A stretch of DNA of 64,000 nucleotides, from contig JAPPNN010000053.1 of assembly GCA_028873815.1 (NCBI GenBank), positions 1 to 64,000 of the forward strand. The letters are read 5' to 3'. The notes under the pieces were generated by a model that had not been told where the DNA came from, searched no databases, and saw nothing but the letters and a program-made list of their open reading frames with translations. Of this stretch, positions 1-64,000 are shown one piece after another (the first letter of the stretch is position 1; every line of letters begins with the position of its first letter). The translations under genes were made by a program, and so were the position numbers. This stretch comes from Gemmatimonadota bacterium. GTDB taxonomy: Bacteria > Gemmatimonadota > Gemmatimonadetes > Longimicrobiales > Gaopeijiaceae.

Positions 1-52
1 GAGCACCACCTTGCCAAGGTGGGGGTCGCCGGTTCGAGTCCGGTTTCCCGCT
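1..52 (+). tRNA. tRNA-Gly (GCC), 5' end cut by window edge
   Basis: The anticodon loop TTGCCAA (11-17) gives anticodon GCC, flanked by a CCACC/GGTGG anticodon stem. The T arm carries GGTTCGAGTCC, and the 3' acceptor strand TTCCCGC is followed by the discriminator T. The D arm and the 5' acceptor strand lie outside the window. No 3' CCA is encoded. Confidence 0.93.
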
Positions 53-164
53 CTGACGACGGCAGTCCGGTCCAGGGATGCCTCGCCACGGACATCGGCG
101 GGTGACCCTGACAGCCGAATCGCCGGGAGGGGCGACGGCCGGTGCCGGACGCCCCTTTCCTGTC

Positions 165-236
<72 letters not shown>

Positions 237-319
237 CTATCCTTTTTCGGCGGGACCGCCGGGGCACGGCCCCCGCCGCCGCCGTGTCCGGCCCCCCGGC
301 GGCGCCGGTCTCCGGCCCC

Positions 320-2896
320 TTACGGAATCAGCCGTCTCGGCCCCGGCCTCAGCAGGAACACGCCCTCGTACATGCTGGTAACCACCACCGTGCCGCTGTC
401 GAAGTACGGATACGCGGTCCACGCGCCCACGAAACCGGGGGGATCCCCTTCGTACGGCGTGGTGTCGAACCAGCCGATCTCCACGGGCGCCTCGGGGTCG
501 CTGATGTCGAACAGCCGGAAGCCCGCCTGGTAGTTCGCCTGGTACATCCGGTCGCCCTTGACGTACAGGTTGTGGTCGGTGGCCCCGGTGGGACCGTCGA
601 CGCTTCCCACCAGGATGGGGTCGTCCAGCTCCGCGACGTCGAAGATGAAGGTCCGAGTGGCGGGCGCCGTGCCGACCAGTTCGTCCAGTTCGTCGTCGAG
701 GTAGTAGTAGCGCTGGTCGTCGGTGAGCCAGCCCTGGTGCACGTAGGCCAGCCCGGGATAGGTGGCCGTGCCGACCGGAACCGGGGCCTCCTTGTCGGTC
801 ACGTCGATGATCCTGAGCGCGGTTTCGTTGGACGCGAAGCAGAGTTCGCGGCCCTGGAAGCGGTCGTCCGGTCCGCGGTAGACCACGCACTGGGCATCGT
901 GGGTGCGACCCGGGTAGATCAGCCCCTCGGTGTCGGTGAAGCAGCCGGCGAAGACGGGGGACTTCGGATCTCGCACGTCGACCATGTGGAGGCCGCCGCC
1001 GCACGTCTGGCCGCCTCCGCTCGCTCCGACCGCGAAGGCGAATCCGCTCTCCGGGTCCAGGACGAGGTTGTGGGCGCTCGCGATCCCTCGGTAGACCGCG
1101 TCCGGGGCGAACTCGACGGGGTCCGGGCCGGAATCGCGCAGCCGCGTGAGGTCGAAGACGACGAGGCCGTGGTCGCCTGCGCCGTCGCCGGTGAAGAAGA
1201 GGTGGTCGGCATAGACCTTCAGGTCGCGCGCGCCGCTCGGGTTGGCGGTGACCACTCCCATGTACCGGGGGGAGGCCGCGTAGGTAATGTCGACGATCGC
1301 AGCGCCCCCGGAACGGCCCACCAGCGCGTATTCCCGGCCCGTGGCGGGATCGGCCCAGCCCCACACGTCGCTGACGCGCTCGCCGGGTGCGCCGCCCAGA
1401 GCGGAGGTGGGCAGGAAGGCGAGGAGATCCACGCCATCGCACGCAAAGCCCGCCGCCGCGCCGTCGGCGCAGCGCACCTCACCGTCGGTGACGGCTTCGA
1501 GGCCGTCGCCGGGACGAAGGGGCTCGGCGGTGGCCGACCACTCGCCGCCCGGCTCCCGCGTGAAGACATGGGCGGCGCCCGAGCCTCCGTCGGTCCCGGG
1601 GGCGCCCACGACCGCGACGGTGGGCCCGAGGGTGAGCGCGGCCCCGAAGGCGGCTCCCGGGCCGGCCGTGCTTTCCACGGGCGTGGCCTGCTCCCAGCGG
1701 CCCTCGCGCAGCTCGTAGCGGTGAACCTGTCCGGCCCCGGCCTTGGCCCCGGGCGCGCCGACCCAGAGTTCGTCGCCCAGGATCGCCACCGTGCTGCCGA
1801 AGCGCCAGGCCCCGACGGGACGTTCCTGCGCGGTGGGTGCGGCAGGGTCAGGCGCCTCAGAGGCCGATGCGGGCTCCGTGTTCCCGGGATCCGGCAGACG
1901 AAGGATCTGGTCCCTCTCCCACCCGCCGTCCATTCCCCGCCGGAACGCATACACGGCACCCGCACCTTGCCCCGACCCGGGCGCGCCGACGACGAGCCGG
2001 TCCCCCGCGCGGGCGATAGACGCGCCGAAACCCGCGTCGGCGTCCAGAGAATCCGGTTGCAGTGGGGTGCGAGGGCCCCACTGGTCCCCGTCGTAAACCA
2101 TCACTTGCACCGCGCCCCCGCCGTCTGCCCCCACGGAGGAAACGAGCAGCTCGTCGCCGTCCAGGGCCAGCGTCCCGAGGTCGTCCACCCGGTTTGCCGG
2201 GAACTGGATCATGGTCGGAGGCTCCCATCCGCGTGCAGGGTGCCGGGTGAAGATGTGCAACGCGGTTGGGGATGTCCCGTTGCGTGCCACCGCCACCGCC
2301 ACCCGGTCCCCTTGCGCGGCGACCGTTCGGGGCGCGGGCTGCAGGATGCGCATGATGCCCGCAAAGTCGACCGCGGCCGCTCCGGGGCCCGCCGGGGGCT
2401 CCGGCTCTGTCAATTCCTCCACCGTCGGCATATCCACCAACTCAAGACTCGTCTCGTGTCCCCAGCCCCCACTTCCGGCATCTTGGAACAGATGCGCCCC
2501 GAACCGCACGTCCGGGTCCCCCGCCCCCACCACCAGCCGCCCGTCCCGCCACCCAAGCGACGGCGACCACTGCTGTCCCGCTGCCGCCGTCCCCGGCACC
2601 GACATCGTACCGGCCAGCGTCCACGCGCCCGTCGCCGATCTCTCGTAGCGGTAGAGCGTGGCCGGTCCGCGTGCCACGCCCGGCTTCCCGACGACGACCA
2701 CCTCCCCCGACACGGCGACCATGCTACCGAAGTCGTCCTGGGCAACGGCGGGACCCGCAACCACACAAAGCGACAGCGCCGCGGCCGCGGTCAATAGCCC
2801 CGCCAACGGCCTGCGCGCGCGCCTTGCCGGCCCTGTGCCGCCGTACTCTCGGTCCTCACGCCGCACTGCTCGCGGGCTCGTCATCACCTTGAACAT
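320..2896 (-). CDS. Secreted choice-of-anchor B family protein (FG-GAP-like and LVIVD repeats)
   Basis: An 858-residue exported protein. The chosen ATG at 2896 has GGGAG 8 nt upstream; the frame stays open upstream to an ATG near 2989 but without a comparable site. After an arginine-rich start comes a hydrophobic signal segment ending in PAVAQ. The N-terminal half (about 45-450) contains repeated GDxLVVGAPG / FGxxVA phrases typical of FG-GAP-like propeller blades. The C-terminal half (about 480-858) carries LVIVD-type repeats, including a Cys-containing GGGxTCGGGLHMVD segment. It has a clear paralogue at 51306-53708 with the same architecture and a matching N-L/R-I-P end. No anchor is visible at the C terminus. 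A cell-surface or secreted role is inferred; the ligand is unknown. Confidence 0.85.
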   Translation of the reverse strand: MFKVMTSPRAVRREDREYGGTGPARRARRPLAGLLTAAAALSLCVVAGPAVAQDDFGSMVAVSGEVVVVGKPGVARGPATLYRYERSATGAWTLAGTMSVPGTAAAGQQWSPSLGWRDGRLVVGAGDPDVRFGAHLFQDAGSGGWGHETSLELVDMPTVEELTEPEPPAGPGAAAVDFAGIMRILQPAPRTVAAQGDRVAVAVARNGTSPTALHIFTRHPARGWEPPTMIQFPANRVDDLGTLALDGDELLVSSVGADGGGAVQVMVYDGDQWGPRTPLQPDSLDADAGFGASIARAGDRLVVGAPGSGQGAGAVYAFRRGMDGGWERDQILRLPDPGNTEPASASEAPDPAAPTAQERPVGAWRFGSTVAILGDELWVGAPGAKAGAGQVHRYELREGRWEQATPVESTAGPGAAFGAALTLGPTVAVVGAPGTDGGSGAAHVFTREPGGEWSATAEPLRPGDGLEAVTDGEVRCADGAAAGFACDGVDLLAFLPTSALGGAPGERVSDVWGWADPATGREYALVGRSGGAAIVDITYAASPRYMGVVTANPSGARDLKVYADHLFFTGDGAGDHGLVVFDLTRLRDSGPDPVEFAPDAVYRGIASAHNLVLDPESGFAFAVGASGGGQTCGGGLHMVDVRDPKSPVFAGCFTDTEGLIYPGRTHDAQCVVYRGPDDRFQGRELCFASNETALRIIDVTDKEAPVPVGTATYPGLAYVHQGWLTDDQRYYYLDDELDELVGTAPATRTFIFDVAELDDPILVGSVDGPTGATDHNLYVKGDRMYQANYQAGFRLFDISDPEAPVEIGWFDTTPYEGDPPGFVGAWTAYPYFDSGTVVVTSMYEGVFLLRPGPRRLIP

Positions 2897-2978
2897 CGGT
2901 TTCTCCCGGGTGTAGGCTGATCCAACAAGCTGAAGATAGATTCCACGACCGGCAAACCTGGACCAGGAACCGGAACAC

Positions 2979-3587
2979 ATGGCACACATCAGGTACGTCG
3001 CGCGCGCGGACGCCGGCGAGTTGCTCGCGGAGCTCTATGACCGATACTCCGATTCCCGGGGGCGGCTGGACAACATCCTGCGCATCCACTCGCTGAATCC
3101 GCCGACGATGAAGCACCACTACGACCTCTACCGGCATCTGATGGCGGGTCCGTCGCCGCTGTCGCGGGTCCAGCGCGAGATGATCGCAGTGGCCGTCTCG
3201 GCCGAGAACGACTGCTTCTACTGAATCAAACACCACGGGGCGGGTCTCCGTCGACTCACCGGCGACACCGATCTTGCCGATGCGCTGGCGCGCGGGAGGC
3301 GTCCGGGCACGCTGGCCCAGGCGGACGCCGCGATGCTCGGCTACGCGGTCAAGCTTACCCGGGATCCGGGCAGGATGGACGCGGGCGACGTGGACCGGCT
3401 GAGGGATGCCGGCTTTGACGACCCTGCCATCCTCGACATCTGTCAGGTCGTGTCCTACTACAACTATGTGAATCGTCTGGCCGACGGCCTGGGGGTTGAG
3501 CTCGAGGACGACTGGGACGACACCAGCCTCGCGCCGGCATCCGGCCCCGCGCGCCGGTACGACCAGGAGCGCCGCGGCCCCCCATGA
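2979..3587 (+). CDS. AhpD-like (carboxymuconolactone decarboxylase fold) selenoprotein, in-frame UGA = Sec82
   Basis: The frame runs from ATG 2979 to the TGA at 3585-3587 (202 residues) with one internal TGA at 3222-3224. Upstream of it is the family hallmark GPSPLSRVQREMIAVAVS, then N-D-C79-F-Y-U82-I-K-H-H. Downstream the fold continues with MLGYAVKLTRDPG, AILDICQVVSYYNYVNR and a short tail. In AhpD-type peroxidase-related proteins this position is the second Cys of C-x-x-C followed by HH, so the UGA replaces exactly that Cys. A SECIS-like hairpin follows at 3235-3251. The product is probably a thiol/selenol peroxidase or reductase. The end overlaps hutH by ATGA, so the gene may be translated together with hut genes. 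A Cys-to-stop mutation is the main alternative, but the position, hairpin and intact downstream frame argue against it. Confidence 0.85.
3235..3251 (+). promoter_or_regulatory. Predicted SECIS hairpin of the AhpD-like selenoprotein
   Basis: ACGGGG (3235-3240) pairs with CTCCGT (3246-3251), leaving the apical loop CGGGT. This places GGTCT at nt 19-23 after the UGA, where the apical G and U of bacterial SECIS elements lie. An alternative hairpin, GGGTC/GACTC (3242-3257, loop TCCGTC), is also possible. Only base pairing by eye supports this. Confidence 0.55.
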
Positions 3588-5194
3588 TCACGATCGACGG
3601 ACACGCGCTGACGCTGGCGGAGCTGGAGGCCGTGGCGCGGGATCGACGTCCGGTGCGCCTTCATCCCGACGCGGCAGAGAGTGTACGCCGTTCGCGCGCC
3701 CTCCTGGAAGCGCTTCTTCGCGGCGATCGGCCGATCTACGGCGTGAACACGGGGTTCGGCAGGCTCGCCGACGTCCGCATCTCCCCGGCCGACCAGCGCG
3801 CCCTGCAGCGCAACATGGTCCGCAGCCATGCCGCCGGTGTCGGTCGCCGGCTGCCGGTGGCGGAGGTGCGCGCGATCATGCTGCTCCGTGCCAACACGCT
3901 GGCGCGAGGGCAGTCGGGCTGTCGGCTCGTCGTCGTGGAGCGGCTGCTCGATCTTCTGAATCACGGCGTCCATCCGGAGGTGCCGGAACTCGGCTCGGTC
4001 GGCGCCAGCGGCGACCTCGCGCCCCTGTCGCACGTGGCGCTCGCGCTGACCGGAGAGGGCCGGGCTGAACTGGACGGGGAGCTGGGGAACGCGGTCGACA
4101 TGCTCCGTGCGGTCGGGGCCGAGCCGCTCGACCTCGCCGAGAAGGAGGCGGTGGCGCTGATCAACGGCACCCAGGCCACCACGGGAATCGGGGCCCTCGC
4201 GCTTTGTCGGCTCGCGCGCCTGCTCGACGCGGCAGACGTCGCCGGAGCCATGTCGCTGGAGGGGCTTAAGGGCACGCCGGATCCCTTCCGCCGCGAGATA
4301 CACGCCGCGCGTCCGCATCCGGGCCAGATCACGACCGCGCGGCGGCTGTGGGCGCTGCTGCAGGGGTCCGGGATCCGCGAGTCGCATCGCACCGGAGACC
4401 CGCGCGTCCAGGACGCCTATTCGCTGCGGTGCATGCCGCAGGTGCACGGCGCCGCAAGGGAGGCATGCGGTTACGCACGGCGTATTCTGACGACCGAGGC
4501 GAATTCGACCACCGACAACCCGCTTGTCCTGCCGAGCGCACCTGTGCCGGACCGGCCGGGAGTGGACGCCGATGCCGCCGCGGAGCCCGCCGCCAGTGGA
4601 CCGGAGCCCGGCATCGTGCTCAGCGGCGGCAACTTCCACGCCCAGATCGTGGCCCAGTGCCTGGACCTTGTCGCCATCGCGGCCGCCGACATGGCGGCGA
4701 TCAGCGAGCGACGGATCGACCGCCTGCTCAATCCCGACCTCTCCGGGCTGCCCGCCTTCCTCACCACCCGGCCCGGCACGCGTTCGGGGCTGATGATCGC
4801 CCAGGTAACCGCTGCCGACGCGCTGTCCGAGATGCGGGTCCTGGCGACGCCCGCGAGCGTGGATTCGGTCTCGACCAGCGCTTCCCAGGAGGATCACGTC
4901 TCCATGGGAATGGCCGCGGCCAGAAAGGTTCGGCGGAGCGTGGAGCTCCTCGAGGTGGTTCTCGCGGCCGAGTTCCTGTGCGCCGCCCAGGCCGTGGAGT
5001 TCCACCGTCCGCTGCGCGCGGGCGAGGGCGTGGAGCGGGCGCTGGCGACGGTGCGGAACCACCTCCCGCGGCTCACGGACGACAGGCCGCTGAGCGCCGA
5101 TCTGGAAGCGCTTGCGGCGCTGGTTCGCGCAGGCGAGCTGTCAGAGCCTGAAGTCGTGGCCGCCGATCCCGACGACAAAAACCGCCAACCCTGA
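3584..5194 (+). CDS. hutH: Histidine ammonia-lyase
   Basis: First step of histidine catabolism: L-histidine to urocanate and ammonia, in the cytoplasm. The 536-residue protein carries the ASG triad that cyclises to the MIO electrophile (residues 141-143, in [13 protein letters not shown]). It also has the conserved YGVNTGFG motif near residue 52, TDNPLV, and SGGNFHAQ before the C-terminal helices. It is slightly longer than the usual ~510 residues because of a Pro/Ala-rich insertion before SGGNFH (about 325-345). The ATG overlaps the stop of the preceding selenoprotein gene (ATGA), and hutU follows after 13 nt, so these genes form one transcription unit. Confidence 0.97.
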
Positions 5195-5207
5195 GGAGGC
5201 AGTGCAG

Positions 5208-6875
5208 ATGGCAACGACGATCACCGGTGGCGCGCGCACGGTCCGGGCTCCCCGCGGCGGCACGCCCACCTGCAAGGGATGGGTCCAGGAGGCGGCTCTG
5301 CGGATGCTCATGAATAATCTGGACCCCGAAGTGGCCGAGAATCCGGACGAACTCGTGGTCTACGGCGGCACCGGCCGGGCCGCGCGCAACTGGGCCGCCT
5401 TCGACGCCATCGTCGCCGCGCTGGAGGCGCTCGAGAACGACGAGACCCTGCTGGTGCAGTCCGGCAAGCCCGTCGGCGTCTTCCGCACCCACACCCACGC
5501 CCCCCGCGTGCTGATCGCCAATTCGAACCTCGTGGGCCGCTGGGCCACCTGGGAGCACTTTCACGAGCTGGAGCGCCAGGGGCTCATGATGTACGGCCAG
5601 ATGACCGCGGGGTCGTGGATCTACATCGGCACGCAGGGCATCCTGCAGGGCACCTACGAGACCTTCGGCGCCATCGCGCGGACCCACTTCGGCGGATCGC
5701 TTGGCGGGCGCTGGATCCTCACGGGCGGCATGGGGGGCATGGGCGGCGCACAGCCGCTGGCGGCCACGATGAACGGGGCCGCGGTGCTGGTCGTCGAGGT
5801 GGACGCTGAGCGGATCCGGCGCCGGATCGAGACCCGCTACTGCGACCGCATGACGCACGATCTCGACGAGGCGCTGGCGTGGGTGATGGGGGCGGCCGGG
5901 GCGGGGGAAGCGCTGTCGGTGGGGCTGGTCGGCAACTGCGCCGGCGTGCTCCCGGAGCTGATCCGGCGCGGCATGACACCCGACGTCGTGACCGACCAGA
6001 CCTCGGCCCACGACCCGGTGGACGGGTATGTGCCTTACGGTTTCTCGATCGATGAGGCTTCCGTCTTGCGGAAACGCGATCGAACCGAATATCGCTTACA
6101 CGCGATGGCATCGATCCGCAAACACTGCGAGGCCATCGTGGAGATGGCCGGGCGCGGCGCCGTGGCGGTCGACTACGGCAACAACCTCCGCGGCTATGCG
6201 CGGGAAGCGGGCTTCGAGGACGCGTTCGCCTACCCGGGCTTTGTGCCTGCGTACGTGCGACCGCTGTTCTGCATCGGCAAGGGACCGTTCCGGTGGGTAG
6301 CGCTCTCGGGTGACCCCGCCGACATCCACCGCACCGACGACCTGGTGCTGGAGATGTTCCCCGACGACGAGCACCTCTGCCGCTGGATCCGGATGGCGCG
6401 GGAACAGGTGGCGTTCCAGGGCCTCCCCGCGCGGATCTGCTGGTTGGGGCAGGGAGAAAGGGCGGCGTTCGGCGTCGCCATGAACGATCTGGTCGCCAGC
6501 GGCGAGATCAGCGCCCCGATCGTGATCGGACGCGACCACCTCGACACGGGCTCGGTGGCTTCGCCCCACCGCGAAACCGAAGCGATGAAGGACGGCACCG
6601 ACGCCGTGGCGGACTGGCCGGTCCTGAACGCGCTCCTCAACACGGCGTCCGGCGCGAGCTGGGTGTCGTTCCACCACGGCGGAGGCGTCGGCATCGGGGA
6701 CTCGCTGCACGCGGGGCAGGTGCTCGTCGCCGACGGCACGCCCGAGATGCGGACCCGGATCGAGCGCGTGCTGACCAACGACCCCGGGCTCGGCGTGGCC
6801 CGGCACGCGGACGCGGGGTACGAAGAAGCCGTCGCGACCGCGCGCCAGAAGGGGATCCGGATCCCGATGGCGTAA
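5208..6875 (+). CDS. hutU: Urocanate hydratase (urocanase)
   Basis: Converts urocanate to 4-imidazolone-5-propionate using tightly bound NAD+ as an electrophile. The ATG at 5208 follows a strong GAGGAGG that starts right after the hutH stop; the frame stays open further upstream inside hutH but that part is not urocanase-like. The 555 residues match the family length. Visible hallmarks are the glycine-rich [13 protein letters not shown] nucleotide-binding stretch, [30 protein letters not shown], the [10 protein letters not shown] segment holding the conserved Cys, and HHGGGVGIG near the C terminus. It is cotranscribed with hutH. Confidence 0.97.
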
Positions 6876-6915
6876 CGCGGCGGACATCGCGGGGGCGTCC
6901 CCCCCACCGCCCGCC

Positions 6916-8466
6916 TCAGCCCCCCGCTGCCAGCCCCCGCACGGTCCGGGCATACGCGCGTCCAACCGTATCCTCGCGCGAGTGACGCCCATCCCTCACC
7001 ACCCAGTCTCCCCCGACCATCACGTCGCGCACCGGATTGTCGGTTCCGGAGAAGATCCACGAGTCGAGCACGGCGGGGCCGAGGCGCCCCACCAGCGCCG
7101 GGTGATCCGCGTCGAGCACCACCAGATCCGCCTGCATCCCGCGCTCGATGCTCCCGCAGTCCGCGGCAAGCGCCCGGGAACCGCCGCGCCAGACGTGCCG
7201 AAGGAGAGCGCCCCCCGCGCCGGACAGTGCGCCCTCCGCGCTTGACAGCGCGCCCTCCGCGCCCGACAGCGCCCCACCCGCGCCTGACCGCGCCGCGCCT
7301 CCCGTACTCTCCGAGCCCGGCGCCGAATCCCCCTTCTCACCAGCATCCCCCAGCGCGGCACGGCTCTCCGACCGGAGCCTCTGTCCGTAGTCCAGCAGGC
7401 GCAGTTCCTCGACAGGGCTGCGCGACACGTGACTGTCCGTGCCGATGCCAAAGCCGCCACCCCCCGCCGTGAAGGCCCGGAGCGGAAACAGCCCGTCACC
7501 GAGATTCGCCTCGGTGGTTGGACACAGACCGACCACCGCCCCCCTCTGCGCAACGCCGGCCAGCTCCGCCCCGGTCGCGTGCGTGGCGTGGATGAGGCAC
7601 CACCGTTCGTCGACGGGCGCGTGATCGAGGAGCCACTCCACCGGGCGCGCACCCCGGTCGGCGATGCACTCGCGCACCTCCCGCCGCTGTTCGGCCACGT
7701 GAACGTGCACGGGGGCGATTCCGTCTCCGGCACTACCGGCGAGGAGTCCCGCCACCTGCCGAAACGAGCCCGGCGATACCGCTCTCAGACTGTGCAGCGC
7801 CCACCCCAGGGAGACACAGGGGTCCCGCGCCTCGCTCCGCAGCAGCTCATGCAACCGGGCCACGCCCTCCAGGTCCATGCCAAACCGCTCCTGCCCGCGC
7901 GCGAGCGGCCTGCCGCCGAAGCCGCCCGACTCGTACACGGCCGGCAGGTGCACCAGGCGAATCCCCGCCGTCCGTGCGCCAGCCAGGACGCGCCGGCTCA
8001 TCTCGGCGGGATCGTCGTAGACACCGCCCCCGGGCGGGTGGTGGAGGTAGTGGAATTCGCCGACGCACGTCAAGCCGGCCTTCAGAAGCTCGACGTACAG
8101 CTGCGCTGTGATCGCCTCCACGTCGTCAGGGGTCAGGCGTGCGAGGAACGAGTACATGACCTCGCGCCAGCTCCAGAACGAATCGGGCCCGGGTCCCTCG
8201 GCCAGCCCCGCCAGCGCGCGCTGAAAGGAATGGCTGTGCACATTCGGGACTCCGGGCACGGCCCACCCCGTCACCGTTTCGCCCCGCACCTCCTCGACCC
8301 CTGTCGTCACCCCGGCGATCCGGCCGCGCCCATCCACCCGGACCTCCACGTCACGCTGCCAGTCGTCCCCGATCAGGATCCGGTCGAACCGCCAGGCTCG
8401 GCATCCGGGGTTTGCATTCAGCGTGCTCTCGGCCACCGTGCTCCTCGGCTCGTCGTTCGTACGCAT
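6916..8466 (-). CDS. hutF: Formimidoylglutamate deiminase
   Basis: A 516-residue amidohydrolase-superfamily enzyme that hydrolyses N-formimino-L-glutamate to N-formyl-L-glutamate and ammonia (the HutF/HutG branch of histidine degradation). The metal motif VHSHSFQRAL, the CVGEFHYLHHPPGG motif, IHATHA and a later GIGTDSHVSRSP are visible, and the hut context supports HutF over guanine deaminase. Starts: ATG 8466 has no clear ribosome site, whereas GTG 8436 has GAGGAG about 4 nt upstream and may be the real start. An in-frame block of four 21-bp repeats (7204-7287) lengthens a loop before the C-terminal region. It is transcribed away from hutI and converges on hutU. Confidence 0.93.
   Translation of the reverse strand: MRTNDEPRSTVAESTLNANPGCRAWRFDRILIGDDWQRDVEVRVDGRGRIAGVTTGVEEVRGETVTGWAVPGVPNVHSHSFQRALAGLAEGPGPDSFWSWREVMYSFLARLTPDDVEAITAQLYVELLKAGLTCVGEFHYLHHPPGGGVYDDPAEMSRRVLAGARTAGIRLVHLPAVYESGGFGGRPLARGQERFGMDLEGVARLHELLRSEARDPCVSLGWALHSLRAVSPGSFRQVAGLLAGSAGDGIAPVHVHVAEQRREVRECIADRGARPVEWLLDHAPVDERWCLIHATHATGAELAGVAQRGAVVGLCPTTEANLGDGLFPLRAFTAGGGGFGIGTDSHVSRSPVEELRLLDYGQRLRSESRAALGDAGEKGDSAPGSESTGGAARSGAGGALSGAEGALSSAEGALSGAGGALLRHVWRGGSRALAADCGSIERGMQADLVVLDADHPALVGRLGPAVLDSWIFSGTDNPVRDVMVGGDWVVRDGRHSREDTVGRAYARTVRGLAAGG
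7204..7287 (-). repeat. Four tandem 21-bp repeats inside hutF
   Basis: Four units of 21 bp encode the 7-residue periods SGAGGAL, SGAEGAL, SSAEGAL, SGAGGAL. They remain in frame and are followed by LRHVWRGG of the enzyme core. They look like a slippage-expanded low-complexity surface loop rather than a domain. Confidence 0.85.
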
Positions 8467-8517
8467 TGCGGAACGGCGCGCAGCCGTGCGACAATCCCGC
8501 GCCAGACGCTCAATCTA

Positions 8518-8560
8518 GCAGTCCGTGGACAGAATCCCCCCGGCACCATCCACGGACTGC
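8518..8560. promoter_or_regulatory. 12-bp perfect inverted repeat in the hutF-hutI divergent region
   Basis: GCAGTCCGTGGA (8518-8529) and TCCACGGACTGC (8549-8560) are exact reverse complements separated by 19 nt. They lie between the divergent hutF and hutI starts, ending 28 nt before the hutI ATG. The site could be a regulator-binding palindrome or a leader hairpin in the hutI transcript. No T tract follows, so a simple terminator is unlikely. Confidence 0.6.
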
Positions 8561-8588
8561 CAAGCCACCATCACGGGACCGCCGCCAC

Positions 8589-9845
8589 ATGCCCACCAAG
8601 CACTGGGACCGACTCTGGACGGGCGTCAACCTCGCGACCATGACCGATGCGTCCCTGGGCGTGATCCGGCAGGGCGCGATCGCGGTCGCCGGGGGACGGA
8701 TCGCGTGGCTGGGACGGGAAGCCGAACTGCCGGCCCCGCACGGACGGATGGTCCGGGACGTCGTCGCGTGCGGCGGCGCGTGGCTGACCCCGGGTCTCAT
8801 CGACTGTCACACCCATATAGTCTTCGCGGGCGACCGCACGGAGGACTTCCGGCGCCGGCTCCACGGCGAGTCCTACGCCGACATCGCGAGAACCGGCGGC
8901 GGCATCATGTCCACGGTGCGCGCCACCCGGGCGGCGACAAACGATGAACTGACCGCGGGCGCGGTGGCCAGGGGCCGCGAGCTGTGCTCGTGGGGCGTCA
9001 CCACCATCGAAGTCAAGTCCGGCTACGGATTGGATCTGGAGACCGAACTGCGCATGCTCGAGGTTGCCGCAGGCCTCTCCGGCCACCTCCCGGCTGACAT
9101 CGTGTCCACCCTGCTCGCCGCGCACGCGCTCCCGCCCGAATACGCCGGACGCCGCGAGGACTACGTCGACCTCGTCGTCGACCGCATCCTGCCCGCCGCG
9201 CTGGAACAGGGCCACGCCACGGCCATCGACGTCTTCTGCGAGGACATCGCATTCACCCCCGCGGAAAGCCGCCGCATCCTCGAAGCCGGGATCGCGGAGG
9301 GGCTTCATGGCCGTCTCCACGCCGACCAGCTCACCGACCTGGGGGGAGGCGCGCTGGCAGCCGCGGTGGGTGCGCGTTCGGCGGACCACCTCGAGTACCT
9401 GTCGCGGCGGGGGGTCGGCGCCATGGCCGAGGCGGACGTATGCGCGGTCCTCCTTCCCGGCGCGGCGTACACCCTGGGGGCGGACCGCAGGCCGCCCGTC
9501 GCCGCCCTGCGTCGGAGCGGCGTGCCAATCGCCGTCGCCACCGACGCCAACCCCGGCTCCTCACCGATCACCCATGTCGGCGCGGTGATGAACCTCGCGT
9601 GCATCCTCTTCGGGCTCACCCCGGAAGAATCGCTGCTGGGATGGACGGCTGCCGCTGCGAAGGTGCTGGCACTGGACCACGACCGGGGTGTGCTCGCACC
9701 CGGGATGCGCGCCGACTTCGCACTATGGAACGTTAGCGATGTCGTGGAACTGTGCTATTGGGTGGGATCCAGTCCGCTTCGGTCGCTGGTCAAGGATGGA
9801 GAGCCGGTCATCCCCCGCGTCGCCGCGGCGGGGCGCTTCGCTTGA
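8589..9845 (+). CDS. hutI: Imidazolonepropionase
   Basis: Hydrolyses 4-imidazolone-5-propionate to N-formimino-L-glutamate, linking HutU to HutF. The 418 residues from ATG 8589 match the family (about 400-420); the frame is open upstream but that part lies in the hutF-hutI spacer. Hallmarks are the metal motif CHTHIVFAGDR, IARTGGGIMSTVRATR, the TTIEVKSGYGLD motif, DVFCED, and ATDANPGSS near the C terminus. The ribosome site is weak (GGGACC). Its last 38 bp overlap the 3' end of the convergent repeat-protein gene. Confidence 0.97.
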   Translation: MPTKHWDRLWTGVNLATMTDASLGVIRQGAIAVAGGRIAWLGREAELPAPHGRMVRDVVACGGAWLTPGLIDCHTHIVFAGDRTEDFRRRLHGESYADIARTGGGIMSTVRATRAATNDELTAGAVARGRELCSWGVTTIEVKSGYGLDLETELRMLEVAAGLSGHLPADIVSTLLAAHALPPEYAGRREDYVDLVVDRILPAALEQGHATAIDVFCEDIAFTPAESRRILEAGIAEGLHGRLHADQLTDLGGGALAAAVGARSADHLEYLSRRGVGAMAEADVCAVLLPGAAYTLGADRRPPVAALRRSGVPIAVATDANPGSSPITHVGAVMNLACILFGLTPEESLLGWTAAAAKVLALDHDRGVLAPGMRADFALWNVSDVVELCYWVGSSPLRSLVKDGEPVIPRVAAAGRFA

Positions 9846-11148
9846 CCGGCGCCTTTGGGGGGCGCTTCGGCGCCGGACGCGCCTTGGGCGGCGAGCGCCG
9901 GGGCGCCGGGCGCGCTTTAGGGGGTGCACGTCGCGGCGCCGGACGCGCCTTGGGCGGTGAACGGCGCGGGGCCGAAGACCGCACCTTGGGCGGCGAGCGC
10001 CGGGGTGCCGTCGACTTGATCGCGGGACGCCTCGGTGCGGTCCTGACGGCCGGCTGGCGCTTGGGAGGCGACGTGCGCACCGTGGTCGGCATGCGCCGGG
10101 GAGTCGGCGTCCGGGCAGCGGGCTGGGGCCTCCGTGACGGACCGGAACGCGTCTGAGGCGTCGGTCGCCTCGTAGGCGTCGGCCGGCGGGAGGTAATTCC
10201 TTCCGGACGTCTCGTCACCTTCGGGGGCGTGCTGCGGATCGGCGAAGGTCTTCTGGTCGCGCTGGGGGTGCCGCGCGTGGATGGGCGCGGCGTCGCCGTT
10301 CTGGCTCCGGGCTGGTTGCGCGGACGCGCCGTGCGTACACCCGTGCCCCGCAATTGGGCAGCCCCGTCCCCGATGCGGCTACCGCCGCGCCGGGAGTCGA
10401 TATCGCCCAGCGCTCCATTCGGTCCCCGCGGCCTCAGGGTGGCCACGGGCCTCTCCGGACCGTTGTCGGTCACGTATACGGGGGGCTCCTTGAATCGGGG
10501 GCCGAAGAGGGGCGACCTGCCGCCGTAGCCGCGCGATGCATAGTGGCGCCGGGGCTGGTACGCCCAGTCGCGGTACCAGTCTCCGAATCCCCAGTACCGT
10601 CCCCCGTACAACCCGTACGTGTAGCGCGACCAGCCTGGCGCCCACCCATAGGACCACGTCGGCGCCCATCCGTATGACCAGCCCGGGGCCCAGGCGTAGT
10701 AGTGCTGGGCCACATACCTGTGGGACGGCCAACCGAGGAATCCGTAGGGTCTCCACCAGGGGCTGTACCATCCATCCCACCCGAACGGGCTGTAGCCGAA
10801 TGGACCGAGACCCCAGCAATCGAAGAATGGATCGTACAGGAACGGATCGTACAGGTAGGAGTCCCAGCAGTGCGAGCGCCCCAGGAAGCCGTGTCGGTAC
10901 CCGCCCCAATAATCGTCGTACACCCCGATGCCAAGGCCGAACGACACGCCCAACCCGAGTCCGAAGCTGATCCCTCTGCCCAGGCCGACGGGTTGATAGG
11001 CGAGACCGATTCCGGGAGCCGTCCAGGACGGATGGCCGCCCGCGGCCAGACCCATTTGCCAGGAAACGTGATTCGTCACCTGGGCACCGGCCGTGGCCGG
11101 CCCCGCAAGCATCGCCGCCGCCACGAGTATCGCTCTTGCGTGCTGCAT
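9808..11148 (-). CDS. Secreted Gly/Tyr/Trp-rich protein with basic Pro/Arg/Lys repeat tail
   Basis: A 446-residue protein of unrecognised family. ATG 11148 has GGAGG 8 nt upstream, better than the longer frame start at 11193. Residues 1-22 form a signal peptide (AMLAGPATAGAQ). Residues about 25-210 are extremely rich in Gly, Tyr, Trp and Phe, with near-repeats such as WAPGWSYG/WAPTWSYG and LYDPFLYDPFFD. After a short linker (PVYVTDNGPERPV) residues about 235-446 are almost entirely Arg, Pro, Thr, Lys, Ser and Ala, ending in 11-residue repeats RRSPPKARPAP. Such proteins are known as sporadic hypothetical proteins in Gram-negative phyla. An extracellular structural or polyanion-binding role is an inference from composition only. 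Confidence 0.75.
   Translation of the reverse strand: MQHARAILVAAAMLAGPATAGAQVTNHVSWQMGLAAGGHPSWTAPGIGLAYQPVGLGRGISFGLGLGVSFGLGIGVYDDYWGGYRHGFLGRSHCWDSYLYDPFLYDPFFDCWGLGPFGYSPFGWDGWYSPWWRPYGFLGWPSHRYVAQHYYAWAPGWSYGWAPTWSYGWAPGWSRYTYGLYGGRYWGFGDWYRDWAYQPRRHYASRGYGGRSPLFGPRFKEPPVYVTDNGPERPVATLRPRGPNGALGDIDSRRGGSRIGDGAAQLRGTGVRTARPRNQPGARTATPRPSTRGTPSATRRPSPIRSTPPKVTRRPEGITSRRPTPTRRPTPQTRSGPSRRPQPAARTPTPRRMPTTVRTSPPKRQPAVRTAPRRPAIKSTAPRRSPPKVRSSAPRRSPPKARPAPRRAPPKARPAPRRSPPKARPAPKRPPKAPVKRSAPPRRRGG
9868..10002 (-). repeat. 33-bp tandem repeats coding the basic tail
   Basis: Three near-identical 33-bp units (9868-9900, 9901-9933, 9934-9966) encode RRSPPKARPAP or RRAPPKARPAP. A more diverged 36-bp unit follows to 10002. 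All units are in frame within the secreted repeat protein. Confidence 0.85.
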
Positions 11149-11924
11149 AAGTCGGCCTCCGCGTAAGAGGGAATCGCGGCTAACGAGATGCATCGATCAT
11201 GCCAAAACGAAAGATCGGACTAACCCCTTGTCCCGACAAGGGTTGACCGGGGAAGAGACCGCAGTTCGCCGCGGCCTGTCCAGCCCCGGGGACATGGCAC
11301 GACACCCTCGGCGGACGGGTGTCATGCGAAGAGCCACCGATGCAGCATCAGCAATACCAGGAAGGCGAGCAGGGGCGCGGCGGTAAGGACGAGCTTGCCC
11401 ACGTTGCCCGCAAACGAGGCGCGGTGCTCGCGGGAAGAGGATTGTCGGGTGCCGTGCGAGGCCCTTTGCGTCCCGGAATGTGCTGGCTGCGTACTGGAAG
11501 AACGAGTCAAGGCTCTCCTCGTTGGTGTCGGTGAGCCCGGCCGCCGCACCTCAACCGCAAGCGCGGGCGGCGCGGACGCCTGTTCGCGGTCGGTCCGGTT
11601 TCAAGTTGTGGCACCTCGGTTTCGGCCCGCAAGTGGACTTTGTGCGATCCCGTCCGAGACACCGTTTCGGGTGGCACCCTTGCCAAGCACGGCCCCCGGA
11701 GTCAATCTTGATTGCACCGACACCGTGCTCGGCATGGAGGTGATGGAGTGCCCGCACGGGGTGTTTTTCGGACCCGCAGTTCCTGCCCCTGGTCAAGACC
11801 CGTGGTGTTTCCCGGAACTGCCCCCAAGGGGGACGGGCATGGTTCGACCGGGTCCGCAGCCCGCGCTACACCGGGTGCGCACCTCGCTCAATTGGAGCCG
11901 TACTCTCTGCAAGGCGTGACGACC
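11149..11924. other. Long spacer between the repeat-protein gene and rho
   Basis: About 776 bp without a convincing conventional gene. It holds a near-perfect hairpin at 11222-11244 (AACCCCTTGTC / GACAAGGGTT, one bulge) in the 5' flank of the leftward gene, and a possible 26-codon membrane peptide at 11322-11402 (leftward). The remaining part presumably contains the rho leader and promoter. Open frames here lack recognisable protein features. Confidence 0.6.
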
Positions 11925-13202
11925 GTGACCGAACAAGCCCCCACAGAATCCCGAGAGGACAGACCACCCCGAAGAGGACGACGGGGTAGAGGGCGCGGGC
12001 GCCGCAGGAGAGGCCGGCGCCCACAGGAGGAAGAGGAAGTGCAGATCAACGACGAGAATCGAGAGCCCGGGGAAGTCCTCGGCGTGCTCGAAGTGCTCCC
12101 GAGTGGGTCGGGGTTCATTCGCAGACCCGACGAGGGGTACATCCCCGGCAAGAACGACATCTATGTCGGATCGCGCCTGATTCACCGGTTCGGTCTCCGC
12201 ACCGGCGACGAACTGGCCGGGATTGTGGGGCGCCGTCCTCGCAATGGAAAGAGCCCTCCGCTGCGCTATCTGGACCTGGTCAACGGACATGCGCCGGATA
12301 CCGCCGCCGGCAGGCCCGACTTCAACCGGCTGAGCGCGATGCACCCGCGCGACCAGCTCCGCCTGGAGTGCGACCGCGTGCATGCGGGGGAACCGGACAT
12401 GACCAATCGGGTCATCGACCTCTTCTGCCCGCTGGGCAAGGGGCAGCGGGCGATGATCGTCGCGCCCGCCAAGGCGGGGAAGACCACGATCCTGCAGGCC
12501 GTGGCCGAGGGTGTCGTCAAGAACCACCCGGAATGCGAACTCATGATTCTGCTGGTCGACGAGAGGCCCGAGGAAGTCACCGAGATGGAGATGTGCGGCT
12601 TCGGCGAGGTCATCGCTTCGACCTTCGATCTGACCGCCGAGCGCCACTGCCAGGTTGCCGAGATGACACTTGCGCGCGCTCGCCGGAGGGTCGAGGCGGG
12701 CAATCACGTGGTCATCATACTCGACTCCATCACCCGTCTGGCCCGTGCCCACAACACGGTCGAAGAAGGGAGCGGGCGCACGCTTTCGGGTGGACTGGAC
12801 GCCAACTCGCTGGAGAAGCCGAAGCGGTTCCTCGGGAGCGCCCGGCTGATCAAGGAGGATCAGGGGGGCGGATCGCTTACGATCATCGCCACCGCGCTGG
12901 TCGACACGGGTTCGCGCATGGACCAGGTGATCTTCGAGGAGTTCAAGGGCACGGGGAACAGTGAACTGGTGCTGAGCCGCGAACTCGCCGACCGCCGGAT
13001 CTTCCCGGCCATCGATCTGCGGGCTTCCGCGACGAGGAAGGAGGAGCTGCTGCTGTCGCCGGAGGCGCTCAGGCTGTCGCGGGCGATGCGGCGCCAGCTG
13101 TCCTCCTCGCATCCCGCGGATGCGATGGACGAACTGCTGCGGGTCATGCGTCAGACCCGGTCCAACGACGAACTCATCGCCGTGGCCCTGGAGAGACTCT
13201 AG
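11925..13202 (+). CDS. rho: Transcription termination factor Rho
   Basis: Hexameric RNA-dependent ATPase that terminates transcription. A basic Arg/Gly-rich N-terminal tail (RRGRRGRGRGRRRRGRR) precedes the RNA-binding cold-shock-like domain (GVLEVLPSGSGFIR...). The ATPase core follows, with Walker A APAKAGKTT, the LILLVDERPEEV-type segment (MILLVDERPEEVTEM), Walker B VVIILDSITRLAR and the R-loop region GTGNSELVLSRELADRRIFPAIDL. GTG 11925 (425 residues, AAGG 10 nt upstream) is preferred; GTG 11916 is equally possible. The longer frame to 11712 has no Rho-like sequence. Its TAG stop interlocks with that of the convergent SRPBCC gene. Confidence 0.97.
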   Translation: MTEQAPTESREDRPPRRGRRGRGRGRRRRGRRPQEEEEVQINDENREPGEVLGVLEVLPSGSGFIRRPDEGYIPGKNDIYVGSRLIHRFGLRTGDELAGIVGRRPRNGKSPPLRYLDLVNGHAPDTAAGRPDFNRLSAMHPRDQLRLECDRVHAGEPDMTNRVIDLFCPLGKGQRAMIVAPAKAGKTTILQAVAEGVVKNHPECELMILLVDERPEEVTEMEMCGFGEVIASTFDLTAERHCQVAEMTLARARRRVEAGNHVVIILDSITRLARAHNTVEEGSGRTLSGGLDANSLEKPKRFLGSARLIKEDQGGGSLTIIATALVDTGSRMDQVIFEEFKGTGNSELVLSRELADRRIFPAIDLRASATRKEELLLSPEALRLSRAMRRQLSSSHPADAMDELLRVMRQTRSNDELIAVALERL

Positions 13203-13759
13203 GGAGGCGACCCGCTCCCGGTTTCTTCGGCTTCTTCGACGAGTCGCTTCAGCCGTTCCAGGCTCTCGCTCAGCTGGCGGCCTTGGGATTCGTCCATTGT
13301 GAGGGCCGTCCACCCCAGGATGGGATTCCAGCCGAGGTCGGCCCGCTCGGTCCATGAGACCAGCGATCCCGGCTCGGCGGCCTCGATTGTGATCGTTCCC
13401 TCGAAGCGGATTGTTGCATCCTCGATTTCGACGAGGTAGTCCACCCTCGCCGGCGGCTGCGTGTGCACCAGCGTCAGCGATCCCGACCCCAGCGAGGGAT
13501 CGTCCCACACGCGCCGTGCGCCGGTGCCCGCTACGGGGCCGTCGAGCTCGGAATCCACTTCGCCCCAGGGCGTCCATTCCGTCCACGCTTCGAGATTGTC
13601 GAGGAAGGGGAATACCGTCTCGGGCGAGGCGCCGATCTCCACCGTTCGCCGGACATCCACGGTCCCCGGAAGAAGGATGCCGACGATCAGGAACGCGGCG
13701 GCCAGCAGAGCGAGGATGCCGGCAACGATCACCCCCGGGCGCGCTACTGTGCGCAGCAT
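13199..13759 (-). CDS. Membrane-anchored SRPBCC (START-like) family protein
   Basis: A 186-residue protein with an N-terminal transmembrane helix (residues about 8-32, VIVAGILALLAAAFLIVGILL). It is followed by a polyketide-cyclase/START-like fold: the opening TVDVRRTVEIGASPETVFPFLDNLEAWTEW splits into the typical PxxVFxxLxDxxxWxxW pattern. The family binds hydrophobic ligands; the substrate here is unknown. Its ATG follows the upstream GDSL esterase stop with no intervening base (TGA then ATG), so translation is probably coupled. It overlaps the rho stop by 4 bp from the opposite strand. Confidence 0.8.
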   Translation of the reverse strand: MLRTVARPGVIVAGILALLAAAFLIVGILLPGTVDVRRTVEIGASPETVFPFLDNLEAWTEWTPWGEVDSELDGPVAGTGARRVWDDPSLGSGSLTLVHTQPPARVDYLVEIEDATIRFEGTITIEAAEPGSLVSWTERADLGWNPILGWTALTMDESQGRQLSESLERLKRLVEEAEETGSGSPP

Positions 13760-14548
13760 TCAGCAGGCCCCGTCCGTTTTGCAGCGGGCGGCGAGGTATC
13801 CGCCCAGCAGGGACCAGACGTGGCTGGCCACCGCCTGGTGTCCCTCGGCGTTGGGATGGATGCCGTCCGGCTGGTTGAGAGACGGGACCGCGGCCACGCC
13901 CTCGAGAAGGAACGGGATCAACAGCACCTCGTTTTCTTCGGCGATCCGCGGAAACACCGCTCGAAAGGCCTCGGTGTATGCAGTCCCCAGGTTGGTGGGG
14001 GCGCGCATTCCCGCCAGGACGATGCCGACGTGCGGACGGTGGTGCCGCGTCTCCCGAACGATCCGGCTGAGATTATCATGCAGCGCCTCGGGACTCTGGC
14101 CGCGCAGTCCGTCGTTGGCTCCGAGCTCCACGAAGAGTACGGCCAGGCGGGAACCATGTTGCTCGAGCAGGTTGGCCAGGCGTGCCCCCCCGCCCGCCGA
14201 GGTATCGCCGCTGACGCCCGCGTTGACCACACGGTACCGCTGCCCGGCGGCGGTCATGCGTCGTCCCAGCACGGCCGGAAACGCCAGATCGGGGTCGTCC
14301 AGGCCGTACCCGGCGGTCAGGCTCGTGCCGATGAAGACAACCCGGGGTGTACCCGCCGATTCCCGTTCGCCAGCTTCAGGAGGCGTTGCTGTCGGCGGGG
14401 TGCCGGGAAGGTCTGCGTCCTCCCGGCAGGCCGCCAGGGTCGCCACCGAAGCGGCCAATGAAAGGACAAGGACGGCGCGGAAGATGATCGAAGCCCGTGG
14501 GCTGACCCGGACATTCAGGAGCGGCGGCCGTCCCCTGGAAGTGCTCAA
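13760..14548 (-). CDS. Lipoprotein GDSL-family esterase / lysophospholipase (TesA-like)
   Basis: SGNH hydrolase with block I FIGTSLTAGYGL (nucleophile Ser in GTSL), block III GANDGL, and block V DGIHPNAEGH (Asp/His). A lipobox LAAC after a hydrophobic stretch suggests a lipid anchor. It is divergent from an ABC ATPase/permease pair, the same order as tesA-ybbA-ybbP in E. coli, so a TesA-like arylesterase/lysophospholipase role is likely. The start is uncertain: no ATG or GTG lies in frame close to the signal sequence. TTG 14548 (262 residues, Cys41 in the lipobox) is proposed and overlaps the divergent ATPase start by 65 bp. Confidence 0.85.
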   Translation of the reverse strand: MSTSRGRPPLLNVRVSPRASIIFRAVLVLSLAASVATLAACREDADLPGTPPTATPPEAGERESAGTPRVVFIGTSLTAGYGLDDPDLAFPAVLGRRMTAAGQRYRVVNAGVSGDTSAGGGARLANLLEQHGSRLAVLFVELGANDGLRGQSPEALHDNLSRIVRETRHHRPHVGIVLAGMRAPTNLGTAYTEAFRAVFPRIAEENEVLLIPFLLEGVAAVPSLNQPDGIHPNAEGHQAVASHVWSLLGGYLAARCKTDGAC

Positions 14549-15161
14549 GGGCGTCGAACTGGAGATCTCCGCCGGCCAGTTCGTGGCGGTAGCCGGACCG
14601 TCTGGGAGCGGGAAAACCACCCTTCTGGGTCTCCTTGCAGGGCTCGACCGACCCACGGCCGGACGGGTGATCATCGATGGTCAGGACCTCGACGCGCTCA
14701 CTGAAGATGAGCGAGCGCGATTCCGGGTCAACCGCGTCGGCTTCGTATTCCAGACCTTTCACCTGCTTCCTACCCTGACCGCGCTCGAGAACGTGCTGGT
14801 GCCGCTGGAACTGGCGGGGAGCGACGGCACGGCGCGGGCCTCGGCGCTGCTCGACCGCGTCGGGCTCGGCGACCGCGCGCATCACTACCCGGTCCAGCTC
14901 TCGGGAGGGGAGCGCCAGCGTGTTTCCCTCGCCCGTGCATTCGCCAACCGTCCCCGAATCCTCTTCGCGGACGAGCCCACAGGGAACCTGGACCGCGAGA
15001 CCGGCGCGCGGGTCGCAGCGCTGCTCGAACAGCTTAACCGGGACGCCGGTACGACGCTCGTGCTGGTCACCCACGACGGCGAGCTCGCGGCCCGCGCGGA
15101 CCGGATCCTACGCCTTGAAGGAGGCCGCGTCGTGGAGCAGGGGCGCATGGACGTTGGGTAG
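14484..15161 (+). CDS. ABC transporter ATP-binding protein (YbbA/LolD type)
   Basis: 225-residue ATPase of the MacB/LolD class. Walker A is GPSGSGKTTLLGLL, the Q loop lies in NRVGFVFQTFHLLPTLTALENV, the signature is LSGGERQRVSLARAFANRP, and Walker B is ILFADEPTGNLD, with the switch His in LVTHDGELA. ATG 14484 begins MIEARGLTRTF; the longer upstream frame is not ATPase-like. One base separates its stop from the permease ATG, so the pair is an operon. The substrate is unknown; by analogy to YbbAP it may act in release of lipids or other hydrophobic molecules from the inner membrane. Confidence 0.93.
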   Translation: MIEARGLTRTFRSGGRPLEVLKGVELEISAGQFVAVAGPSGSGKTTLLGLLAGLDRPTAGRVIIDGQDLDALTEDERARFRVNRVGFVFQTFHLLPTLTALENVLVPLELAGSDGTARASALLDRVGLGDRAHHYPVQLSGGERQRVSLARAFANRPRILFADEPTGNLDRETGARVAALLEQLNRDAGTTLVLVTHDGELAARADRILRLEGGRVVEQGRMDVG

Positions 15162-15162
15162 G

Positions 15163-17703
15163 ATGGGCGGGTTCCCCCTCCGCATGGCCCGGCGGCAGTG
15201 GCGGGCCTCGCTGCGCCGTCTCGGCGTCTACATGGCGTCGATTGCGGTCGGAGTGGCCGCCCTGGTGGCGCTCCACTCCTTTCGCAACGATGTCGTGCGT
15301 TCGATCCAGGCGGAAAACCGCACGCTCCTGGGCGGGGATGTCCGGATCGGGGCGAACCGTCCGCTGCCCGACTCGGTCACGGCCATCGTCGACTCGCTGG
15401 TAGCCGGCGGCGCCGAGGCGGCGCGGGTGACCGGTCTCCTGTCCATGGCGCTGGCCGAGGAGAACGGCCGCACCAGGCTGGTGCAACTGCGTGGCGTGGA
15501 GCCCGGGTTCCCCTACCATGGGCGGGTCACCACGGATCCGCCGGGGCTGTGGGGAGAACTGGCAGGGGGCGCCGTGCTCGTCGACCCTGCGTTGTTGGCG
15601 CAGATGAACATCGGCGCGGGCGGTGTCGTACGCCTGGGCAGTGCCGATTTCGTGGTCGCGGGCACGGTCGCCGGCCTGCCCACCGACGTCGGCTTCCAGA
15701 CCGCCACGGGCCCGCGCGTGTTCGTCGCGCACGAGCGGCTCCCGGCGACCGGACTCCTGGGAACGGGAAGCCTGTCCAGGCACTACGTCTACCTGCGGCT
15801 CCCCGACGGGGCGGATCCCGACGAGATCGAGGAAGCGCACGAACCGGTGCTGCGCGCCACGCGGGTATCGTTTCGCACGCCGGAGGAACACGCCCGCTCC
15901 CTCACCCGGTCCACCGACTTCCTCGCCGACTACCTGGGACTGATCGGCCTGGCGGCGCTGCTGCTCGGAGGAATCGGCGTTGGCAGTGCCGTCAACGTGT
16001 TCGTGCGCGCCAATTTCACCTCCATCGCTGTACTGCGCTGCGTGGGGGCGACGCGCCGCCAGGTGTTCGCCACCTACGTGCTGCAGTCGGTCTGGATGGG
16101 GTTTCTCGGTTCCGTGCTCGGGGTGGCGGCCGGGATCGCGGTGCAGCGCCTCCTCCCTCTCCTCATCCGGGATGTGCTGCCTGTCGAGGTCGAGTCGTCC
16201 ATCACCGGCAGCCCGATCCTGTTCGGGCTCGCGGTAGGCACCTGGGTGGCCTATATCTTCGCGCTTCTGCCGCTGCTTGAAGTGCGGCACGTCTCTCCGC
16301 TGCAGACCCTGCGCGTGGTGGCCGAGGGTGTGCGGCACCGGGACCGCGCGAGGATCGCGGCCGCCCTCGCGCTCGGTGCGACGGTCCTTGCGCTCACGCT
16401 CCTGGAAGCTCCGTCGTCCGAGGTCGGCTTCGCTTTCGCCGGTGGCCTGGCGGTGATCACGGGTCTGCTCTGGTGCGTCGCGCAGGGTCTTGCCCGCGGC
16501 ACCCGCAGGTTTTTCCCGCGCCGATTCGACTACACGGTACGGCAGGGAGTGGCGAACCTCTTTCGCCCGGGCAACCAGACCGTCGCCGTTACGCTGGCTC
16601 TCGGCTTCGGCGTGCTGGTGGTCGGTGTGATCGCACAGCTGCAGCGCAACCTCGTGAGGGAGCTGTCGTTCGAGCGCGGCCCCGGCGCTGCCAACATGAT
16701 CCTCTTCGACATCCAGCCGGACCAGGAGGCCGCGGTCGGGACGCTGCTGAGCCGGTACTCGGAGGGGGCGCCCGAAGTCACTCCCATGGTGACGGCCCGG
16801 CTGACCGCGCTGAACGGCCGCCGGGTGACCGACATCCTGGCCGACAGCCTCGACGACGGCCGGCCGGAACGGTGGACGCTCAGGCGGGAGTACCGCAACA
16901 CCTTTCGCGCCGAGCTGAAGGAGAGCGAAGCGGTGGTGGCGGGGGAGTGGTGGGGTGGCGGGGAAGGCCGGCAGCGCGAGGTGGGCCGGGTGTCGGTGGA
17001 GGAAGAACTGGCCGACGATCTCAGGGTGGGCGTGGGCGACGAGATCACGTGGATGGTGGCCGGGACCGAGATCCGCACCGTGATCGGCAGCCTGCGCAGC
17101 GTGGACTGGGCCCGCATGGACACCAACTTCTTCGTCGTTTTCGAGCCCGGCGTGCTCGAGGAGCTGCCGCGCACCAGCATCATGCTGGCCAGCGTTCCCG
17201 CCGACGATGACAGGGCCCGGTTTCAGGAGGCGCTGGTCCGGGAGCATCCGAACGTCACGGTGCTGGACCTGGCGACGATAAGGGCGACGATCGAGACGGT
17301 TCTCTCGCACGTGGTCGCCGCCATCCGGATCCTGGCCGGGATCTGCACGGCCGCGGGGCTGATCGTGATGGCCGGGTCGATCGCTTCCACGCGTGCTCAG
17401 CGCCGGCGCGAGGGTGCCCTTTTGCGGACGCTCGGGGCACGGCTCGGACAGGTGCGGCGGATCCTTCTCAGCGAATACGTCGCCCTTGGCGCACTCGCGG
17501 GGCTGGCCGGCGGTTTCCTATCGATCGGGGCAAGCTGGCTGTTGACCGTCGGTCTCTTCGGACTGGACTATCGCCCTGCCGTCGGGGTGACCGCTCTAAT
17601 CTGGTTGGCCGTCGTGAGCTTGACCGTGTTGACGGGTCTGGCAACCGGGCGGGGGAGCGGCGGCGGCACACCGCTGCAGGTCCTGCGGGCAGCGGTCGAC
17701 TAG
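15163..17703 (+). CDS. FtsX-like ABC permease (YbbP type)
   Basis: 846-residue inner-membrane permease with duplicated MacB-PCD/FtsX halves. TM1 (about 20-42) is followed by a large periplasmic domain (TLLGGDVRIGANRPL...), then three TM helices around residues 255-400 with the FtsX phrase LRCVGATRRQVFATYVLQ, a further central TM pair, and a second periplasmic domain. The last three TM helices contain LLRTLGARLGQVRRILLSEY. The length fits the YbbP group (about 800). It begins one base after the ATPase gene. Twin GC hairpins follow at 17735-17803. Confidence 0.92.
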   Translation: MGGFPLRMARRQWRASLRRLGVYMASIAVGVAALVALHSFRNDVVRSIQAENRTLLGGDVRIGANRPLPDSVTAIVDSLVAGGAEAARVTGLLSMALAEENGRTRLVQLRGVEPGFPYHGRVTTDPPGLWGELAGGAVLVDPALLAQMNIGAGGVVRLGSADFVVAGTVAGLPTDVGFQTATGPRVFVAHERLPATGLLGTGSLSRHYVYLRLPDGADPDEIEEAHEPVLRATRVSFRTPEEHARSLTRSTDFLADYLGLIGLAALLLGGIGVGSAVNVFVRANFTSIAVLRCVGATRRQVFATYVLQSVWMGFLGSVLGVAAGIAVQRLLPLLIRDVLPVEVESSITGSPILFGLAVGTWVAYIFALLPLLEVRHVSPLQTLRVVAEGVRHRDRARIAAALALGATVLALTLLEAPSSEVGFAFAGGLAVITGLLWCVAQGLARGTRRFFPRRFDYTVRQGVANLFRPGNQTVAVTLALGFGVLVVGVIAQLQRNLVRELSFERGPGAANMILFDIQPDQEAAVGTLLSRYSEGAPEVTPMVTARLTALNGRRVTDILADSLDDGRPERWTLRREYRNTFRAELKESEAVVAGEWWGGGEGRQREVGRVSVEEELADDLRVGVGDEITWMVAGTEIRTVIGSLRSVDWARMDTNFFVVFEPGVLEELPRTSIMLASVPADDDRARFQEALVREHPNVTVLDLATIRATIETVLSHVVAAIRILAGICTAAGLIVMAGSIASTRAQRRREGALLRTLGARLGQVRRILLSEYVALGALAGLAGGFLSIGASWLLTVGLFGLDYRPAVGVTALIWLAVVSLTVLTGLATGRGSGGGTPLQVLRAAVD

Positions 17704-17734
17704 GGGGCTGCCGCGCCGGCCGAAACACTCGGAT

Positions 17735-17803
17735 GCCAAAGCGGGGCGCCTCCGTGAAGACGCCCCGCTCGGCATGCAAGCGGCCGCCGCGCTCCGCGGC
17801 GGC
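17735..17803. terminator. Twin GC-rich hairpins between convergent genes
   Basis: Hairpin 1 is AGCGGGGCG (17740-17748) with CGCCCCGCT (17761-17769) and an outer GCC/GGC extension. Hairpin 2 is GCCGCCGCG (17783-17791) with CGCGGCGGC (17795-17803), loop CTC. They lie between two convergent genes. T tracts are missing, so this is a probable bidirectional termination or RNA-end-protecting region rather than a classic intrinsic terminator. Confidence 0.5.
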
Positions 17804-17822
17804 GCGTTGTCCTTCGCGCGCG

Positions 17823-18362
17823 CTACTGCGTCGCTCCGGAAGTGGTGGACGCCGCCGGAAGCGATGTCTCCACCCAGCGATTCTGCAAGTTGTCCCGGAT
17901 CTCGTCCGGCAGCAGGGGGGAATTGGCGAGCAGCCGGGCCCTGCCGACGAGGTTTAGCGCCCTTGCGCTGCGGCCGTTGGCCTCCGCGATCCATGCCGCG
18001 TCCACGAACGCGTTCGCAGCCACGATCACGTCGCCGAGCGCCAGCGCGCGCTGGCCTGCCGCTTCGAAGTCACGCACGGCATCGCCCTCGTCACCGTGGT
18101 AGTAGGAAAGACGCCCCGCCTGAATGAGGTCCTGCACCGCCGCCGGGTCGCTGGACGGACGAAGCTCGGCTACACGCCGGAACAGCGAGGCCGCGCGGCC
18201 CCAGTCTCCGACCTCCTGCAGGTGCTCCTGCGCCCTCATTTCGAGCGCCTCGATCTCGCCGACCTCGACGTTGGCGGTGGTCTGCGCGGAAGCTGCGGCG
18301 GCGCTGGCCGCCACGAGTACTGCCGCCATTGCGGCACGGGTCCATCCGGTGTTGATCTGCAT
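17823..18362 (-). CDS. Secreted small TPR-like hypothetical protein
   Basis: 179 residues with a signal peptide (residues 1-26, ending ASAQ). The mature part is entirely helical by eye. It has TPR-like pairs: AQEHLQEVGDWGRAASLFRRVAELRP is a helix pair, then AAVQDLIQAGRLSYYHGDEGDAVRDFEAA and VIVAANAFVDAAWIAEANGRSARALNLVGRARLL. Such proteins usually act as periplasmic protein-binding scaffolds. The partner is unknown. It stands alone, with 188 bp upstream for its promoter. Confidence 0.7.
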   Translation of the reverse strand: MQINTGWTRAAMAAVLVAASAAAASAQTTANVEVGEIEALEMRAQEHLQEVGDWGRAASLFRRVAELRPSSDPAAVQDLIQAGRLSYYHGDEGDAVRDFEAAGQRALALGDVIVAANAFVDAAWIAEANGRSARALNLVGRARLLANSPLLPDEIRDNLQNRWVETSLPAASTTSGATQ

Positions 18363-18550
18363 ATCGATTCTCCGTTTTCTCCTGAATCGGACGTTGGATT
18401 CGGGCGCGGGCCGTTTGACGCTCCCGGCACCCCGGCGGCAGACTCCAATCCCGGCACCCCGCCGGATCCTGTCGCCGCACGGTGGTCAGATACGCCCGCG
18501 GCACGAAGATGTTTCACGGCGCGTGAAAACGAGCGTGATCTCCGACCGGC

Positions 18551-19711
18551 TCAGGCGAAGAATCGGCGGAGCCGCGCGACTGCGCGCTCCAGCGTTTCGA
18601 CCCTCTTGCAGAAGGCGAAACGCACAAGCCCGTTCCCGTCCTCGGGCCGGTTGTAGAACGACGATCCGGGCACGGGCGCGACGCCGCACTCCCTGGCGAG
18701 CCACGTGCTGAACGCGGTGTCGTCCAGAGCGCTGAGCTCCGAATAGTCGGCCATGATGTAGTAGGCACCCTCGGGTGGCCGACAGGCGAAGCCCGATTCC
18801 CGAAGCCCGGCGTAGAGCACGTCACGGCGTTGCAGATAGTCCCGGGCGATGCCCTCGTAGTAGTCGCTGTCCAGACCATCGATGCCCGCTGCGCACGCCG
18901 CTTGGAGCGGGGCGGGAGCACCGACCGTCAGGAAATCGTGCACCTTGCGGATCGCGTCGGTCAGGTTGGCGGGCGCGACAATCGTCCCGACTCTCCAACC
19001 GGTCACGCTGAAGGTCTTCGACAGTCCGGAGATGATGATCGTCCGGTCGCGCATTCCCGGCAGTCCGGCCATGGGGACGTGCCCTCCTTCGTAGACGATG
19101 TGCTCGTAGATCTCGTCCGTGATGGCGAGGAGATCATTCTCGATACAGAGCTCCGCAACCGCCCCGATCTCCTCGCTGTCGAACACCCGTCCGGACGGGT
19201 TGTTGGGGGTGTTGATCACAATCGCGCGCGTCCGGGGGCTCAACGCCCGTCGCAGCCGATCCGGATCCAGGCGAAACCCCGGCAACGACAACGGCACGAA
19301 GACGGGTCTCGCCTGACAGAGTACCGCGTCCGGCCCGTAGTTCTCGTAGAATGGTTCCAGCACGACGACTTCATCGCCGGGATCGATGGTCGCGAGCATC
19401 ACCGCCGCCATTGCTTCGGTGGCCCCGCAAGTAACTGTCACCTCCCGCTCACGGTCCACCTCGATCCCATACCATTCCCCGTACTTGCGCGCCAGGGCGG
19501 TGCGGAGCGCAGGGGTCCCCCACGTGATCGCGTATTGATTGTCGTCGCTCTGGATCGCCCTGCACGCGGCGTCCTTGAGAAGCCGGGGGGCGGGGAAATC
19601 GGGGAAGCCCTGGGCCAGGTTGATGGCATCGAACCGGCGCGCGACCCGCGTCATGTCGCGAATGACGGACTCGGTGAACGTGTGAGTACGAACAGCTGTG
19701 CGCCGGCTCAT
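18551..19711 (-). CDS. Class I/II PLP-dependent aminotransferase
   Basis: 386-residue fold-type I aminotransferase of the aspartate/kynurenine group. It has the N-terminal NLAQGFPDFPAP motif, the GATEAMAAVMLA cofactor-binding stretch, NTPNNPSGRVF, AITDEIYEHIVY with the PLP-contacting Asp/Tyr, and the Schiff-base lysine in SGLSKTFSVTGWRVG. NLAQGFPDF is typical of kynurenine/glutamine transaminase and methionine aminotransferase groups, but the substrate cannot be fixed from sequence. ATG 19711 is chosen over a longer frame to 19765. It is divergent from the sigma-like regulator gene. Confidence 0.92.
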   Translation of the reverse strand: MSRRTAVRTHTFTESVIRDMTRVARRFDAINLAQGFPDFPAPRLLKDAACRAIQSDDNQYAITWGTPALRTALARKYGEWYGIEVDREREVTVTCGATEAMAAVMLATIDPGDEVVVLEPFYENYGPDAVLCQARPVFVPLSLPGFRLDPDRLRRALSPRTRAIVINTPNNPSGRVFDSEEIGAVAELCIENDLLAITDEIYEHIVYEGGHVPMAGLPGMRDRTIIISGLSKTFSVTGWRVGTIVAPANLTDAIRKVHDFLTVGAPAPLQAACAAGIDGLDSDYYEGIARDYLQRRDVLYAGLRESGFACRPPEGAYYIMADYSELSALDDTAFSTWLARECGVAPVPGSSFYNRPEDGNGLVRFAFCKRVETLERAVARLRRFFA

Positions 19712-19751
19712 GGTAGCGGAAAGGATAAGCCCGCGATGCTGGGGACGCCAG

Positions 19752-19781
19752 TTGACGCACGTCATCGTTCTGAAGTATGCT
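19752..19781 (+). promoter_or_regulatory. Putative sigma70-type promoter for the sigma-region-4-like gene
   Basis: TTGACG (19752-19757) and TATGCT (19776-19781) are separated by 18 bp, with matches of 5/6 and 4/6 to the consensus hexamers. A transcript would begin near 19788, about 50 nt before the ATG at 19837. The region is locally AT-richer than its surroundings. Confidence 0.45.
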
Positions 19782-19836
19782 ATGGATTACCTGGATTGTG
19801 TGATAATTGCGCGACCATAGCGAGTGCGGTAACCCA

Positions 19837-21327
19837 ATGACCCAGCCGACCCGCGCCGATTACCATGACGCCATGGACCGACTGTTGGCGTGCGCGGTTC
19901 TCTTTCATGGCGCCGACACCGTGGCCGACCTGGCGACCCTCGATTGGACCTCGCTTCTGGAGCAAAGCGGGCTCGGAAACGTCGCCGGCGAGATCGAGTT
20001 CACCCAATCCGCGTCGGCGCTGCGCTCCGAAATACAGATAGGGCAGGAGTTCGCAGGCGCGCTGCAGAGTCTTGACGAAAGGCGTCAGCGGATTGCGCTC
20101 AAGAGGACATACGCCCGGAATCCGGAGAAGCTGGCGGCGCTGGGAAATGAATTCGGGATCAGCCGTGAGCGTGCCCGTCAACTGGAGGTCCGGCTGCGGC
20201 ATGCGGTGGACCTGCGGGTGGCCGGTTCCGTCGCCAGGGCGGTTGGTTGGCTTCGGGGCGCCGTGGGGTCGGCTGCACGACCGGAGAAATTCGACAGGAT
20301 CCTCGATTTGCTCGTTGGCGATGCGCCTCCCGAGTTGAGAATCGCCGCCGAGGTTGCGGTGATGTCGGCGGGCGGATACGAGAGACTGGACGGCGTTGTG
20401 GGGGACGAGCGCTACAGGGCGCTGATCGACGATGCGCGCCGGCTCGCGCCCGGGTTCGCCAACGAGGCGGGGGTCGTCGACGAGCGAGCTCTGCGCGCGG
20501 TCGTCGGGGGAGACGAAACCCCGGAATGGGATGCGCTGGTGCACAATGCGCGGCTCGTCCGGATCGGCCGGAGCCTCGTGATCCGCGACACGCGGAGGGC
20601 ACGTGTTTTCGTGGCCCTGCAGCAGCTGGACCGACCCTGTCAGCGGGAGACGATTGCCGAGGTCACGGGGCTCGCGGACGGTTCTTCGCTCTCCAGCCTG
20701 TTGTCGTCGGACCCGCTCTTTGTGCGCTTCACCAAGGATCGTTGGGGGCTCGCCGAATGGACCGACGAACCCTACGAAGGTGTCGTCGAGGCGATCATGA
20801 AGCGGATCAGCGACGGTGGCGGCGAGGTCAGCGTGGCATCCCTGGTTGCAGAGATCCCCGACCGGTTCGACGTGCTTCCGGCTACGGTCAGAAACTACAT
20901 CGGCACGAGGAAATTCCGGGTCGTCGGGGAAATGGTCCAGGTCGTCGACCGGCCGACGACGCCCGTGCAGCGCCTGAGCGAGGCACGGGACGTCGTATGG
21001 AACCGCGAGGGCAGTCCGGTGCTCCACTTCACGATCGGGGAGCATCACCTCAGGGGCAACAGCCAGAAGATCTCGGGAGCGGTTGCCCAGCACCTCGGCG
21101 TGGGCTTGGACGAGTCCGCGAAGATCCCGTTCGTTTACCCGGCTGGCGTGGACGAGGCCTCGGTGATCTGGCGGTCGTATGATCCGAACGGGCCCGAGAT
21201 GGGACGCCTCCGCGAGGCGTTGCTCGAGTGCGGTCTGGCCCCGGGGGACACGGCCTACGTGGTGTTGCATCCCGCCGGCCTCTCCATGTTGCGGGATGGA
21301 ATGGAGTTGGTCGACACGGCCCCGTGA
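19837..21327 (+). CDS. Orphan regulator with sigma-70 region 4-like HTH and two further winged-HTH-like segments
   Basis: 496 residues, not a normal sigma factor. Residues about 79-125 form a region-4-like HTH (LAALGNEFGISRERARQLE, preceded by LDERRQRIALKR). No region 2 is visible. Residues about 253-312 (ARVFVALQQLDRPCQRETIAEVTGL) and about 316-375 (VEAIMKRISDGGGEVSVASLVAEI) look like two winged-HTH modules of the HARE-HTH kind, and a beta-rich C-terminal domain follows. Proteins combining region 4 and HARE-HTH segments are known, often annotated only as sigma-factor-like HTH proteins. Its target is unknown. ATG 19837 is chosen; TTG 19807 is also in frame. A transcription-regulatory role is inferred. 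Confidence 0.6.
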   Translation: MTQPTRADYHDAMDRLLACAVLFHGADTVADLATLDWTSLLEQSGLGNVAGEIEFTQSASALRSEIQIGQEFAGALQSLDERRQRIALKRTYARNPEKLAALGNEFGISRERARQLEVRLRHAVDLRVAGSVARAVGWLRGAVGSAARPEKFDRILDLLVGDAPPELRIAAEVAVMSAGGYERLDGVVGDERYRALIDDARRLAPGFANEAGVVDERALRAVVGGDETPEWDALVHNARLVRIGRSLVIRDTRRARVFVALQQLDRPCQRETIAEVTGLADGSSLSSLLSSDPLFVRFTKDRWGLAEWTDEPYEGVVEAIMKRISDGGGEVSVASLVAEIPDRFDVLPATVRNYIGTRKFRVVGEMVQVVDRPTTPVQRLSEARDVVWNREGSPVLHFTIGEHHLRGNSQKISGAVAQHLGVGLDESAKIPFVYPAGVDEASVIWRSYDPNGPEMGRLREALLECGLAPGDTAYVVLHPAGLSMLRDGMELVDTAP

Positions 21328-21381
21328 GTCCGCCGGCGGGCTCGCGATTCGACCATCCGTGACCCGGGGCAGCAGGTCCGG

Positions 21382-22593
21382 TTGAGCACGCAGCGGCACG
21401 AGGCCGGGGATTCGGATCCGCGCCGCTGGAGGATGCTCGCCCTGGTCGGCTTCGCCGAACTGCTGGGCATGTCCCTGTGGTTCACCGCCACGGCCGTGTC
21501 CGAGAACCTCGGCGCGCGGTGGGATCTCTCGCCCGGCCAGATTGGATGGCTGGCCACCAGCGTCAACCTGGGGTTCGTGGCGGGCACGGCGGTCGCCGCC
21601 GTTCTCAACCTGGCCGACATCGTGCCGTCGCGTGTCTACTTTGCCGCCGCCGCGATTCTGGCGGCCCTTGCCAACGCGTCGGTGATTCTGGCCGCCGGAT
21701 TCGGCCAGGCAGTGGGGCTGCGCTTCGCAACCGGATTCCTCCTCGCGGGCGTGTATCCTCCGGCGATGAAGATGGCCGCCACGTGGTTTCGATCGGCGCG
21801 TGGACTGGCGATCGGCACCATCGTGGGCGCGCTGACTGTCGGGAAGGCCACACCGTACCTGTTGAAGGCGCTGCCGGAGGCCGGTCCGGAACAGGTCGTG
21901 ATCGGGGCGTCGATCGGTGCGCTGCTGGGCGCGGCCATGGTGGCGCTGTTTTATCGCGATGGTCCGTTCCCCTTCTCGCGGCGTCCCTTTACCTGGGGCC
22001 TCGTGGGTACGGTGCTGCGCCACCGCGAGACGCGGCTGGCCACCGGCGGCTACCTGGGGCACATGTGGGAACTGTACGCGATGTGGGCGTGGGTTCCGGT
22101 ATTCCTCGCGGCTTCCAGCGAGGCGGCCGGCTCCGGACACGACTGGGTGGAGCTCGCCAGCTTCGGGGCCCTGGCCGCCGGTGGCCTGGGGTGTGTGCTG
22201 GGTGGATGGGTGGCGGACCGCATCGGGCGGGAACGGCTGGTGATCCAGTGCATGGCCGCGAGCGGACTGTGTTGCGTCGCGATCGGGTTCCTCTACGGGG
22301 AGGCGTTCATCCTGGTCGCCGCGGCCACCCTGGTGTGGGGCTTCTTCGTGGTGGCCGATTCCGCCCAGTTCAGTGCGCTGGTCACCGAGGTGGCGCCGGC
22401 CGGTGCGGCCGGTACCGCGCTTACGCTTCAGACCTGCCTCGGATTCCTCCTCGCGGCGGCCACGATCCAGGCCGTGCCGGTGGTGGCCGGAATCGCGGGC
22501 TGGGCCTGGGCGTTCGCTTTCCTCGGCTTCGGCCCCGCTGCGGGAATCGTCGCGATCAGGCGGTTTCGGCGGTTGCGCGCCGGCGGCGGATGA
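21382..22593 (+). CDS. Major facilitator superfamily transporter
   Basis: 403 residues with about 12 hydrophobic helices in two six-helix halves. Motifs include LLGMSLWFTATAV in TM1, FATGFLLAGVYPPAMKMAATWF (TM4-5 region) and the loop GGWVADRIGRERL between halves, matching the MFS G-x-x-x-D-R-x-G-R/K-R motif. The start is probably TTG 21382; ATG 21433 would remove only the cytoplasmic N-tail. The substrate is unknown. It follows the regulator gene by 54 bp on the same strand, and its 3' end overlaps the convergent YkvI-like gene by 38 bp. Confidence 0.88.
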   Translation: MSTQRHEAGDSDPRRWRMLALVGFAELLGMSLWFTATAVSENLGARWDLSPGQIGWLATSVNLGFVAGTAVAAVLNLADIVPSRVYFAAAAILAALANASVILAAGFGQAVGLRFATGFLLAGVYPPAMKMAATWFRSARGLAIGTIVGALTVGKATPYLLKALPEAGPEQVVIGASIGALLGAAMVALFYRDGPFPFSRRPFTWGLVGTVLRHRETRLATGGYLGHMWELYAMWAWVPVFLAASSEAAGSGHDWVELASFGALAAGGLGCVLGGWVADRIGRERLVIQCMAASGLCCVAIGFLYGEAFILVAAATLVWGFFVVADSAQFSALVTEVAPAGAAGTALTLQTCLGFLLAAATIQAVPVVAGIAGWAWAFAFLGFGPAAGIVAIRRFRRLRAGGG

Positions 22594-23650
22594 GGACCAC
22601 GCCCCAGGTCAGCACGGGCACGACGAAGACGACCAGATAGCCATAGGTGATCAGGCCGTAGCCCTGTGCGATCAGCGAGGTGAGGCCGAACTGCGCGATC
22701 AGTGCGCCCAGACCCAGCATTCCCAGCGCGGCGATGACGCGCGTTCGTGGGGACAGCTGCCGGTCCCTCTCCTCGTACGTCTGGGCGATCCGTTCATTGA
22801 CGGCGTGGATCATTCCGGCTCCGGTCTCGACCAGCGTGCCGAAGAGCATCACCTGGAAGGTGATCTGGAAGCCGCGCGAGCCCAGGATCTCCAGCATGTA
22901 GTTGACCGGGACGGTCGCCGCCACGATTTCCGGATATTCGCCGGCGATCGCCACGAAGAAGAGCAGGGCGGGGATCATCGCGATCGGCCCGGTCAGCAGC
23001 CCCGCGATCAGCGTGTCCCTGCGGCTCTTGTGGTGGCGAATCGTGATGAGGACCGCGGGGAGGACGGCCAGGTTGTATCCCGCGTACCGGAGGCCGCCCA
23101 TGATCCAGCTTCCTTCTATCGCGCCGGCGGCGAACGACGCGTGGATCGCGGGGCCGAAGTTGCGCATGCAGAGGATGAAGAAGATGACGTAGACCAGGTA
23201 CAGCACGCCCGACCAGCCGGCGAAGGCACGCTCGATGATGCGGTTGCCGCCGAAAACCAGGAAACCGACGAGCGTCAGAATGCCGATGGCGCCCGCAAGG
23301 TAGGGCAGTCCGAAGGTCTCCTCCATGATCGCCCCGGCGGCTGCGGCGATCACCGCGAGGACGATCATCATGAGCGCGAGGTAGAGAACCTCGAAGGCGA
23401 TCCATCCCGGCCCGAGCAGCCGCTGGAAGAAGCTCCGGTAGTCGAACGCCCGGAACACACGCGCGAACTCGTAGCTCACGACGCACACCGCGCTCCAGAC
23501 GGCGGTGGACAGGGCCATGGCGAGAATCCCGCCCAGCGGGCCGTGCGAAAGGAAGAACTCGGCCAGCTCCCGGCCCGTGCCGTAACCGCCGGCAATCACG
23601 ACCGACTGAAAGACGAAGCCGGGCAGCAGATACCGGCGCAACGCACTCAC
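22556..23650 (-). CDS. YkvI-like multi-pass membrane protein
   Basis: 364 residues with about ten hydrophobic helices. It resembles the YkvI family (COG3949) of amino-acid-permease-like membrane proteins: early PGFVFQSVVIAGGYGTGRE resembles the unwound TM1 substrate site of APC-type carriers, and GTLVETGAGMIHAVNER is also typical. GTG 23650 is chosen because it is preceded by a near-perfect GGAGGTGA with a 5-nt spacer; GTG 23659 overlaps that site. It is the last gene of the leftward operon with the osmoprotectant-type transporter, 36 bp after it, so transport of a related solute is possible. Function unproven. Confidence 0.75.
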   Translation of the reverse strand: MSALRRYLLPGFVFQSVVIAGGYGTGRELAEFFLSHGPLGGILAMALSTAVWSAVCVVSYEFARVFRAFDYRSFFQRLLGPGWIAFEVLYLALMMIVLAVIAAAAGAIMEETFGLPYLAGAIGILTLVGFLVFGGNRIIERAFAGWSGVLYLVYVIFFILCMRNFGPAIHASFAAGAIEGSWIMGGLRYAGYNLAVLPAVLITIRHHKSRRDTLIAGLLTGPIAMIPALLFFVAIAGEYPEIVAATVPVNYMLEILGSRGFQITFQVMLFGTLVETGAGMIHAVNERIAQTYEERDRQLSPRTRVIAALGMLGLGALIAQFGLTSLIAQGYGLITYGYLVVFVVPVLTWGVVLIRRRRATAETA

Positions 23651-23686
23651 CGTGGTCACCTCCGTCGGTTGGAGTCGGCGGTCAAG

Positions 23687-25288
23687 CTAGGACCTCACGC
23701 CGGAGGGCGCTACCAGCGACTCCGCGCGAGCCAGGGTCCAGTCCCCGAAGATGGCGAGGATCGCCGCCGGGACCGCGCCGGACAGAATCATCACGGGATC
23801 CGAGAGCGCGAGCCCGGCCACGATCGAGTCGCCGAGCCCGCCCGCGCCGATGAAGGCGGCCAGCGTCGCCGTGCCGACGTTGATGACGGCCGCCGTGCGC
23901 ACGCCGGCCATGATCACCGGTGCCGCCAGCGGCATTCGTATGCGCGTAAGCAGCTGCACCTCGGTCATACCCAGCGCCCGGCCCGCCGAGACCGCGTCGG
24001 GCGCGGCTTCGACGATGCCCGTGTAGGTGTTGCGCAGGATCGGAAGGAGGGAATAGAGGAAGAGCGCGACGACCGCGGGCGCCACGCCGATCCCGAACAC
24101 GGGGATCATGAAGGCGAGGAGCGCGATCCCCGGAATGGTCTGAAGCAGGCCCGCCGTCCGAATCGCGGCCTCGGCGATCGAACGCCGCCTCTCCAACGCC
24201 ACTCCGGCGGGCAGAGCCACCAGGATCGCTGCGCCAAGCGACACGAGAACCAGGAGGAGGTGGCGGGCGATCTGCCCGGCAAGCTCCGTGCGCTCGGCCC
24301 ACATGTATGCGGGCAGTGCAACCAGGATGCTTCGTGCCGGGCTGCGGCCCGGTCGGGTGCGATCGTCCTCGGCGTCTTCGAGGCCCACATTCGACAGCCC
24401 GATGTCCGCCAGTAGCCGGGCAGCTGCCTCGGCGACCGGCGCGCCGTCGACCTCGATGCGCTCGTTTGCGCGCCGCACGGCTTCGACATCGATTCGCCCT
24501 GCCAGACGCGCAAGCGCGAGGACGGCCTCGGGACGATTGTCGTAGAAGTCACCGCTCACGAGGGGCGCTGCGTCGTAGGGAGGGAAGAAGCGGCGGTCGT
24601 CGGCCAGTACGGTCAGGTCGTGGCGCGAGATCGCGCCATCCGTCGAGTACGCGTCGATCACGTCCACTGCGCCCTCTGCGAGCGCTTGGTACTTGACCGC
24701 CTGCAGGAGACTGCGCGTTTCCCGGAACTCGATCCCGTACACGGCGGTGAGCCCGTCAAGTCCGTCGGCGCGCCCCATGAAGTCCGGGGAGAAGCCGCCG
24801 GCAAGCCTCGGCGCGGCGTCCGCCAGTCCAGTCAGCGTGCGCAGATTCAGGGAGTCAGCCGCCGTTCTGCGCATGGCGATCGCGTATGTGTTCTCGAAGC
24901 CCAGCGGGGGCAGCCAGTGCACGTCCCAGCGTGACAGGAAGGCGTCGCTGACCCTGCGGAACACCTCGGCCGGGCCACCCGCGGCCGTCTCTCCCAGAAT
25001 CGCCGCGAGCCCCGTGCCCGTGTATTCGGGGTAGACATCGACATCGCCGCGGACCAGGGCCTGGAACACCAGTTCGGTGGACGCAAAGCCCGGCCGGCGG
25101 TCGACCGCGTACCCGTGCGACTCGAGGACCTGCGCGAAGGCCTCGGCCAGAAGGTAGCTTTCGGCGAACGGCTTGGACGCGACAACGATCGGTGTCGTCT
25201 GTCCGGCCGCAGGGTCCGCGGCAGCCATCTGGGCCCATACCGCGCAGGCGGCGAGAACAGCCGCTGCCGGCCGCCGGCGCCCGTTCAC
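23687..25288 (-). CDS. Osmoprotectant-type ABC transporter: substrate-binding domain fused to permease
   Basis: 533 residues combining two subunits. After a signal sequence, residues about 33-305 form an OpuAC/ProX-like binding domain (VVASKPFAESYLLAEAF, VYPEYTGTGL, VIDAYSTDGAI). Residues about 325-525 form a BPD-type permease with the EAA-like loop GRALGMTEVQLLTRIRMPLAAPVI and GGLGDSIVAGL. The family imports glycine betaine, choline, carnitine or ergothioneine. In the known EgtU/OpuCBC fusions the permease comes first, so this order is reversed. Its GTG start overlaps the ATPase stop (GTGA), indicating coupled translation. Confidence 0.9.
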   Translation of the reverse strand: MNGRRRPAAAVLAACAVWAQMAAADPAAGQTTPIVVASKPFAESYLLAEAFAQVLESHGYAVDRRPGFASTELVFQALVRGDVDVYPEYTGTGLAAILGETAAGGPAEVFRRVSDAFLSRWDVHWLPPLGFENTYAIAMRRTAADSLNLRTLTGLADAAPRLAGGFSPDFMGRADGLDGLTAVYGIEFRETRSLLQAVKYQALAEGAVDVIDAYSTDGAISRHDLTVLADDRRFFPPYDAAPLVSGDFYDNRPEAVLALARLAGRIDVEAVRRANERIEVDGAPVAEAAARLLADIGLSNVGLEDAEDDRTRPGRSPARSILVALPAYMWAERTELAGQIARHLLLVLVSLGAAILVALPAGVALERRRSIAEAAIRTAGLLQTIPGIALLAFMIPVFGIGVAPAVVALFLYSLLPILRNTYTGIVEAAPDAVSAGRALGMTEVQLLTRIRMPLAAPVIMAGVRTAAVINVGTATLAAFIGAGGLGDSIVAGLALSDPVMILSGAVPAAILAIFGDWTLARAESLVAPSGVRS

Positions 25289-26013
25289 CGCACCACTCCG
25301 GACTTCTCGAGCAGTTCTGCCGCGTAGCCCGTCGCGTCCTGCACGATCTCGCCGGCGGCCGATTCCATGACCACTTCGCCGGCGCGCATCACGGCGATCC
25401 GGGTGGCCACGCGCAGCGCCTCGCGCAGGTCGTGGGTGACGAAAACCGCGGTTACCCCGGCGGACTCGCGCAGTGCGGCAAACGACTCCTGTGCTTCATT
25501 GCGGGTAATCGCGTCGAGGGCCCCGAAGGGCTCGTCCATGAGCAGTATGTCGGGGTCAGCCGCCAGCGCCCGCGCGATGGCTACGCGTTGGCGCTGACCG
25601 CCTGACAGTTCGCGCGGATACCGGCTCGCGAAGACGGCCTGATCCAGCCCGGCGGCGCCCAGTGCGACGCGGCCGCGCTCCGCGGGGTCGGGGTTTCCCA
25701 GCAGCGCAGGGACCAGGGCTGCGTTGTCCAGGCACGTCCAGTGCGGGATCAGCCCGCCGTCCTGCTGCACATATCCGATGGAACGCCTCAGTTGCACCGG
25801 ATCGATGGTGCCGACCGGTCGGCCGCGAACCGTGACGCGGCCACTGTCGAGCTCCGTCAGACGATTGATCGCCCGCAGGAGTGTGGTCTTTCCGGACCCG
25901 CTCTCGCCGACCAGCGCAAGGCAGGCGCCCCTGTCGACGCTGAGCGTCACGTTGTTCAGCGCCAGCACGTCGCCGTACCGCTTGACCGCGTCCTCGATAC
26001 GAATCAGGGCCAC
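25285..26013 (-). CDS. Osmoprotectant-type ABC transporter ATP-binding protein (OpuA/ProV-like)
   Basis: 242-residue ATPase that powers the adjacent fused permease. Walker A is VGESGSGKTTLLRAINRL, the Q loop is IGYVQQDGGLIPHWT, the signature is LSGGQRQRVAIARALAADP, Walker B is ILLMDEPFGALD, and the switch His is in FVTHDLREAL. GTG 26013 has GAGG 7 nt upstream; the much longer frame to 26892 is not ATPase-like. It overlaps the dehydratase 3' end by 10 bp and the downstream gene by 4 bp. It lacks the C-terminal CBS domains of some OpuCA proteins. Confidence 0.93.
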   Translation of the reverse strand: MALIRIEDAVKRYGDVLALNNVTLSVDRGACLALVGESGSGKTTLLRAINRLTELDSGRVTVRGRPVGTIDPVQLRRSIGYVQQDGGLIPHWTCLDNAALVPALLGNPDPAERGRVALGAAGLDQAVFASRYPRELSGGQRQRVAIARALAADPDILLMDEPFGALDAITRNEAQESFAALRESAGVTAVFVTHDLREALRVATRIAVMRAGEVVMESAAGEIVQDATGYAAELLEKSGVVR

Positions 26014-27011
26014 GGCGCACCCTCGCGCAGGGCCCGCACGAGCAGGTCGTCGTCCACGTTGCCGCCGGTGACCAGCGCGACGATCGTCCGGCCGCGCTCC
26101 ACGGGCACGCGCCCGTACATCAGCGCGGCCACCGCCGCCGCGCCGGAGGGTTCGACAACGAGCTTGGCCCGGGTCAGCAGCAGGCGCATGGCGGCGAGAA
26201 TCTCGGCGTCGGCGACGAGCGCCACGTCCTCGACGAACTCGGCGACGTATCGATAGTTCAGCTTCCCCGCCATGGGAGGGGCCAGCCCGTCCGCGATTGT
26301 GTCCGTGGCGTCCAGGCGCGCCGCGCGCCCCTGATCGAGACTGCGCCGCATGCAGGGAGCTCCCTCCGGCTCGACGCCGAAGATGCGCACCGTCGACGCG
26401 CGATCCGCCGGTCCCTTCGCGTGTGCTCCCGCGCCGGCCACCGCCCCGGCGATCCCCGCGATCTGCCCCCCACCGCCCACCGGCACCACGATCGTCTTGT
26501 CGCCGGGAAGATCCTCGTCGATTTCGAGACCGGTGGAGCCGTGCCCCGCGATCACGGCGGCCGAGTCGAACGGATGGAGGAATGTCAGTCCGTCCTCCTC
26601 GGCCCGGCGCCCCGCCTCGCGGAAGGCGTCGGCCGCCGTCCCGTGCAGCACGACTTCTGCGCCGTACCCGATGGTGGCCGCGACCTTGGTGCGGGACGCC
26701 CGCTCCGGCATCACCACCACCGCGCGGGTGCCGGTTCGCTGCGCCGCCCACGCCACGGCCTGCGCGTGATTCCCGGCTGAAATGGTCACCACTCCCCGCG
26801 CACGCTCGCGGTCGCCGAGGCAAGTGATCGAGTTCAGCGCACCGCGTACCTTGAACGAGCCCGTCTTCTGCAGGTTCTCGCACTTCAGCCACACGGGCGC
26901 GCCGATCCTGTCGCCCAGGGTGCGAAACGACAAAACCGGCGTCCGATGGAGCACAGGCGTCACGCGCCGCCTGGCGTTTTCGAAGTCCTTCCCGTCAAGC
27001 AAGGCGTTCAT
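26004..27011 (-). CDS. PLP-dependent threonine/serine dehydratase family enzyme
   Basis: 335-residue fold-type II PLP enzyme, catalytic domain only (no ACT regulatory domain). The Schiff-base Lys is in KTGSFKVRGALN, the substrate loop is TISAGNHAQAVAWAA, the phosphate-binding loop is VPVGGGGQIAGIAGA, and the C-terminal part contains VVEPSGAAAVAAL. Threonine ammonia-lyase (IlvA/TdcB type) and serine racemase share these motifs. Because the next genes encode an osmolyte-type ABC importer, an EutB-like (hydroxyectoine) dehydratase is a third option, but no other ectoine genes are nearby. ATG 27011 follows GGGAGAGAG. First gene of the operon. Confidence 0.88.
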   Translation of the reverse strand: MNALLDGKDFENARRRVTPVLHRTPVLSFRTLGDRIGAPVWLKCENLQKTGSFKVRGALNSITCLGDRERARGVVTISAGNHAQAVAWAAQRTGTRAVVVMPERASRTKVAATIGYGAEVVLHGTAADAFREAGRRAEEDGLTFLHPFDSAAVIAGHGSTGLEIDEDLPGDKTIVVPVGGGGQIAGIAGAVAGAGAHAKGPADRASTVRIFGVEPEGAPCMRRSLDQGRAARLDATDTIADGLAPPMAGKLNYRYVAEFVEDVALVADAEILAAMRLLLTRAKLVVEPSGAAAVAALMYGRVPVERGRTIVALVTGGNVDDDLLVRALREGAPWP

Positions 27012-27176
27012 GCTCTCTCCCGGATTCGTGCGCCGCCGGGGTTTGTCATTACCTGCGCGAGTTCGTAGTTTGGGCCAGACGACGCCCTGCGCCAAGGCAG
27101 CCGTTCGGGCCCCGGCCACGGGATGCCGGCTGGCGGATCCCGCCGCACGCGACCCAGGACACGAGGATTGATCCCC

Positions 27177-29921
27177 ATGAGAATCCGATCACGGTTAAAC
27201 GGTCTTGTTGTTGTCGCATCTGCTGCTATTGTCATCGCGCCGATCTTCGTTCCGGCAAGTGCCCAGGCCCAACAGGGCACGATCACCGGCCAGGTGACGG
27301 ACGCCGAAACGGGCGCACCCGTCGCGAACGCGGCGGTCGAGGCGCTGGGTGCGGCCGGACCGGTCGGAAGCAACGCGGAAGGCCGGTTCAGCCTGACGGT
27401 CGCGGCCGGGACGCACTCCGTTGTGGTGACCGTGATCGGCTACGAGACCACGCGGGTGGACGGCGTAGAGGTGGAGGCCGGGGGCACCGCGAACGTGGAC
27501 ATCTCCATCCGGTCCCAGGCGCTGTTGCTGAACCCCGTCGTGGTCACGGCCTCGCGCCGCCAGGAAAAGGCGCTCGACGCGCCCGCCTCCATTGCGACGG
27601 TTTCGGACGCGGATGTGGCGAGGATCGCGGCGGTCACGGTGGCCGAACACGTCAAGACGCTTCCCGGGGTGGACGCGGTCCAGACGGGCATCGCCCAGGG
27701 GACCGTGGTGGCGCGCGGCTTCAACAACGTCTTCTCCGGAACGCTGCTGACGATCATCGACAACCGTTACGCGCGCGTTCCGTCGCTGAGATTCAACGCG
27801 TACCAGATGCTCCCGACGACCGACCTGGACATCGACCGGATCGAATTCTCGCTGGGGCCCGGCGCGGCGCTCTACGGACCCAACGCGTCGAACGGCGTCA
27901 TGCACATCATCACGTCCTCGCCGATCGACCGGCAGGGAACGACGATCTCGCTGGCCGGCGGCGAGCGGTCGCTGTTCCACGGCCAGTTCCGCACGTCCCA
28001 CTCCCCCTCCGAGAGCTTCGGGCTGAAGATCTCCGGCCAGCACCAGCGCGGAACCGACTGGGAGTTCGACGATCCCGGCGAGGCGCAGGCCCGCATGGCC
28101 GGATGCAGCATCTGCACTCGGAACTACGACGCGGAGCGCTACTCCGCCGACGCCCGCCTCGACTTCCGGTTCGCCGGCGACGGGTCCTTCATCCTCAACG
28201 GCGGAACCAGCGTCCTGGCCAGTGGCGTGGACATGACCGGCATCGGGGCCTTTCAGGTGAAGAACTGGACGTACAACTTCGCGCAGGCACGCCTGTCGAA
28301 GGGCCGTCTGTTCGCCCAGGGCTTCCTCAACATGACCGATTCCGGGGGCGACCCCAATGCGCCGGCCCAGGACGGCACCTTCGGCCTCCGCACCGGCGCC
28401 GCGGTGGTGGACCAGTCCCGGACCATGGCGGCGCAGTTCCAATACGGATTCGACCTGGGATCCTGGCAGAGCTTCACCTACGGCGTCGATTGGCAGCGGA
28501 CCGAACCACGCACCGGAGGCACGATCTTCGGGCGGAACGAGGACGACGACATGATCTCCGAAGTCGGCACCTACCTGCACTCGGAGACATCGCTCGGCGA
28601 CCGGATCGACCTGGTCACGGCCATCCGTCTGGACGACCACAACCGCCTCACGGACGTCAACATCTCACCGCGCGCGGCGCTCGTGTTCCGCCCCGCCGAC
28701 GACCAGAACTTCCGCTTCACGTACAACCGGGCCTTCGCGACTCCGTCCACCACCAATCTCTTCCTGGACATCATCGCCGCGCAGATCCCGCTCTCTCCGC
28801 TGCCCCTCAGCTACAACATCCGCGCCCTTGGCGTGCCCTCCGGCGGCTTCACCTTCAGCGCCCAGTGCCCCGGCGGGCTCATGTCGTACTGCATGCGCTC
28901 ACCCTTCGTACCGGGACAGGCCCTGCCGGCGCACGCCGCGGCGCTGTGGCCAGCACTCCTCGAGGCGCTGCCTTCGATCCTCCCTCCCAGTTTCGTGCCC
29001 TTCGCCGATCTTCTGAAGAATCTTCTGCAGAGTCCGGGCGCGTTGCCGGGTGATCCCGTGATCGGCACGGTGCTCCGCCGGCTGAACCAGGCGGCCATCG
29101 ATCCGGCGGACGCGTTCCCGCTGGACTCATCTCCCGTGGAGAGCATCGCCGATCTCACCTCGACCATCAACAACACCTACGAGGTCGGATACAAGGGCCT
29201 GATCAGCGACCGGGTGCGGCTGTCCGCCGACGTGTATTTCAGCCGGGTGGAGAACTTCGTCGGCCCGCTCCGCGTCGTGACCCCGAACGTTTTCTTCGAC
29301 CCGGAGAGCACCACGGCCTTCGTCGCTCATCGGTTGGCGCCGCTCATTCAGGCCGGCATAGTGACCCTGGAGCAGCTCAAACCGATCGTCGAGGGGGTGG
29401 CTCAGCTCCCGCTGGGCACCATTGTCCCCGACCAGGTCGATGCGCCCGATCTGCTGGTGACCTATCGCAACTTCGGGGAGGTGGACTTCTGGGGGGCGGA
29501 CCTTGCCGCGGACATCCTGGCCTCGGATCGCCTCAGGATCAGCGCCAACTACTCCTTCCAGAGTGACGAGTGCTTCGACTTCAACGAAGACGGCAACTGC
29601 ACCACGTCGGACGACATCGCGCTGAACGCCCCGAGCCACAAAGGGTCGGTCGGATTCGTCTTCGACGACCAGACCTCGGGATTCTCCTTCGGTGCGCGGA
29701 TGCGGATGACTACGGCATTTCCGATGAACTCCGGCGTCTACATCGGAGATGTGGACGGGTACGGAGTCGTGGACGCATCGGTCGGATACAGGCTTCCCTT
29801 CCAGCCCGGCACGCATGTTTCGCTGACGGCCAACAACCTGCTGAACAACCTGCACCAGGAGTTCGTAGGGGCCCCGGAGATCGGCAGAATGCTGCTGGCG
29901 CGGGTCAGGTACGACTTCTGA
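27177..29921 (+). CDS. TonB-dependent outer-membrane receptor with carboxypeptidase-like N-terminal domain
   Basis: 914 residues. A signal peptide (ending AQAQQG) precedes a CarboxypepD_reg-like domain (GTITGQVTDAETGAPVANA). Then comes the plug domain (NPVVVTASRRQEKALDAPAS, SLGPGAALYGPNASNGVMHI) and a 22-strand-type beta barrel ending in the terminal aromatic strand MLLARVRYDF. The substrate is unknown; there is no SusD gene beside it. A Cys-rich loop lies around residues 305-315 (GCSICTRN). ATG 27177 has GAGG 10 nt upstream. Translation ends 40 bp before argR, so its position next to arginine genes may be coincidental. Confidence 0.93.
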   Translation: MRIRSRLNGLVVVASAAIVIAPIFVPASAQAQQGTITGQVTDAETGAPVANAAVEALGAAGPVGSNAEGRFSLTVAAGTHSVVVTVIGYETTRVDGVEVEAGGTANVDISIRSQALLLNPVVVTASRRQEKALDAPASIATVSDADVARIAAVTVAEHVKTLPGVDAVQTGIAQGTVVARGFNNVFSGTLLTIIDNRYARVPSLRFNAYQMLPTTDLDIDRIEFSLGPGAALYGPNASNGVMHIITSSPIDRQGTTISLAGGERSLFHGQFRTSHSPSESFGLKISGQHQRGTDWEFDDPGEAQARMAGCSICTRNYDAERYSADARLDFRFAGDGSFILNGGTSVLASGVDMTGIGAFQVKNWTYNFAQARLSKGRLFAQGFLNMTDSGGDPNAPAQDGTFGLRTGAAVVDQSRTMAAQFQYGFDLGSWQSFTYGVDWQRTEPRTGGTIFGRNEDDDMISEVGTYLHSETSLGDRIDLVTAIRLDDHNRLTDVNISPRAALVFRPADDQNFRFTYNRAFATPSTTNLFLDIIAAQIPLSPLPLSYNIRALGVPSGGFTFSAQCPGGLMSYCMRSPFVPGQALPAHAAALWPALLEALPSILPPSFVPFADLLKNLLQSPGALPGDPVIGTVLRRLNQAAIDPADAFPLDSSPVESIADLTSTINNTYEVGYKGLISDRVRLSADVYFSRVENFVGPLRVVTPNVFFDPESTTAFVAHRLAPLIQAGIVTLEQLKPIVEGVAQLPLGTIVPDQVDAPDLLVTYRNFGEVDFWGADLAADILASDRLRISANYSFQSDECFDFNEDGNCTTSDDIALNAPSHKGSVGFVFDDQTSGFSFGARMRMTTAFPMNSGVYIGDVDGYGVVDASVGYRLPFQPGTHVSLTANNLLNNLHQEFVGAPEIGRMLLARVRYDF

Positions 29922-29961
29922 CCGCGAGGCTGCCCAGGGACCGCGGCGGTCGCCTGCAACC

Positions 29962-30429
29962 GTGACCTCGGGAGGCAAGCGCGAGCGGCAGGCCAGGTTG
30001 CTCGATATTATCCGGCACACCCGCGTGCCTCATCAGGAGGCGCTGCGCAAGCTTCTGGCCGCGCAGGGGTTTCCGGTAGCCCAGGCCACGCTGTCGCGCG
30101 ACATCCGGGATCTGCGCCTGGTCAAGGTCAAGGCGGCGGACGGCAGACCCCACTACACCCTGCCCGAAGAGTGGGACCACGTACCTCCCCTCGACGCCAT
30201 TCTCCCGGCTCTGTTCGTATCCGCGGAAGCGGTGGGGAATCTGATCGTGGTGCGGACCCTGAGCGGCGGCGCGCAGACGGTCGCGTCCGGGATCGACTGG
30301 GAGGAGTTCAAGGGCCTTGCGGGAACAATCGCCGGCGACGACACGGTACTGATCATTCTGCGTGACGCCGAGTCCGCCCAGCGCGTGGTGGATACCCTCC
30401 GGAGGCTGGCGGGCGGCCGCGCGCCTTGA
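29962..30429 (+). CDS. argR: Arginine repressor
   Basis: 155 residues with the ArgR two-domain layout. The N-terminal winged HTH (about 1-70) contains the signature ATLSRDIRDLRLVKV, and the C-terminal oligomerisation/arginine-binding domain (about 85-150) contains TLSGGAQTVASGIDW and GTIAGDDTVLIILRD, where GDDT is the conserved arginine-contact loop. It is expected to repress arginine biosynthesis when arginine is abundant. The GTG start has no strong ribosome site. It sits directly upstream of argG and argH, and candidate ARG boxes lie between argR and argG. Confidence 0.95.
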   Translation: MTSGGKRERQARLLDIIRHTRVPHQEALRKLLAAQGFPVAQATLSRDIRDLRLVKVKAADGRPHYTLPEEWDHVPPLDAILPALFVSAEAVGNLIVVRTLSGGAQTVASGIDWEEFKGLAGTIAGDDTVLIILRDAESAQRVVDTLRRLAGGRAP

Positions 30430-30435
30430 CTTCCA

Positions 30436-30474
30436 GCCGCTCTATGCATATTCATTCACTATAGCGGTATTTTT
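30436..30474 (+). terminator. Candidate intrinsic terminator after argR
   Basis: CCGCT at the 5' side pairs with AGCGG just before TATTTTTTTT; a few more pairs follow after a small bulge. The stem loop includes the first ARG-box-like site. The T tract directly after the stem supports termination of argR transcripts, possibly partial. Confidence 0.5.
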
Positions 30475-30481
30475 TTTCATT
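30443..30481. promoter_or_regulatory. Tandem ARG-box-like operators upstream of argG
   Basis: Box 1 (30443-30460) has half sites TGCAT and ATTCA around a 4-bp AT-rich centre, one mismatch from the TGAAT-N4-ATTCA core known for ArgR. Box 2 (30464-30481) reads GGTAT-N4-TTTCA, three mismatches, and lies exactly 3 bp further, the spacing usual for paired ARG boxes. The region is the most AT-rich stretch in the arg locus. Confidence 0.55.
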
Positions 30482-30658
30482 CTCACAAGCGGTAGGAACC
30501 GCGGTTCCGGTTCGAGGCGTCGGTGACGCCTGGCCAGGGTACCTGGTTGCCGCGCGGGTGGGCCCGGAGCGCAGGGCGCTTGTTATCGTACGGCCTTGGC
30601 GGGAGACGTACGGCCCCTGTAGCTCCGGTCCCCCAACCGCCGGCGGGAAGAGCAAGCC

Positions 30659-31960
30659 ATGAAAGTCGTGCTGGGATATTCGGGAGGCCTCGACACCTCG
30701 GTCATCGTGCCCTGGCTGCGGGAAAACTACGGGGCGGACGTCATATGCATGGCCGCCGATGTGGGCCAGCGGGGCGGTGTCGCCAAGCTGGGGACGAAGG
30801 CATTTGCGACCGGGGCTTCGGCCTTCTTCGGCGAGGATCTGCGTGAGGAGTTCGTCTCGGGGTATGTGTTTCCGGTGCTGCGTGCAGGCGCGGTGTACAG
30901 CCGGAAATACCTGCTCGGGACGTCCATGGCGCGTCCGCTGATCTCGCGCCGCATGGTCGAGATCGCGCGCAGGACAGGCGCTCATTGCCTGGCACACGGC
31001 TGCACGGGCAAGGGGAACGACCAACTGCGCTTCGAGCTGTCATTTGCCGCCCTGGCCCCGGACCTGCAGGTGATCGCTCCCTGGAGGGAGTGGGACATTG
31101 TCTCGCGCGAAGACGCATTCGCGTACGCGGAGCAGAGGGGCATTTCGCTGGAGGGCGTCGACCACGAGAAGCTGTACTCGCGCGACGAGAACCTGTGGCA
31201 CATAAGCCACGAGGGTGGGCCCCTGGAGGACCCCGCCAACGCGCCCGGAGACGATGTGTTCCTGTGGACGCGTGATCCGGCCGCTGCGCCCGATGTCCCG
31301 CTCGACGTGGAAGTGGGGTTCGAGAAGGGTGTTCCGGTGACAATCGACGGAGAGGCGCTCTCGCCGCTGGCCCTGCTGGAGACTCTTAACGCGGCCGGAT
31401 CGGAGCACGGTGTAGGCCGGGCCGACGTGATCGAGGATCGCGTTGTGGGGATCAAGTCGCGCGGCGTGTACGAGACACCCGGTGGCACGATCCTCCTCAC
31501 CGCGATCCAGGAGCTCGAACAGTTGGTGCTGTCTCGGCAGTGCCTGGGACTCAAGGACCAGCTTGCGCCGCGCTACGCCGACCTGGTCTACGAGGGACGG
31601 TGGTGGACGCCGGAGCGCGAGGCCCTCGACGCCATGGTGAACTCGCTGATGACAAACGTCACGGGGACGGTGCGGGTGCGGCTGTTCAAGGGACAGGCGA
31701 CGGTGCTGTCGCGCAGCGCGCCCGCGTCCCTCTACGACCTCGATCTCGCCTCGTTCGGAGCGAGCGAAGGCTATGCCCATGCCGATTCGTCCGGTTTCCT
31801 GAAGCTCTTCAGTCTGCCGCAGCGCGCCGTTGCGGCGCAGCGGCTCGTGGCCGCGCAAGCCGCCACCGTGCCGGTCTCGGACACGGTCGCCTCCCGGCCG
31901 ACCGACCGGAACGGCAGGGAGTCGTCCACCGCCGAACTGGTCCACGCGAAGCGCGGCTGA
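30659..31960 (+). CDS. argG: Argininosuccinate synthase
   Basis: Condenses citrulline and aspartate with ATP to argininosuccinate in arginine biosynthesis. 433 residues. The PP-loop ATP-binding motif is LGYSGGLDTSVI at residues 5-16. HGCTGKGNDQLRFE and the APWREWDI segment are family signatures, and WHISHEGGPLEDP contributes to citrulline/aspartate binding. The Ala/Val-rich C-terminal tail (about 395-433) is longer than usual. ATG 30659 is preceded by GGGAAGAG. ArgR-type sites lie about 180-215 bp upstream. argH follows after 16 bp. Confidence 0.97.
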   Translation: MKVVLGYSGGLDTSVIVPWLRENYGADVICMAADVGQRGGVAKLGTKAFATGASAFFGEDLREEFVSGYVFPVLRAGAVYSRKYLLGTSMARPLISRRMVEIARRTGAHCLAHGCTGKGNDQLRFELSFAALAPDLQVIAPWREWDIVSREDAFAYAEQRGISLEGVDHEKLYSRDENLWHISHEGGPLEDPANAPGDDVFLWTRDPAAAPDVPLDVEVGFEKGVPVTIDGEALSPLALLETLNAAGSEHGVGRADVIEDRVVGIKSRGVYETPGGTILLTAIQELEQLVLSRQCLGLKDQLAPRYADLVYEGRWWTPEREALDAMVNSLMTNVTGTVRVRLFKGQATVLSRSAPASLYDLDLASFGASEGYAHADSSGFLKLFSLPQRAVAAQRLVAAQAATVPVSDTVASRPTDRNGRESSTAELVHAKRG

Positions 31961-31976
31961 CCGGCTGCCCGCTGCC

Positions 31977-33365
31977 GTGGAGGGATCGGGCCACGCGCTC
32001 TGGGGAGGGCGTTTCGAAGACGGGCTGTCGCCCGAGATGGAGGCTCTCAACCGCTCCCTCGACGTGGATTGGCGACTCTGGCGTCACGACGTCCGGGGAA
32101 GCCGGGCATGGGCGCGCGGACTTGAGCGGGCGGGGCTGCTCTCTTCCGCCGAGGCCCACGAGATCGATCGCGGCCTCGTCGAGGTCGCGGGCGACCTGGA
32201 GGCCGCCGGCGACCCATCCCGATTCACCGACGAGGACATCCACACCCTCGTCGAGCGTCTTCTGACCGGAAAGATCGGCACGGTTGGCGGCAAGCTCCAC
32301 ACAGGCCGATCCCGAAACGACCAGGTCTCCACCGACTTCAGGCTCTGGGGCAGGGAGGCGATCGATCGACTGCGAGGGAACCTGTCTTCGCTGATTACGA
32401 CGATAGCGGACAGGGCTCGGGAAAGCGCAGGCGTCGTGATGCCGGGCTACACCCACATGCAGCAGGCCCAGCCGGTAACGGCCGGCCACTGGCTGCTGTC
32501 CAGGGCCTGGCCCCTGGTGCGTGACATGGAGCACCTGGGTGCCGTGCGCAGGGAGTGCGACGTCCTTCCGCTGGGCTCGGGCGCAGTCGCCGGGTGTCCC
32601 TTTGACATCGATCGCGAGGCGCTGGCCGACGACCTTGGCTTCAGCCGTGTTTCCGAGAACTCCATGGACGGAGTCGCCGATCGCGACTGGGCGGTCCGTC
32701 TGCTTTTCGGAGCGGCTATGACAGGCGTACACCTATCCCAGCTGGCCGAAGACCTCGTTCTGTTCTCCAGCAGCGAATTCGGGTATGTGCGGCTGGGCGA
32801 CGCCTTCACTACGGGGTCGTCGCTGATGCCGCAGAAGCGGAATCCGGACGTGGCCGAGCTGACACGGGGCAAGTCGGGGCGGCTGGTCGGGAATCTGACC
32901 GGCACCCTTACCATGCTGAAGGGCCTGCCGACCGGATACAATCGCGACCTGCAGGAGGACAAGGAAGCCGTCTTCGATTCGGTGGATACGCTGGCTATGG
33001 TGTTGCCGGCGATCAGGGGGGCGGTTGCCGGCATGACGCTCGACGCGCGGCGGATGGGTCAGGCACTCCGCGCCGAACTCCATGCCACCGACCTCGCCGA
33101 CTATCTCGTGCGGCGCGGAGTGCCCTTTCGCACGGCGCATCACACCGTGGGCGAACTGGTGCGGGCCGCGGAGGGCGCGGACAAGGGGCTGGGAGACCTG
33201 ACCCTCGAGGAGATGACCACGGTCCATCCCGCTTTCGAAGAGGATGTCTTTGCAGTCTTCGATCCGGTCGCGTCGATTGAGTCTCGCGGCGTGCGCGGGG
33301 GCACGTCCAGCGCCGCGCTACAGGCCCAGTTGGAGGCACTGGCGGGGGCCCTGCGGCGGGCCTGA
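31977..33365 (+). CDS. argH: Argininosuccinate lyase
   Basis: Splits argininosuccinate into arginine and fumarate. From GTG 31977 the protein has 462 residues, the usual length, beginning with the conserved ALWGGRFEDGLSPEM. The fumarase/aspartase-superfamily signature GSSLMPQKRNPD is present near residue 280, with TGRSRNDQVSTD and GYTHMQQAQPV as substrate-binding blocks. The frame is open upstream inside argG but has no ArgH sequence there. It is cotranscribed with argG and ends 26 bp before the convergent aroF gene. Confidence 0.96.
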   Translation: MEGSGHALWGGRFEDGLSPEMEALNRSLDVDWRLWRHDVRGSRAWARGLERAGLLSSAEAHEIDRGLVEVAGDLEAAGDPSRFTDEDIHTLVERLLTGKIGTVGGKLHTGRSRNDQVSTDFRLWGREAIDRLRGNLSSLITTIADRARESAGVVMPGYTHMQQAQPVTAGHWLLSRAWPLVRDMEHLGAVRRECDVLPLGSGAVAGCPFDIDREALADDLGFSRVSENSMDGVADRDWAVRLLFGAAMTGVHLSQLAEDLVLFSSSEFGYVRLGDAFTTGSSLMPQKRNPDVAELTRGKSGRLVGNLTGTLTMLKGLPTGYNRDLQEDKEAVFDSVDTLAMVLPAIRGAVAGMTLDARRMGQALRAELHATDLADYLVRRGVPFRTAHHTVGELVRAAEGADKGLGDLTLEEMTTVHPAFEEDVFAVFDPVASIESRGVRGGTSSAALQAQLEALAGALRRA

Positions 33366-33391
33366 CCCCGGGTTGCCCGCGTCCCACGACG

Positions 33392-34408
33392 CTACATGGA
33401 CCGTCCCGCCGCCTCCGCGAAGACCGTCAGACTGTCCATGAGGTCGGCGAACTCCGCGAAGGTCAGTGACTGGTCTCCGTCGGACATGGCCGTCTCCGGG
33501 TCGGGGTGCACCTCCACGATGAGTCCATCCGCGCCAGCCGCGAGCGCCGCGTAGCTCAGCGGGGCCACCAGGTCCCGGCGCCCGCCGGCGTGCGACGGAT
33601 CGGCGATAACGGGGAGGTGTGTCTCCATCTTCAGCCACGGAATGGCGGCCAGATCGAAGGTATTCCGCGTCTCGGCCCCGAAGGTGCGGATTCCTCTTTC
33701 GCACAGCACGACCTGCATGTTGCCCCGGCTCATGACGTATTCCGCCGCGAGCAGCAGGTCCTTGAGCGTCGCCGACATGCCGCGTTTCAGCAGCACCGGG
33801 CGCTGCAGTTGTCCCACTTCCCGGAGCAGTGAGAAGTTCTGCATGTTCCGCGCCCCGATCTGCAGCATGTCGGCGTAGCTGGCCACCAGTTCCGCGTCGC
33901 GCGGGTCGAGCACTTCCGTCACGACGGGAAGCCCCGTTTCGCTTCGCACGCTCGACAGGATTCGCAGACCTTCTTCCTTGAGCCCGTCGAAGGAATAGGG
34001 AGAGGTCCGGGGCTTGAACGCGCCCCCGCGCAGGAGCGAGGCCCCCGATTCGGCGACGGCGCGGCCCGTCTCGAACATCATCGGGCTTCCCTCGACCGAG
34101 CAGGGGCCTGCCGCGACCAGGCATCTCGGTCCCCCAAAGCTGTGGTCGCCCACCCGCACCGTGGTGGTCGGATCGGCGGAAAAGCCGCGAGCCGCCAGCT
34201 TGTAGGGACGCATGACCGGATGCACCGACTGCACCCCGGGAATCGAAAGCAGCGGCAGGTTGGCCAGCCGGGCCTCGTCACCGATGCAGCCGATGATCGT
34301 CCGACTCTCTCCGATCGATATGTGGGTGCGAAGTCCGGCGCCTTCGACGCGCTCGCGGATGTAGTCGATCTGATCCGCGGTGATGTCCTTCCTGGCAACG
34401 ATGATCAC
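33392..34408 (-). CDS. aroF: 3-deoxy-7-phosphoheptulonate synthase (type I beta, with N-terminal ACT-like extension)
   Basis: First step of the shikimate pathway: PEP plus erythrose-4-phosphate to DAHP. 338 residues. A ferredoxin-like regulatory extension (about 1-70, [27 protein letters not shown] cut as two strands and helices) is typical of the Thermotoga/Bacillus-type enzyme. The TIM barrel follows with [41 protein letters not shown] and [13 protein letters not shown] (metal and PEP ligands). GTG 34408 is the start. It is divergent from rpiA, whose product pathway supplies erythrose-4-phosphate metabolism. Confidence 0.96.
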
Positions 34409-34563
34409 GGTGAGGGTTCCCGGGGCTTCGATTCAAGAGGGATGATGGAGGCGGAAACAGATGAAGTATAGCACTCCTGGACGGTCCATCTGGAACCCCT
34501 TGGCGGCATGGCGTAGATTTGGGTCTCACCAACCCCCTTGAACCCCGGTCATCCGGTGAGGCC

Positions 34564-35289
34564 TTGACTCCATCAACCGTCGACCCGCCCACCGTCCACG
34601 AGTTCAAGAGCATGGCGGGGCTCGATGCGGCCGGCAGCGTGGAGTCCGGCATGCGGGTGGGGCTCGGGACCGGTTCGACCGTCGCTCACTTTCTCCTCCA
34701 TCTGGGGGACCGGATCGCAGGGGGTGAGCTTTCGGACGTGGTCGGCGTTCCCACCTCCATCCGAACGGAGACGGCGGCGCTCGAGCTGGGCATTCCGCTG
34801 GGGACGCTCGGCGAGCTCGGCGCACTCGACCTCACGGTCGATGGTGCCGACGAGGTGGATCCCCGGCTGAATCTCATCAAGGGGCTCGGCGGGGCGATGC
34901 TGAGGGAGAAGATGGTGGCGCAGGCATCGCGGCGAATGCTGGCGATCGTGGACGACACGAAGCTGGTCGCGCGGCTCGGCGAACGCGCGCCCGTGCCGGT
35001 CGAGGTGATCCGATTCGAGTTTGCGAGCCATCTGCCGTGGCTGGAGCGCATGGGGGCCGAGCCGGTCGTGCGCCGGAACGAAGATGGGAGCAGGTACCTG
35101 ACCGACAACGGAAACTTCGTGATCGATTGTCACTTCGCGGGTGGGATCCCCGATCCGGGCGCGTTCGACGCGGCGCTGGCGCGGCGGGCGGGCGTGGTCG
35201 AGTCGGGACTGTTTCTCGAGATGGCCGACGAGGCTGTCGTGGCGGGGAAGACGGGCGTGTATCGCATGACCGGGGAGGACTCGCGGTGA
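34564..35289 (+). CDS. rpiA: Ribose-5-phosphate isomerase A
   Basis: Interconverts ribose-5-phosphate and ribulose-5-phosphate. From TTG 34564 (GGTGAGG just upstream) it has 241 residues. The family blocks are VGLGTGSTVAHFL (phosphate binding), TVDGADEVDPRLNLIKGLGGAMLREK (catalytic Asp and Lys region, seen as adjacent motifs), and TDNGNFVIDCHF. The in-frame ATG at 34612 would remove the first helix and is less likely. Its stop overlaps the rpe GTG start (GTGA), so the two pentose-phosphate enzymes are translationally coupled. Confidence 0.95.
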   Translation: MTPSTVDPPTVHEFKSMAGLDAAGSVESGMRVGLGTGSTVAHFLLHLGDRIAGGELSDVVGVPTSIRTETAALELGIPLGTLGELGALDLTVDGADEVDPRLNLIKGLGGAMLREKMVAQASRRMLAIVDDTKLVARLGERAPVPVEVIRFEFASHLPWLERMGAEPVVRRNEDGSRYLTDNGNFVIDCHFAGGIPDPGAFDAALARRAGVVESGLFLEMADEAVVAGKTGVYRMTGEDSR

Positions 35290-35972
35290 TTCGGATCGCT
35301 CCATCCATTCTGGCCTGCCGCTTCGCCGAGCTGGGCAGCGAGGTGCGCGCGGTCGACGAAGCCGGAGCCGAGTGGATTCACGTAGACGTGATGGATGGGC
35401 ATTTCGTGCCGAATATCACGATCGGCCCCCTCATCGCCGACGCCGTGCGCCGGGTGACCTCGCGCACCGTGGACGTGCACCTGATGATCGAGGATCCCGA
35501 CCGTTACATCGGCGACTTTGCCGAGGCCGGCGCCGACGTGATCACCGTGCACGCCGAGGCTGCGGTCCACCTCCAGCGCACGCTCACGCAGATCCGGAGC
35601 ATGGGCAGGAAGGCAGGGGTGGCGCTGAACCCCGCCACGCCACTCGCCGCGGTCGAGGAGGTGCTGGACGATATCGATCTGCTCGTCATCATGACGGTGA
35701 ACCCGGGGTTCGGAGGCCAGGCGTTCATCCCCGGGTCGCTCGACAAGGTCGCGCGGGCGAGGAGAATGATCGAGGAGCAGCGGCCGGGCGAGGTGGCCAT
35801 CGAGGTGGACGGTGGCGTGAGCGCGGCGACAGCGCCGGCGCTCGTCCGGGCCGGGGCGACCGTACTGGTGGCGGGTTCCGCGGTCTTCGGTGATCCCGGC
35901 GGCCCCGGCGCCGGCGTGGATGCGATCCGCGCTGCGATACGGGACGTCACGTGGCGGCCGGAACGCCGCTGA
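35286..35972 (+). CDS. rpe: Ribulose-phosphate 3-epimerase
   Basis: Epimerises ribulose-5-phosphate to xylulose-5-phosphate. 228 residues from GTG 35286, starting with the canonical IAPSILACRFAELG. The TIM-barrel blocks HVDVMDGHFVPNITIGP (metal-binding His/Asp), VHLMIEDPDRYI, LIMTVNPGFGGQAFI (here VIMTVNPGFGGQAF) and IEVDGGVS are all present. It overlaps rpiA by 4 bp. The next gene starts 9 bp after its stop. Confidence 0.97.
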   Translation: MIRIAPSILACRFAELGSEVRAVDEAGAEWIHVDVMDGHFVPNITIGPLIADAVRRVTSRTVDVHLMIEDPDRYIGDFAEAGADVITVHAEAAVHLQRTLTQIRSMGRKAGVALNPATPLAAVEEVLDDIDLLVIMTVNPGFGGQAFIPGSLDKVARARRMIEEQRPGEVAIEVDGGVSAATAPALVRAGATVLVAGSAVFGDPGGPGAGVDAIRAAIRDVTWRPERR

Positions 35973-35981
35973 GGACCGCAC

Positions 35982-37370
35982 ATGCCCAAGCTCGTGCACG
36001 AGATGGAGCTGCCGTTTCCGGTCGAGCGCGTCTGGGACTGGCACATGCGGCCCGGCGCGCTCGAGCGCCTGATGCCGCCATGGGAGGACGCGCGGGTCGT
36101 GGCTCGCGAAGGCGGCATCCACGACGGCGGTCTCGTCCATGTGAGAGTCCGGCGCGGTCCGGTCAAGATCGACTTCAAGGCGAGGCATACCGCCTACGAC
36201 GAGGGCAGGCTCTTCCAGGACGAGCAGGAATCGGGCCCGATGGGGTCCTGGGTGCATCGCCACGAGTTTGAACCGCGGGGAGACGGCGCCACGGTGCTGC
36301 GCGACCGGATCACGTACGATCCTCCCCTTGGTCCCGCTACCGCGGCTTTGGCGGGCTCCACCATCGAAGGCGAGTTGAAGCGTCTCTTCCGCTTCCGCAA
36401 CCAGCGTCTCGTCCAGGACCTCCGGCGGCACGCCTCCCATGAAGGGCCGCTGCTGAGGGTCGCAATCACGGGAGCGGGCGGCTTCGTTGGCAGAGCGCTG
36501 TGCAACTTCCTGACCACTGGCGGCCACGAAGTCCTGCCCATCGTTCGCCGCAAGCCGCGCCGTGACCTGGGGGAGATCTACTGGGACCCGATGGAGGGAC
36601 GGATCGAGGGCGGCCGTCTCGAGGGGGTCGACGCCGTCGTGCACCTGGCGGGCGAGAACCTGTCGAAGGGCAGATGGACTCCGGCAAAGAAGAAGGCGAT
36701 CTGGCAGAGTCGCGTAGTCGGGACGCGCGTGCTGGCCGGTGCGCTCAACAGTCTGCGCAAACCACCCCGCGTGCTGGTATCGTCTTCCGCGATCGGCATC
36801 TATGGAAACCGGGGCAGCGAGCGGCTCGTCGAGACCAGCAAGCCGGGGAAGGGGTTCCTGGCTGACCTGTGCAGGGAGTGGGAGAAGGAGGCGCGTCTCG
36901 CGGAGCGGTCCGGGATCCGCGTCGTCCTGCTCCGGACCGGACTGGCGCTGAGTCCCGCTGGCGGCGCGCTCGGCACCATGCTGTTGCCCTTCAAGGTCGG
37001 GATCGGCGGGCGCCTGGGCAGCGGACGACAGTACGTCAGCTGGATCGACCACGACGACCTGGTCGGCCTCATCTTCCATGCCATCATCACGTCCTCGATG
37101 CGGGGACCAGTCAACGGAGTCGCCCCCCATCCCGTCCCCAATGCCACCTTCACGACCATCCTCGGCCGCACGCTTCGCCGTCCCACGCTGCTTCCGGTAC
37201 CGTCGTTGGCGGTCCGCGGCATGTTCGGCGAGATGGGGAAGACCCTGTTACTGGAGGGGGCCCGCGTAATCCCCGAGGCCGCCGCCCGGAACGGTTTTCG
37301 CTTCGACTTCGAGGGACTCGGCGAGTCGCTGGCCTTTCAGCTCGGGCGGACCGCGCCCGATTACCGGTAG
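35982..37370 (+). CDS. SRPBCC-NAD(P)-epimerase fusion, TIGR01777 family
   Basis: 462 residues. Residues about 1-150 are an SRPBCC/START-like domain (ELPFPVERVWDWHMRPGALERL). Residues about 158-460 are an extended SDR epimerase: nucleotide loop ITGAGGFVGRALCNFL, VVHLAGENLSKGRW, SSSAIGIYGNRG with the Tyr-containing active-site strand, and RTGLALSPAGGAL. The YfcH/TIGR01777 group is widespread and its substrate is not established. ATG 35982 has GAGGA 6 nt upstream. It lies in a run with rpe before it and pdxH 3 bp after its stop. Confidence 0.92.
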   Translation: MPKLVHEMELPFPVERVWDWHMRPGALERLMPPWEDARVVAREGGIHDGGLVHVRVRRGPVKIDFKARHTAYDEGRLFQDEQESGPMGSWVHRHEFEPRGDGATVLRDRITYDPPLGPATAALAGSTIEGELKRLFRFRNQRLVQDLRRHASHEGPLLRVAITGAGGFVGRALCNFLTTGGHEVLPIVRRKPRRDLGEIYWDPMEGRIEGGRLEGVDAVVHLAGENLSKGRWTPAKKKAIWQSRVVGTRVLAGALNSLRKPPRVLVSSSAIGIYGNRGSERLVETSKPGKGFLADLCREWEKEARLAERSGIRVVLLRTGLALSPAGGALGTMLLPFKVGIGGRLGSGRQYVSWIDHDDLVGLIFHAIITSSMRGPVNGVAPHPVPNATFTTILGRTLRRPTLLPVPSLAVRGMFGEMGKTLLLEGARVIPEAAARNGFRFDFEGLGESLAFQLGRTAPDYR

Positions 37371-37373
37371 CCC

Positions 37374-38006
37374 ATGGCGAACGGTTCCGTCCCGGATGGT
37401 GACGCGCTGGCGCGCGGCGATCTCGCGGCCGATCCCATCGAGCAGTTCGAACGCTGGTTCGCCGAAGCGGAGGCCGATCCGCGGATCGTGTTAGCCGAGG
37501 CGGTGTGCCTCTCCACGCTCGGGCCGGCCGACACGCCCGAAGGACGAATGGTGCTGCTCAAGGGATTCGACGAGCGCGGCTTCGTGTTCTACACCAACCT
37601 GGAGTCGGACAAGGGCCGGTCGCTGGACGCCCACCCGCGCGCGGGGTTGACCTTCTACTGGCAGCCGTTCGGACGCCAGGTACGGATTCGCGGCCACGTC
37701 GAGGCCGTGTCGCCGGAGGAGGCGGACGTCTATTTCGGCAGCCGTCCGCGCGGCAGCCGCATCGGTGCGTGGGCCTCGGACCAGAGCCGCGAACTGGAGA
37801 GCCGCGCCGTGCTGGAGGCCCGCGTGGCGGAGCTGGAAGACCGTTACGCCGGCCGCGACGTCCCCAGGCCTCCACACTGGTCCGGCTTCCGGATCGTTCC
37901 CGACCGGATCGAGTTCTGGCAGGAAGGCCGGGCGAGGCTCCACGACCGCTTCGCGTACAGGCGGGACGGTGCGGGCGCCTGGGCACGCCGCCGCCTTCAT
38001 CCCTGA
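37374..38006 (+). CDS. pdxH: Pyridoxamine 5'-phosphate oxidase
   Basis: FMN enzyme that oxidises pyridoxamine/pyridoxine 5'-phosphate to PLP. 210 residues, matching the family. Motifs: FERWFAEAEAD, the FMN-binding RMVLLKGFDERGFVFYTNLES (seen as MVLLKGFDERGFVFYTN), FYWQPFGRQVRIRGHVE, the SRIGAWASDQS phosphate-contact block and the C-terminal RIEFWQEGRARLHDR. The window encodes several PLP enzymes that would use its product. It ends 6 bp before the convergent three-domain protein gene. Confidence 0.96.
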   Translation: MANGSVPDGDALARGDLAADPIEQFERWFAEAEADPRIVLAEAVCLSTLGPADTPEGRMVLLKGFDERGFVFYTNLESDKGRSLDAHPRAGLTFYWQPFGRQVRIRGHVEAVSPEEADVYFGSRPRGSRIGAWASDQSRELESRAVLEARVAELEDRYAGRDVPRPPHWSGFRIVPDRIEFWQEGRARLHDRFAYRRDGAGAWARRRLHP

Positions 38007-38012
38007 GGTTCG

Positions 38013-41000
38013 TCAGACCGCGAGTGCCGTTTCGCCCAGCACAGCGTCCAGCGTGGCGATCAGTAGCTCGGCCTCGGCCTCGCCGAAGACGAGCGGGGGC
38101 TTGAATTTCAGCACGTTGTGGTTCGGGCCGTCCACGCTCAGGAAGACGCCGAGGTCCCGCGCCCGGTTCGCAATGTAGGTGCAGGCTTCCGGGTAGGGAT
38201 CGCGCGACTCGGGGTCGCGGACGAATTCCATTCCCAGAAAGAGTCCGCGGCCTCGCACATCGCCGACGATCGGGTGGTGGCGGGCCAGTTCGGTCAGGCC
38301 GTGCAGGAGGAGGCCGCCGACCCGGCGCGCGTGTTCCTGGAGTCCCCGTGACCGGATCTCGGCGAGGACGGCCCGGGCCGCCGCGCACGAAACCGGGTTG
38401 CCGCCGAAGGTGCTGAAATACTCCATCCCGTTGGCGAACGAATCGGCGATCTTGCGCGTGGTGACCACCGCGGCCACGGGATGGCCGTTTCCCATCGGCT
38501 TGCCCAGCGTCACGATGTCCGGCACCACGCCCTGCAGCTCGAATGCCCAGAAGGCATCGCCCACCCGGCCGAAGCCGACCTGCACCTCGTCGGCGACGCA
38601 CACGCCGCCGCCGCGCCGAACGTGGTCGAAAGCCGCCGGCAGGTAGCCGGGCGGGGGCTCGATCTGGCCGCCACAGCTCAGGATCGGCTCGGCCACGAAC
38701 GCCGCGACGCCGGGGTCCCCCGACTCCCGCGCCAGGCGCGAGGCGGCCTCGGCTACGTCGTCGGCGTAGAGAGCGCCGCTGTCGGAGCCCCGGTACCGCC
38801 CGCGGTAGGTGTCCGGCATCGGCGCGACCGCCACACGGTCGCCCGGCCCCGCGCCGCCCGGGCCGGCGAACTTGTAGTGGCTGATCTCGACCAGGGCGCC
38901 GGTGTTGCCGTGGTAGCCGCCCTCCAGGCAGACCACGCCGTCGTTGCCTGTGTGGCACCGCGCCATGCGCAGCGCGAGTTCGTTGGCCTCGCTCCCCGAG
39001 CAGACGAGGAAGACCACCTCGAGCGGTAAAGGGAAGTACTCCAGCAACTCTTCGGCGAGCGCGACGATCTGGGTGTGCAGGTAGCGGGTGTTGGTGTTGA
39101 GCACCCTCGAGTGCCGGGCGATCGCTTCCGCCACGCGGCGGTTGCCGTGGCCGACATGGGGCACGTTGTTGACCGTATCCAGGTAGCGCCTGCCCGTGTC
39201 GTCGTAGAGCCAGACACCGTGGCCGCGTACGATGTGGACAGGCCGGGCATAAGACAGACTGAGCGACGAACCCAAAACCGTCTTGCGTTTTGCGGTTAGA
39301 TCGGCAAATCGCAAGACGGAATCCGGCACAGAGGGAATCGGAGGGATGACTGGTGCGCCTTCGGCGGGTCGGTCCGTGGCCAGGGAAGCCAGGCCGGCGA
39401 GGGACGTCGGGTCCGGCAGGATGGACTCCCAGACCGAGCGGAGACGCTGCCGGGCGACGCCGGGGAAATCGCCGGGCGCAGGGGTGGCCGCGCCCTCATC
39501 GTACAGGGGGTCCAGGGCGATGATCTGCACGTGCAGATGAGGTGGCCAGCCCCCGTTGACCGCCGCGTCGCCCAGCCAGCCGATCACTTCGCCGGCTTGG
39601 ACGTTGGCGCCGGGCGTGAGATGTTCCAGCGTGGTTTGGTCAAGGTGGCCGTACAGGGTATGAAAGCCGAGCCCGTCCGCCGTCTCGTGCCGCAGGATCA
39701 CGGTGGGGCCGTAGTCGCGCGGCCGAGCGTTGTCGGCAACCGACGCCACGGTTCCGGCGAGGGGGGCCCGTACGGCGGTGCCCGGCGGAGCGAAGAGGTC
39801 GAGGCCGAGGTGGATCGTGCGAGACTCCGGGCCGTGATCTCCCCGGACCGCGAAAGCCGGGTCGTCGTACAGGATTCTCGCTTCTCCGTAGCGGCCCACT
39901 CCCACGGTCGCACCGGCCACCGCAATCGAGTCCTCGACCCAGGCGTCGAGGACACCGTCGGTGGTGCACGAATCCAGGTGCGGGAGGTCCAGGCTTTCGA
40001 CGGACAGGTCGATCAGACGAGGGCGCTCCAGCAGGTCGGGGGCCATGACGGGCGAGCGCGGCCCGGCATCATCCAGGCAGGCCAACACGGGCGCCAGGTG
40101 CGGGTTCGGGACCAGCGCGCACGCCTCTCGCATCCGGAATTCCGCCACTCGCCAATCGGCTTCCGCGAGCTGACCGAGAAGCCTCCATGCAGGCTTCTGG
40201 CTGACAGCCAGGTACTCGTTGTCCGGTTGCTCGCGCATCTGCCTGGCCTGGACGCTCACCGAAAGACACAGCCGCAGCGCCACCATCGGGATGATCGCGC
40301 GGCACTCCGCCTCCTCGAGCGGGGCGACGCGGGAGTAGCCGCACGCGACCGCGCAGGCCGCGGCCACCGGATCGTGCAACTCCATCATCGCGTACGCCGC
40401 CGCGACGGCCACCTCGGCTGCGCGCCAGCCGCGCGTCAGATCGCCAAAGTCGATCAATCCCGACAGCCGCGTCCCATCCAGTGACGGGGACACCATCACG
40501 TTGTAGTCGTTGGCGTCATTGTGGATCACCGAGCGGGGGAGCGCTCCCCGCAACGGGTCGAGAAGGCCGGTGGCGCGGTCCAGGGTCCCCTCCACCAGTT
40601 CACGCCCGTCCCGCAGCATGGGCAGGTGCGACGCGATCGTCTCGGCAGCCGACTCCATCCGCCACGCGAAGGCGCGGCCCAGCTCGGGGTGGTCGAAGGT
40701 GGACAGCGCGAGATCCAGTCGGGCGAGGAAAGCGCCGAGTTCCTCGAGGACGGGCAGCGAGCGCGGCCGGACATCCGCGAACGGATGCCCGGCAACCCAG
40801 GTAAGCGCGCACGCGAGGTGCGGCACCCCCTTGAAGTTGCCGACCGCTACGACCGGGCCCTGCTGTCCGGATGCCGCGGGTTGCACGACCCGGGGAATCG
40901 CGGCCGGCAGCGATGCGCCTTCGAGATGCTGGAGGGACTTCGTCACCAGGTCGAAAACTGCGTGCCGGGACGTGGGGCTCAGCTTGAGGACGAAGTCGTG

Positions 41001-41243
41001 CCGCGGCGCGGCAGCGGCCTCCAACAGGGAAGCGCCCGGTAGCCTGGCCGGGTCCGGCCCGGAGCCGGAGAACCGAAAGTTCAGATCGAATTCGCCCGGG
41101 AGCGCGCTGGCCTCGCCCTCGATTCCGAAGTGCTCCCGGGCGACGGCGGCCGCCCTCCGTGTGCGTCGGTTCAAGTCCACCCTTCGTGCCCGAGCCGTTT
41201 GCGCCGTATCGACGACGGCCAGACTAGCCCGGGCCACCATCAT
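38013..41243 (-). CDS. Three-domain fusion: APH-like kinase, M23 peptidase-like, class III aminotransferase/phospholyase
   Basis: 1076 residues. Residues about 1-340 resemble aminoglycoside/choline/homoserine kinases, with catalytic SVIHNDANDYNVM and metal-binding LIDFGDLTRG. Residues about 440-600 form an M23/LysM-associated fold with HLGLDLFAPPGTAVRAP and PPHLHVQI metal ligands. Residues about 640-1076 are a class III PLP enzyme with the Schiff-base lysine in TLGKPMGNGHPVAAVV, a motif shared with phosphoethanolamine and phosphohydroxylysine phospholyases. This three-part fusion is known in bacteria but its substrate is unsettled; a kinase plus phospho-lyase on an amino alcohol is an attractive inference. 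ATG 41243 is preferred over TTG 41249. Confidence 0.9.
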   Translation of the reverse strand: MMVARASLAVVDTAQTARARRVDLNRRTRRAAAVAREHFGIEGEASALPGEFDLNFRFSGSGPDPARLPGASLLEAAAAPRHDFVLKLSPTSRHAVFDLVTKSLQHLEGASLPAAIPRVVQPAASGQQGPVVAVGNFKGVPHLACALTWVAGHPFADVRPRSLPVLEELGAFLARLDLALSTFDHPELGRAFAWRMESAAETIASHLPMLRDGRELVEGTLDRATGLLDPLRGALPRSVIHNDANDYNVMVSPSLDGTRLSGLIDFGDLTRGWRAAEVAVAAAYAMMELHDPVAAACAVACGYSRVAPLEEAECRAIIPMVALRLCLSVSVQARQMREQPDNEYLAVSQKPAWRLLGQLAEADWRVAEFRMREACALVPNPHLAPVLACLDDAGPRSPVMAPDLLERPRLIDLSVESLDLPHLDSCTTDGVLDAWVEDSIAVAGATVGVGRYGEARILYDDPAFAVRGDHGPESRTIHLGLDLFAPPGTAVRAPLAGTVASVADNARPRDYGPTVILRHETADGLGFHTLYGHLDQTTLEHLTPGANVQAGEVIGWLGDAAVNGGWPPHLHVQIIALDPLYDEGAATPAPGDFPGVARQRLRSVWESILPDPTSLAGLASLATDRPAEGAPVIPPIPSVPDSVLRFADLTAKRKTVLGSSLSLSYARPVHIVRGHGVWLYDDTGRRYLDTVNNVPHVGHGNRRVAEAIARHSRVLNTNTRYLHTQIVALAEELLEYFPLPLEVVFLVCSGSEANELALRMARCHTGNDGVVCLEGGYHGNTGALVEISHYKFAGPGGAGPGDRVAVAPMPDTYRGRYRGSDSGALYADDVAEAASRLARESGDPGVAAFVAEPILSCGGQIEPPPGYLPAAFDHVRRGGGVCVADEVQVGFGRVGDAFWAFELQGVVPDIVTLGKPMGNGHPVAAVVTTRKIADSFANGMEYFSTFGGNPVSCAAARAVLAEIRSRGLQEHARRVGGLLLHGLTELARHHPIVGDVRGRGLFLGMEFVRDPESRDPYPEACTYIANRARDLGVFLSVDGPNHNVLKFKPPLVFGEAEAELLIATLDAVLGETALAV

Positions 41244-41409
41244 CGTCAACGCTCTCGCGACACCGCGAATCCTCTGTACACAGGAGGGTACACGCGTTGG
41301 CGTTCATGCCTTGCCGAGGTCCGCACGCCTTTGCTAGTGTGAAGGTGGCGTGCCCGTGACAAAGGCGAGCCCGCGCGTCGGGAGCGTCCGGATGAGCTGT
41401 GGAGCCCCA

Positions 41410-43911
41410 ATGACAAGATCGCTCGGAGTCCCTTTCCTGGTGCTGGGCGCGCTCCTTGTCGCCGCCGGTCCGGATGGGACCGGCAGGAACGAGCGTGGCG
41501 CCGTGAGCGCCTGGCCGGCTGGTTCGCTTGTCCCGCGCGCGCCGGGGCCGGCCTTCGCGGAGTCGCGTGAAGAAGCCACCGAGCCGGATCACACCGAGGT
41601 GGTTCAGCGCGTCTGCGCCCGCTGCCACAACCAGCGCCGCCTGACCGGCAACCTGTCGCTCGAGGGGTTCGTGGTGGAAGAGGCGGACCGCCAGGCCGAC
41701 ATCGGCGAGCGCATGGTGCGGAAGCTGCGCGCGGGAATGATGCCGCCGCCGGGAACGCACAGGCCCGCGGGCGACACGCTTGTTGCCCTGGTGGAACGGC
41801 TCGAAGAGGTGCTCGACGGCGCGGCGGCCGAGCGCCCCGACCCCGGCGACCGCACCTTCCAGCGGCTCAACCGCGCCGAGTACGAGCGTGCGGTCCACGA
41901 CCTGCTCGCCCTCACCGTAGACGCCGGGGACTGGCTCCCGCTCGACCAGATGAGCGCCAACTTCGACAATATCGCCGATGTGCAGGCGATGTCGCCGACC
42001 CTCGTCGAGTCGTACCTGAACGCCGCCGCCGAGATCAGCCGCTGGGCGGTCGGCGACCGGACGGCTCCGGCGGTCGACCGCTCCTACAAGGTCTCCGAGT
42101 ACACGTCCCAGCACCCCTGGGATCGCGTGGAGGGGACGCCGTACGGGACCCGGGGCGGTGTCGTTGTCGAGCACGTCTTCCCCGCCGACGGCGAGTACGT
42201 CTTCGAGCTCGGATTCTCCTCCGGCGCCAACTCGCGCTTCGAGGACATCGATATATCGATCGACGGCGAGAGCGTGGCCCTGCTGCATCACGCGCGAACC
42301 GGGGCGGGTGCCGACGGGCGGGGCGCCGCGCCGATCAGCACCGGGCGAATCTTCGTGCGCGCCGGCCAACGCAAGGTGTCGGCCGCCTTCATTCGCGGAT
42401 TCGACGGCCCCTACGAGGACCTGATCCGGCCACACGACTGGTCCATGGCGGGCGGCGGATCCGGCGGGGGAGGGATCACCACGCTTCCCCATGTGCGCGA
42501 GCTGATCGTCGGAGGCCCGTACGACGTGACCGGGATCTCGGACAATCCGACCCGCCAGCGCATCTTCGTCTGTCGTCCCACGTCGGCCGCGGAAGAGTTG
42601 CCGTGCGCCCGCAGAATCGTCGAGACGCTGACCAGCCGCGCCTACCGCCGCCCGGCGACCGCTGGGGACATCGACGGGCTCATGACCTTCTACGAGACCG
42701 GCGCCGGACTGGACGGCTTCGAGACCGGGGTGCGCATGGCGCTGGAGGCGCTGCTGGCGAGCCCGCGCTTCGTCTTCCGCACTGAGCGGGAGCCGGAGGG
42801 AGTGGAGCCCGGAGAGATCTACCGCATTTCCAGCGTGGACCTTGCCTCGCGCCTCTCCTTCTTCCTGTGGGGCGCACCGCCGGACGAGACGCTGCTTGCG
42901 GCCGCGGCCGACGAAGGTCTGCACGACAGCGGGGAACTCGAACGCCAGGCGCTGCGCATGCTCGACCACCCGCGCGCCCACGCGCTGGGAGCCCGCTTCG
43001 CCAGCCAGTGGCTGCGGCTGCAGGACCTCTACAAGGTCCATCCGGACCCCAACTTCTTCCCGAACTTCGACGACAAGCTGGCCGACGCAATGCGGCTGGA
43101 GACGGAGACCTTCTTCAACCACCTGGTCGAAGAGGACCGGAGCATCCTCGACCTGTTCCGCGCCGACTACACGTTCGTCAACGAGCGCCTGGCCACCCAC
43201 TACGGCTTCCCGCCCGTCCCCGGCGCCCATCTCCGCAAGGTCGCCTACCCCGACGACCGGCGCGTCGGCCTGCTGGGCCACGGCAGCGTGCTGGTCCTGA
43301 CCTCGCTGGCCAACCGCACATCGCCCGTCCTGCGCGGGAAGTGGGTGATGGAGGTGCTGCTGGGGACGCCCCCGCCTCCGCCTCCGCCCGGTATCCCGGA
43401 CCTGGAGGAGACCGAGGCCTCGCGCGACGGCCGCATGCTGACCACGCGCGAGCGCATGGAGATCCACCGCGAGAACCCGCAGTGCGCGTCATGCCACCGC
43501 TTCATGGACCCGATCGGCCTCGCCCTCGACAACTTCGACGTGACCGGCAAATGGCGCTCGCTCGAACACGGGATGCCGGTCGACACGCGCGGCGACTTCT
43601 ACGACGGGACGCCGGTCGAGACCCCGGCCCAACTCTCAGCCGCCCTGCTCAGGCGCCCGCTTCCGCTGGTGCGCACCTTCAGCGAAAACCTGATGGCGTA
43701 TGCGCTGGGGCGGCGCGTGGAATACTACGACCAGCCCTCGATCCGGCAGATCGTGCGGCGGGCCGAAGACGATGACTACAGTATCTCTTCCCTCGTGCTC
43801 GGCGTGGTGAAGAGCGATGCGTTCAGGATGAAGCGGGCCCCTCTGGCCACGGCAGAGGAGCAGCCCGCAAACGGGACGGACCCGTCCCGCGACACGGCCA
43901 AGGAGAACTGA
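41410..43911 (+). CDS. Secreted DUF1592/DUF1588/DUF1587/DUF1585 (planctomycete-type cytochrome c) protein
   Basis: 833 residues from ATG 41410, which has GGAG 6 nt upstream; longer in-frame starts exist at 41392 and 41350. A signal sequence is followed by a haem-binding CARCHNQ (near residue 75). Then come the DUF1587/1595/1592/1588 blocks (FQRLNRAEYERAVHDLL, SRAYRRPAT, DLASRLSFFLWG, NRTSPVLRGKWVMEVLLG) and a second haem motif CASCHRFMDPIG with LENFD-like LDNFD, and a DUF1585 end. These proteins are secreted, probably c-type cytochromes; their reaction is unknown. The gene is followed after 5 bp by a DUF1552 gene, the partner usually found with it. Confidence 0.92.
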   Translation: MTRSLGVPFLVLGALLVAAGPDGTGRNERGAVSAWPAGSLVPRAPGPAFAESREEATEPDHTEVVQRVCARCHNQRRLTGNLSLEGFVVEEADRQADIGERMVRKLRAGMMPPPGTHRPAGDTLVALVERLEEVLDGAAAERPDPGDRTFQRLNRAEYERAVHDLLALTVDAGDWLPLDQMSANFDNIADVQAMSPTLVESYLNAAAEISRWAVGDRTAPAVDRSYKVSEYTSQHPWDRVEGTPYGTRGGVVVEHVFPADGEYVFELGFSSGANSRFEDIDISIDGESVALLHHARTGAGADGRGAAPISTGRIFVRAGQRKVSAAFIRGFDGPYEDLIRPHDWSMAGGGSGGGGITTLPHVRELIVGGPYDVTGISDNPTRQRIFVCRPTSAAEELPCARRIVETLTSRAYRRPATAGDIDGLMTFYETGAGLDGFETGVRMALEALLASPRFVFRTEREPEGVEPGEIYRISSVDLASRLSFFLWGAPPDETLLAAAADEGLHDSGELERQALRMLDHPRAHALGARFASQWLRLQDLYKVHPDPNFFPNFDDKLADAMRLETETFFNHLVEEDRSILDLFRADYTFVNERLATHYGFPPVPGAHLRKVAYPDDRRVGLLGHGSVLVLTSLANRTSPVLRGKWVMEVLLGTPPPPPPPGIPDLEETEASRDGRMLTTRERMEIHRENPQCASCHRFMDPIGLALDNFDVTGKWRSLEHGMPVDTRGDFYDGTPVETPAQLSAALLRRPLPLVRTFSENLMAYALGRRVEYYDQPSIRQIVRRAEDDDYSISSLVLGVVKSDAFRMKRAPLATAEEQPANGTDPSRDTAKEN

Positions 43912-43916
43912 CGACG

Positions 43917-45329
43917 ATGCACTTCATCACCGGCAACCACATCCCGCGCCGCACCTTCCTGCGGGGCCTCGGGGCCACGGCCGCGCTGCCGCTGCTCGAC
44001 GCCATGATCCCAGCCGGGCGGCTGAGCGCCCACAACCGCCCCGACGAGGGCCCGACCCGCCTCGTGTGCATCGAGGAGGTGCACGGCCTGGCCGGGTGCA
44101 ACGAGTGGGGCGCGACTCAGCACCTCTACGCGCCGGCCACCACGGGCAAGGACTTCGAGATTCTCCCCGAGAGCGCGCTCACGTCGCTGCGGCCATTCCA
44201 GGACCGGCTCACCATCGTCAGCAACACCGACTGCCGCCAGGCCGAGGCCTTCACCACGCCCGAGATCGGCGGCGACCACTTCCGCTCCAGCGCGGTTTTC
44301 CTCACGCAGGCGCACCCGAAACAGACCCAGGGCTCGGACATCTGGGTTGGGACGTCGCTCGACCAGATGTACGCGCAGCGCTTCGGCCAGAACACGCCGC
44401 TGCCGTCCATGCAGTTCTGTATCGAGAACCTCGACCAGGCCGGCGGTTGCACCTACAACTACTCCTGCGCCTACACCGACACGATCAGCTGGGCTTCGCC
44501 CAATGAGCCGCTGCCCATGATCCGCGACCCGCGCGTCGCCTTCGACATGCTCTTCGGGGCGGGGGGCACGCCCGAGGAACGGGCCGCGCGGCGGGCGTCG
44601 CGCAAGAGCATTCTCGACTGGATGGCCGGCGAGATCGCGGCGCTGAAGCGCGAGCTTGGGGCCACGGACCGCCTGCGCATGGACCGCTACCTGAACAACG
44701 TCCGCGAGATCGAGCGCCGGATTGCGGCCGTCGAGTCGCGCAACACCAGCGGCGAGGAGCGCGAGCTGCCAGAGGCACCCGCAGGCGTTCCGGACTCGTT
44801 CACCGAGCACATGCGCCTCATGTTCGACCTGCAGGTGCTGGCCTTCGAGACCAACATGACGCGGATCATCTCCTTCAAGACCGGCCGCGACGCCGACAAC
44901 CGCGTCTTCCCCGAGAGCGGCTCCGACCGCCCCTTCCACCCCGCGTCGCACCACGGCGCGCGCGAGGAAGCGGTCCTCGAATTCAACAAGATCTGCCAGT
45001 ACCGCGTGGGCCAGCTGCCGTACTTCCTCGAGAAGCTGCAGAACAGCATGGAGGGTGACGCCAGCCTGCTGGACAAGACGATGGTCATGTGGGGCTCGCC
45101 GATGGCCGACGCCAACCTGCACAACCACCGCCGCTGCCCGCTCATCCTGCTGGGCGGCGCCAACGGGCTGCTGGAGGGCAACCTGCACCTCGAGGCGCCC
45201 GACGCCACGCCCATGGCCAATGCCATGCTGTGGGCTCTCAACGGTCTGGGAATGGAGATGGAGAGTTTCGGAGACAGCACGGGTGAATTCTCCCTCGTCT
45301 CGGGGTCCTCGGCGGCGACGCAGGGATGA
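43917..45329 (+). CDS. DUF1552 family exported protein
   Basis: 470 residues with a Tat-type N terminus (PRRTFLRGLGATAALPLLDAM). The DUF1552 family belongs to the alkaline-phosphatase/sulfatase-like DUF1501 neighbourhood and nearly always sits beside DUF1592-type cytochromes. Recognisable parts are SDIWVGTSLDQMYA, YLNNVREIERRI, and the late HHGAREEAVLEFNKI and MVMWGSPMADANLHNHRRCPLILLGG (as separate blocks). Activity unknown. The stop overlaps the next ATG (ATGA). Confidence 0.92.
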   Translation: MHFITGNHIPRRTFLRGLGATAALPLLDAMIPAGRLSAHNRPDEGPTRLVCIEEVHGLAGCNEWGATQHLYAPATTGKDFEILPESALTSLRPFQDRLTIVSNTDCRQAEAFTTPEIGGDHFRSSAVFLTQAHPKQTQGSDIWVGTSLDQMYAQRFGQNTPLPSMQFCIENLDQAGGCTYNYSCAYTDTISWASPNEPLPMIRDPRVAFDMLFGAGGTPEERAARRASRKSILDWMAGEIAALKRELGATDRLRMDRYLNNVREIERRIAAVESRNTSGEERELPEAPAGVPDSFTEHMRLMFDLQVLAFETNMTRIISFKTGRDADNRVFPESGSDRPFHPASHHGAREEAVLEFNKICQYRVGQLPYFLEKLQNSMEGDASLLDKTMVMWGSPMADANLHNHRRCPLILLGGANGLLEGNLHLEAPDATPMANAMLWALNGLGMEMESFGDSTGEFSLVSGSSAATQG

Positions 45330-47326
45330 CGGCCATGGCGACACGGCAAGCACGCCTGACGGGTGGCCTCCTCGGCTGTGCGGCGCTGATCGGCGTCCTC
45401 GGCGCGGCCGGCTCCCCGGTCGCGGACTCCCCCGTCGCCGACGCGGCGATGGCGGGCGACATCGCGGCGGTGCGGGCTCTGCTCGCGGACGGCGCCGACG
45501 TCAACGCGGCCCAGGGCGACGGCATGACCGCGCTGCACTGGGCCGCCGAACGCGGCAACGCTGAACTGGCCGAGATGCTCCTCTACGCGGGGGCGGCTGT
45601 CGAGCCCGTCACGCGGATCGGCGGCTACACGCCGCTCCACATCGCGGCGCGAACCGGCAGCGATGCCGTCGCGCTGATGCTTCTGGGCGCCGGCGCGGAC
45701 GCGGCCGCACCCGCGCCCGGCACGGGCACCACGCCGCTCCACCTCGCCGCGACGGCGGGCTCGGCGCCGCTGATCGCCGCGCTGCTCGACCGCGGCGCGG
45801 ACCCCGACGCGCGCGAGGACGTGTGGGGCCAGACCCCGCTTATCTTCGCGGCCTCCATGAACCGCGCCGATGCCGTCCGCGTGCTCCTCGCGGCGGGCGC
45901 CGACCCCGACATCGCCAGCAGGGTGGAGGACCTTCAGGTGCTGTCCGAGCTCGACAGGATCGCGGGGCGCCGCCGTACCGAGGCGGTCGAGGCGCTGACG
46001 GCGGGCAGGTCGCGGGCCCCGACGCCCACCGAGTTCCAGACGGCGGTGCGGGCGTCGCGCACCGTGTACGAGGAGGGGCTCCCCGAAGACCAGGAGGAGG
46101 AGGAGGACGACTTCCGGCCCCGGCGCATCGACGCCAAGGGCGGCCTGACCGCCCTCCTGCACGCCGTGCGGCAAGGGTACGCCGAGTCCGCGGTCGCGCT
46201 CATCGACGGCGGCGCCGACATCGACCGCGCCAGTGCCAGCGACGGCACCAGCCCCCTCCTGATGGCCACGATCAACGGCCAGTTCGACCTGGCGCTTACC
46301 CTGATCGAACGGGGCGCCGAACCGAACATCGCCTCGGCGCTGAACGGCGCCACCCCGCTCTGGGCGGCGGTCAACGCCCGTTGGCAGCCCCGCACCCGCT
46401 ATCCCCAGCCGCAGGAAATGGGGTTGCAGACGGCGACCTACATGGACGTGATGGAGGCGCTGCTCGCGGCCGGCGCGGACCCCGACGTTCGCCTCACGCT
46501 GCATCCCTGGTACATGGAATACAGCGGGTGCGGCAACCGCAACTGCGGTTTGGTCGACACCCAGGGGGCCACCGCTTTCTGGCGTGCCGCCTACGCCACC
46601 GATGTCGCTGCGATGCGCCTGCTCGTCGGGCACGGGGCCGACCCCGGGATCCCGACTGTGGCTCCGCCCCGCCGCCGCCGCCTCTCGACCGACGAGTTCC
46701 TGCGGCAGCAGAACCGGACGCAGTTGGCGTCCGACTCCACCTACAGCGAACTGGACGATTCCGCGCGAGTCACACTACTCAGGTCGGTCCGCAACGACCT
46801 GCGTGAAGAGCAGCAGGGCGAATTCCCCGACGACCTGCTCGCCGGCCTGGAGGACGAGGTGCGCCAGGACCTGATCCGCGCCTCGGAGGTCGCCGATTCC
46901 CTGCGCGCGCTGGAGCCCGACGCCTCGGGACTGCCGCCGGTCCCCGCGGGGGGTCCCGGCGTGTGGCCCATCCACGCGGCTTCCGGGGTCGGCTACGGGG
47001 AGGGCTTTGCCGGCAACGCCCACCGCCACGCGCCCGACGGGTGGCTCCCGGCCGTACGGTACCTGGTGGAGGAACTCGGCGTCGACATCAATGCCCGCGA
47101 CCATAACGGCTACAACGCTCTGCACCACGCGTCCGCGCGCGGCGACCACCCCCTGATCATCTACCTGGTGGAGCAGGGCGCCGACATCCGTGCGATCAGC
47201 CGCCGGGGGCAGACGGTGGCGGATCTGGCCAACGGTCCGGTGCAGCGCGTCTCGCCGCGCCCGGCTACCGTGGCGCTGCTGGAGAAGCTGGGGTCGTCGA
47301 ACAGCCACCGCTGCCTGACCTGCTGA
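45326..47326 (+). CDS. Secreted ankyrin-repeat protein
   Basis: 666 residues with a signal sequence (LLGCAALIGVLGAAGSPVAD) and several ankyrin repeats: about residues 35-200 (GDGMTALHWAAERGNAELAEMLL, TPLHIAARTGSDAVALMLL, TTPLHLAATAGS as separate repeats), about 270-370, and a last set near 570-640 (NGYNALHHASARGDHPLIIYL). A linker of charged residues separates the first sets (DQEEEEDDF). The length and repeated occurrence beside DUF1592/DUF1552 genes suggest a protein-binding scaffold for an extracytoplasmic complex; that is an inference. Two Cys-containing motifs (GCGNRNCG, RCLTC at the end) are notable. Confidence 0.9.
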   Translation: MTAMATRQARLTGGLLGCAALIGVLGAAGSPVADSPVADAAMAGDIAAVRALLADGADVNAAQGDGMTALHWAAERGNAELAEMLLYAGAAVEPVTRIGGYTPLHIAARTGSDAVALMLLGAGADAAAPAPGTGTTPLHLAATAGSAPLIAALLDRGADPDAREDVWGQTPLIFAASMNRADAVRVLLAAGADPDIASRVEDLQVLSELDRIAGRRRTEAVEALTAGRSRAPTPTEFQTAVRASRTVYEEGLPEDQEEEEDDFRPRRIDAKGGLTALLHAVRQGYAESAVALIDGGADIDRASASDGTSPLLMATINGQFDLALTLIERGAEPNIASALNGATPLWAAVNARWQPRTRYPQPQEMGLQTATYMDVMEALLAAGADPDVRLTLHPWYMEYSGCGNRNCGLVDTQGATAFWRAAYATDVAAMRLLVGHGADPGIPTVAPPRRRRLSTDEFLRQQNRTQLASDSTYSELDDSARVTLLRSVRNDLREEQQGEFPDDLLAGLEDEVRQDLIRASEVADSLRALEPDASGLPPVPAGGPGVWPIHAASGVGYGEGFAGNAHRHAPDGWLPAVRYLVEELGVDINARDHNGYNALHHASARGDHPLIIYLVEQGADIRAISRRGQTVADLANGPVQRVSPRPATVALLEKLGSSNSHRCLTC

Positions 47327-47386
47327 GCAGGGGGATTGCCGAGCCGGCGCCTGGATCATCCCCGCGCCTGCCATCCGCCGCGCCCC

Positions 47387-49774
47387 TCAGCTCACCGGTC
47401 GTCTCCCCGCGCCGATTGTGTACTCGGGCGGCTCCACCCCCAGCAGGTGGCGCACGAAGTAGTCCCACCGCCGCCTCATCATGTAGGGCTCGCTGCTGAA
47501 GCCGTGCCCCCGGTTGGGGAGCATGATGAGGTCGAAGTCCTTGTCGGCCGCGATCAGCGCGTCCACGACGAGCAGCGTGTTATAGAGCGGCACGTTCGTG
47601 TCCATGGTCCCGTGCGCCAGCAGCAGCTTGCCCTGCAGGTTCTCCGCGACAAGCTGGTTGGCCTGGTTGTCGTAGTTGGTGGCGCCGTCCGGGTAGGTCT
47701 CGAGCAGCCCCTGCCACTTCTCGCCCCAGTCGTCCTCGTAGTTGCGGTTGTCATGATTGCCCGCCTGCGAGACCGCGACCTTGTAGAAGTCCGGGTAGCG
47801 CAGAATCCCGGCCGTGCTGGCGAAGCCACCCCCGGAGTGCCCCCAGATGCCGACGCGGTCCATGTCCATCCACGGATGGTGCTCCCCCAGCTGCCGCACC
47901 ATCCCTACCTGATCGGGCAGGCCGTTGTCGCCCATGTTGCCGTAGTACGCGTCGTGGAATGCCTTCGAGCGCCCGGGCGTGCCCATGGCGTCGACCTCGA
48001 CCACGATGAACCCCAGTTCGGCCAGCGCCTGCTTGTCGCCCCGCGAGGCCCGGAACGACCGCGAGCCCACGCTCCCCGACTGCGGCCCCGGATACAGGTA
48101 GTTGACGACCGGATACGACCGCGCCGGATCGAAGTGGGTGGGCTTGTACATGAGGCCGTGCAGATCCGTCTCCCCATCCCGCGCCTTCACGGTGAACGGT
48201 TCGGGCGGTTGCCAGCCTGAGGAGAGGAGGGCGGAGATGTCCGCTCGCTCCAACTCGGCCGCGACGTTTCCGTTCACGTCCCGTACGACCGTCACCGGGG
48301 GAATGACCGGGGTCGAATGGCTGTCGACGAAGTACGCGCCGGTGGGCGACAGCGACACGGTGTGGTTGGCGCTGTCGGGGGTGAGGAGGGTCAGGCCCGT
48401 GCCGTCCATCCCGATGCGGTAGAGGTACTGGAAGTAGGGGTCGCCGGCCTCCCGTCCGGTCCCCGTGAAGTAGAGCGTCCGCGCCTCCTCGTCGACGCGC
48501 AGCAGCTGGCGCACATTCCAGTCGCCGGTGGTGATGCGGCCCATCAGTTCGCCGGTCGACAGGTCGTAACGGTAGAGGTGGCCCCAGTTGTGCCGCTTCG
48601 AGAACCAGATGACCTCGTTCGACGCTTTGAGCACACGCCAGTTCGCTCCGCCCGAACCCGACTCGAAGAAGGTCTCCTCGGTCTCTTCGAGCACGTCCCG
48701 CACCTCTCCGGTGTGGGGGTCCGCGACGCGCAGCTGGGCGTGCTTGTGGTCGCGCGAGTTGGACAGGAAGGCCAGTTGCGACCCGTCGGCGCTCCACTCC
48801 ACGTCGAGGAAGACGCCGCCCCGGCCCGCGACGTGGTCGGTGGTCGAAGAGCGATGCGGGTCGGGGGGCAATGCCAGGCGGACCACGCGGTGGGGCTGGC
48901 CGGCCGCCGGTTCGCCCACATGGATCACCACCCGGCTGATCCGGAAGATGAGGCTGTCGCCCGGAAGCGGATACTTCCAGGACTCCAGCTCGGGGTGGCC
49001 CACGTTCGTGGTGGTCATGTGCATCATGCCCACCCCCCGAGCGTCGTGCTGGAAGGTGGCGATCATGTCCGAATCGGGGGACCAGAGCAGAACGGGGGAG
49101 TCGCGCTTGACCCACCCCGCGTTGTTGGTCGCATAGCCGAAGTCCTGGATGCCGTCGGTGGTGAGCGGGGTCTCGGCGCCCGTGTCCAGGTCGCGCAGCC
49201 AGAGGTTGTGGGCGCGGATGAAGGCGGCCTTCGTGCCGTCGGGGGAGGGGATGGCGCTCGGGTCGCGTTCCCGTGCGGGGTCGGTGGCCTCGCACCGGTA
49301 GGTCGCCAGGTCGCAGCGGAGGTGCGTGTCGCCTGCCCGTGGCGAGCGCTCGGCCGCCCCGGTGGGGCTCCCGCCCAGCTGTACCGTGAGGGCGTCGCCG
49401 GATGGGCTCAGCTCGAAGGTGCTGAAGGGGAGTTCCAGGGGCGCGACCTCGCCGCCCGTCGCGGCGCTGATGGCCGCGGCCAGACGCTCGTGGTCGAAGG
49501 CGCGGGCGCGGGTGCCCGTGGCGGGATCGACGAGGATGAACTCGGCACCGCCGGGTGTGGTGTTGCGGTACCAGAAGCGGTCGCCCGGCAGCCAGTTGGG
49601 CTGCACAGACGCGCCGAAGACAAGGCCGCCGGTTCCGCCGGCGAGGAACGACTCGGCGCGCGCGTAGTCCTCCGCAGTGACGGTGACGGGGGGTTGCTGG
49701 GCGGAGAGGGCGGGCGGGAGCAGAGCGGCCGCAGCGACGGCGAGTGCCGGAAGAACGGGGACGCGATGTCTCAT
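47387..49774 (-). CDS. Secreted S9 family peptidase (dipeptidyl-peptidase IV type)
   Basis: 795 residues with a signal peptide (AAALLPPALSAQ). The N-terminal part is a DPP-IV-type beta propeller (about 30-520). The C-terminal alpha/beta hydrolase domain has nucleophile Ser in WGHSGGGFAS, Asp in GTMDTNVPL and His in NRGHGF, in the S9 order Ser-Asp-His. YLYPGPQSGSV is the usual opening of the hydrolase domain. The likely role is periplasmic or extracellular cleavage of N-terminal (often X-Pro) dipeptides. It stands alone on this strand, divergent from the Cys/Met-metabolism gene. Confidence 0.95.
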   Translation of the reverse strand: MRHRVPVLPALAVAAAALLPPALSAQQPPVTVTAEDYARAESFLAGGTGGLVFGASVQPNWLPGDRFWYRNTTPGGAEFILVDPATGTRARAFDHERLAAAISAATGGEVAPLELPFSTFELSPSGDALTVQLGGSPTGAAERSPRAGDTHLRCDLATYRCEATDPARERDPSAIPSPDGTKAAFIRAHNLWLRDLDTGAETPLTTDGIQDFGYATNNAGWVKRDSPVLLWSPDSDMIATFQHDARGVGMMHMTTTNVGHPELESWKYPLPGDSLIFRISRVVIHVGEPAAGQPHRVVRLALPPDPHRSSTTDHVAGRGGVFLDVEWSADGSQLAFLSNSRDHKHAQLRVADPHTGEVRDVLEETEETFFESGSGGANWRVLKASNEVIWFSKRHNWGHLYRYDLSTGELMGRITTGDWNVRQLLRVDEEARTLYFTGTGREAGDPYFQYLYRIGMDGTGLTLLTPDSANHTVSLSPTGAYFVDSHSTPVIPPVTVVRDVNGNVAAELERADISALLSSGWQPPEPFTVKARDGETDLHGLMYKPTHFDPARSYPVVNYLYPGPQSGSVGSRSFRASRGDKQALAELGFIVVEVDAMGTPGRSKAFHDAYYGNMGDNGLPDQVGMVRQLGEHHPWMDMDRVGIWGHSGGGFASTAGILRYPDFYKVAVSQAGNHDNRNYEDDWGEKWQGLLETYPDGATNYDNQANQLVAENLQGKLLLAHGTMDTNVPLYNTLLVVDALIAADKDFDLIMLPNRGHGFSSEPYMMRRRWDYFVRHLLGVEPPEYTIGAGRRPVS

Positions 49775-49970
49775 GGTCAGCCAGGGGCAGGGGTGAGCAG
49801 GAACCGACGAAACGGTATCCCGACCAATGGCGGCCGGGCAATGTCGGGCAGGGCTCGTTGACCCTGGTCAAGGGGTTGGTCTATCCTCATCACCGGGATC
49901 CATTCGACCGCATGACTCACTGCGTGATACTTCCGGTGTCGCTCCACGGGCCACCGGGGAGCAACGGACC

Positions 49971-51170
49971 GTGAAGCCACCCACCACCCGCCTCCGCACC
50001 GCCGCCGTCCACGCGGGCGAGTCCCCCGACCCGGCCACCGGGGCGTCGGCGCCCAACCTGGTCATGTCCTCGACCTTCGTGACCCGGGACGCGGCCGGCT
50101 TCTCCGCGCACGACCTCGACGAGGAGTCCGGTTTCCTGTATACGCGATGGTCGAATCCGACCGTGGCGCAGCTCGAGGCGAAGCTTTGCGCCCTCGAGGG
50201 TGCCGAGGCCTGCCTCTGCTTCGGATCGGGGATGGCGGCCGCGACCGGGTTGCTCTTGTCGCTGCTGGCGAGTGGCGACCACATCGTCATGTCCGACACC
50301 AACTATGCGGGTGTGGCGGAGCTGGGGCGAGACACCCTGCCGCGAATAGGGATCGGCGTCTCGTTCGTCGACACCTCCGACCCGCGCAACGTCGAGGCCG
50401 CGATCCGGCCCGAAACCAGGTTGATCTGGCTCGAGACGCCGGCGAACCCGATCTGCAGGCTCACCGACCTGGCTGCCGTGGCACGGGTCGCCGCTGCGCA
50501 TCCGGGCGTCCGCATCGCCGTGGATTCCACCTTCGCCACGCCCGTCGCCACGCGGCCCCTTGAGCTGGGCGCTCACTACGTCATGCACTCGCTCACCAAG
50601 TACATCGGCGGCCATGGCGACGCGGTGGGAGGGGCGGTACTGGGATCCAGGGAGGACATCGCCGCGCTGCGGCTCGAGGCCGGGATCCACTACGGGGGCG
50701 TCCTGTCTCCCTTTAACGCGTGGCTGATCATGCGCGGAGCGGCCACGCTGCCGATCCGGATGAAGGCCCACGAGGAGAACGCGCTCGCGGTCGCCCGGTT
50801 CCTGGAGTCCCATCCGCGAGTGACGCGGGTTATGTATCCCGGCCTGCCGTCGCACCCGCAGCACGGGCTGGCGCGCCGCCAGATGGACAACTTCTCCGGC
50901 ATGCTGACCTTCCAGGCCGGCGATGGTCCGCAGCTGGCCGAGCGGATGGCTCGCGAGTTGCGCGTGATCCACTACGCGGTCTCGCTCGGGCATCACCGCA
51001 GCCTGGTCTTCTGGATGGACACGCCGTCGCTGATGGAGACCTCGTTCCGGCTCGACGGCGCGCAGCTGGAGAGCTACCGGGCCTACGCGGGCGACGGGAT
51101 CTTTCGCATGTCGGTGGGCCTGGAGGACCCGGACGACCTCTGCGAGGACCTGGAGCGGGTGCTGGGGTAG
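49971..51170 (+). CDS. Cys/Met metabolism PLP-dependent enzyme (cystathionine gamma-lyase / methionine gamma-lyase class)
   Basis: 399 residues from GTG 49971 with GGGGAG 9 nt upstream. The frame extends to 49827 without family similarity. Family motifs: SGFLYTRWSNPTVAQLEAKLCALEGAEACLCFGSGMAA is visible as RWSNPTVAQLE and CFGSGMAA. IWLETPANP precedes VDSTFATP, and the Schiff-base lysine is in HSLTKYIGGHGD. The group includes cystathionine gamma-synthase, gamma-lyase, methionine gamma-lyase and O-acylhomoserine sulfhydrylase; sequence alone does not decide the reaction. No neighbouring sulfur genes are present. Confidence 0.93.
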   Translation: MKPPTTRLRTAAVHAGESPDPATGASAPNLVMSSTFVTRDAAGFSAHDLDEESGFLYTRWSNPTVAQLEAKLCALEGAEACLCFGSGMAAATGLLLSLLASGDHIVMSDTNYAGVAELGRDTLPRIGIGVSFVDTSDPRNVEAAIRPETRLIWLETPANPICRLTDLAAVARVAAAHPGVRIAVDSTFATPVATRPLELGAHYVMHSLTKYIGGHGDAVGGAVLGSREDIAALRLEAGIHYGGVLSPFNAWLIMRGAATLPIRMKAHEENALAVARFLESHPRVTRVMYPGLPSHPQHGLARRQMDNFSGMLTFQAGDGPQLAERMARELRVIHYAVSLGHHRSLVFWMDTPSLMETSFRLDGAQLESYRAYAGDGIFRMSVGLEDPDDLCEDLERVLG

Positions 51171-51305
51171 CAGGCGGGACATCCCGGCGCGCGGATCGCT
51201 CCTCGGCAGACCTGTTCGCAGGCTGCAGTCTGCACCATACTGTCTGGCAGTACGCTTTCAAGTTGGCGCTCGCCCACGCGAGCATGTGAAAGGATTCACA
51301 AAGTC

Positions 51306-53708
51306 ATGACCTCCCCCTACCGCCACCGACTTCCCGCCGCGGCGGCCCTGAGCCTTGCGGTCGCCGCCTTCCTCACGTACGCCCTCCTGGCCGCTCCGCC
51401 AGCCGCGGCGCAGCAGTTCGGGGGCGTGGCCGCCGTTGCGGAAGGCCAGGTGCTTGTCGGAGAGCCCGGCAACCAGACCCTGCCCGGGATCGTGTATGTG
51501 TACGCCCGCTCGGGTGACGGCTGGACCGAAGCTGGCAGGCTGACCGTCTCGCCCATCGATGCGCCGCCGGACGGGTTCGGCCGCTCTCTGGACGCCGACG
51601 GCTCCATGGCCGTCATCGGTGCTCCCGGGTGGGACGGTGGGCGTGGCGCGGCAATGATCTATCAGCGGAACCAGGCGGGCGAGTGGGCGGAAGTCGCGCG
51701 TCTGTCGCCGGACGAGCTCGGTGACGACGCCCGCTTCGGGTCGGCGGTGGCCATCGACGGGGGCATGGTCCTCGTCGCCGCGGCCGGAGCGAGCGAGGGA
51801 GCCGGAGCGGTTCACGTGTTCACCGGAAGCGGTGCCGACTGGGTATCCAGAGCCGAGGTGCTGCCCATGGACGGCGCCGGGCAGGGGTTTGGGACGGGGT
51901 TGGCGTTCGCTGGCGGCGCCACACTGGTGACCACCGCGGCGAGCCGCGACGCACCGACGGAGGTCTACGGATTCACCGTGGACGCCGTATCCGGGATGGC
52001 GGGGCCCGTAGGCAGGCTCCATCCCGATAACGATCTCGGCGAACGAAGCGGCTTCGGAGCCGCGCTGGCGGTGCGGGGATCGGTCGGCCTGGTGGGCGCG
52101 CCCGGCGCCGCGGGCGGCGCGGGGGCCGTGGTGACGTTCGGCCTGGACGCGGAAACGGGCGCCTGGGTGCCGGGCGGAGTCCTGCGGCCGTTCTACAGCT
52201 CCGGCCGGGACCAGTTCGGAGCCGCGCTCGGCTTCGACGGCGACCAGCTGTGGGTCGGCGCTCCCGGGGCAAATACCCGGATGGGCGCGGTATACCGCTT
52301 CGACCGTGACGGAGCGTCGGGCTGGGGCGGGGTGACCCTGTCCGCGAGAGACGACCTGGCCGACAACGCATCGTTCGGCAGCTCGGTGGCCGTGGCCGGT
52401 GACGTCGCGGTGGTCGGTGCCGGCGGCATCGACAGCCGGGCCGGCGGGGCGGTCATCATGGCGCGCGGGGCCGGAGGGATGTGGGCCGGCGGAGACCTGG
52501 TGATCGGCGACCATCGGGGACTCCCGGCGATCGTGGGCATGGACGACGAGATCCCATGCGTGGAGGGGGACGCGGCGGGCTATGAATGCGACAACGTCAA
52601 CATCATATCCTTCCTCCCGATCAAGGAGATGGCCGGCGGACGCGGAGCCCGGCTCAACGATATCTGGGGTTGGACCGATCCCGAAACGGGGCGGGAAATT
52701 GCGATCGTGGGACGCACCGACGGCACGGCCTTCGTCGACCTCACCGACCCGTACAACCCGGTCATGCTGGGGGATCTTCCCAAGACGCCCGGTTCGTTCA
52801 GCAGCGTGTGGCGCGACATGAAGGTCCACGACGACCATACCTACATCGTGGCGGACGGCGCCGGCCAGCACGGTGTGCAGGTATTCGACCTGCGGCGCCT
52901 GCGCGAGGTGGGCGGCGAGCTCGTGACCTTCGAGCCCGACTTTCTCTACGAGGACATCGCCAGCGCCCACAACATCGTGATCAACGAAGGAACCGGATTC
53001 GCGTACGTGGTGGGCAGCAGCGGCGGCGGCGAGACCTGCGGCGGCGGCCTGCACATGCTGGACCTGAGCGAGCCTTCGGAGCCCACCTTCGCCGGGTGCT
53101 TCTTCGACGGCCAGACGGGACGGCGCGGCACGGGCTACTCCCACGACGCGCAGTGCGTGATCTACCAGGGCCCCGACGAGGACTACCAGGGCCGCGAAAT
53201 CTGCCTGGGCTCCAACGAGACGGCGCTCAGCATCAGCGACGTGACGGACAAGGACAATCCCGTCATGGTTTCCATGGCGGACTACCCCGCGGTCGCGTAC
53301 GCGCACCAGGGATGGCTGACCGATGACCACCGCTTCTTCTACATGAACGACGAGGGCGACGAGCCGCAGGGGCTGGTCGAGGGCACCCGCACGCTGATCT
53401 GGGACGTTGAGGACCTCGACGAGCCGATCCTCGCGGCCGAGTACATCGCGTCGACGCCGGATACCGATCACAACCTCTACATCCGCGACAACCTCATGTA
53501 CCAGTCGAACTACGGCGCGGGGTTGAGGATCCTCGACATCACCGACCGCACCGACCCGGTCGAGATCGCGTACTTCGACAACTCGCCGTACGGCGGGGCC
53601 TCGTGGAGCAACTACCCCTACTTCGAGAGCGGCGTGGTGGTCATGACCAGCACCGGCGACGGCCTCTTCATCGTCAGGAACACGGGCAGGCGGAACCTGA
53701 TTCCCTAG
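51306..53708 (+). CDS. Secreted choice-of-anchor B family protein (paralogue of the 320-2896 gene)
   Basis: 800 residues with a signal peptide (residues 1-36, ending AAAQQ). The N-terminal half has FG-GAP-like blades (GFGRSLDADGSMAVIGAPGW split into FGRSL and VIGAPG). The C-terminal half holds LVIVD-type blades with SAHNIVI, GGGETCGGGLHMLD, YSHDAQCVIYQGPDEDY and HNLYIRDNLMYQ. The gene at 320-2896 shares all of these in the same order, and both end in Arg-x-Leu-Ile-Pro. It is followed after 4 bp by a lipoprotein hydrolase gene and then by the PD40-amidohydrolase gene, so the three may be an operon. Ligand unknown. Confidence 0.88.
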   Translation: MTSPYRHRLPAAAALSLAVAAFLTYALLAAPPAAAQQFGGVAAVAEGQVLVGEPGNQTLPGIVYVYARSGDGWTEAGRLTVSPIDAPPDGFGRSLDADGSMAVIGAPGWDGGRGAAMIYQRNQAGEWAEVARLSPDELGDDARFGSAVAIDGGMVLVAAAGASEGAGAVHVFTGSGADWVSRAEVLPMDGAGQGFGTGLAFAGGATLVTTAASRDAPTEVYGFTVDAVSGMAGPVGRLHPDNDLGERSGFGAALAVRGSVGLVGAPGAAGGAGAVVTFGLDAETGAWVPGGVLRPFYSSGRDQFGAALGFDGDQLWVGAPGANTRMGAVYRFDRDGASGWGGVTLSARDDLADNASFGSSVAVAGDVAVVGAGGIDSRAGGAVIMARGAGGMWAGGDLVIGDHRGLPAIVGMDDEIPCVEGDAAGYECDNVNIISFLPIKEMAGGRGARLNDIWGWTDPETGREIAIVGRTDGTAFVDLTDPYNPVMLGDLPKTPGSFSSVWRDMKVHDDHTYIVADGAGQHGVQVFDLRRLREVGGELVTFEPDFLYEDIASAHNIVINEGTGFAYVVGSSGGGETCGGGLHMLDLSEPSEPTFAGCFFDGQTGRRGTGYSHDAQCVIYQGPDEDYQGREICLGSNETALSISDVTDKDNPVMVSMADYPAVAYAHQGWLTDDHRFFYMNDEGDEPQGLVEGTRTLIWDVEDLDEPILAAEYIASTPDTDHNLYIRDNLMYQSNYGAGLRILDITDRTDPVEIAYFDNSPYGGASWSNYPYFESGVVVMTSTGDGLFIVRNTGRRNLIP

Positions 53709-53712
53709 GGCG

Positions 53713-54432
53713 ATGGCCGCGCGAGGGAAAGGAGGGGGCCGGGCGCGGGCCGCCCGGGTTGTGGCGTCGTTTGCGATGCTCGTTCTCGCGTGTGGCGCCG
53801 ACGATCCCGTGGGGCCCGAGGCTCCCAGGACGCTGGAGTGGGTCACACTCACGACGGCGTTGGGCGAGCCCGTCAACATCGCGGTCATTCGCCCTTCGGT
53901 CGCGCCCAGGGGTGTGGTGCTGGCGTTCCCGTGGGGCAGGGGCGACTCGGACCTGCTGCTCGGGCTCATCGACTCCTATTGGGACGTTGCGGCGCCGGCG
54001 GCGGGGTACGCGGTCATCGGCGTGGAGGTGTACGGTCCGGGCATGTCGGACGGCGGCGAGTATGTGATGGCCGCCGTACTGGAGTGGATCGACGCGAACT
54101 TCGTGGGAGCGGCGAACGACATCGTGATGACCGGGGCCTCCGCGGGAGGCATCGGGGTCTTTCACGCGGCGCTCGCGGTGCCCGACCGGGTGGGTGGGAT
54201 CATCGCCATGCCGGGGCGCTACGAGGGCGGTGCCTCGCTGGCCCCGTTCGCCGGCCTCCCCGTGTGGATGATGGTGGGAGAGGAAGACGGGAACTGGGTC
54301 GACCGGTCGCAGGCGACGGCCGAACTCCTGGAGGCTGCGGGTGCGGAGGTCACGCACGAGGTGCTGCCGGCCCAGGGCCACGTGCTGATCGTACCGCAGG
54401 ACGCGCTGGTGGCGTGGATCGAGAGCAGGTAG
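53713..54432 (+). CDS. Putative lipoprotein alpha/beta hydrolase
   Basis: 239 residues. A lipobox-like LVLACG after a hydrophobic stretch suggests a lipid anchor. The hydrolase fold has the nucleophile elbow GASAGGIG, Asp in GEEDGNW and His in AQGHVL near the C terminus, and WGRGDSD near the oxyanion strand. This resembles the LpqC / esterase D / prolyl-oligopeptidase-like group. Substrate unknown. It starts 4 bp after the choice-of-anchor B gene and ends 5 bp before the next gene start, suggesting coexpression. Confidence 0.8.
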   Translation: MAARGKGGGRARAARVVASFAMLVLACGADDPVGPEAPRTLEWVTLTTALGEPVNIAVIRPSVAPRGVVLAFPWGRGDSDLLLGLIDSYWDVAAPAAGYAVIGVEVYGPGMSDGGEYVMAAVLEWIDANFVGAANDIVMTGASAGGIGVFHAALAVPDRVGGIIAMPGRYEGGASLAPFAGLPVWMMVGEEDGNWVDRSQATAELLEAAGAEVTHEVLPAQGHVLIVPQDALVAWIESR

Positions 54433-54437
54433 GGGCC

Positions 54438-57400
54438 GTGCGCCGGGGAGATTCGCGCGGGGGCGGCCGGTTCGCGTCGCTCGCGCTTGCGGCGGCGGTG
54501 GTGGGGGCCACCGGCGGCATTCGGGCCCAGGAGCCGCCCCGGCAGCCGATCGAGGTGACGCTGACCGAGGGCACCAACATCGCGGCCGCGCTGTCGCCCG
54601 ACGGCACCGTCATCGCCTTCGATCTGGTGGGCCGGATCTGGGTCATGCCGGTCGAGGGTGGCCGCGCCATGCCGGTCACCGACCCGGTGGGTGACGCGCG
54701 CCAGCCGTCCTGGTCGCCGGACGGGACGCGCATCGCGTTCCAGGCGTACTGGGACGGCAACTACCACGTGTGGAGCGTAGCGCCGGACGGTTTCGGGCTG
54801 CGCCAGCACACGCGCGGTCCATTCGACCACCGCGAGCCGCACTGGTCCCCGGATGGAGACAGGATCGCGTTCAGTTCGGACCGGATGGGCAGTTACGACA
54901 TCTGGATGCTCGCGGTGGACGGCGGGGGCGTGACCAGGGTGACCGAGGCGCCGGGAAGCGAATATGGTCCGGCCTTTTCGCCGGACGGTGGCCGACTGGC
55001 ATTCGCGGCGGCGGGAAGCGGGGACGCGGCCGGGATCTGGGTGCTGGAGGGGTGGGATGGCGGCGGGGGCCCGCCGCAGCGCGTGGCCGGCACCGATGGC
55101 GGGCAGGTCAACGCACCGGGATGGGACGCTCGCGGAGAGCTGGTGATCTACAATGAGATCGGCGGGGGACGCTCGGTGCTGCATGCGGTTGCCGTGGATG
55201 GCGGGGACGATGGCGACGGCGGGACCGGGCCGCGAGTCCTCACGGGCGACGATGAAGACGTCTTTCCGTTCCGCGTCTCGGCCACTCCGCGCGGCTTCGT
55301 CTACACCGCCGACGGCCTCGTCCGCCGCCGCGGATACGACGGCAGCGGCCTCGCGAACATTTCCTTCACGGGCACCGTGACTCTGGATCGCACACCCTAC
55401 GAGCGGCGCCCGCGTGATCTGGACGGGCCGGGTACCTTTCCGGTGCGCGGCATCGTGTCGCCCGCAGTGTCACCCGATGGCCGCCGCATCGCGTTCTCGG
55501 CGCGCGGTGACCTGTGGGTGCACAGCATCGGCGGCGGCACGGAGCAGCTGACCGACGACCCCTGGATCGAGACCGATCCCGCCTGGTCGCCGGACGGTTC
55601 GCGCCTTGCCTTCTCGTCGGACCGCGACGGGGAAACCGATCTGTACGTCCGGCTCATGGCCGACGGCAACACTGTTCGGGTCACCGACGGAGCGGGCGCG
55701 ACCATGGCTGCGTGGGCGCCCGACGGCAACAGTCTCGCATTCGTGGGTGCCGGCTACCAGGTCGGGATCAGCGTGGTGGAGCTGGCCACGGGGTCGGTGC
55801 GTACGCTGAGGTCGGGGCTGAACGGCGCGGGCCGGCCGTCGTGGTCCCCGGACGGACAGTCCATCGTCACATCGGTTCACCAACCCTACGCGGACCGGTT
55901 CCGGGAGGGTGTGAACCGCGCCGTTGTGATACCGGTCGAGCCGGTCCAGGCCGCGGACGGCGGCCTCCAGGCGGCCTCCCGGCCCTGGCAGGGTCCGGCG
56001 TGGAACGGCCACGTTCATGGCTCCCCCACAGTCCCGCTCGCGCAGGAACACGAGCGCTTCCTGGACCTTCCGGCGCATACTTCGATCGGCACGCGCGGGA
56101 CGGACGGACCGGTCCGGTCGCCCGACGGGAGGTGGCTGGCCTACGTTGCGGGCGGGGTTCTGTGGGTGGTCCCGACCGAGGCGGACGGCGACCCCGCCAC
56201 CTCAACGCCACGACGGCTTACCAACGAAGCGACCGACGATCCCACCTGGACGGGTGACTCGCGGTCCATCGTCTACCTGGGCACGGACCGTCTGCGGCGC
56301 GTCGACGTGCTCGACGGACGCATCGAGGACATTCCACTCCCCCTCACCTGGTCGCGGTCCGCGCCGCCCGAATCCGTGCTGATCCGTGCGGGAGCGATGT
56401 GGGACGGACGCTCGGAGGCGCTGCGCCGGGACGTGGACATCCTCATCGAGGGAGGGCGCATTGTCGAGGTCGCGGACCGCGACCCCACGCGTGATGCGAC
56501 CCGGGTGATCGACGCGGCTGACGAGGTCCTGATGCCCGGCCTGATCGAGATGCACGCCCATGGAGGCCTCGCGTCCGGTGAGCAGTTGGGGCGGCTCTGG
56601 CTGTCCTACGGCGTGACCTCGGTGCGGTGCCCGGCGTGCGATCCGTGGGAGATTGCCGAGGCGAAGGAGGCCGGGGAATCGGGCAGGCGCACTGCCCCGA
56701 GGTGGTTCGGCACGGGCGGGACGGTCGACGGCAGCCGGATCTACTATCCCGGCGCTCCCGCGCTGGGCGCCCCGGCGCAGCTGGAACTCGAAATGGCGCG
56801 GGCGGCCGCTCTCGGCTACGACCTCGTCAAGACGTATGTGCGCCTGGCGGATCCCGTCCAGCAACGCGCCATAGAGGAGGCTCACACGCTCGGGGTCCCG
56901 GTCACCTCCCACGAGCTGTATCCCGCGGTGGCGTTCGGCGCGGACGGCGTGGAACATGTGCGGGGCACGAGCCGGCGCGGTTACTCGACGAAGGTCTCGG
57001 AGCTGTCGCGCAGCTACGGCGATGTGGTCACCCTCCTTGCGGCTTCAGGCATGACGATCACGCCCACGGTCGGGATCTACGGCGCCTACGGCCTCCTTGC
57101 CGCGGAGGACCCCTCGCTGTTCGACGACACGCGGGTCGAGGCCTTCTTCCCGCGGGCCCCGGAGTTGGCGCGGCGCCCGGCGGACCTGGATGCGGCGAGG
57201 CGCCCGGTACGGGACATGGCCTCGTTGCCGCGACGCGTGGTCGAGGCGGGCGGGCGGGTCGTCGTGGGCACGGACGCTCCCATTAATCCGCCGGGCATCA
57301 GCCTCCTCGCCGAGATGGAGGCCCTGGTGCGATACGGGGACATGCGCAGCGTGGACGTTCTCAGGGCCACGACCTCCGAGTCCGGTGAGGCCCTGGGCCA

Positions 57401-57566
57401 GGGAGACCGCCTCGGAGTCGTCGCTCACGGGGCCATCGCGGACCTGATCGTGGTCGGAGGGGATCCCACGCGCGACATTCGTGCCTTGCGAGACCTTCGG
57501 ATCGTGATTCACGGCGGCCGGATTCACGAGGCGCAAGCGCTCCTGGAGCGAGTCCGGCAACCTTGA
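54438..57566 (+). CDS. Secreted PD40 beta-propeller / amidohydrolase fusion
   Basis: 1042 residues from GTG 54438; the longer frame to 53790 runs antisense-like through the previous gene and is not real. A signal peptide (LAAAVVGATGGIRAQ) precedes TolB/PD40 repeats (SPDGTVIAFD, SWSPDGTRIAFQ, WSPDGDRIAFSSDRMG, AWSPDGSRLAFSSDRDG) over residues about 30-640. The C-terminal amidohydrolase domain has EMHAHGG (metal His-x-His), LVKTYVRL (candidate carboxylated Lys), VTSHELYP, VEHVRG and VGTDAPINPPG. Family members include peptidase-like and imidazolonepropionase-like amidohydrolases; the substrate is unknown. Such fusions are common in Gemmatimonadota and Acidobacteriota. Confidence 0.92.
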   Translation: MRRGDSRGGGRFASLALAAAVVGATGGIRAQEPPRQPIEVTLTEGTNIAAALSPDGTVIAFDLVGRIWVMPVEGGRAMPVTDPVGDARQPSWSPDGTRIAFQAYWDGNYHVWSVAPDGFGLRQHTRGPFDHREPHWSPDGDRIAFSSDRMGSYDIWMLAVDGGGVTRVTEAPGSEYGPAFSPDGGRLAFAAAGSGDAAGIWVLEGWDGGGGPPQRVAGTDGGQVNAPGWDARGELVIYNEIGGGRSVLHAVAVDGGDDGDGGTGPRVLTGDDEDVFPFRVSATPRGFVYTADGLVRRRGYDGSGLANISFTGTVTLDRTPYERRPRDLDGPGTFPVRGIVSPAVSPDGRRIAFSARGDLWVHSIGGGTEQLTDDPWIETDPAWSPDGSRLAFSSDRDGETDLYVRLMADGNTVRVTDGAGATMAAWAPDGNSLAFVGAGYQVGISVVELATGSVRTLRSGLNGAGRPSWSPDGQSIVTSVHQPYADRFREGVNRAVVIPVEPVQAADGGLQAASRPWQGPAWNGHVHGSPTVPLAQEHERFLDLPAHTSIGTRGTDGPVRSPDGRWLAYVAGGVLWVVPTEADGDPATSTPRRLTNEATDDPTWTGDSRSIVYLGTDRLRRVDVLDGRIEDIPLPLTWSRSAPPESVLIRAGAMWDGRSEALRRDVDILIEGGRIVEVADRDPTRDATRVIDAADEVLMPGLIEMHAHGGLASGEQLGRLWLSYGVTSVRCPACDPWEIAEAKEAGESGRRTAPRWFGTGGTVDGSRIYYPGAPALGAPAQLELEMARAAALGYDLVKTYVRLADPVQQRAIEEAHTLGVPVTSHELYPAVAFGADGVEHVRGTSRRGYSTKVSELSRSYGDVVTLLAASGMTITPTVGIYGAYGLLAAEDPSLFDDTRVEAFFPRAPELARRPADLDAARRPVRDMASLPRRVVEAGGRVVVGTDAPINPPGISLLAEMEALVRYGDMRSVDVLRATTSESGEALGQGDRLGVVAHGAIADLIVVGGDPTRDIRALRDLRIVIHGGRIHEAQALLERVRQP

Positions 57567-57677
57567 CCCGGAGACGAACGGGGTGGTGGGTGAACCTTAC
57601 CGCGCCGTGGCACGTAGAGTTAAGATGAGGCGCAGGAGCGCGACACGAGATGGGCAGGACCACACCGGGGGGAGAAA

Positions 57678-58013
57678 ATGCTGGGATTCGTGATCCATAT
57701 GCTGGCCAACGCCGCCGCGCTGTTCCTGGTTGGCAGAATGGTCGACGGGATCAGCGTCCGCGACGCCAAGGCGGCGCTTTTCGGAACGCTGGTGCTCGGG
57801 CTCGTCAACTTCGTACTGGTCTGGATTGCGGGCGCCTTCATGCCTTCGCTGGGCATCCTCATGATCCCGGCACTGTTGGTGCTCAACGCCCTCGCACTCA
57901 TGGTCACGGGCTCCGTGATCCGGGGGATGGAGGTCAGGAATTTCCGTGCGGCGCTGGTCGGGTCGGTGACGCTCGCGCTTGCGAACCTCGTGCTCGGCCT
58001 CTTCTTCGGCTAG
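57678..58013 (+). CDS. Phage-holin-family (four-TM) membrane protein
   Basis: 111 residues, almost all hydrophobic, with four predicted helices. It fits the superfamily IV holin-like group (YvlD-like): NAAALFLVGRMVDGISV and LGLVNFVLVW are typical. GGGGGGAGAAA just before ATG 57678 is a strong ribosome site. In chromosomes these proteins are usually housekeeping membrane proteins of unknown role rather than lysis holins, and no phage genes are nearby. Confidence 0.85.
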   Translation: MLGFVIHMLANAAALFLVGRMVDGISVRDAKAALFGTLVLGLVNFVLVWIAGAFMPSLGILMIPALLVLNALALMVTGSVIRGMEVRNFRAALVGSVTLALANLVLGLFFG

Positions 58014-58036
58014 CACGCCGGACGCGGTCTCGCGTC

Positions 58037-58064
58037 TTGCATCGGGAATAGCCGTCGCTATACT
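58037..58064 (+). promoter_or_regulatory. Putative promoter before the 58146 lipoprotein gene
   Basis: TATACT (58059-58064) matches the -10 consensus at 5 of 6 positions and follows TTGCAT (58037-58042) after 16 bp. The -35 match is weak (3 of 6). Confidence 0.4.
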
Positions 58065-58145
58065 AGCGGCACGGAAGGCGGTGCCCGGGTGCGGCTCGCA
58101 AACGGGACCACGCGCAACGACGCAATCAGGCACGAGGATCCTGCG

Positions 58146-58763
58146 ATGAATCTCCGAACCCGCAGTCTTCTTGCGATCACCGCGCTCGCGGCGGGCGCGT
58201 GGGGGTGTGCGTCCGGCGGCGGGGGTCCGCCCGTCGCCGGAGCACAGGCGGAGGCGCTTTTTGCCGCCTACTCGGGACGCTGGGAGCTTGACGAGTCCAG
58301 CAGTACGGCCCAGATCCCCAATCAACTGGAGGGCGTGGCCGACGAAGCGCCGGTGGCGGACATCGCCCGCAACGAGAGCCGCGCGATGCGGCGCTACCGG
58401 AGGATGGTCGAATCGCGGCGCATGTCGGTCTCGGACATGCGCGCGACCATCGAGGTGCTGCGGCGGCGGCCCGAGACCCTGTTGCTCCGCGCAAGCGCGG
58501 TCGAACTGGGGTACACGCCGGTGCCGGGCACGACCATCACGGTACCGATGGACGGTACCGAAGTAGAAATGCGCGAGGGCGAACACAGGATTCGGACAAA
58601 GGTGTCCTGGGAGGGCCCGATCCTGAGCATCGATTATAACGTCGTGGGTGGAGGCCGGGTTCGCGAGCAGCTCGAGGTCATCGGGGACCGGCTGATCATG
58701 ACCCGCACCATCGTGGCCAGCGGTCCGAGCGAGCCCCTGGTCCTGGCGTACGATCGCGGCTGA
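58146..58763 (+). CDS. Hypothetical lipoprotein
   Basis: 205 residues from ATG 58146 (GAGGA upstream). A signal sequence with a lipobox-like AGAWGCAS is followed by a Gly-rich linker. The mature part contains a helical stretch rich in Arg (RRYRRMVESRRMSVSDMRA split by short gaps) and a beta-rich C-terminal part (REQLEVIGDRLIMTRTI) like periplasmic lipid- or metal-binding folds. No family recognised. It stands between the holin-like and SLC13 genes. Confidence 0.7.
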   Translation: MNLRTRSLLAITALAAGAWGCASGGGGPPVAGAQAEALFAAYSGRWELDESSSTAQIPNQLEGVADEAPVADIARNESRAMRRYRRMVESRRMSVSDMRATIEVLRRRPETLLLRASAVELGYTPVPGTTITVPMDGTEVEMREGEHRIRTKVSWEGPILSIDYNVVGGGRVREQLEVIGDRLIMTRTIVASGPSEPLVLAYDRG

Positions 58764-58842
58764 CCCGGGCGGTCGACAGCGTGAGTCGGGGCGTTCGCGG
58801 GTCCGGCGGGGGACACACCGGGCACACCGGGAATAGCGGTCC

Positions 58843-60606
58843 ATGAGCGCCGACGGGTGGCTTACGCTCGCGGTCGTCTCGGTGGCCGTGGTGGTGCTCG
58901 CCCGCGAACTCATATCGCCCGCGGTCACCTTCGGGGCTGCGGTGGTGATCCTGATGGTGGCGGACGTCGTGAGTCCGGGACAGGCGTTCCAGGGGTTCTC
59001 GAATCCGGCTCCCATCACCGTCGCCGCGCTCTACATCCTGGCGCGGGCGGTGGAAAAGAGCGGGGCGCTGCAGCCCCTGGTGCGAGCGACCCTGGGGAAG
59101 GCGCGAGGTCTGCGCACGGCGCTCGCCCGAATCACGGTTCCCGTGGCCGCCTCGTCCGCCTTCCTGAACAACACGCCGATCATCGCCATGCTGGCCCCGC
59201 AGGTGGCGGAATGGGCCGACCGGCGCGGAGACTCGGCGTCCCGCTACCTCATGCCGCTCTCGTTCGCCGCCATCCTGGGCGGGATGACCACGCTGATCGG
59301 GACGTCCACGAACCTCGTGGTCTCGGGTCTTCTCCAGGCGGAGGGGCATGATCCCTTCTCGATGTTCGAGTTGACGCGGCTCGCCTTGCCGATGGCGCTG
59401 ATGGGCCTCGTGATCACCATCGTCCTCTCGCCAATGCTTCTGCCGGACCGGCTGCCGCCGCGGCAGGAGGTGCGCTCCGGAGGCCGGAGCTTCTCGGTCC
59501 GCCTGGTTGTCGAGCCCGGCGGCCCCATCGATGGGCTGCCGGTCAGCGAAGCCCGGACGCTATTCCCCGAGGGGGCGGTCATCGTGTACTTCGAGCGCGA
59601 CGGCGAAGGAGCGGCGCAGATCTCGGGGCGGACGGTGCTCAGAGGCGGTGATTTCCTCACGCTGGTGGGAGGAATGGACACGGTGCTCGAACTGCACGAC
59701 GTGTCAGGAATCGCATCGGCCCAGCAGCCGCACCTCCCCCACGAGGTGGGCAGCCCGCGCCACGCCTATTTCGAGGCGGTGATCGCGCCCGGATCCCCGC
59801 TGGTGGGCCGCTCGCTCGTGGATATCCAGTTCCTGGCGCGCTATCAGGGCACGGTAGTGGCCATCCACCGGGCCGGAGAGCCGATCAAGGGCCACCTTGC
59901 GCGGGAGCCCCTCCGCGCCGGCGATACGCTGCTTCTCATCTCGGACCGGGGCTTCGGCGATCGCTGGCGCCACCGAAACGACTTTCTGCTTGTGCCCCGC
60001 CTTGGAGACGCGGCCCCGGAGCCGACGGGAAAGGCGGGAGTCGTGGCGGGCGTCGCGGCGGTCATCGTGCTCGGCGCCGGCCTGAATGTTCTTCCCATCC
60101 TGCACCTGTCCCTGATGGGCGCGCTCGTCCTCATCGGCTTCGGTATCCTCACCACGAACGAAGCCAAGGACTCGATCGACTTCGAGGTCATCATCGTGAT
60201 CGGAACCGCGTTCGGCCTCGCTGCCGCGGTCGAGAGCTCCGGTCTCGGCCAGTCGGCCGCCCAGCTTGTCAACGACGTTCTGGGGCGCTTCGGGCCACAG
60301 GGCGCCATGGCCGGCATCGTGATCAGCACCGTGGTGCTCAGTTCCTTCATCACCAACAACGCGGCCGCCGCGCTTGTCCTGCCCATCGCGCTCTCGACGG
60401 CCTCCGACTTCGGGATCGATGCGCGGGCAGCGGCAGTCGCCGTCGCGCTTTCCGCTTCGGCGTCCTTCATGACGCCCGTAGCCTACCAGACCAACCTGAT
60501 GGTGTACGGCCCCGGAGGGTATCATTTCGGGGACTATGCGCGTCTGGGCACCCCGCTCACGCTGGTCGTGCTGGTGGTACTCCTGATCGCCACGTCTCCC
60601 GCGTAG
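58843..60606 (+). CDS. SLC13-family permease with two RCK_C (TrkA-C) domains
   Basis: 587 residues. Two hydrophobic halves flank a soluble centre: TM helices about 1-200 (with AASSAFLNNTPIIAMLAPQV and GTSTNLVVSG, the SLC13 NT motifs). Two RCK_C-like domains follow at about 205-290 and 300-380 (PEGAVIVYFERDG; LVGRSLVDIQFLARYQ; GDTLLLISD). A second TM half (400-585) contains SSFITNNAAAALVLPIA and FMTPVAYQTNLMVYGPGGY. This is the YfbS-like arrangement for Na+-coupled anion (dicarboxylate, sulfate or similar) transport; substrate unassigned. Confidence 0.93.
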   Translation: MSADGWLTLAVVSVAVVVLARELISPAVTFGAAVVILMVADVVSPGQAFQGFSNPAPITVAALYILARAVEKSGALQPLVRATLGKARGLRTALARITVPVAASSAFLNNTPIIAMLAPQVAEWADRRGDSASRYLMPLSFAAILGGMTTLIGTSTNLVVSGLLQAEGHDPFSMFELTRLALPMALMGLVITIVLSPMLLPDRLPPRQEVRSGGRSFSVRLVVEPGGPIDGLPVSEARTLFPEGAVIVYFERDGEGAAQISGRTVLRGGDFLTLVGGMDTVLELHDVSGIASAQQPHLPHEVGSPRHAYFEAVIAPGSPLVGRSLVDIQFLARYQGTVVAIHRAGEPIKGHLAREPLRAGDTLLLISDRGFGDRWRHRNDFLLVPRLGDAAPEPTGKAGVVAGVAAVIVLGAGLNVLPILHLSLMGALVLIGFGILTTNEAKDSIDFEVIIVIGTAFGLAAAVESSGLGQSAAQLVNDVLGRFGPQGAMAGIVISTVVLSSFITNNAAAALVLPIALSTASDFGIDARAAAVAVALSASASFMTPVAYQTNLMVYGPGGYHFGDYARLGTPLTLVVLVVLLIATSPA

Positions 60607-60666
60607 CGGCGAAGGGCCGCGTCCGGGTCACGAGCCTCGCGGGCGGGTCACGGGGCCAGCGCCGGC

Positions 60667-61209
60667 TCAAGGACCGTCCTCGCCGTCCGCAGCCAGGTGC
60701 CGCAACATGCCCGGCATCGCTGCTGCGGCCAGCGCTTCCAATTCGTCCGGACTCCGGTTCTGTACGGGGTGGGCCACCCAGACGACGGCGGGATCGAAGC
60801 CGAGAGAGCACGCCTGATGCGCCGCCGCGTCCTCGAAGGCCGTCGTGGCCACGAGGAGACCGGGCACGCCGCGGTCTTCCAGCATCCTGATGTCATGCAG
60901 ACCGCATGATACGCAGGAGCCTCAGTCGGCGAGCGCCACGATCACCGCGTCAGCGCCCGCCGCGATCGCGTCCAGTGTCGGCGTGGCGGCCGGTTTGGCA
61001 TTGGTCGGCTTGGCGAAGCGCGCGGTAGCGACGTCCAGTACCCGGAACCGCGCTTCGAGGCAGTCGAGGAATTCGTCCGAACGGGTCTTGCCGATGTCGA
61101 ACAGCGCCACGGTTCTGCCGGCCAGCGAGGGCAGCGGAGGGCGGCGGGGACGGATGGCCGGAGCAGATTCGGACGTGGGGTCGTGCAGACGGATTTCGGG
61201 GTTGTTCAT
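60667..61209 (-). CDS. UGSC-family selenoprotein, in-frame UGA = Sec96
   Basis: The frame runs from ATG 61209 through one internal TGA (60922-60924) to the stop at 60667: 180 residues. The N-terminal part reads VALFDIGKTRSDEFLDCLEARF and then ADAVIVALAD-U96-GSCVSCGLHD, continued by EDRGVPGLLVATTAFEDAA. The name-giving Sec-Gly-Ser-Cys is present, and U-x-x-C-x-x-C (U96, C99, C102) is the motif known around the Sec of glycine/sarcosine reductase protein B. A near-textbook SECIS hairpin follows the UGA (60885-60918). The ATG overlaps the thioredoxin-like gene stop (ATGA), so both are cotranslated. A conventional gene caller would give two fragments. Substrate unknown; a selenol redox role is inferred. 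Confidence 0.9.
60885..60918 (-). promoter_or_regulatory. Bacterial-type SECIS element of the UGSC selenoprotein
   Basis: Read on the minus strand, starting 4 nt after the UGA: TCCTG pairs with CAGGA (outer stem), TCATGC pairs with GCATGA (inner stem, 6 bp), and the apical loop is GGTCT, nt 19-23 after the UGA. The loop and its distance match the E. coli fdhF element as remembered (G23/U24 counted from the U of UGA). Confidence 0.85.
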
Positions 61210-62762
61210 TCGCTGATCTCTCGCGTGATGGGGTGGGATTCCTCGTAGTCGCGTCCTCCCGGCCAGCCCGACAGGATGGCGGACATCAATCCGGCCGGGC
61301 CGCCCGCGCGGACCAGAAGGAGGCCGTCCGGATGAAACTTGGGCACCTGTTCGGCTCGGCGCGCACGCGGCATTCCCTCCGCGACGCCGCCCACGCCGGC
61401 CACGACCTCGGTGCCGGGCCGTGACAGGGCCTCGTGGAGGCTGGCCGTGATCCTATCGCGATCCCATCCGGCCCCGCTGTAGATGGCGTAGTGCTCGGGG
61501 GACAGAACGAGGATCGCCTGCACCCATTCGCACAGCTTGGGGTGGCCCACGGCGCTCAGCGCCAGGGCGAGGGAACGCGTCAGTTCGGCGGGTGTGCGCG
61601 CCTTCTGATCCCAGACGCCCTGAACACCGTCTCCGGCGAACACGGTGACCGCGCTCGAACCGGGGGGGACGCCCCGGGCCACGGCCAGGGGCGTCCAGCC
61701 GTCGTCCGACTCGTCCTCGGCGAAGCAGAACGTGTACTTGCCGGGCGTTCCCAGGGTGGCGCGATCGATCTCGCCCGGCCGGCCGCCACCGACGTTGCGC
61801 ACCACGAGGTTGAGTGCACGGCCGATCGTCGCGTTGGCGCGGTTGCCCTGGCCGAGGGCGTTCATGCCCGAGTTCATGCCCAGACGCTTCGCGACCGGAC
61901 CGTTGACGATGACGACGGGACTGGAGAAGCACGTGCTGCAGGTAACCCCGTGCAGTGTGAACCGGGGATCCAGCGCGGCCTCGAGAGCGGTCAGGACGAC
62001 CGGAAGGTATTCGGGCTTGCAGCCGGCCATGACCGCGTTGATCGCAACCTTCTCCACCGTACACGGGGCCATGTCCGGTGGAACGCGGCCGACGATCTCG
62101 TGCGGATCCCGTCTTGTGCCGGCGAGCATGCGCAGGATGCGTTCGGGGGTCGGGGGCACGACGGGGAGCCCGTCGGTCCAGCCGCGGTCGAAGCACGCCT
62201 CGACCGGGTCGGCCGCGTCGCCAATCACGACTTCGCGCGCACGGATCCCGGTCTCGCCGTAGCGTACGCGGAGCGCCTCGGCGACGCCCGGTTCCACCGA
62301 GCGGGAACCGCAGCCGGGCCGATGAGCGGGGAGTTCCTCGCCGAGCCCCTCCAAGCCGGTCAGGGTGCTCCAGTCGGCCGCGTTCCATCCCTCCGTCCGT
62401 CCGGTCTCCTGTTGACCCTCCAGCCGTATGAGCGTGGGGACGGTCACGATATCGAGGCGGAACGAACGTTCCAGGTCCCGGTCGTCCACCGTGGCCAGAG
62501 AGGCGGGGAGGAAGGCGTCGTCGTCCTGCCAGCACACTTTCAGCGAGTAGCCCGCGGCCACGATCTGCCCGAGCACCGGGGCGACGAGATGGCAGGTCTC
62601 GCAGTCGTCCTTGACGACCGCGACGAAGCGGGGCGGGGCGGACGTGGCAGTCCTCGCGGCTGGTGGACAGAGCGGGTCGATTCCACCGGAAGATGCCATG
62701 CGGGCCGCTGCGGCACAACGGAGTTCCCGAAAGCGGGCGGAGGCCGAAGCGGGCGCCCACAC
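61206..62762 (-). CDS. Thioredoxin-fold/UGSC-associated redox protein
   Basis: 518 residues. Residues about 45-135 form a thioredoxin fold with active-site C54-E-T-C57 and the cis-Pro in TVPTLI. Residues about 180-515 form a second, conserved-looking domain (WTDGLPVVPPTPERIL, CTVEKVAINAVMAGCKPEYLP, GVTCSTCFSSPVVIVNGP with C275-S-T-C278, SGMNALGQGNRANATIGRALN). No function is known to me for this second domain. Four bases overlap with the UGSC selenoprotein, so the two gene products probably work together. Start: GTG 62762 has AAAGGAGG 13 nt upstream; ATG 62699 is the alternative. No signal peptide is evident. Confidence 0.8.
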   Translation of the reverse strand: MWAPASASARFRELRCAAAARMASSGGIDPLCPPAARTATSAPPRFVAVVKDDCETCHLVAPVLGQIVAAGYSLKVCWQDDDAFLPASLATVDDRDLERSFRLDIVTVPTLIRLEGQQETGRTEGWNAADWSTLTGLEGLGEELPAHRPGCGSRSVEPGVAEALRVRYGETGIRAREVVIGDAADPVEACFDRGWTDGLPVVPPTPERILRMLAGTRRDPHEIVGRVPPDMAPCTVEKVAINAVMAGCKPEYLPVVLTALEAALDPRFTLHGVTCSTCFSSPVVIVNGPVAKRLGMNSGMNALGQGNRANATIGRALNLVVRNVGGGRPGEIDRATLGTPGKYTFCFAEDESDDGWTPLAVARGVPPGSSAVTVFAGDGVQGVWDQKARTPAELTRSLALALSAVGHPKLCEWVQAILVLSPEHYAIYSGAGWDRDRITASLHEALSRPGTEVVAGVGGVAEGMPRARRAEQVPKFHPDGLLLVRAGGPAGLMSAILSGWPGGRDYEESHPITREISE

Positions 62763-62822
62763 GCACCCACTCCGGCCTCCTTTGCGCCGGCCGCCGGAGC
62801 GGCGCGGCGGTGTCCCCGCCGA

Positions 62823-64000
62823 CTATCCGAGCCAGTAGCTCAGCTTGAGCATCAATACGTCCTGACCGGGCTCGCCGAGCAGGGTGCCCAGGTCGTCACG
62901 GAAGGAGAAATCGCCGGTCTGGGCATAGTGGTTCCTCCCTTGCGACCAGACCAGGAAGAGCGCGGACCCGGGCTGATACTCCCAGCGCAGCACGACGTTC
63001 GAGCGGAACTGCTTGAAGTTGAAGTCGGGGTTGCGAAGGGACTCGGCGGTGCCATCGCCGTCGATGTCGGCCAGGAGGCTGCCATCGTCCCCGTCCGTGG
63101 TTCCCAGATTGGCGAAGCGGTCCGCGTAGGCTGGCGCTCGCGAGTCCGTGATGCGCTTGAACGCGTTGTAGTCGGCAGCCGACACGAAGGGCTGTGCATA
63201 GACCTGCAGCGACAGGTTGGGAGAGAAGGTCCAGTCCGCCCGGGCGGTGATTCCCGCCGTTGTCTGCGAAAGCTCGGCGAAGATGTAGTCGGGCACCTCC
63301 GCGCCGAAGCGTCCGACCCACTGCAGGTCCTCCTTCCTCCAGTTCACGAACGGACCCGCACTGAGGGTCGCGCGCGGTGACGGGCGCCAGCGCAGGCTGG
63401 CGTCGGCCCCGTAGGACCAGGATCCGCTCTCCGGACGGACCTGCCAGTTGTTGCCGGCTTCGAACTGCAATTGCTTGCGGGAATCCGACCAGAACCCGTA
63501 CCAGCCTCCCCACGAATGGTCGCGCAGCAGCATCGGGCCGCCGCGCAACATCGTGTTCGAAAGACCCTCCGACTGCCTCATGACGCCGATGTAGCCGCCC
63601 CAGAAGTTGTTGAGCGTGAAGCTGACGTTGGTGTTTGCGCCCTTCGAATATGCCTCTCCCCCGAAGCTGTAGGGCGTCCACGCGTTGAAGTTGACGTTCC
63701 ACCGCTGAAGGTGCTCGGTCGGCCGGAAGTGCTGGTAGCCGACCCACACGAACGGCGCCACGAAGTCCCCCTCCCGCATGAAACCGAGATCGTTGGAGTC
63801 GAAACCGGGCGAGCGAGCCATGGCTCCGGTCGCGAAGCGCCAGTAGCCCCCGGAGATCTTGGCCAGAGTCGCCGAACCCGCCCAACCGCCCAGTGAGGTG
63901 CGCGTCGGGTCGTACTCGACGTGTGCCGCGTCGGGACGCTGGAAATATCGGGCCGGGGAACGCTGCGTACGGGCGATCGCCGCCGCCGAGCCCCTGACGG
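62823..64000 (-). CDS. DUF5916 family outer-membrane protein, 5' end beyond window edge
   Basis: About 392 C-terminal residues are visible; the frame is open to the window edge, upstream of the ATG at 63821 (SLGGWAGSATLAKISGGYWRF precedes it as SLGGWAGSATLAKI). Repeated aromatic beta strands (GGYIGVMRQSEGL, WGGWYGFWSDSRKQLQFE, LSLQVYAQPFVSAADY) and the terminal VLMLKLSYWLG are typical of a beta barrel. DUF5916 proteins have an N-terminal carbohydrate-binding-like domain (outside the window) and are abundant in Gemmatimonadota, Acidobacteriota and Bacteroidota. Function unknown. Confidence 0.88.
   Translation of the reverse strand, partial: VRGSAAAIARTQRSPARYFQRPDAAHVEYDPTRTSLGGWAGSATLAKISGGYWRFATGAMARSPGFDSNDLGFMREGDFVAPFVWVGYQHFRPTEHLQRWNVNFNAWTPYSFGGEAYSKGANTNVSFTLNNFWGGYIGVMRQSEGLSNTMLRGGPMLLRDHSWGGWYGFWSDSRKQLQFEAGNNWQVRPESGSWSYGADASLRWRPSPRATLSAGPFVNWRKEDLQWVGRFGAEVPDYIFAELSQTTAGITARADWTFSPNLSLQVYAQPFVSAADYNAFKRITDSRAPAYADRFANLGTTDGDDGSLLADIDGDGTAESLRNPDFNFKQFRSNVVLRWEYQPGSALFLVWSQGRNHYAQTGDFSFRDDLGTLLGEPGQDVLMLKLSYWLG

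Follow-up and report, generated by a model that had tools for sequence, protein, structure and literature searches.

The UGSC gene and its in-frame UGA

In the window, by which we mean the whole stretch of 64,000 nucleotides that was analysed, positions 60667..61209 of the minus strand hold a gene that starts with ATG at 61209 and stops with TGA at 60669-60667. When 61209-60670 is translated with TGA as U, it gives a protein of 180 aa in which U96 (codon 60922..60924, assigned from translation and conservation) lies within ALADUGSCVSCGLHD. The in-frame UGA at codon 96, giving U-G-S-C-V-S-C, had been proposed in the initial annotation, which named no strand, and it was recovered here on the minus strand; a plus-strand reading of the same interval was rejected, since its frame makes no sense. 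The gene scores 110.4 bits against the Pfam UGSC model (PF24696), whose curated cut-off is 25, and 113.9 against NCBIfam NF041046, below the curated cut-off of 125. It carries the U/C-G-S-C motif, with a UGA-encoded U accompanied by a SECIS, in a genome with Sec machinery. The interval encodes a real selenoprotein of the known, uncharacterised UGSC family, which, as the annotation had also said, has no established reaction; the published passages on the family state no function. UGSC has been listed since 2008 as a major environmental selenoprotein family, with 255 sequences in the GOS set, according to passages of PMC2398784, and it is present in the accessible part of Table 1 of PMC13188914, which covers 119 prokaryotic selenoprotein families.

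Among 395 genomes of the window's phylum, 48 gave PF24696 hits above the cut-off; these number 50 in total, and all 50 contain exactly one in-frame TGA. A broader comparison was made with 80 UGSC loci in named genomes, the best 80 of at least 568 confirmed relatives, one of the search patterns for relatives being LADxGSC, which leaves the residue at x free. In these best 80 the Sec column holds U in 79 and C in one, Elioraea rosea (L096), so that a Cys or Sec at position 96, set beforehand as a test of the annotation, was found in 80/80. Because the codon is conserved to this degree (one TGA in 50/50 hits, U in 79/80 nearest relatives), a chance UGA is excluded. The nearest named relatives, both of UGSC and of the partner gene described below, are Gemmatimonadota; no UGSC was found in viral contigs, and searches of PDB sequences with UGSC returned nothing useful.

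The genome to which the window belongs (G000; 87 contigs totalling 4.29 Mb) contains tRNA-Sec (79.7 bits), SelA (494 bits), SelB (306 bits) and SelD (381 bits), and thus the absence of Sec machinery, which the annotation had named as grounds for its own refutation, was not what the genome presented. The selD gene has one in-frame TGA (L046, G000:C5:31565-32488), and SelD is probably itself a selenoprotein. A search for tRNA-Sec in 10 genomes included nine with a UGA-type UGSC, eight of which gave matches of at least 65 bits; the UGA-type locus L128 (genome G403) had no convincing tRNA-Sec, its match reaching only 47.4 bits. The match in the genome of L096, whose UGSC is of Cys type, was 51.8 bits.

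The SECIS element lies on the minus strand beyond the Sec codon. Its inner hairpin (60893..60909), identified by folding and covariation, pairs 60909-60904 with 60898-60893 around the loop GGUCU at 60903-60899, and an outer stem of 5 bp (60885..60918) pairs 60918-60914 with 60889-60885; the latter is present here and is not conserved in the UGSC family. The hairpin, with UCCUG/CAGGA, UCAUGC/GCAUGA and loop GGUCU, appears in the minimum-energy fold at -21.9 kcal/mol, an unremarkable energy (z -1.3; 25 of 200 shuffles fold as well). A SECIS comparison was made over 73 distinct UGSC rows (80 given), in which 93.5% of the cells of the inner helix are paired. Columns 18 and 30, both third codon positions where changes are synonymous, form GC in 36 rows, GU in 25 and AU in 12, with mismatches in 0/73; the absence of the A-C class there has a Fisher p of 1.7e-4 when relatedness is ignored, and at another inner-helix pair L127 alters both sides. 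In the outer stem 60% of cells are paired in the same 73 rows. Across the aligned rows, the inner hairpin is conserved with covariation and the outer stem is not. The near-ideal SECIS of the annotation, with stems of 5 bp and 6 bp and loop GGUCU, therefore stands as regards the fold and the inner helix, whereas the word 'textbook' was an overstatement, because the outer stem is only 60% paired.

It may be argued that the UGA is a true stop and UGSC a truncated product or a pseudogene, and that the partner UGAs described below are to be read likewise, given that hairpin energy alone is insignificant both for UGSC and for the partner hairpins. This is contradicted by the single TGA in 50/50 hits, with coding conservation on both sides of it, by the complete Sec machinery of the genome, by the SECIS covariation and by L096, which has Cys in that column and in whose genome no tRNA-Sec match exceeds 51.8 bits; for the partner, TGA occurs at one and the same codon in 10/10 cases. 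We consider a true stop scarcely credible.

Relationship of UGSC to GrdB and PrdB

The resemblance of the U-x-x-C-x-x-C motif to that of GrdB, pointed out in the annotation, was examined by profile comparison with five GrdB/F/H sequences read through UGA, taken from Peptoclostridium acidaminophilum (annotated grdF), Enterococcus gilvus (annotated grdH), one genome of the window's phylum, and Acetoanaerobium noterae and Photobacterium, in both of which the gene is unannotated. A first, narrow UGSC profile of 63 rows matched the set with Prob 92.2 and P 6e-7, Sec on Sec, and leaned on the motif: after masking P was 0.033, and 100 motif-keeping shuffles scored at most 41.8 against 52.6. With a diverse profile (58 rows kept of 158) the match reached Prob 96.6, P 6.7e-10 and score 71.2, again Sec on Sec; with the motif masked it kept Prob 85 and P 6.3e-6 in an unchanged register, and 60 motif-keeping shuffles scored at most 38.1 against 71.2. 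The possibility that the match reflects a mere shared motif was rejected on these masked and shuffled values of the diverse profile, and the resemblance to GrdB was upheld.

The aligned part is UGSC 85-178 on GrdF 339-429, with UGxCxxC and a downstream HP motif in common, and it amounts to a homologous Sec domain with UxxCxxC. The description 'half-size' is correct for the sequence; of the 435 residues of GrdB, only about the final 90 are covered by the UGSC alignment. UGSC differs from GrdB in that its 180 aa, short of a full length of about 435 aa, have no match to the first ~338 residues, and in that its partner is not the pyruvoyl subunit GrdE/PrdA. PrdB-type sequences align with UGSC in the same register, although this match is weak (Prob 11-18, P 0.0026 and 0.0014). 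The profile evidence thus supports homology of the C-terminal half of UGSC to the Sec region of the glycine, sarcosine and betaine reductase B proteins, and, less clearly, to that of PrdB. A Trx-like fold was considered for the UGSC family in passages of the GOS paper (PMC2398784), an idea that contrasts with the profile evidence obtained here for kinship with GrdB.

The Pfam model of GrdB (PF07355) had no match in G000. This model has 347 positions, and where it matches in full, in L129, the match ends directly ahead of Sec; because it stops there, it is blind to the catalytic Sec region and unable to test the kinship. In the window's phylum, nine short PrdB-like genes (L130-L138) match PF07355 by their pre-Sec part only and run on past an in-frame TGA. 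A PDB sequence search with GrdB gave no useful match, and DUF116 matched 13/63 members with a best E of 0.001.

The partner gene and an apparent second selenocysteine in some relatives

Immediately upstream of UGSC on the minus strand lies a 518-aa ORF (61206..62762) that opens with GTG at 62762 and overlaps the UGSC start codon (ATGA); by alignment its likelier start is ATG 62699. Its N-terminal domain is a thioredoxin (PDB 2o85 best, E 2.8e-4; TIGR01068 in 44/54 members) whose CxxC, formed by C54 and C57 of the 518-aa ORF (62592..62603), is invariant in 54/54 rows. Unlike a thioredoxin, the protein continues into a PG[C/U]GS motif and a domain of about 370 aa that belongs to no recognised family. 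The motif, which contains Cys151 (codon 62310..62312, PGCGS), reads PGCGS in 49 of the 54 rows, PGCGA in four and PACGS in one when U is read as C; its Cys is invariant in 54/54, four of these being U read as C, and the codon is TGC here and TGA in 10 relatives. The C-terminal domain (61209..62300, limits approximate), which also exists without the thioredoxin part, had no Pfam, NCBIfam or PDB-sequence match at the thresholds used. In diverse rows it conserves two Cys, C248 in 43/44 and C346 in 40/44. The partner showed no similarity to a GrdG/GrdE-like/PrdA profile built from five sequences (P 0.63 and 0.46), and a relationship of its C-domain to GrdE/PrdA was rejected for want of support at these P values.

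A partner homologue lies upstream of UGSC on the same strand in 79/81 loci (the best 80 of at least 568 and the window), and the two loci without it, L051 and L054, begin at a contig end. In 78/79 no more than 340 nt separate the end of the partner from the start of the UGSC match; in L094 the distance is 1.5 kb. Among the 395 genomes of the phylum, with presence of the partner C-domain set at E below 1e-50, UGSC was found in 48, the C-domain in 48 and both in 47, and the discordant genomes are both cut by contig ends, G240 stopping 9 bases past the UGSC match and G099 starting inside the partner. These genome comparisons support the pairing of UGSC with the partner. When neighbours were clustered, no cluster but that of the partner occurred in most loci, the next real clusters being found in at most 18 (best 80 of at least 568), and no widely conserved neighbour other than the partner was seen at these loci and the window. 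The annotation's suggestion of a thiol partner encoded just upstream was therefore right and understated, as the partner has a thioredoxin domain and, in some lineages, a second Sec. The Reyranella partner (L083) has a TAG at residue 147 of its read-out, just before PGCGS, in an otherwise intact frame, reflecting either decay or a sequencing error.

A TGA replaces the codon of the invariant partner Cys in L061, L067 and L072 (Betaproteobacteria or Burkholderiales) and in L114 (Candidatus Microthrix). These are the four exceptions among 74 full-length partners in the best 80 of at least 568 loci and the window; the other 70 have Cys, as does the window's own. The order of genome G396, recognised from L067, is Burkholderiales; a partner match was present in 42 of 399 genomes around G396, and seven full-length partners, one being that of the L067 genome again, carry TGA in the same codon (7/7), while nine other loci with a thioredoxin part, among the loci read, have Cys. 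This brings the distinct Sec-type partners to 10, with TGA in the same codon in 10/10. tRNA-Sec was detected in 4/4 tested genomes of the ten, with 67.5 to 77.7 bits. In folds of these genes a hairpin loop begins about 21 nt after the UGA, on stems of three unrelated sequences (the beta type, L186 and L114). By simple shuffling the partner hairpins are not significant (z -0.7 to 0.7). The region is nevertheless more stable in Sec types than in 72 Cys forms, with medians of -10.9 vs -7.1 (Mann-Whitney p 2e-5, relatedness ignored), and codons +5 to +9 are each represented by a single codon in 8/8 beta rows, compared with 11 such positions among the 49 codons of invariant amino acid in the scanned stretch. 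It is this comparison with Cys homologues, together with the codon use, that supports the partner hairpins.

On an 82-row partner tree made by a quick method, the U/C label needs four changes, also when well-supported branches alone are considered, which reads as three putative gains of Sec (a beta clade of eight, L186 and L114) and one loss in L060, a Cys form among Sec forms whose hairpin-region sequence has drifted. From the rows of the 80 loci and the window, the tree left out 11 (five cut short, L083, and five with PGCGA or PACGS). The last five, together with L180 and L182, also have Cys, and these seven are not among the 72 Cys controls; the partial L188 is among those controls and absent from the tree. 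One Sec-type partner, L187, is an exception to the pairing, with no UGSC within 1.5 kb downstream.

A UGA at a conserved Cys, a hairpin, tRNA-Sec and Cys homologues were thus found for the partner in 10 relatives, and it appears, judging from sequence, to be an unlisted selenoprotein family in some of them. It matches no family in the accessible part of Table 1 of PMC13188914, and none of the matches of the 54 partner rows with an E of 1 or less is to an NCBIfam selenoprotein model. Annotation that takes no account of Sec would cut such genes at the UGA. Passages of the GOS paper (PMC2398784) describe UGSC fused to an 'Unknown_1' domain, with conserved Cys in the fused domains; this may be the partner domain, in which case the association is perhaps partly known, whereas the strict pairing and the second Sec, measured against those passages, appear to be new. 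A literature search found no paper on UGSC function or on the partner, and no experiment.

A putative two-component enzyme and its distribution

The selenoprotein, its pairing with the partner, the GrdB homology, the thioredoxin domain and the Cys/Sec exchange in partner relatives are all supported by sequence comparison, and suggest that UGSC and the partner make up a two-part selenium enzyme. We give about even chances that the two genes encode one two-component selenoenzyme, with UGSC as the catalytic selenol subunit and the partner as both substrate site and reductant. In such a complex, the C-terminal domain of the partner would bind a small organic acid as substrate, the selenolate of UGSC would attack an electrophilic carbon in it, and the nearby Cys of U-x-x-C would resolve the adduct to an Se-S bond. 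Electrons would pass from NADPH through thioredoxin reductase to the CxxC of the fused thioredoxin, then to PG[C/U]GS, whose Cys or Sec would act as a relay, and finally to the Se-S bond of UGSC; we infer both the electron path and the reductive reaction on an organic acid. Since no relative of known function is recognised for the C-terminal domain, the substrate and the reaction are guesses.

This scheme is drawn by analogy with D-proline reductase. In passages of PMC3091704, PrdB is described as a selenoprotein of GrdB type and short length (242 residues in C. sticklandii, with Sec at 152) whose selenolate is proposed to attack the alpha carbon, a PrdB Cys then being proposed to cleave the selenoether to give an Se-S bond that is reduced by PrdC. 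PrdC, the second selenoprotein of the PrdB operon, is an electron carrier in which Sec is Cys in C. difficile, and glycine reductase is fed by thioredoxin and thioredoxin reductase (PMC3091704, same passages). As far as those passages go, UGSC and its partner would follow the same logic, with a second protein that exchanges Sec and Cys and with thioredoxin as a feeder, here fused to the partner; in contrast, the partner is a thioredoxin fusion and not PrdC-like, and shows no similarity to PrdA. The gene is a further member of the known UGSC family within a system that varies the GrdB/PrdB theme, and the best reading of the pair is a thioredoxin-fed, pyruvoyl-free relative of proline and glycine reductase that acts on small organic acids.

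From loci with a standalone C-domain in Burkholderiales 40 were fetched, and 39/40 have a UGSC no more than 600 nt away in the same orientation, with U in 39/39. Genomes of this order have up to three C-domain matches each among the matches listed (L189-L202, L203-L242). Multiple C-domain copies, nearly all beside a Sec-type UGSC, suggest a possibly diversified substrate range. Binding-protein matches of TTT type lie near 30/40 standalone and 5/80 fused loci (best 80 of at least 568), and CaiB-type CoA-transferase matches near 10/40 standalone and 5/80 fused loci (best 80 of at least 568), in both cases with no background rate for comparison; these matches at standalone loci lend support to a carboxylate substrate. 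SelB-like matches were found near 9/80 fused loci (best 80 of at least 568) and 2/40 standalone loci, so the UGSC module sometimes sits with Sec machinery.

Plasmids carry the pair as well. Ten regions were fetched of 24 plasmid records with a partner-domain match, and nine of the ten have a UGSC match, in two cases within one ORF with the partner domain; the Sporomusa region has none. The site is C in the pairs of Natrinema, Halorientalis, Roseovarius, Arthrobacter and Variovorax sp. SRS16 and U in those of Acidovorax and Paracoccus; the single-ORF fusions are those of Variovorax boronicumulans (C) and Vibrio europaeus (M at the site). The fused Vibrio ORF (L153:5323-7008) reads ADMGTS, with genes for aconitase X and DUF126 close by; having neither Sec nor Cys at the site, it raises the possibility that a non-redox branch exists. 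Those plasmid records that name a gene under the partner match call it a 'hypothetical protein'. In Paracoccus ferrooxidans pFER4 (L149) and Acidovorax sp. T1 p2-T1 (L151), the latter a plasmid typed as conjugative IncP, UGSC with an in-frame TGA accompanies the partner, the UGSC frame is annotated as short hypothetical ORFs, and selB lies downstream on pFER4. A single-sequence tblastn for UGSC in plasmids found none at 1e-5, whereas profiles did find plasmid UGSC; no partner was found in phages. Phosphosulfolactate synthase, AcnX, DUF6282 and PEP-mutase were considered among the plasmid neighbours and set aside, as they recur too little to name a substrate. The Arthrobacter plasmid has the order trxB-trxA-partner-UGSC, with a partner that lacks the thioredoxin domain. 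Matches resembling trxB also lie near 4/10 plasmid loci, 3/40 standalone loci and 6/80 fused loci (best 80 of at least 568); five of the six at fused loci belong to one close clade, and those at fused and standalone loci are mostly of about 30% identity. The Arthrobacter arrangement and the trxB-like neighbours support the proposed feeder role of thioredoxin. Several observations count against the two-component enzyme: the scarcity of trxB-like, TTT-type and CaiB-type matches at fused loci and of trxB-like matches at standalone loci, the want of a widely conserved neighbour beyond the partner, the C-terminal domain with its lack of recognised relatives, the insignificant shuffles of the partner hairpins, the Sec-type partner L187 with no UGSC downstream, the weak tRNA-Sec match in the genome of L128, and the Vibrio fusion with neither Sec nor Cys.

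The annotation had suggested a reductase or a selenol peroxidase, a choice that stays an inference. The thioredoxin domain and the trxB-like neighbours would also suit a selenol peroxidase or a general thiol-redox repair system, in which UGSC would reduce organic hydroperoxides or oxidised thiols through the fused thioredoxin, and many carriers of UGSC and the partner belong to groups that we take to be aerobic. The accessible reference list of PMC3091704 includes a title on a peroxidase activity of GrdB, and a 2026 review (PMC13188914) holds, in the passages available, that most uncharacterised selenoproteins are redox proteins. A peroxidase would not require the conserved extra domain of 370 aa, and it sits poorly with up to three C-domain matches per genome (among the matches listed in Burkholderiales), UGSC lying beside 39/40, and with the carboxylate-binding-protein matches near 30/40 standalone loci. 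Because of these copies and binding-protein matches, substrate-specific catabolism fits better, and we rate a peroxidase or repair role as a possibility of perhaps one chance in four.

A chalcogen- or metal-handling function, in which Sec and Cys would bind metal or carry sulphur or selenium, is rather improbable. It could appeal to the suggestion, in passages of the same review (PMC13188914), of metal-binding Sec in some newer families, to the two conserved C-domain Cys (C248, 43/44; C346, 40/44) and to an annotated phosphosulfolactate synthase gene near 2/10 plasmid pairs. By inspection, however, no metal-resistance gene was noticed among the annotated neighbours of the ten plasmid regions, and both the homology to GrdB and the coupling to thioredoxin favour redox chemistry.

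Going beyond the pair itself, we would propose, with somewhat less confidence than for the two-component enzyme, that it represents an unrecognised selenoenzyme class, a thioredoxin-fused and pyruvoyl-free cousin of the Stickland reductases present in bacteria and haloarchaea, with a catalytic selenol in one subunit and, going by the tree, a second Sec in three lineages of the other, that may cleave a bond in small organic acids by reduction. With the partner, the GrdB-like Sec region and the second Sec, UGSC becomes a defined system of two proteins open to expression and assay, and the partner adds an apparently unlisted selenoprotein family.

In the surroundings of the pair, a CitMHS/TrkA_C permease gene occupies 58843-60606 of the plus strand, convergent with UGSC; such a permease lies near 6/80 loci (best 80 of at least 568), all titled Gemmatimonadota, Gemmatimonadetes or Longimicrobiales. 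At the other end of the window two tRNA genes lie on the plus strand, at 1-52, where the gene is cut by the window end, and at 165-236.
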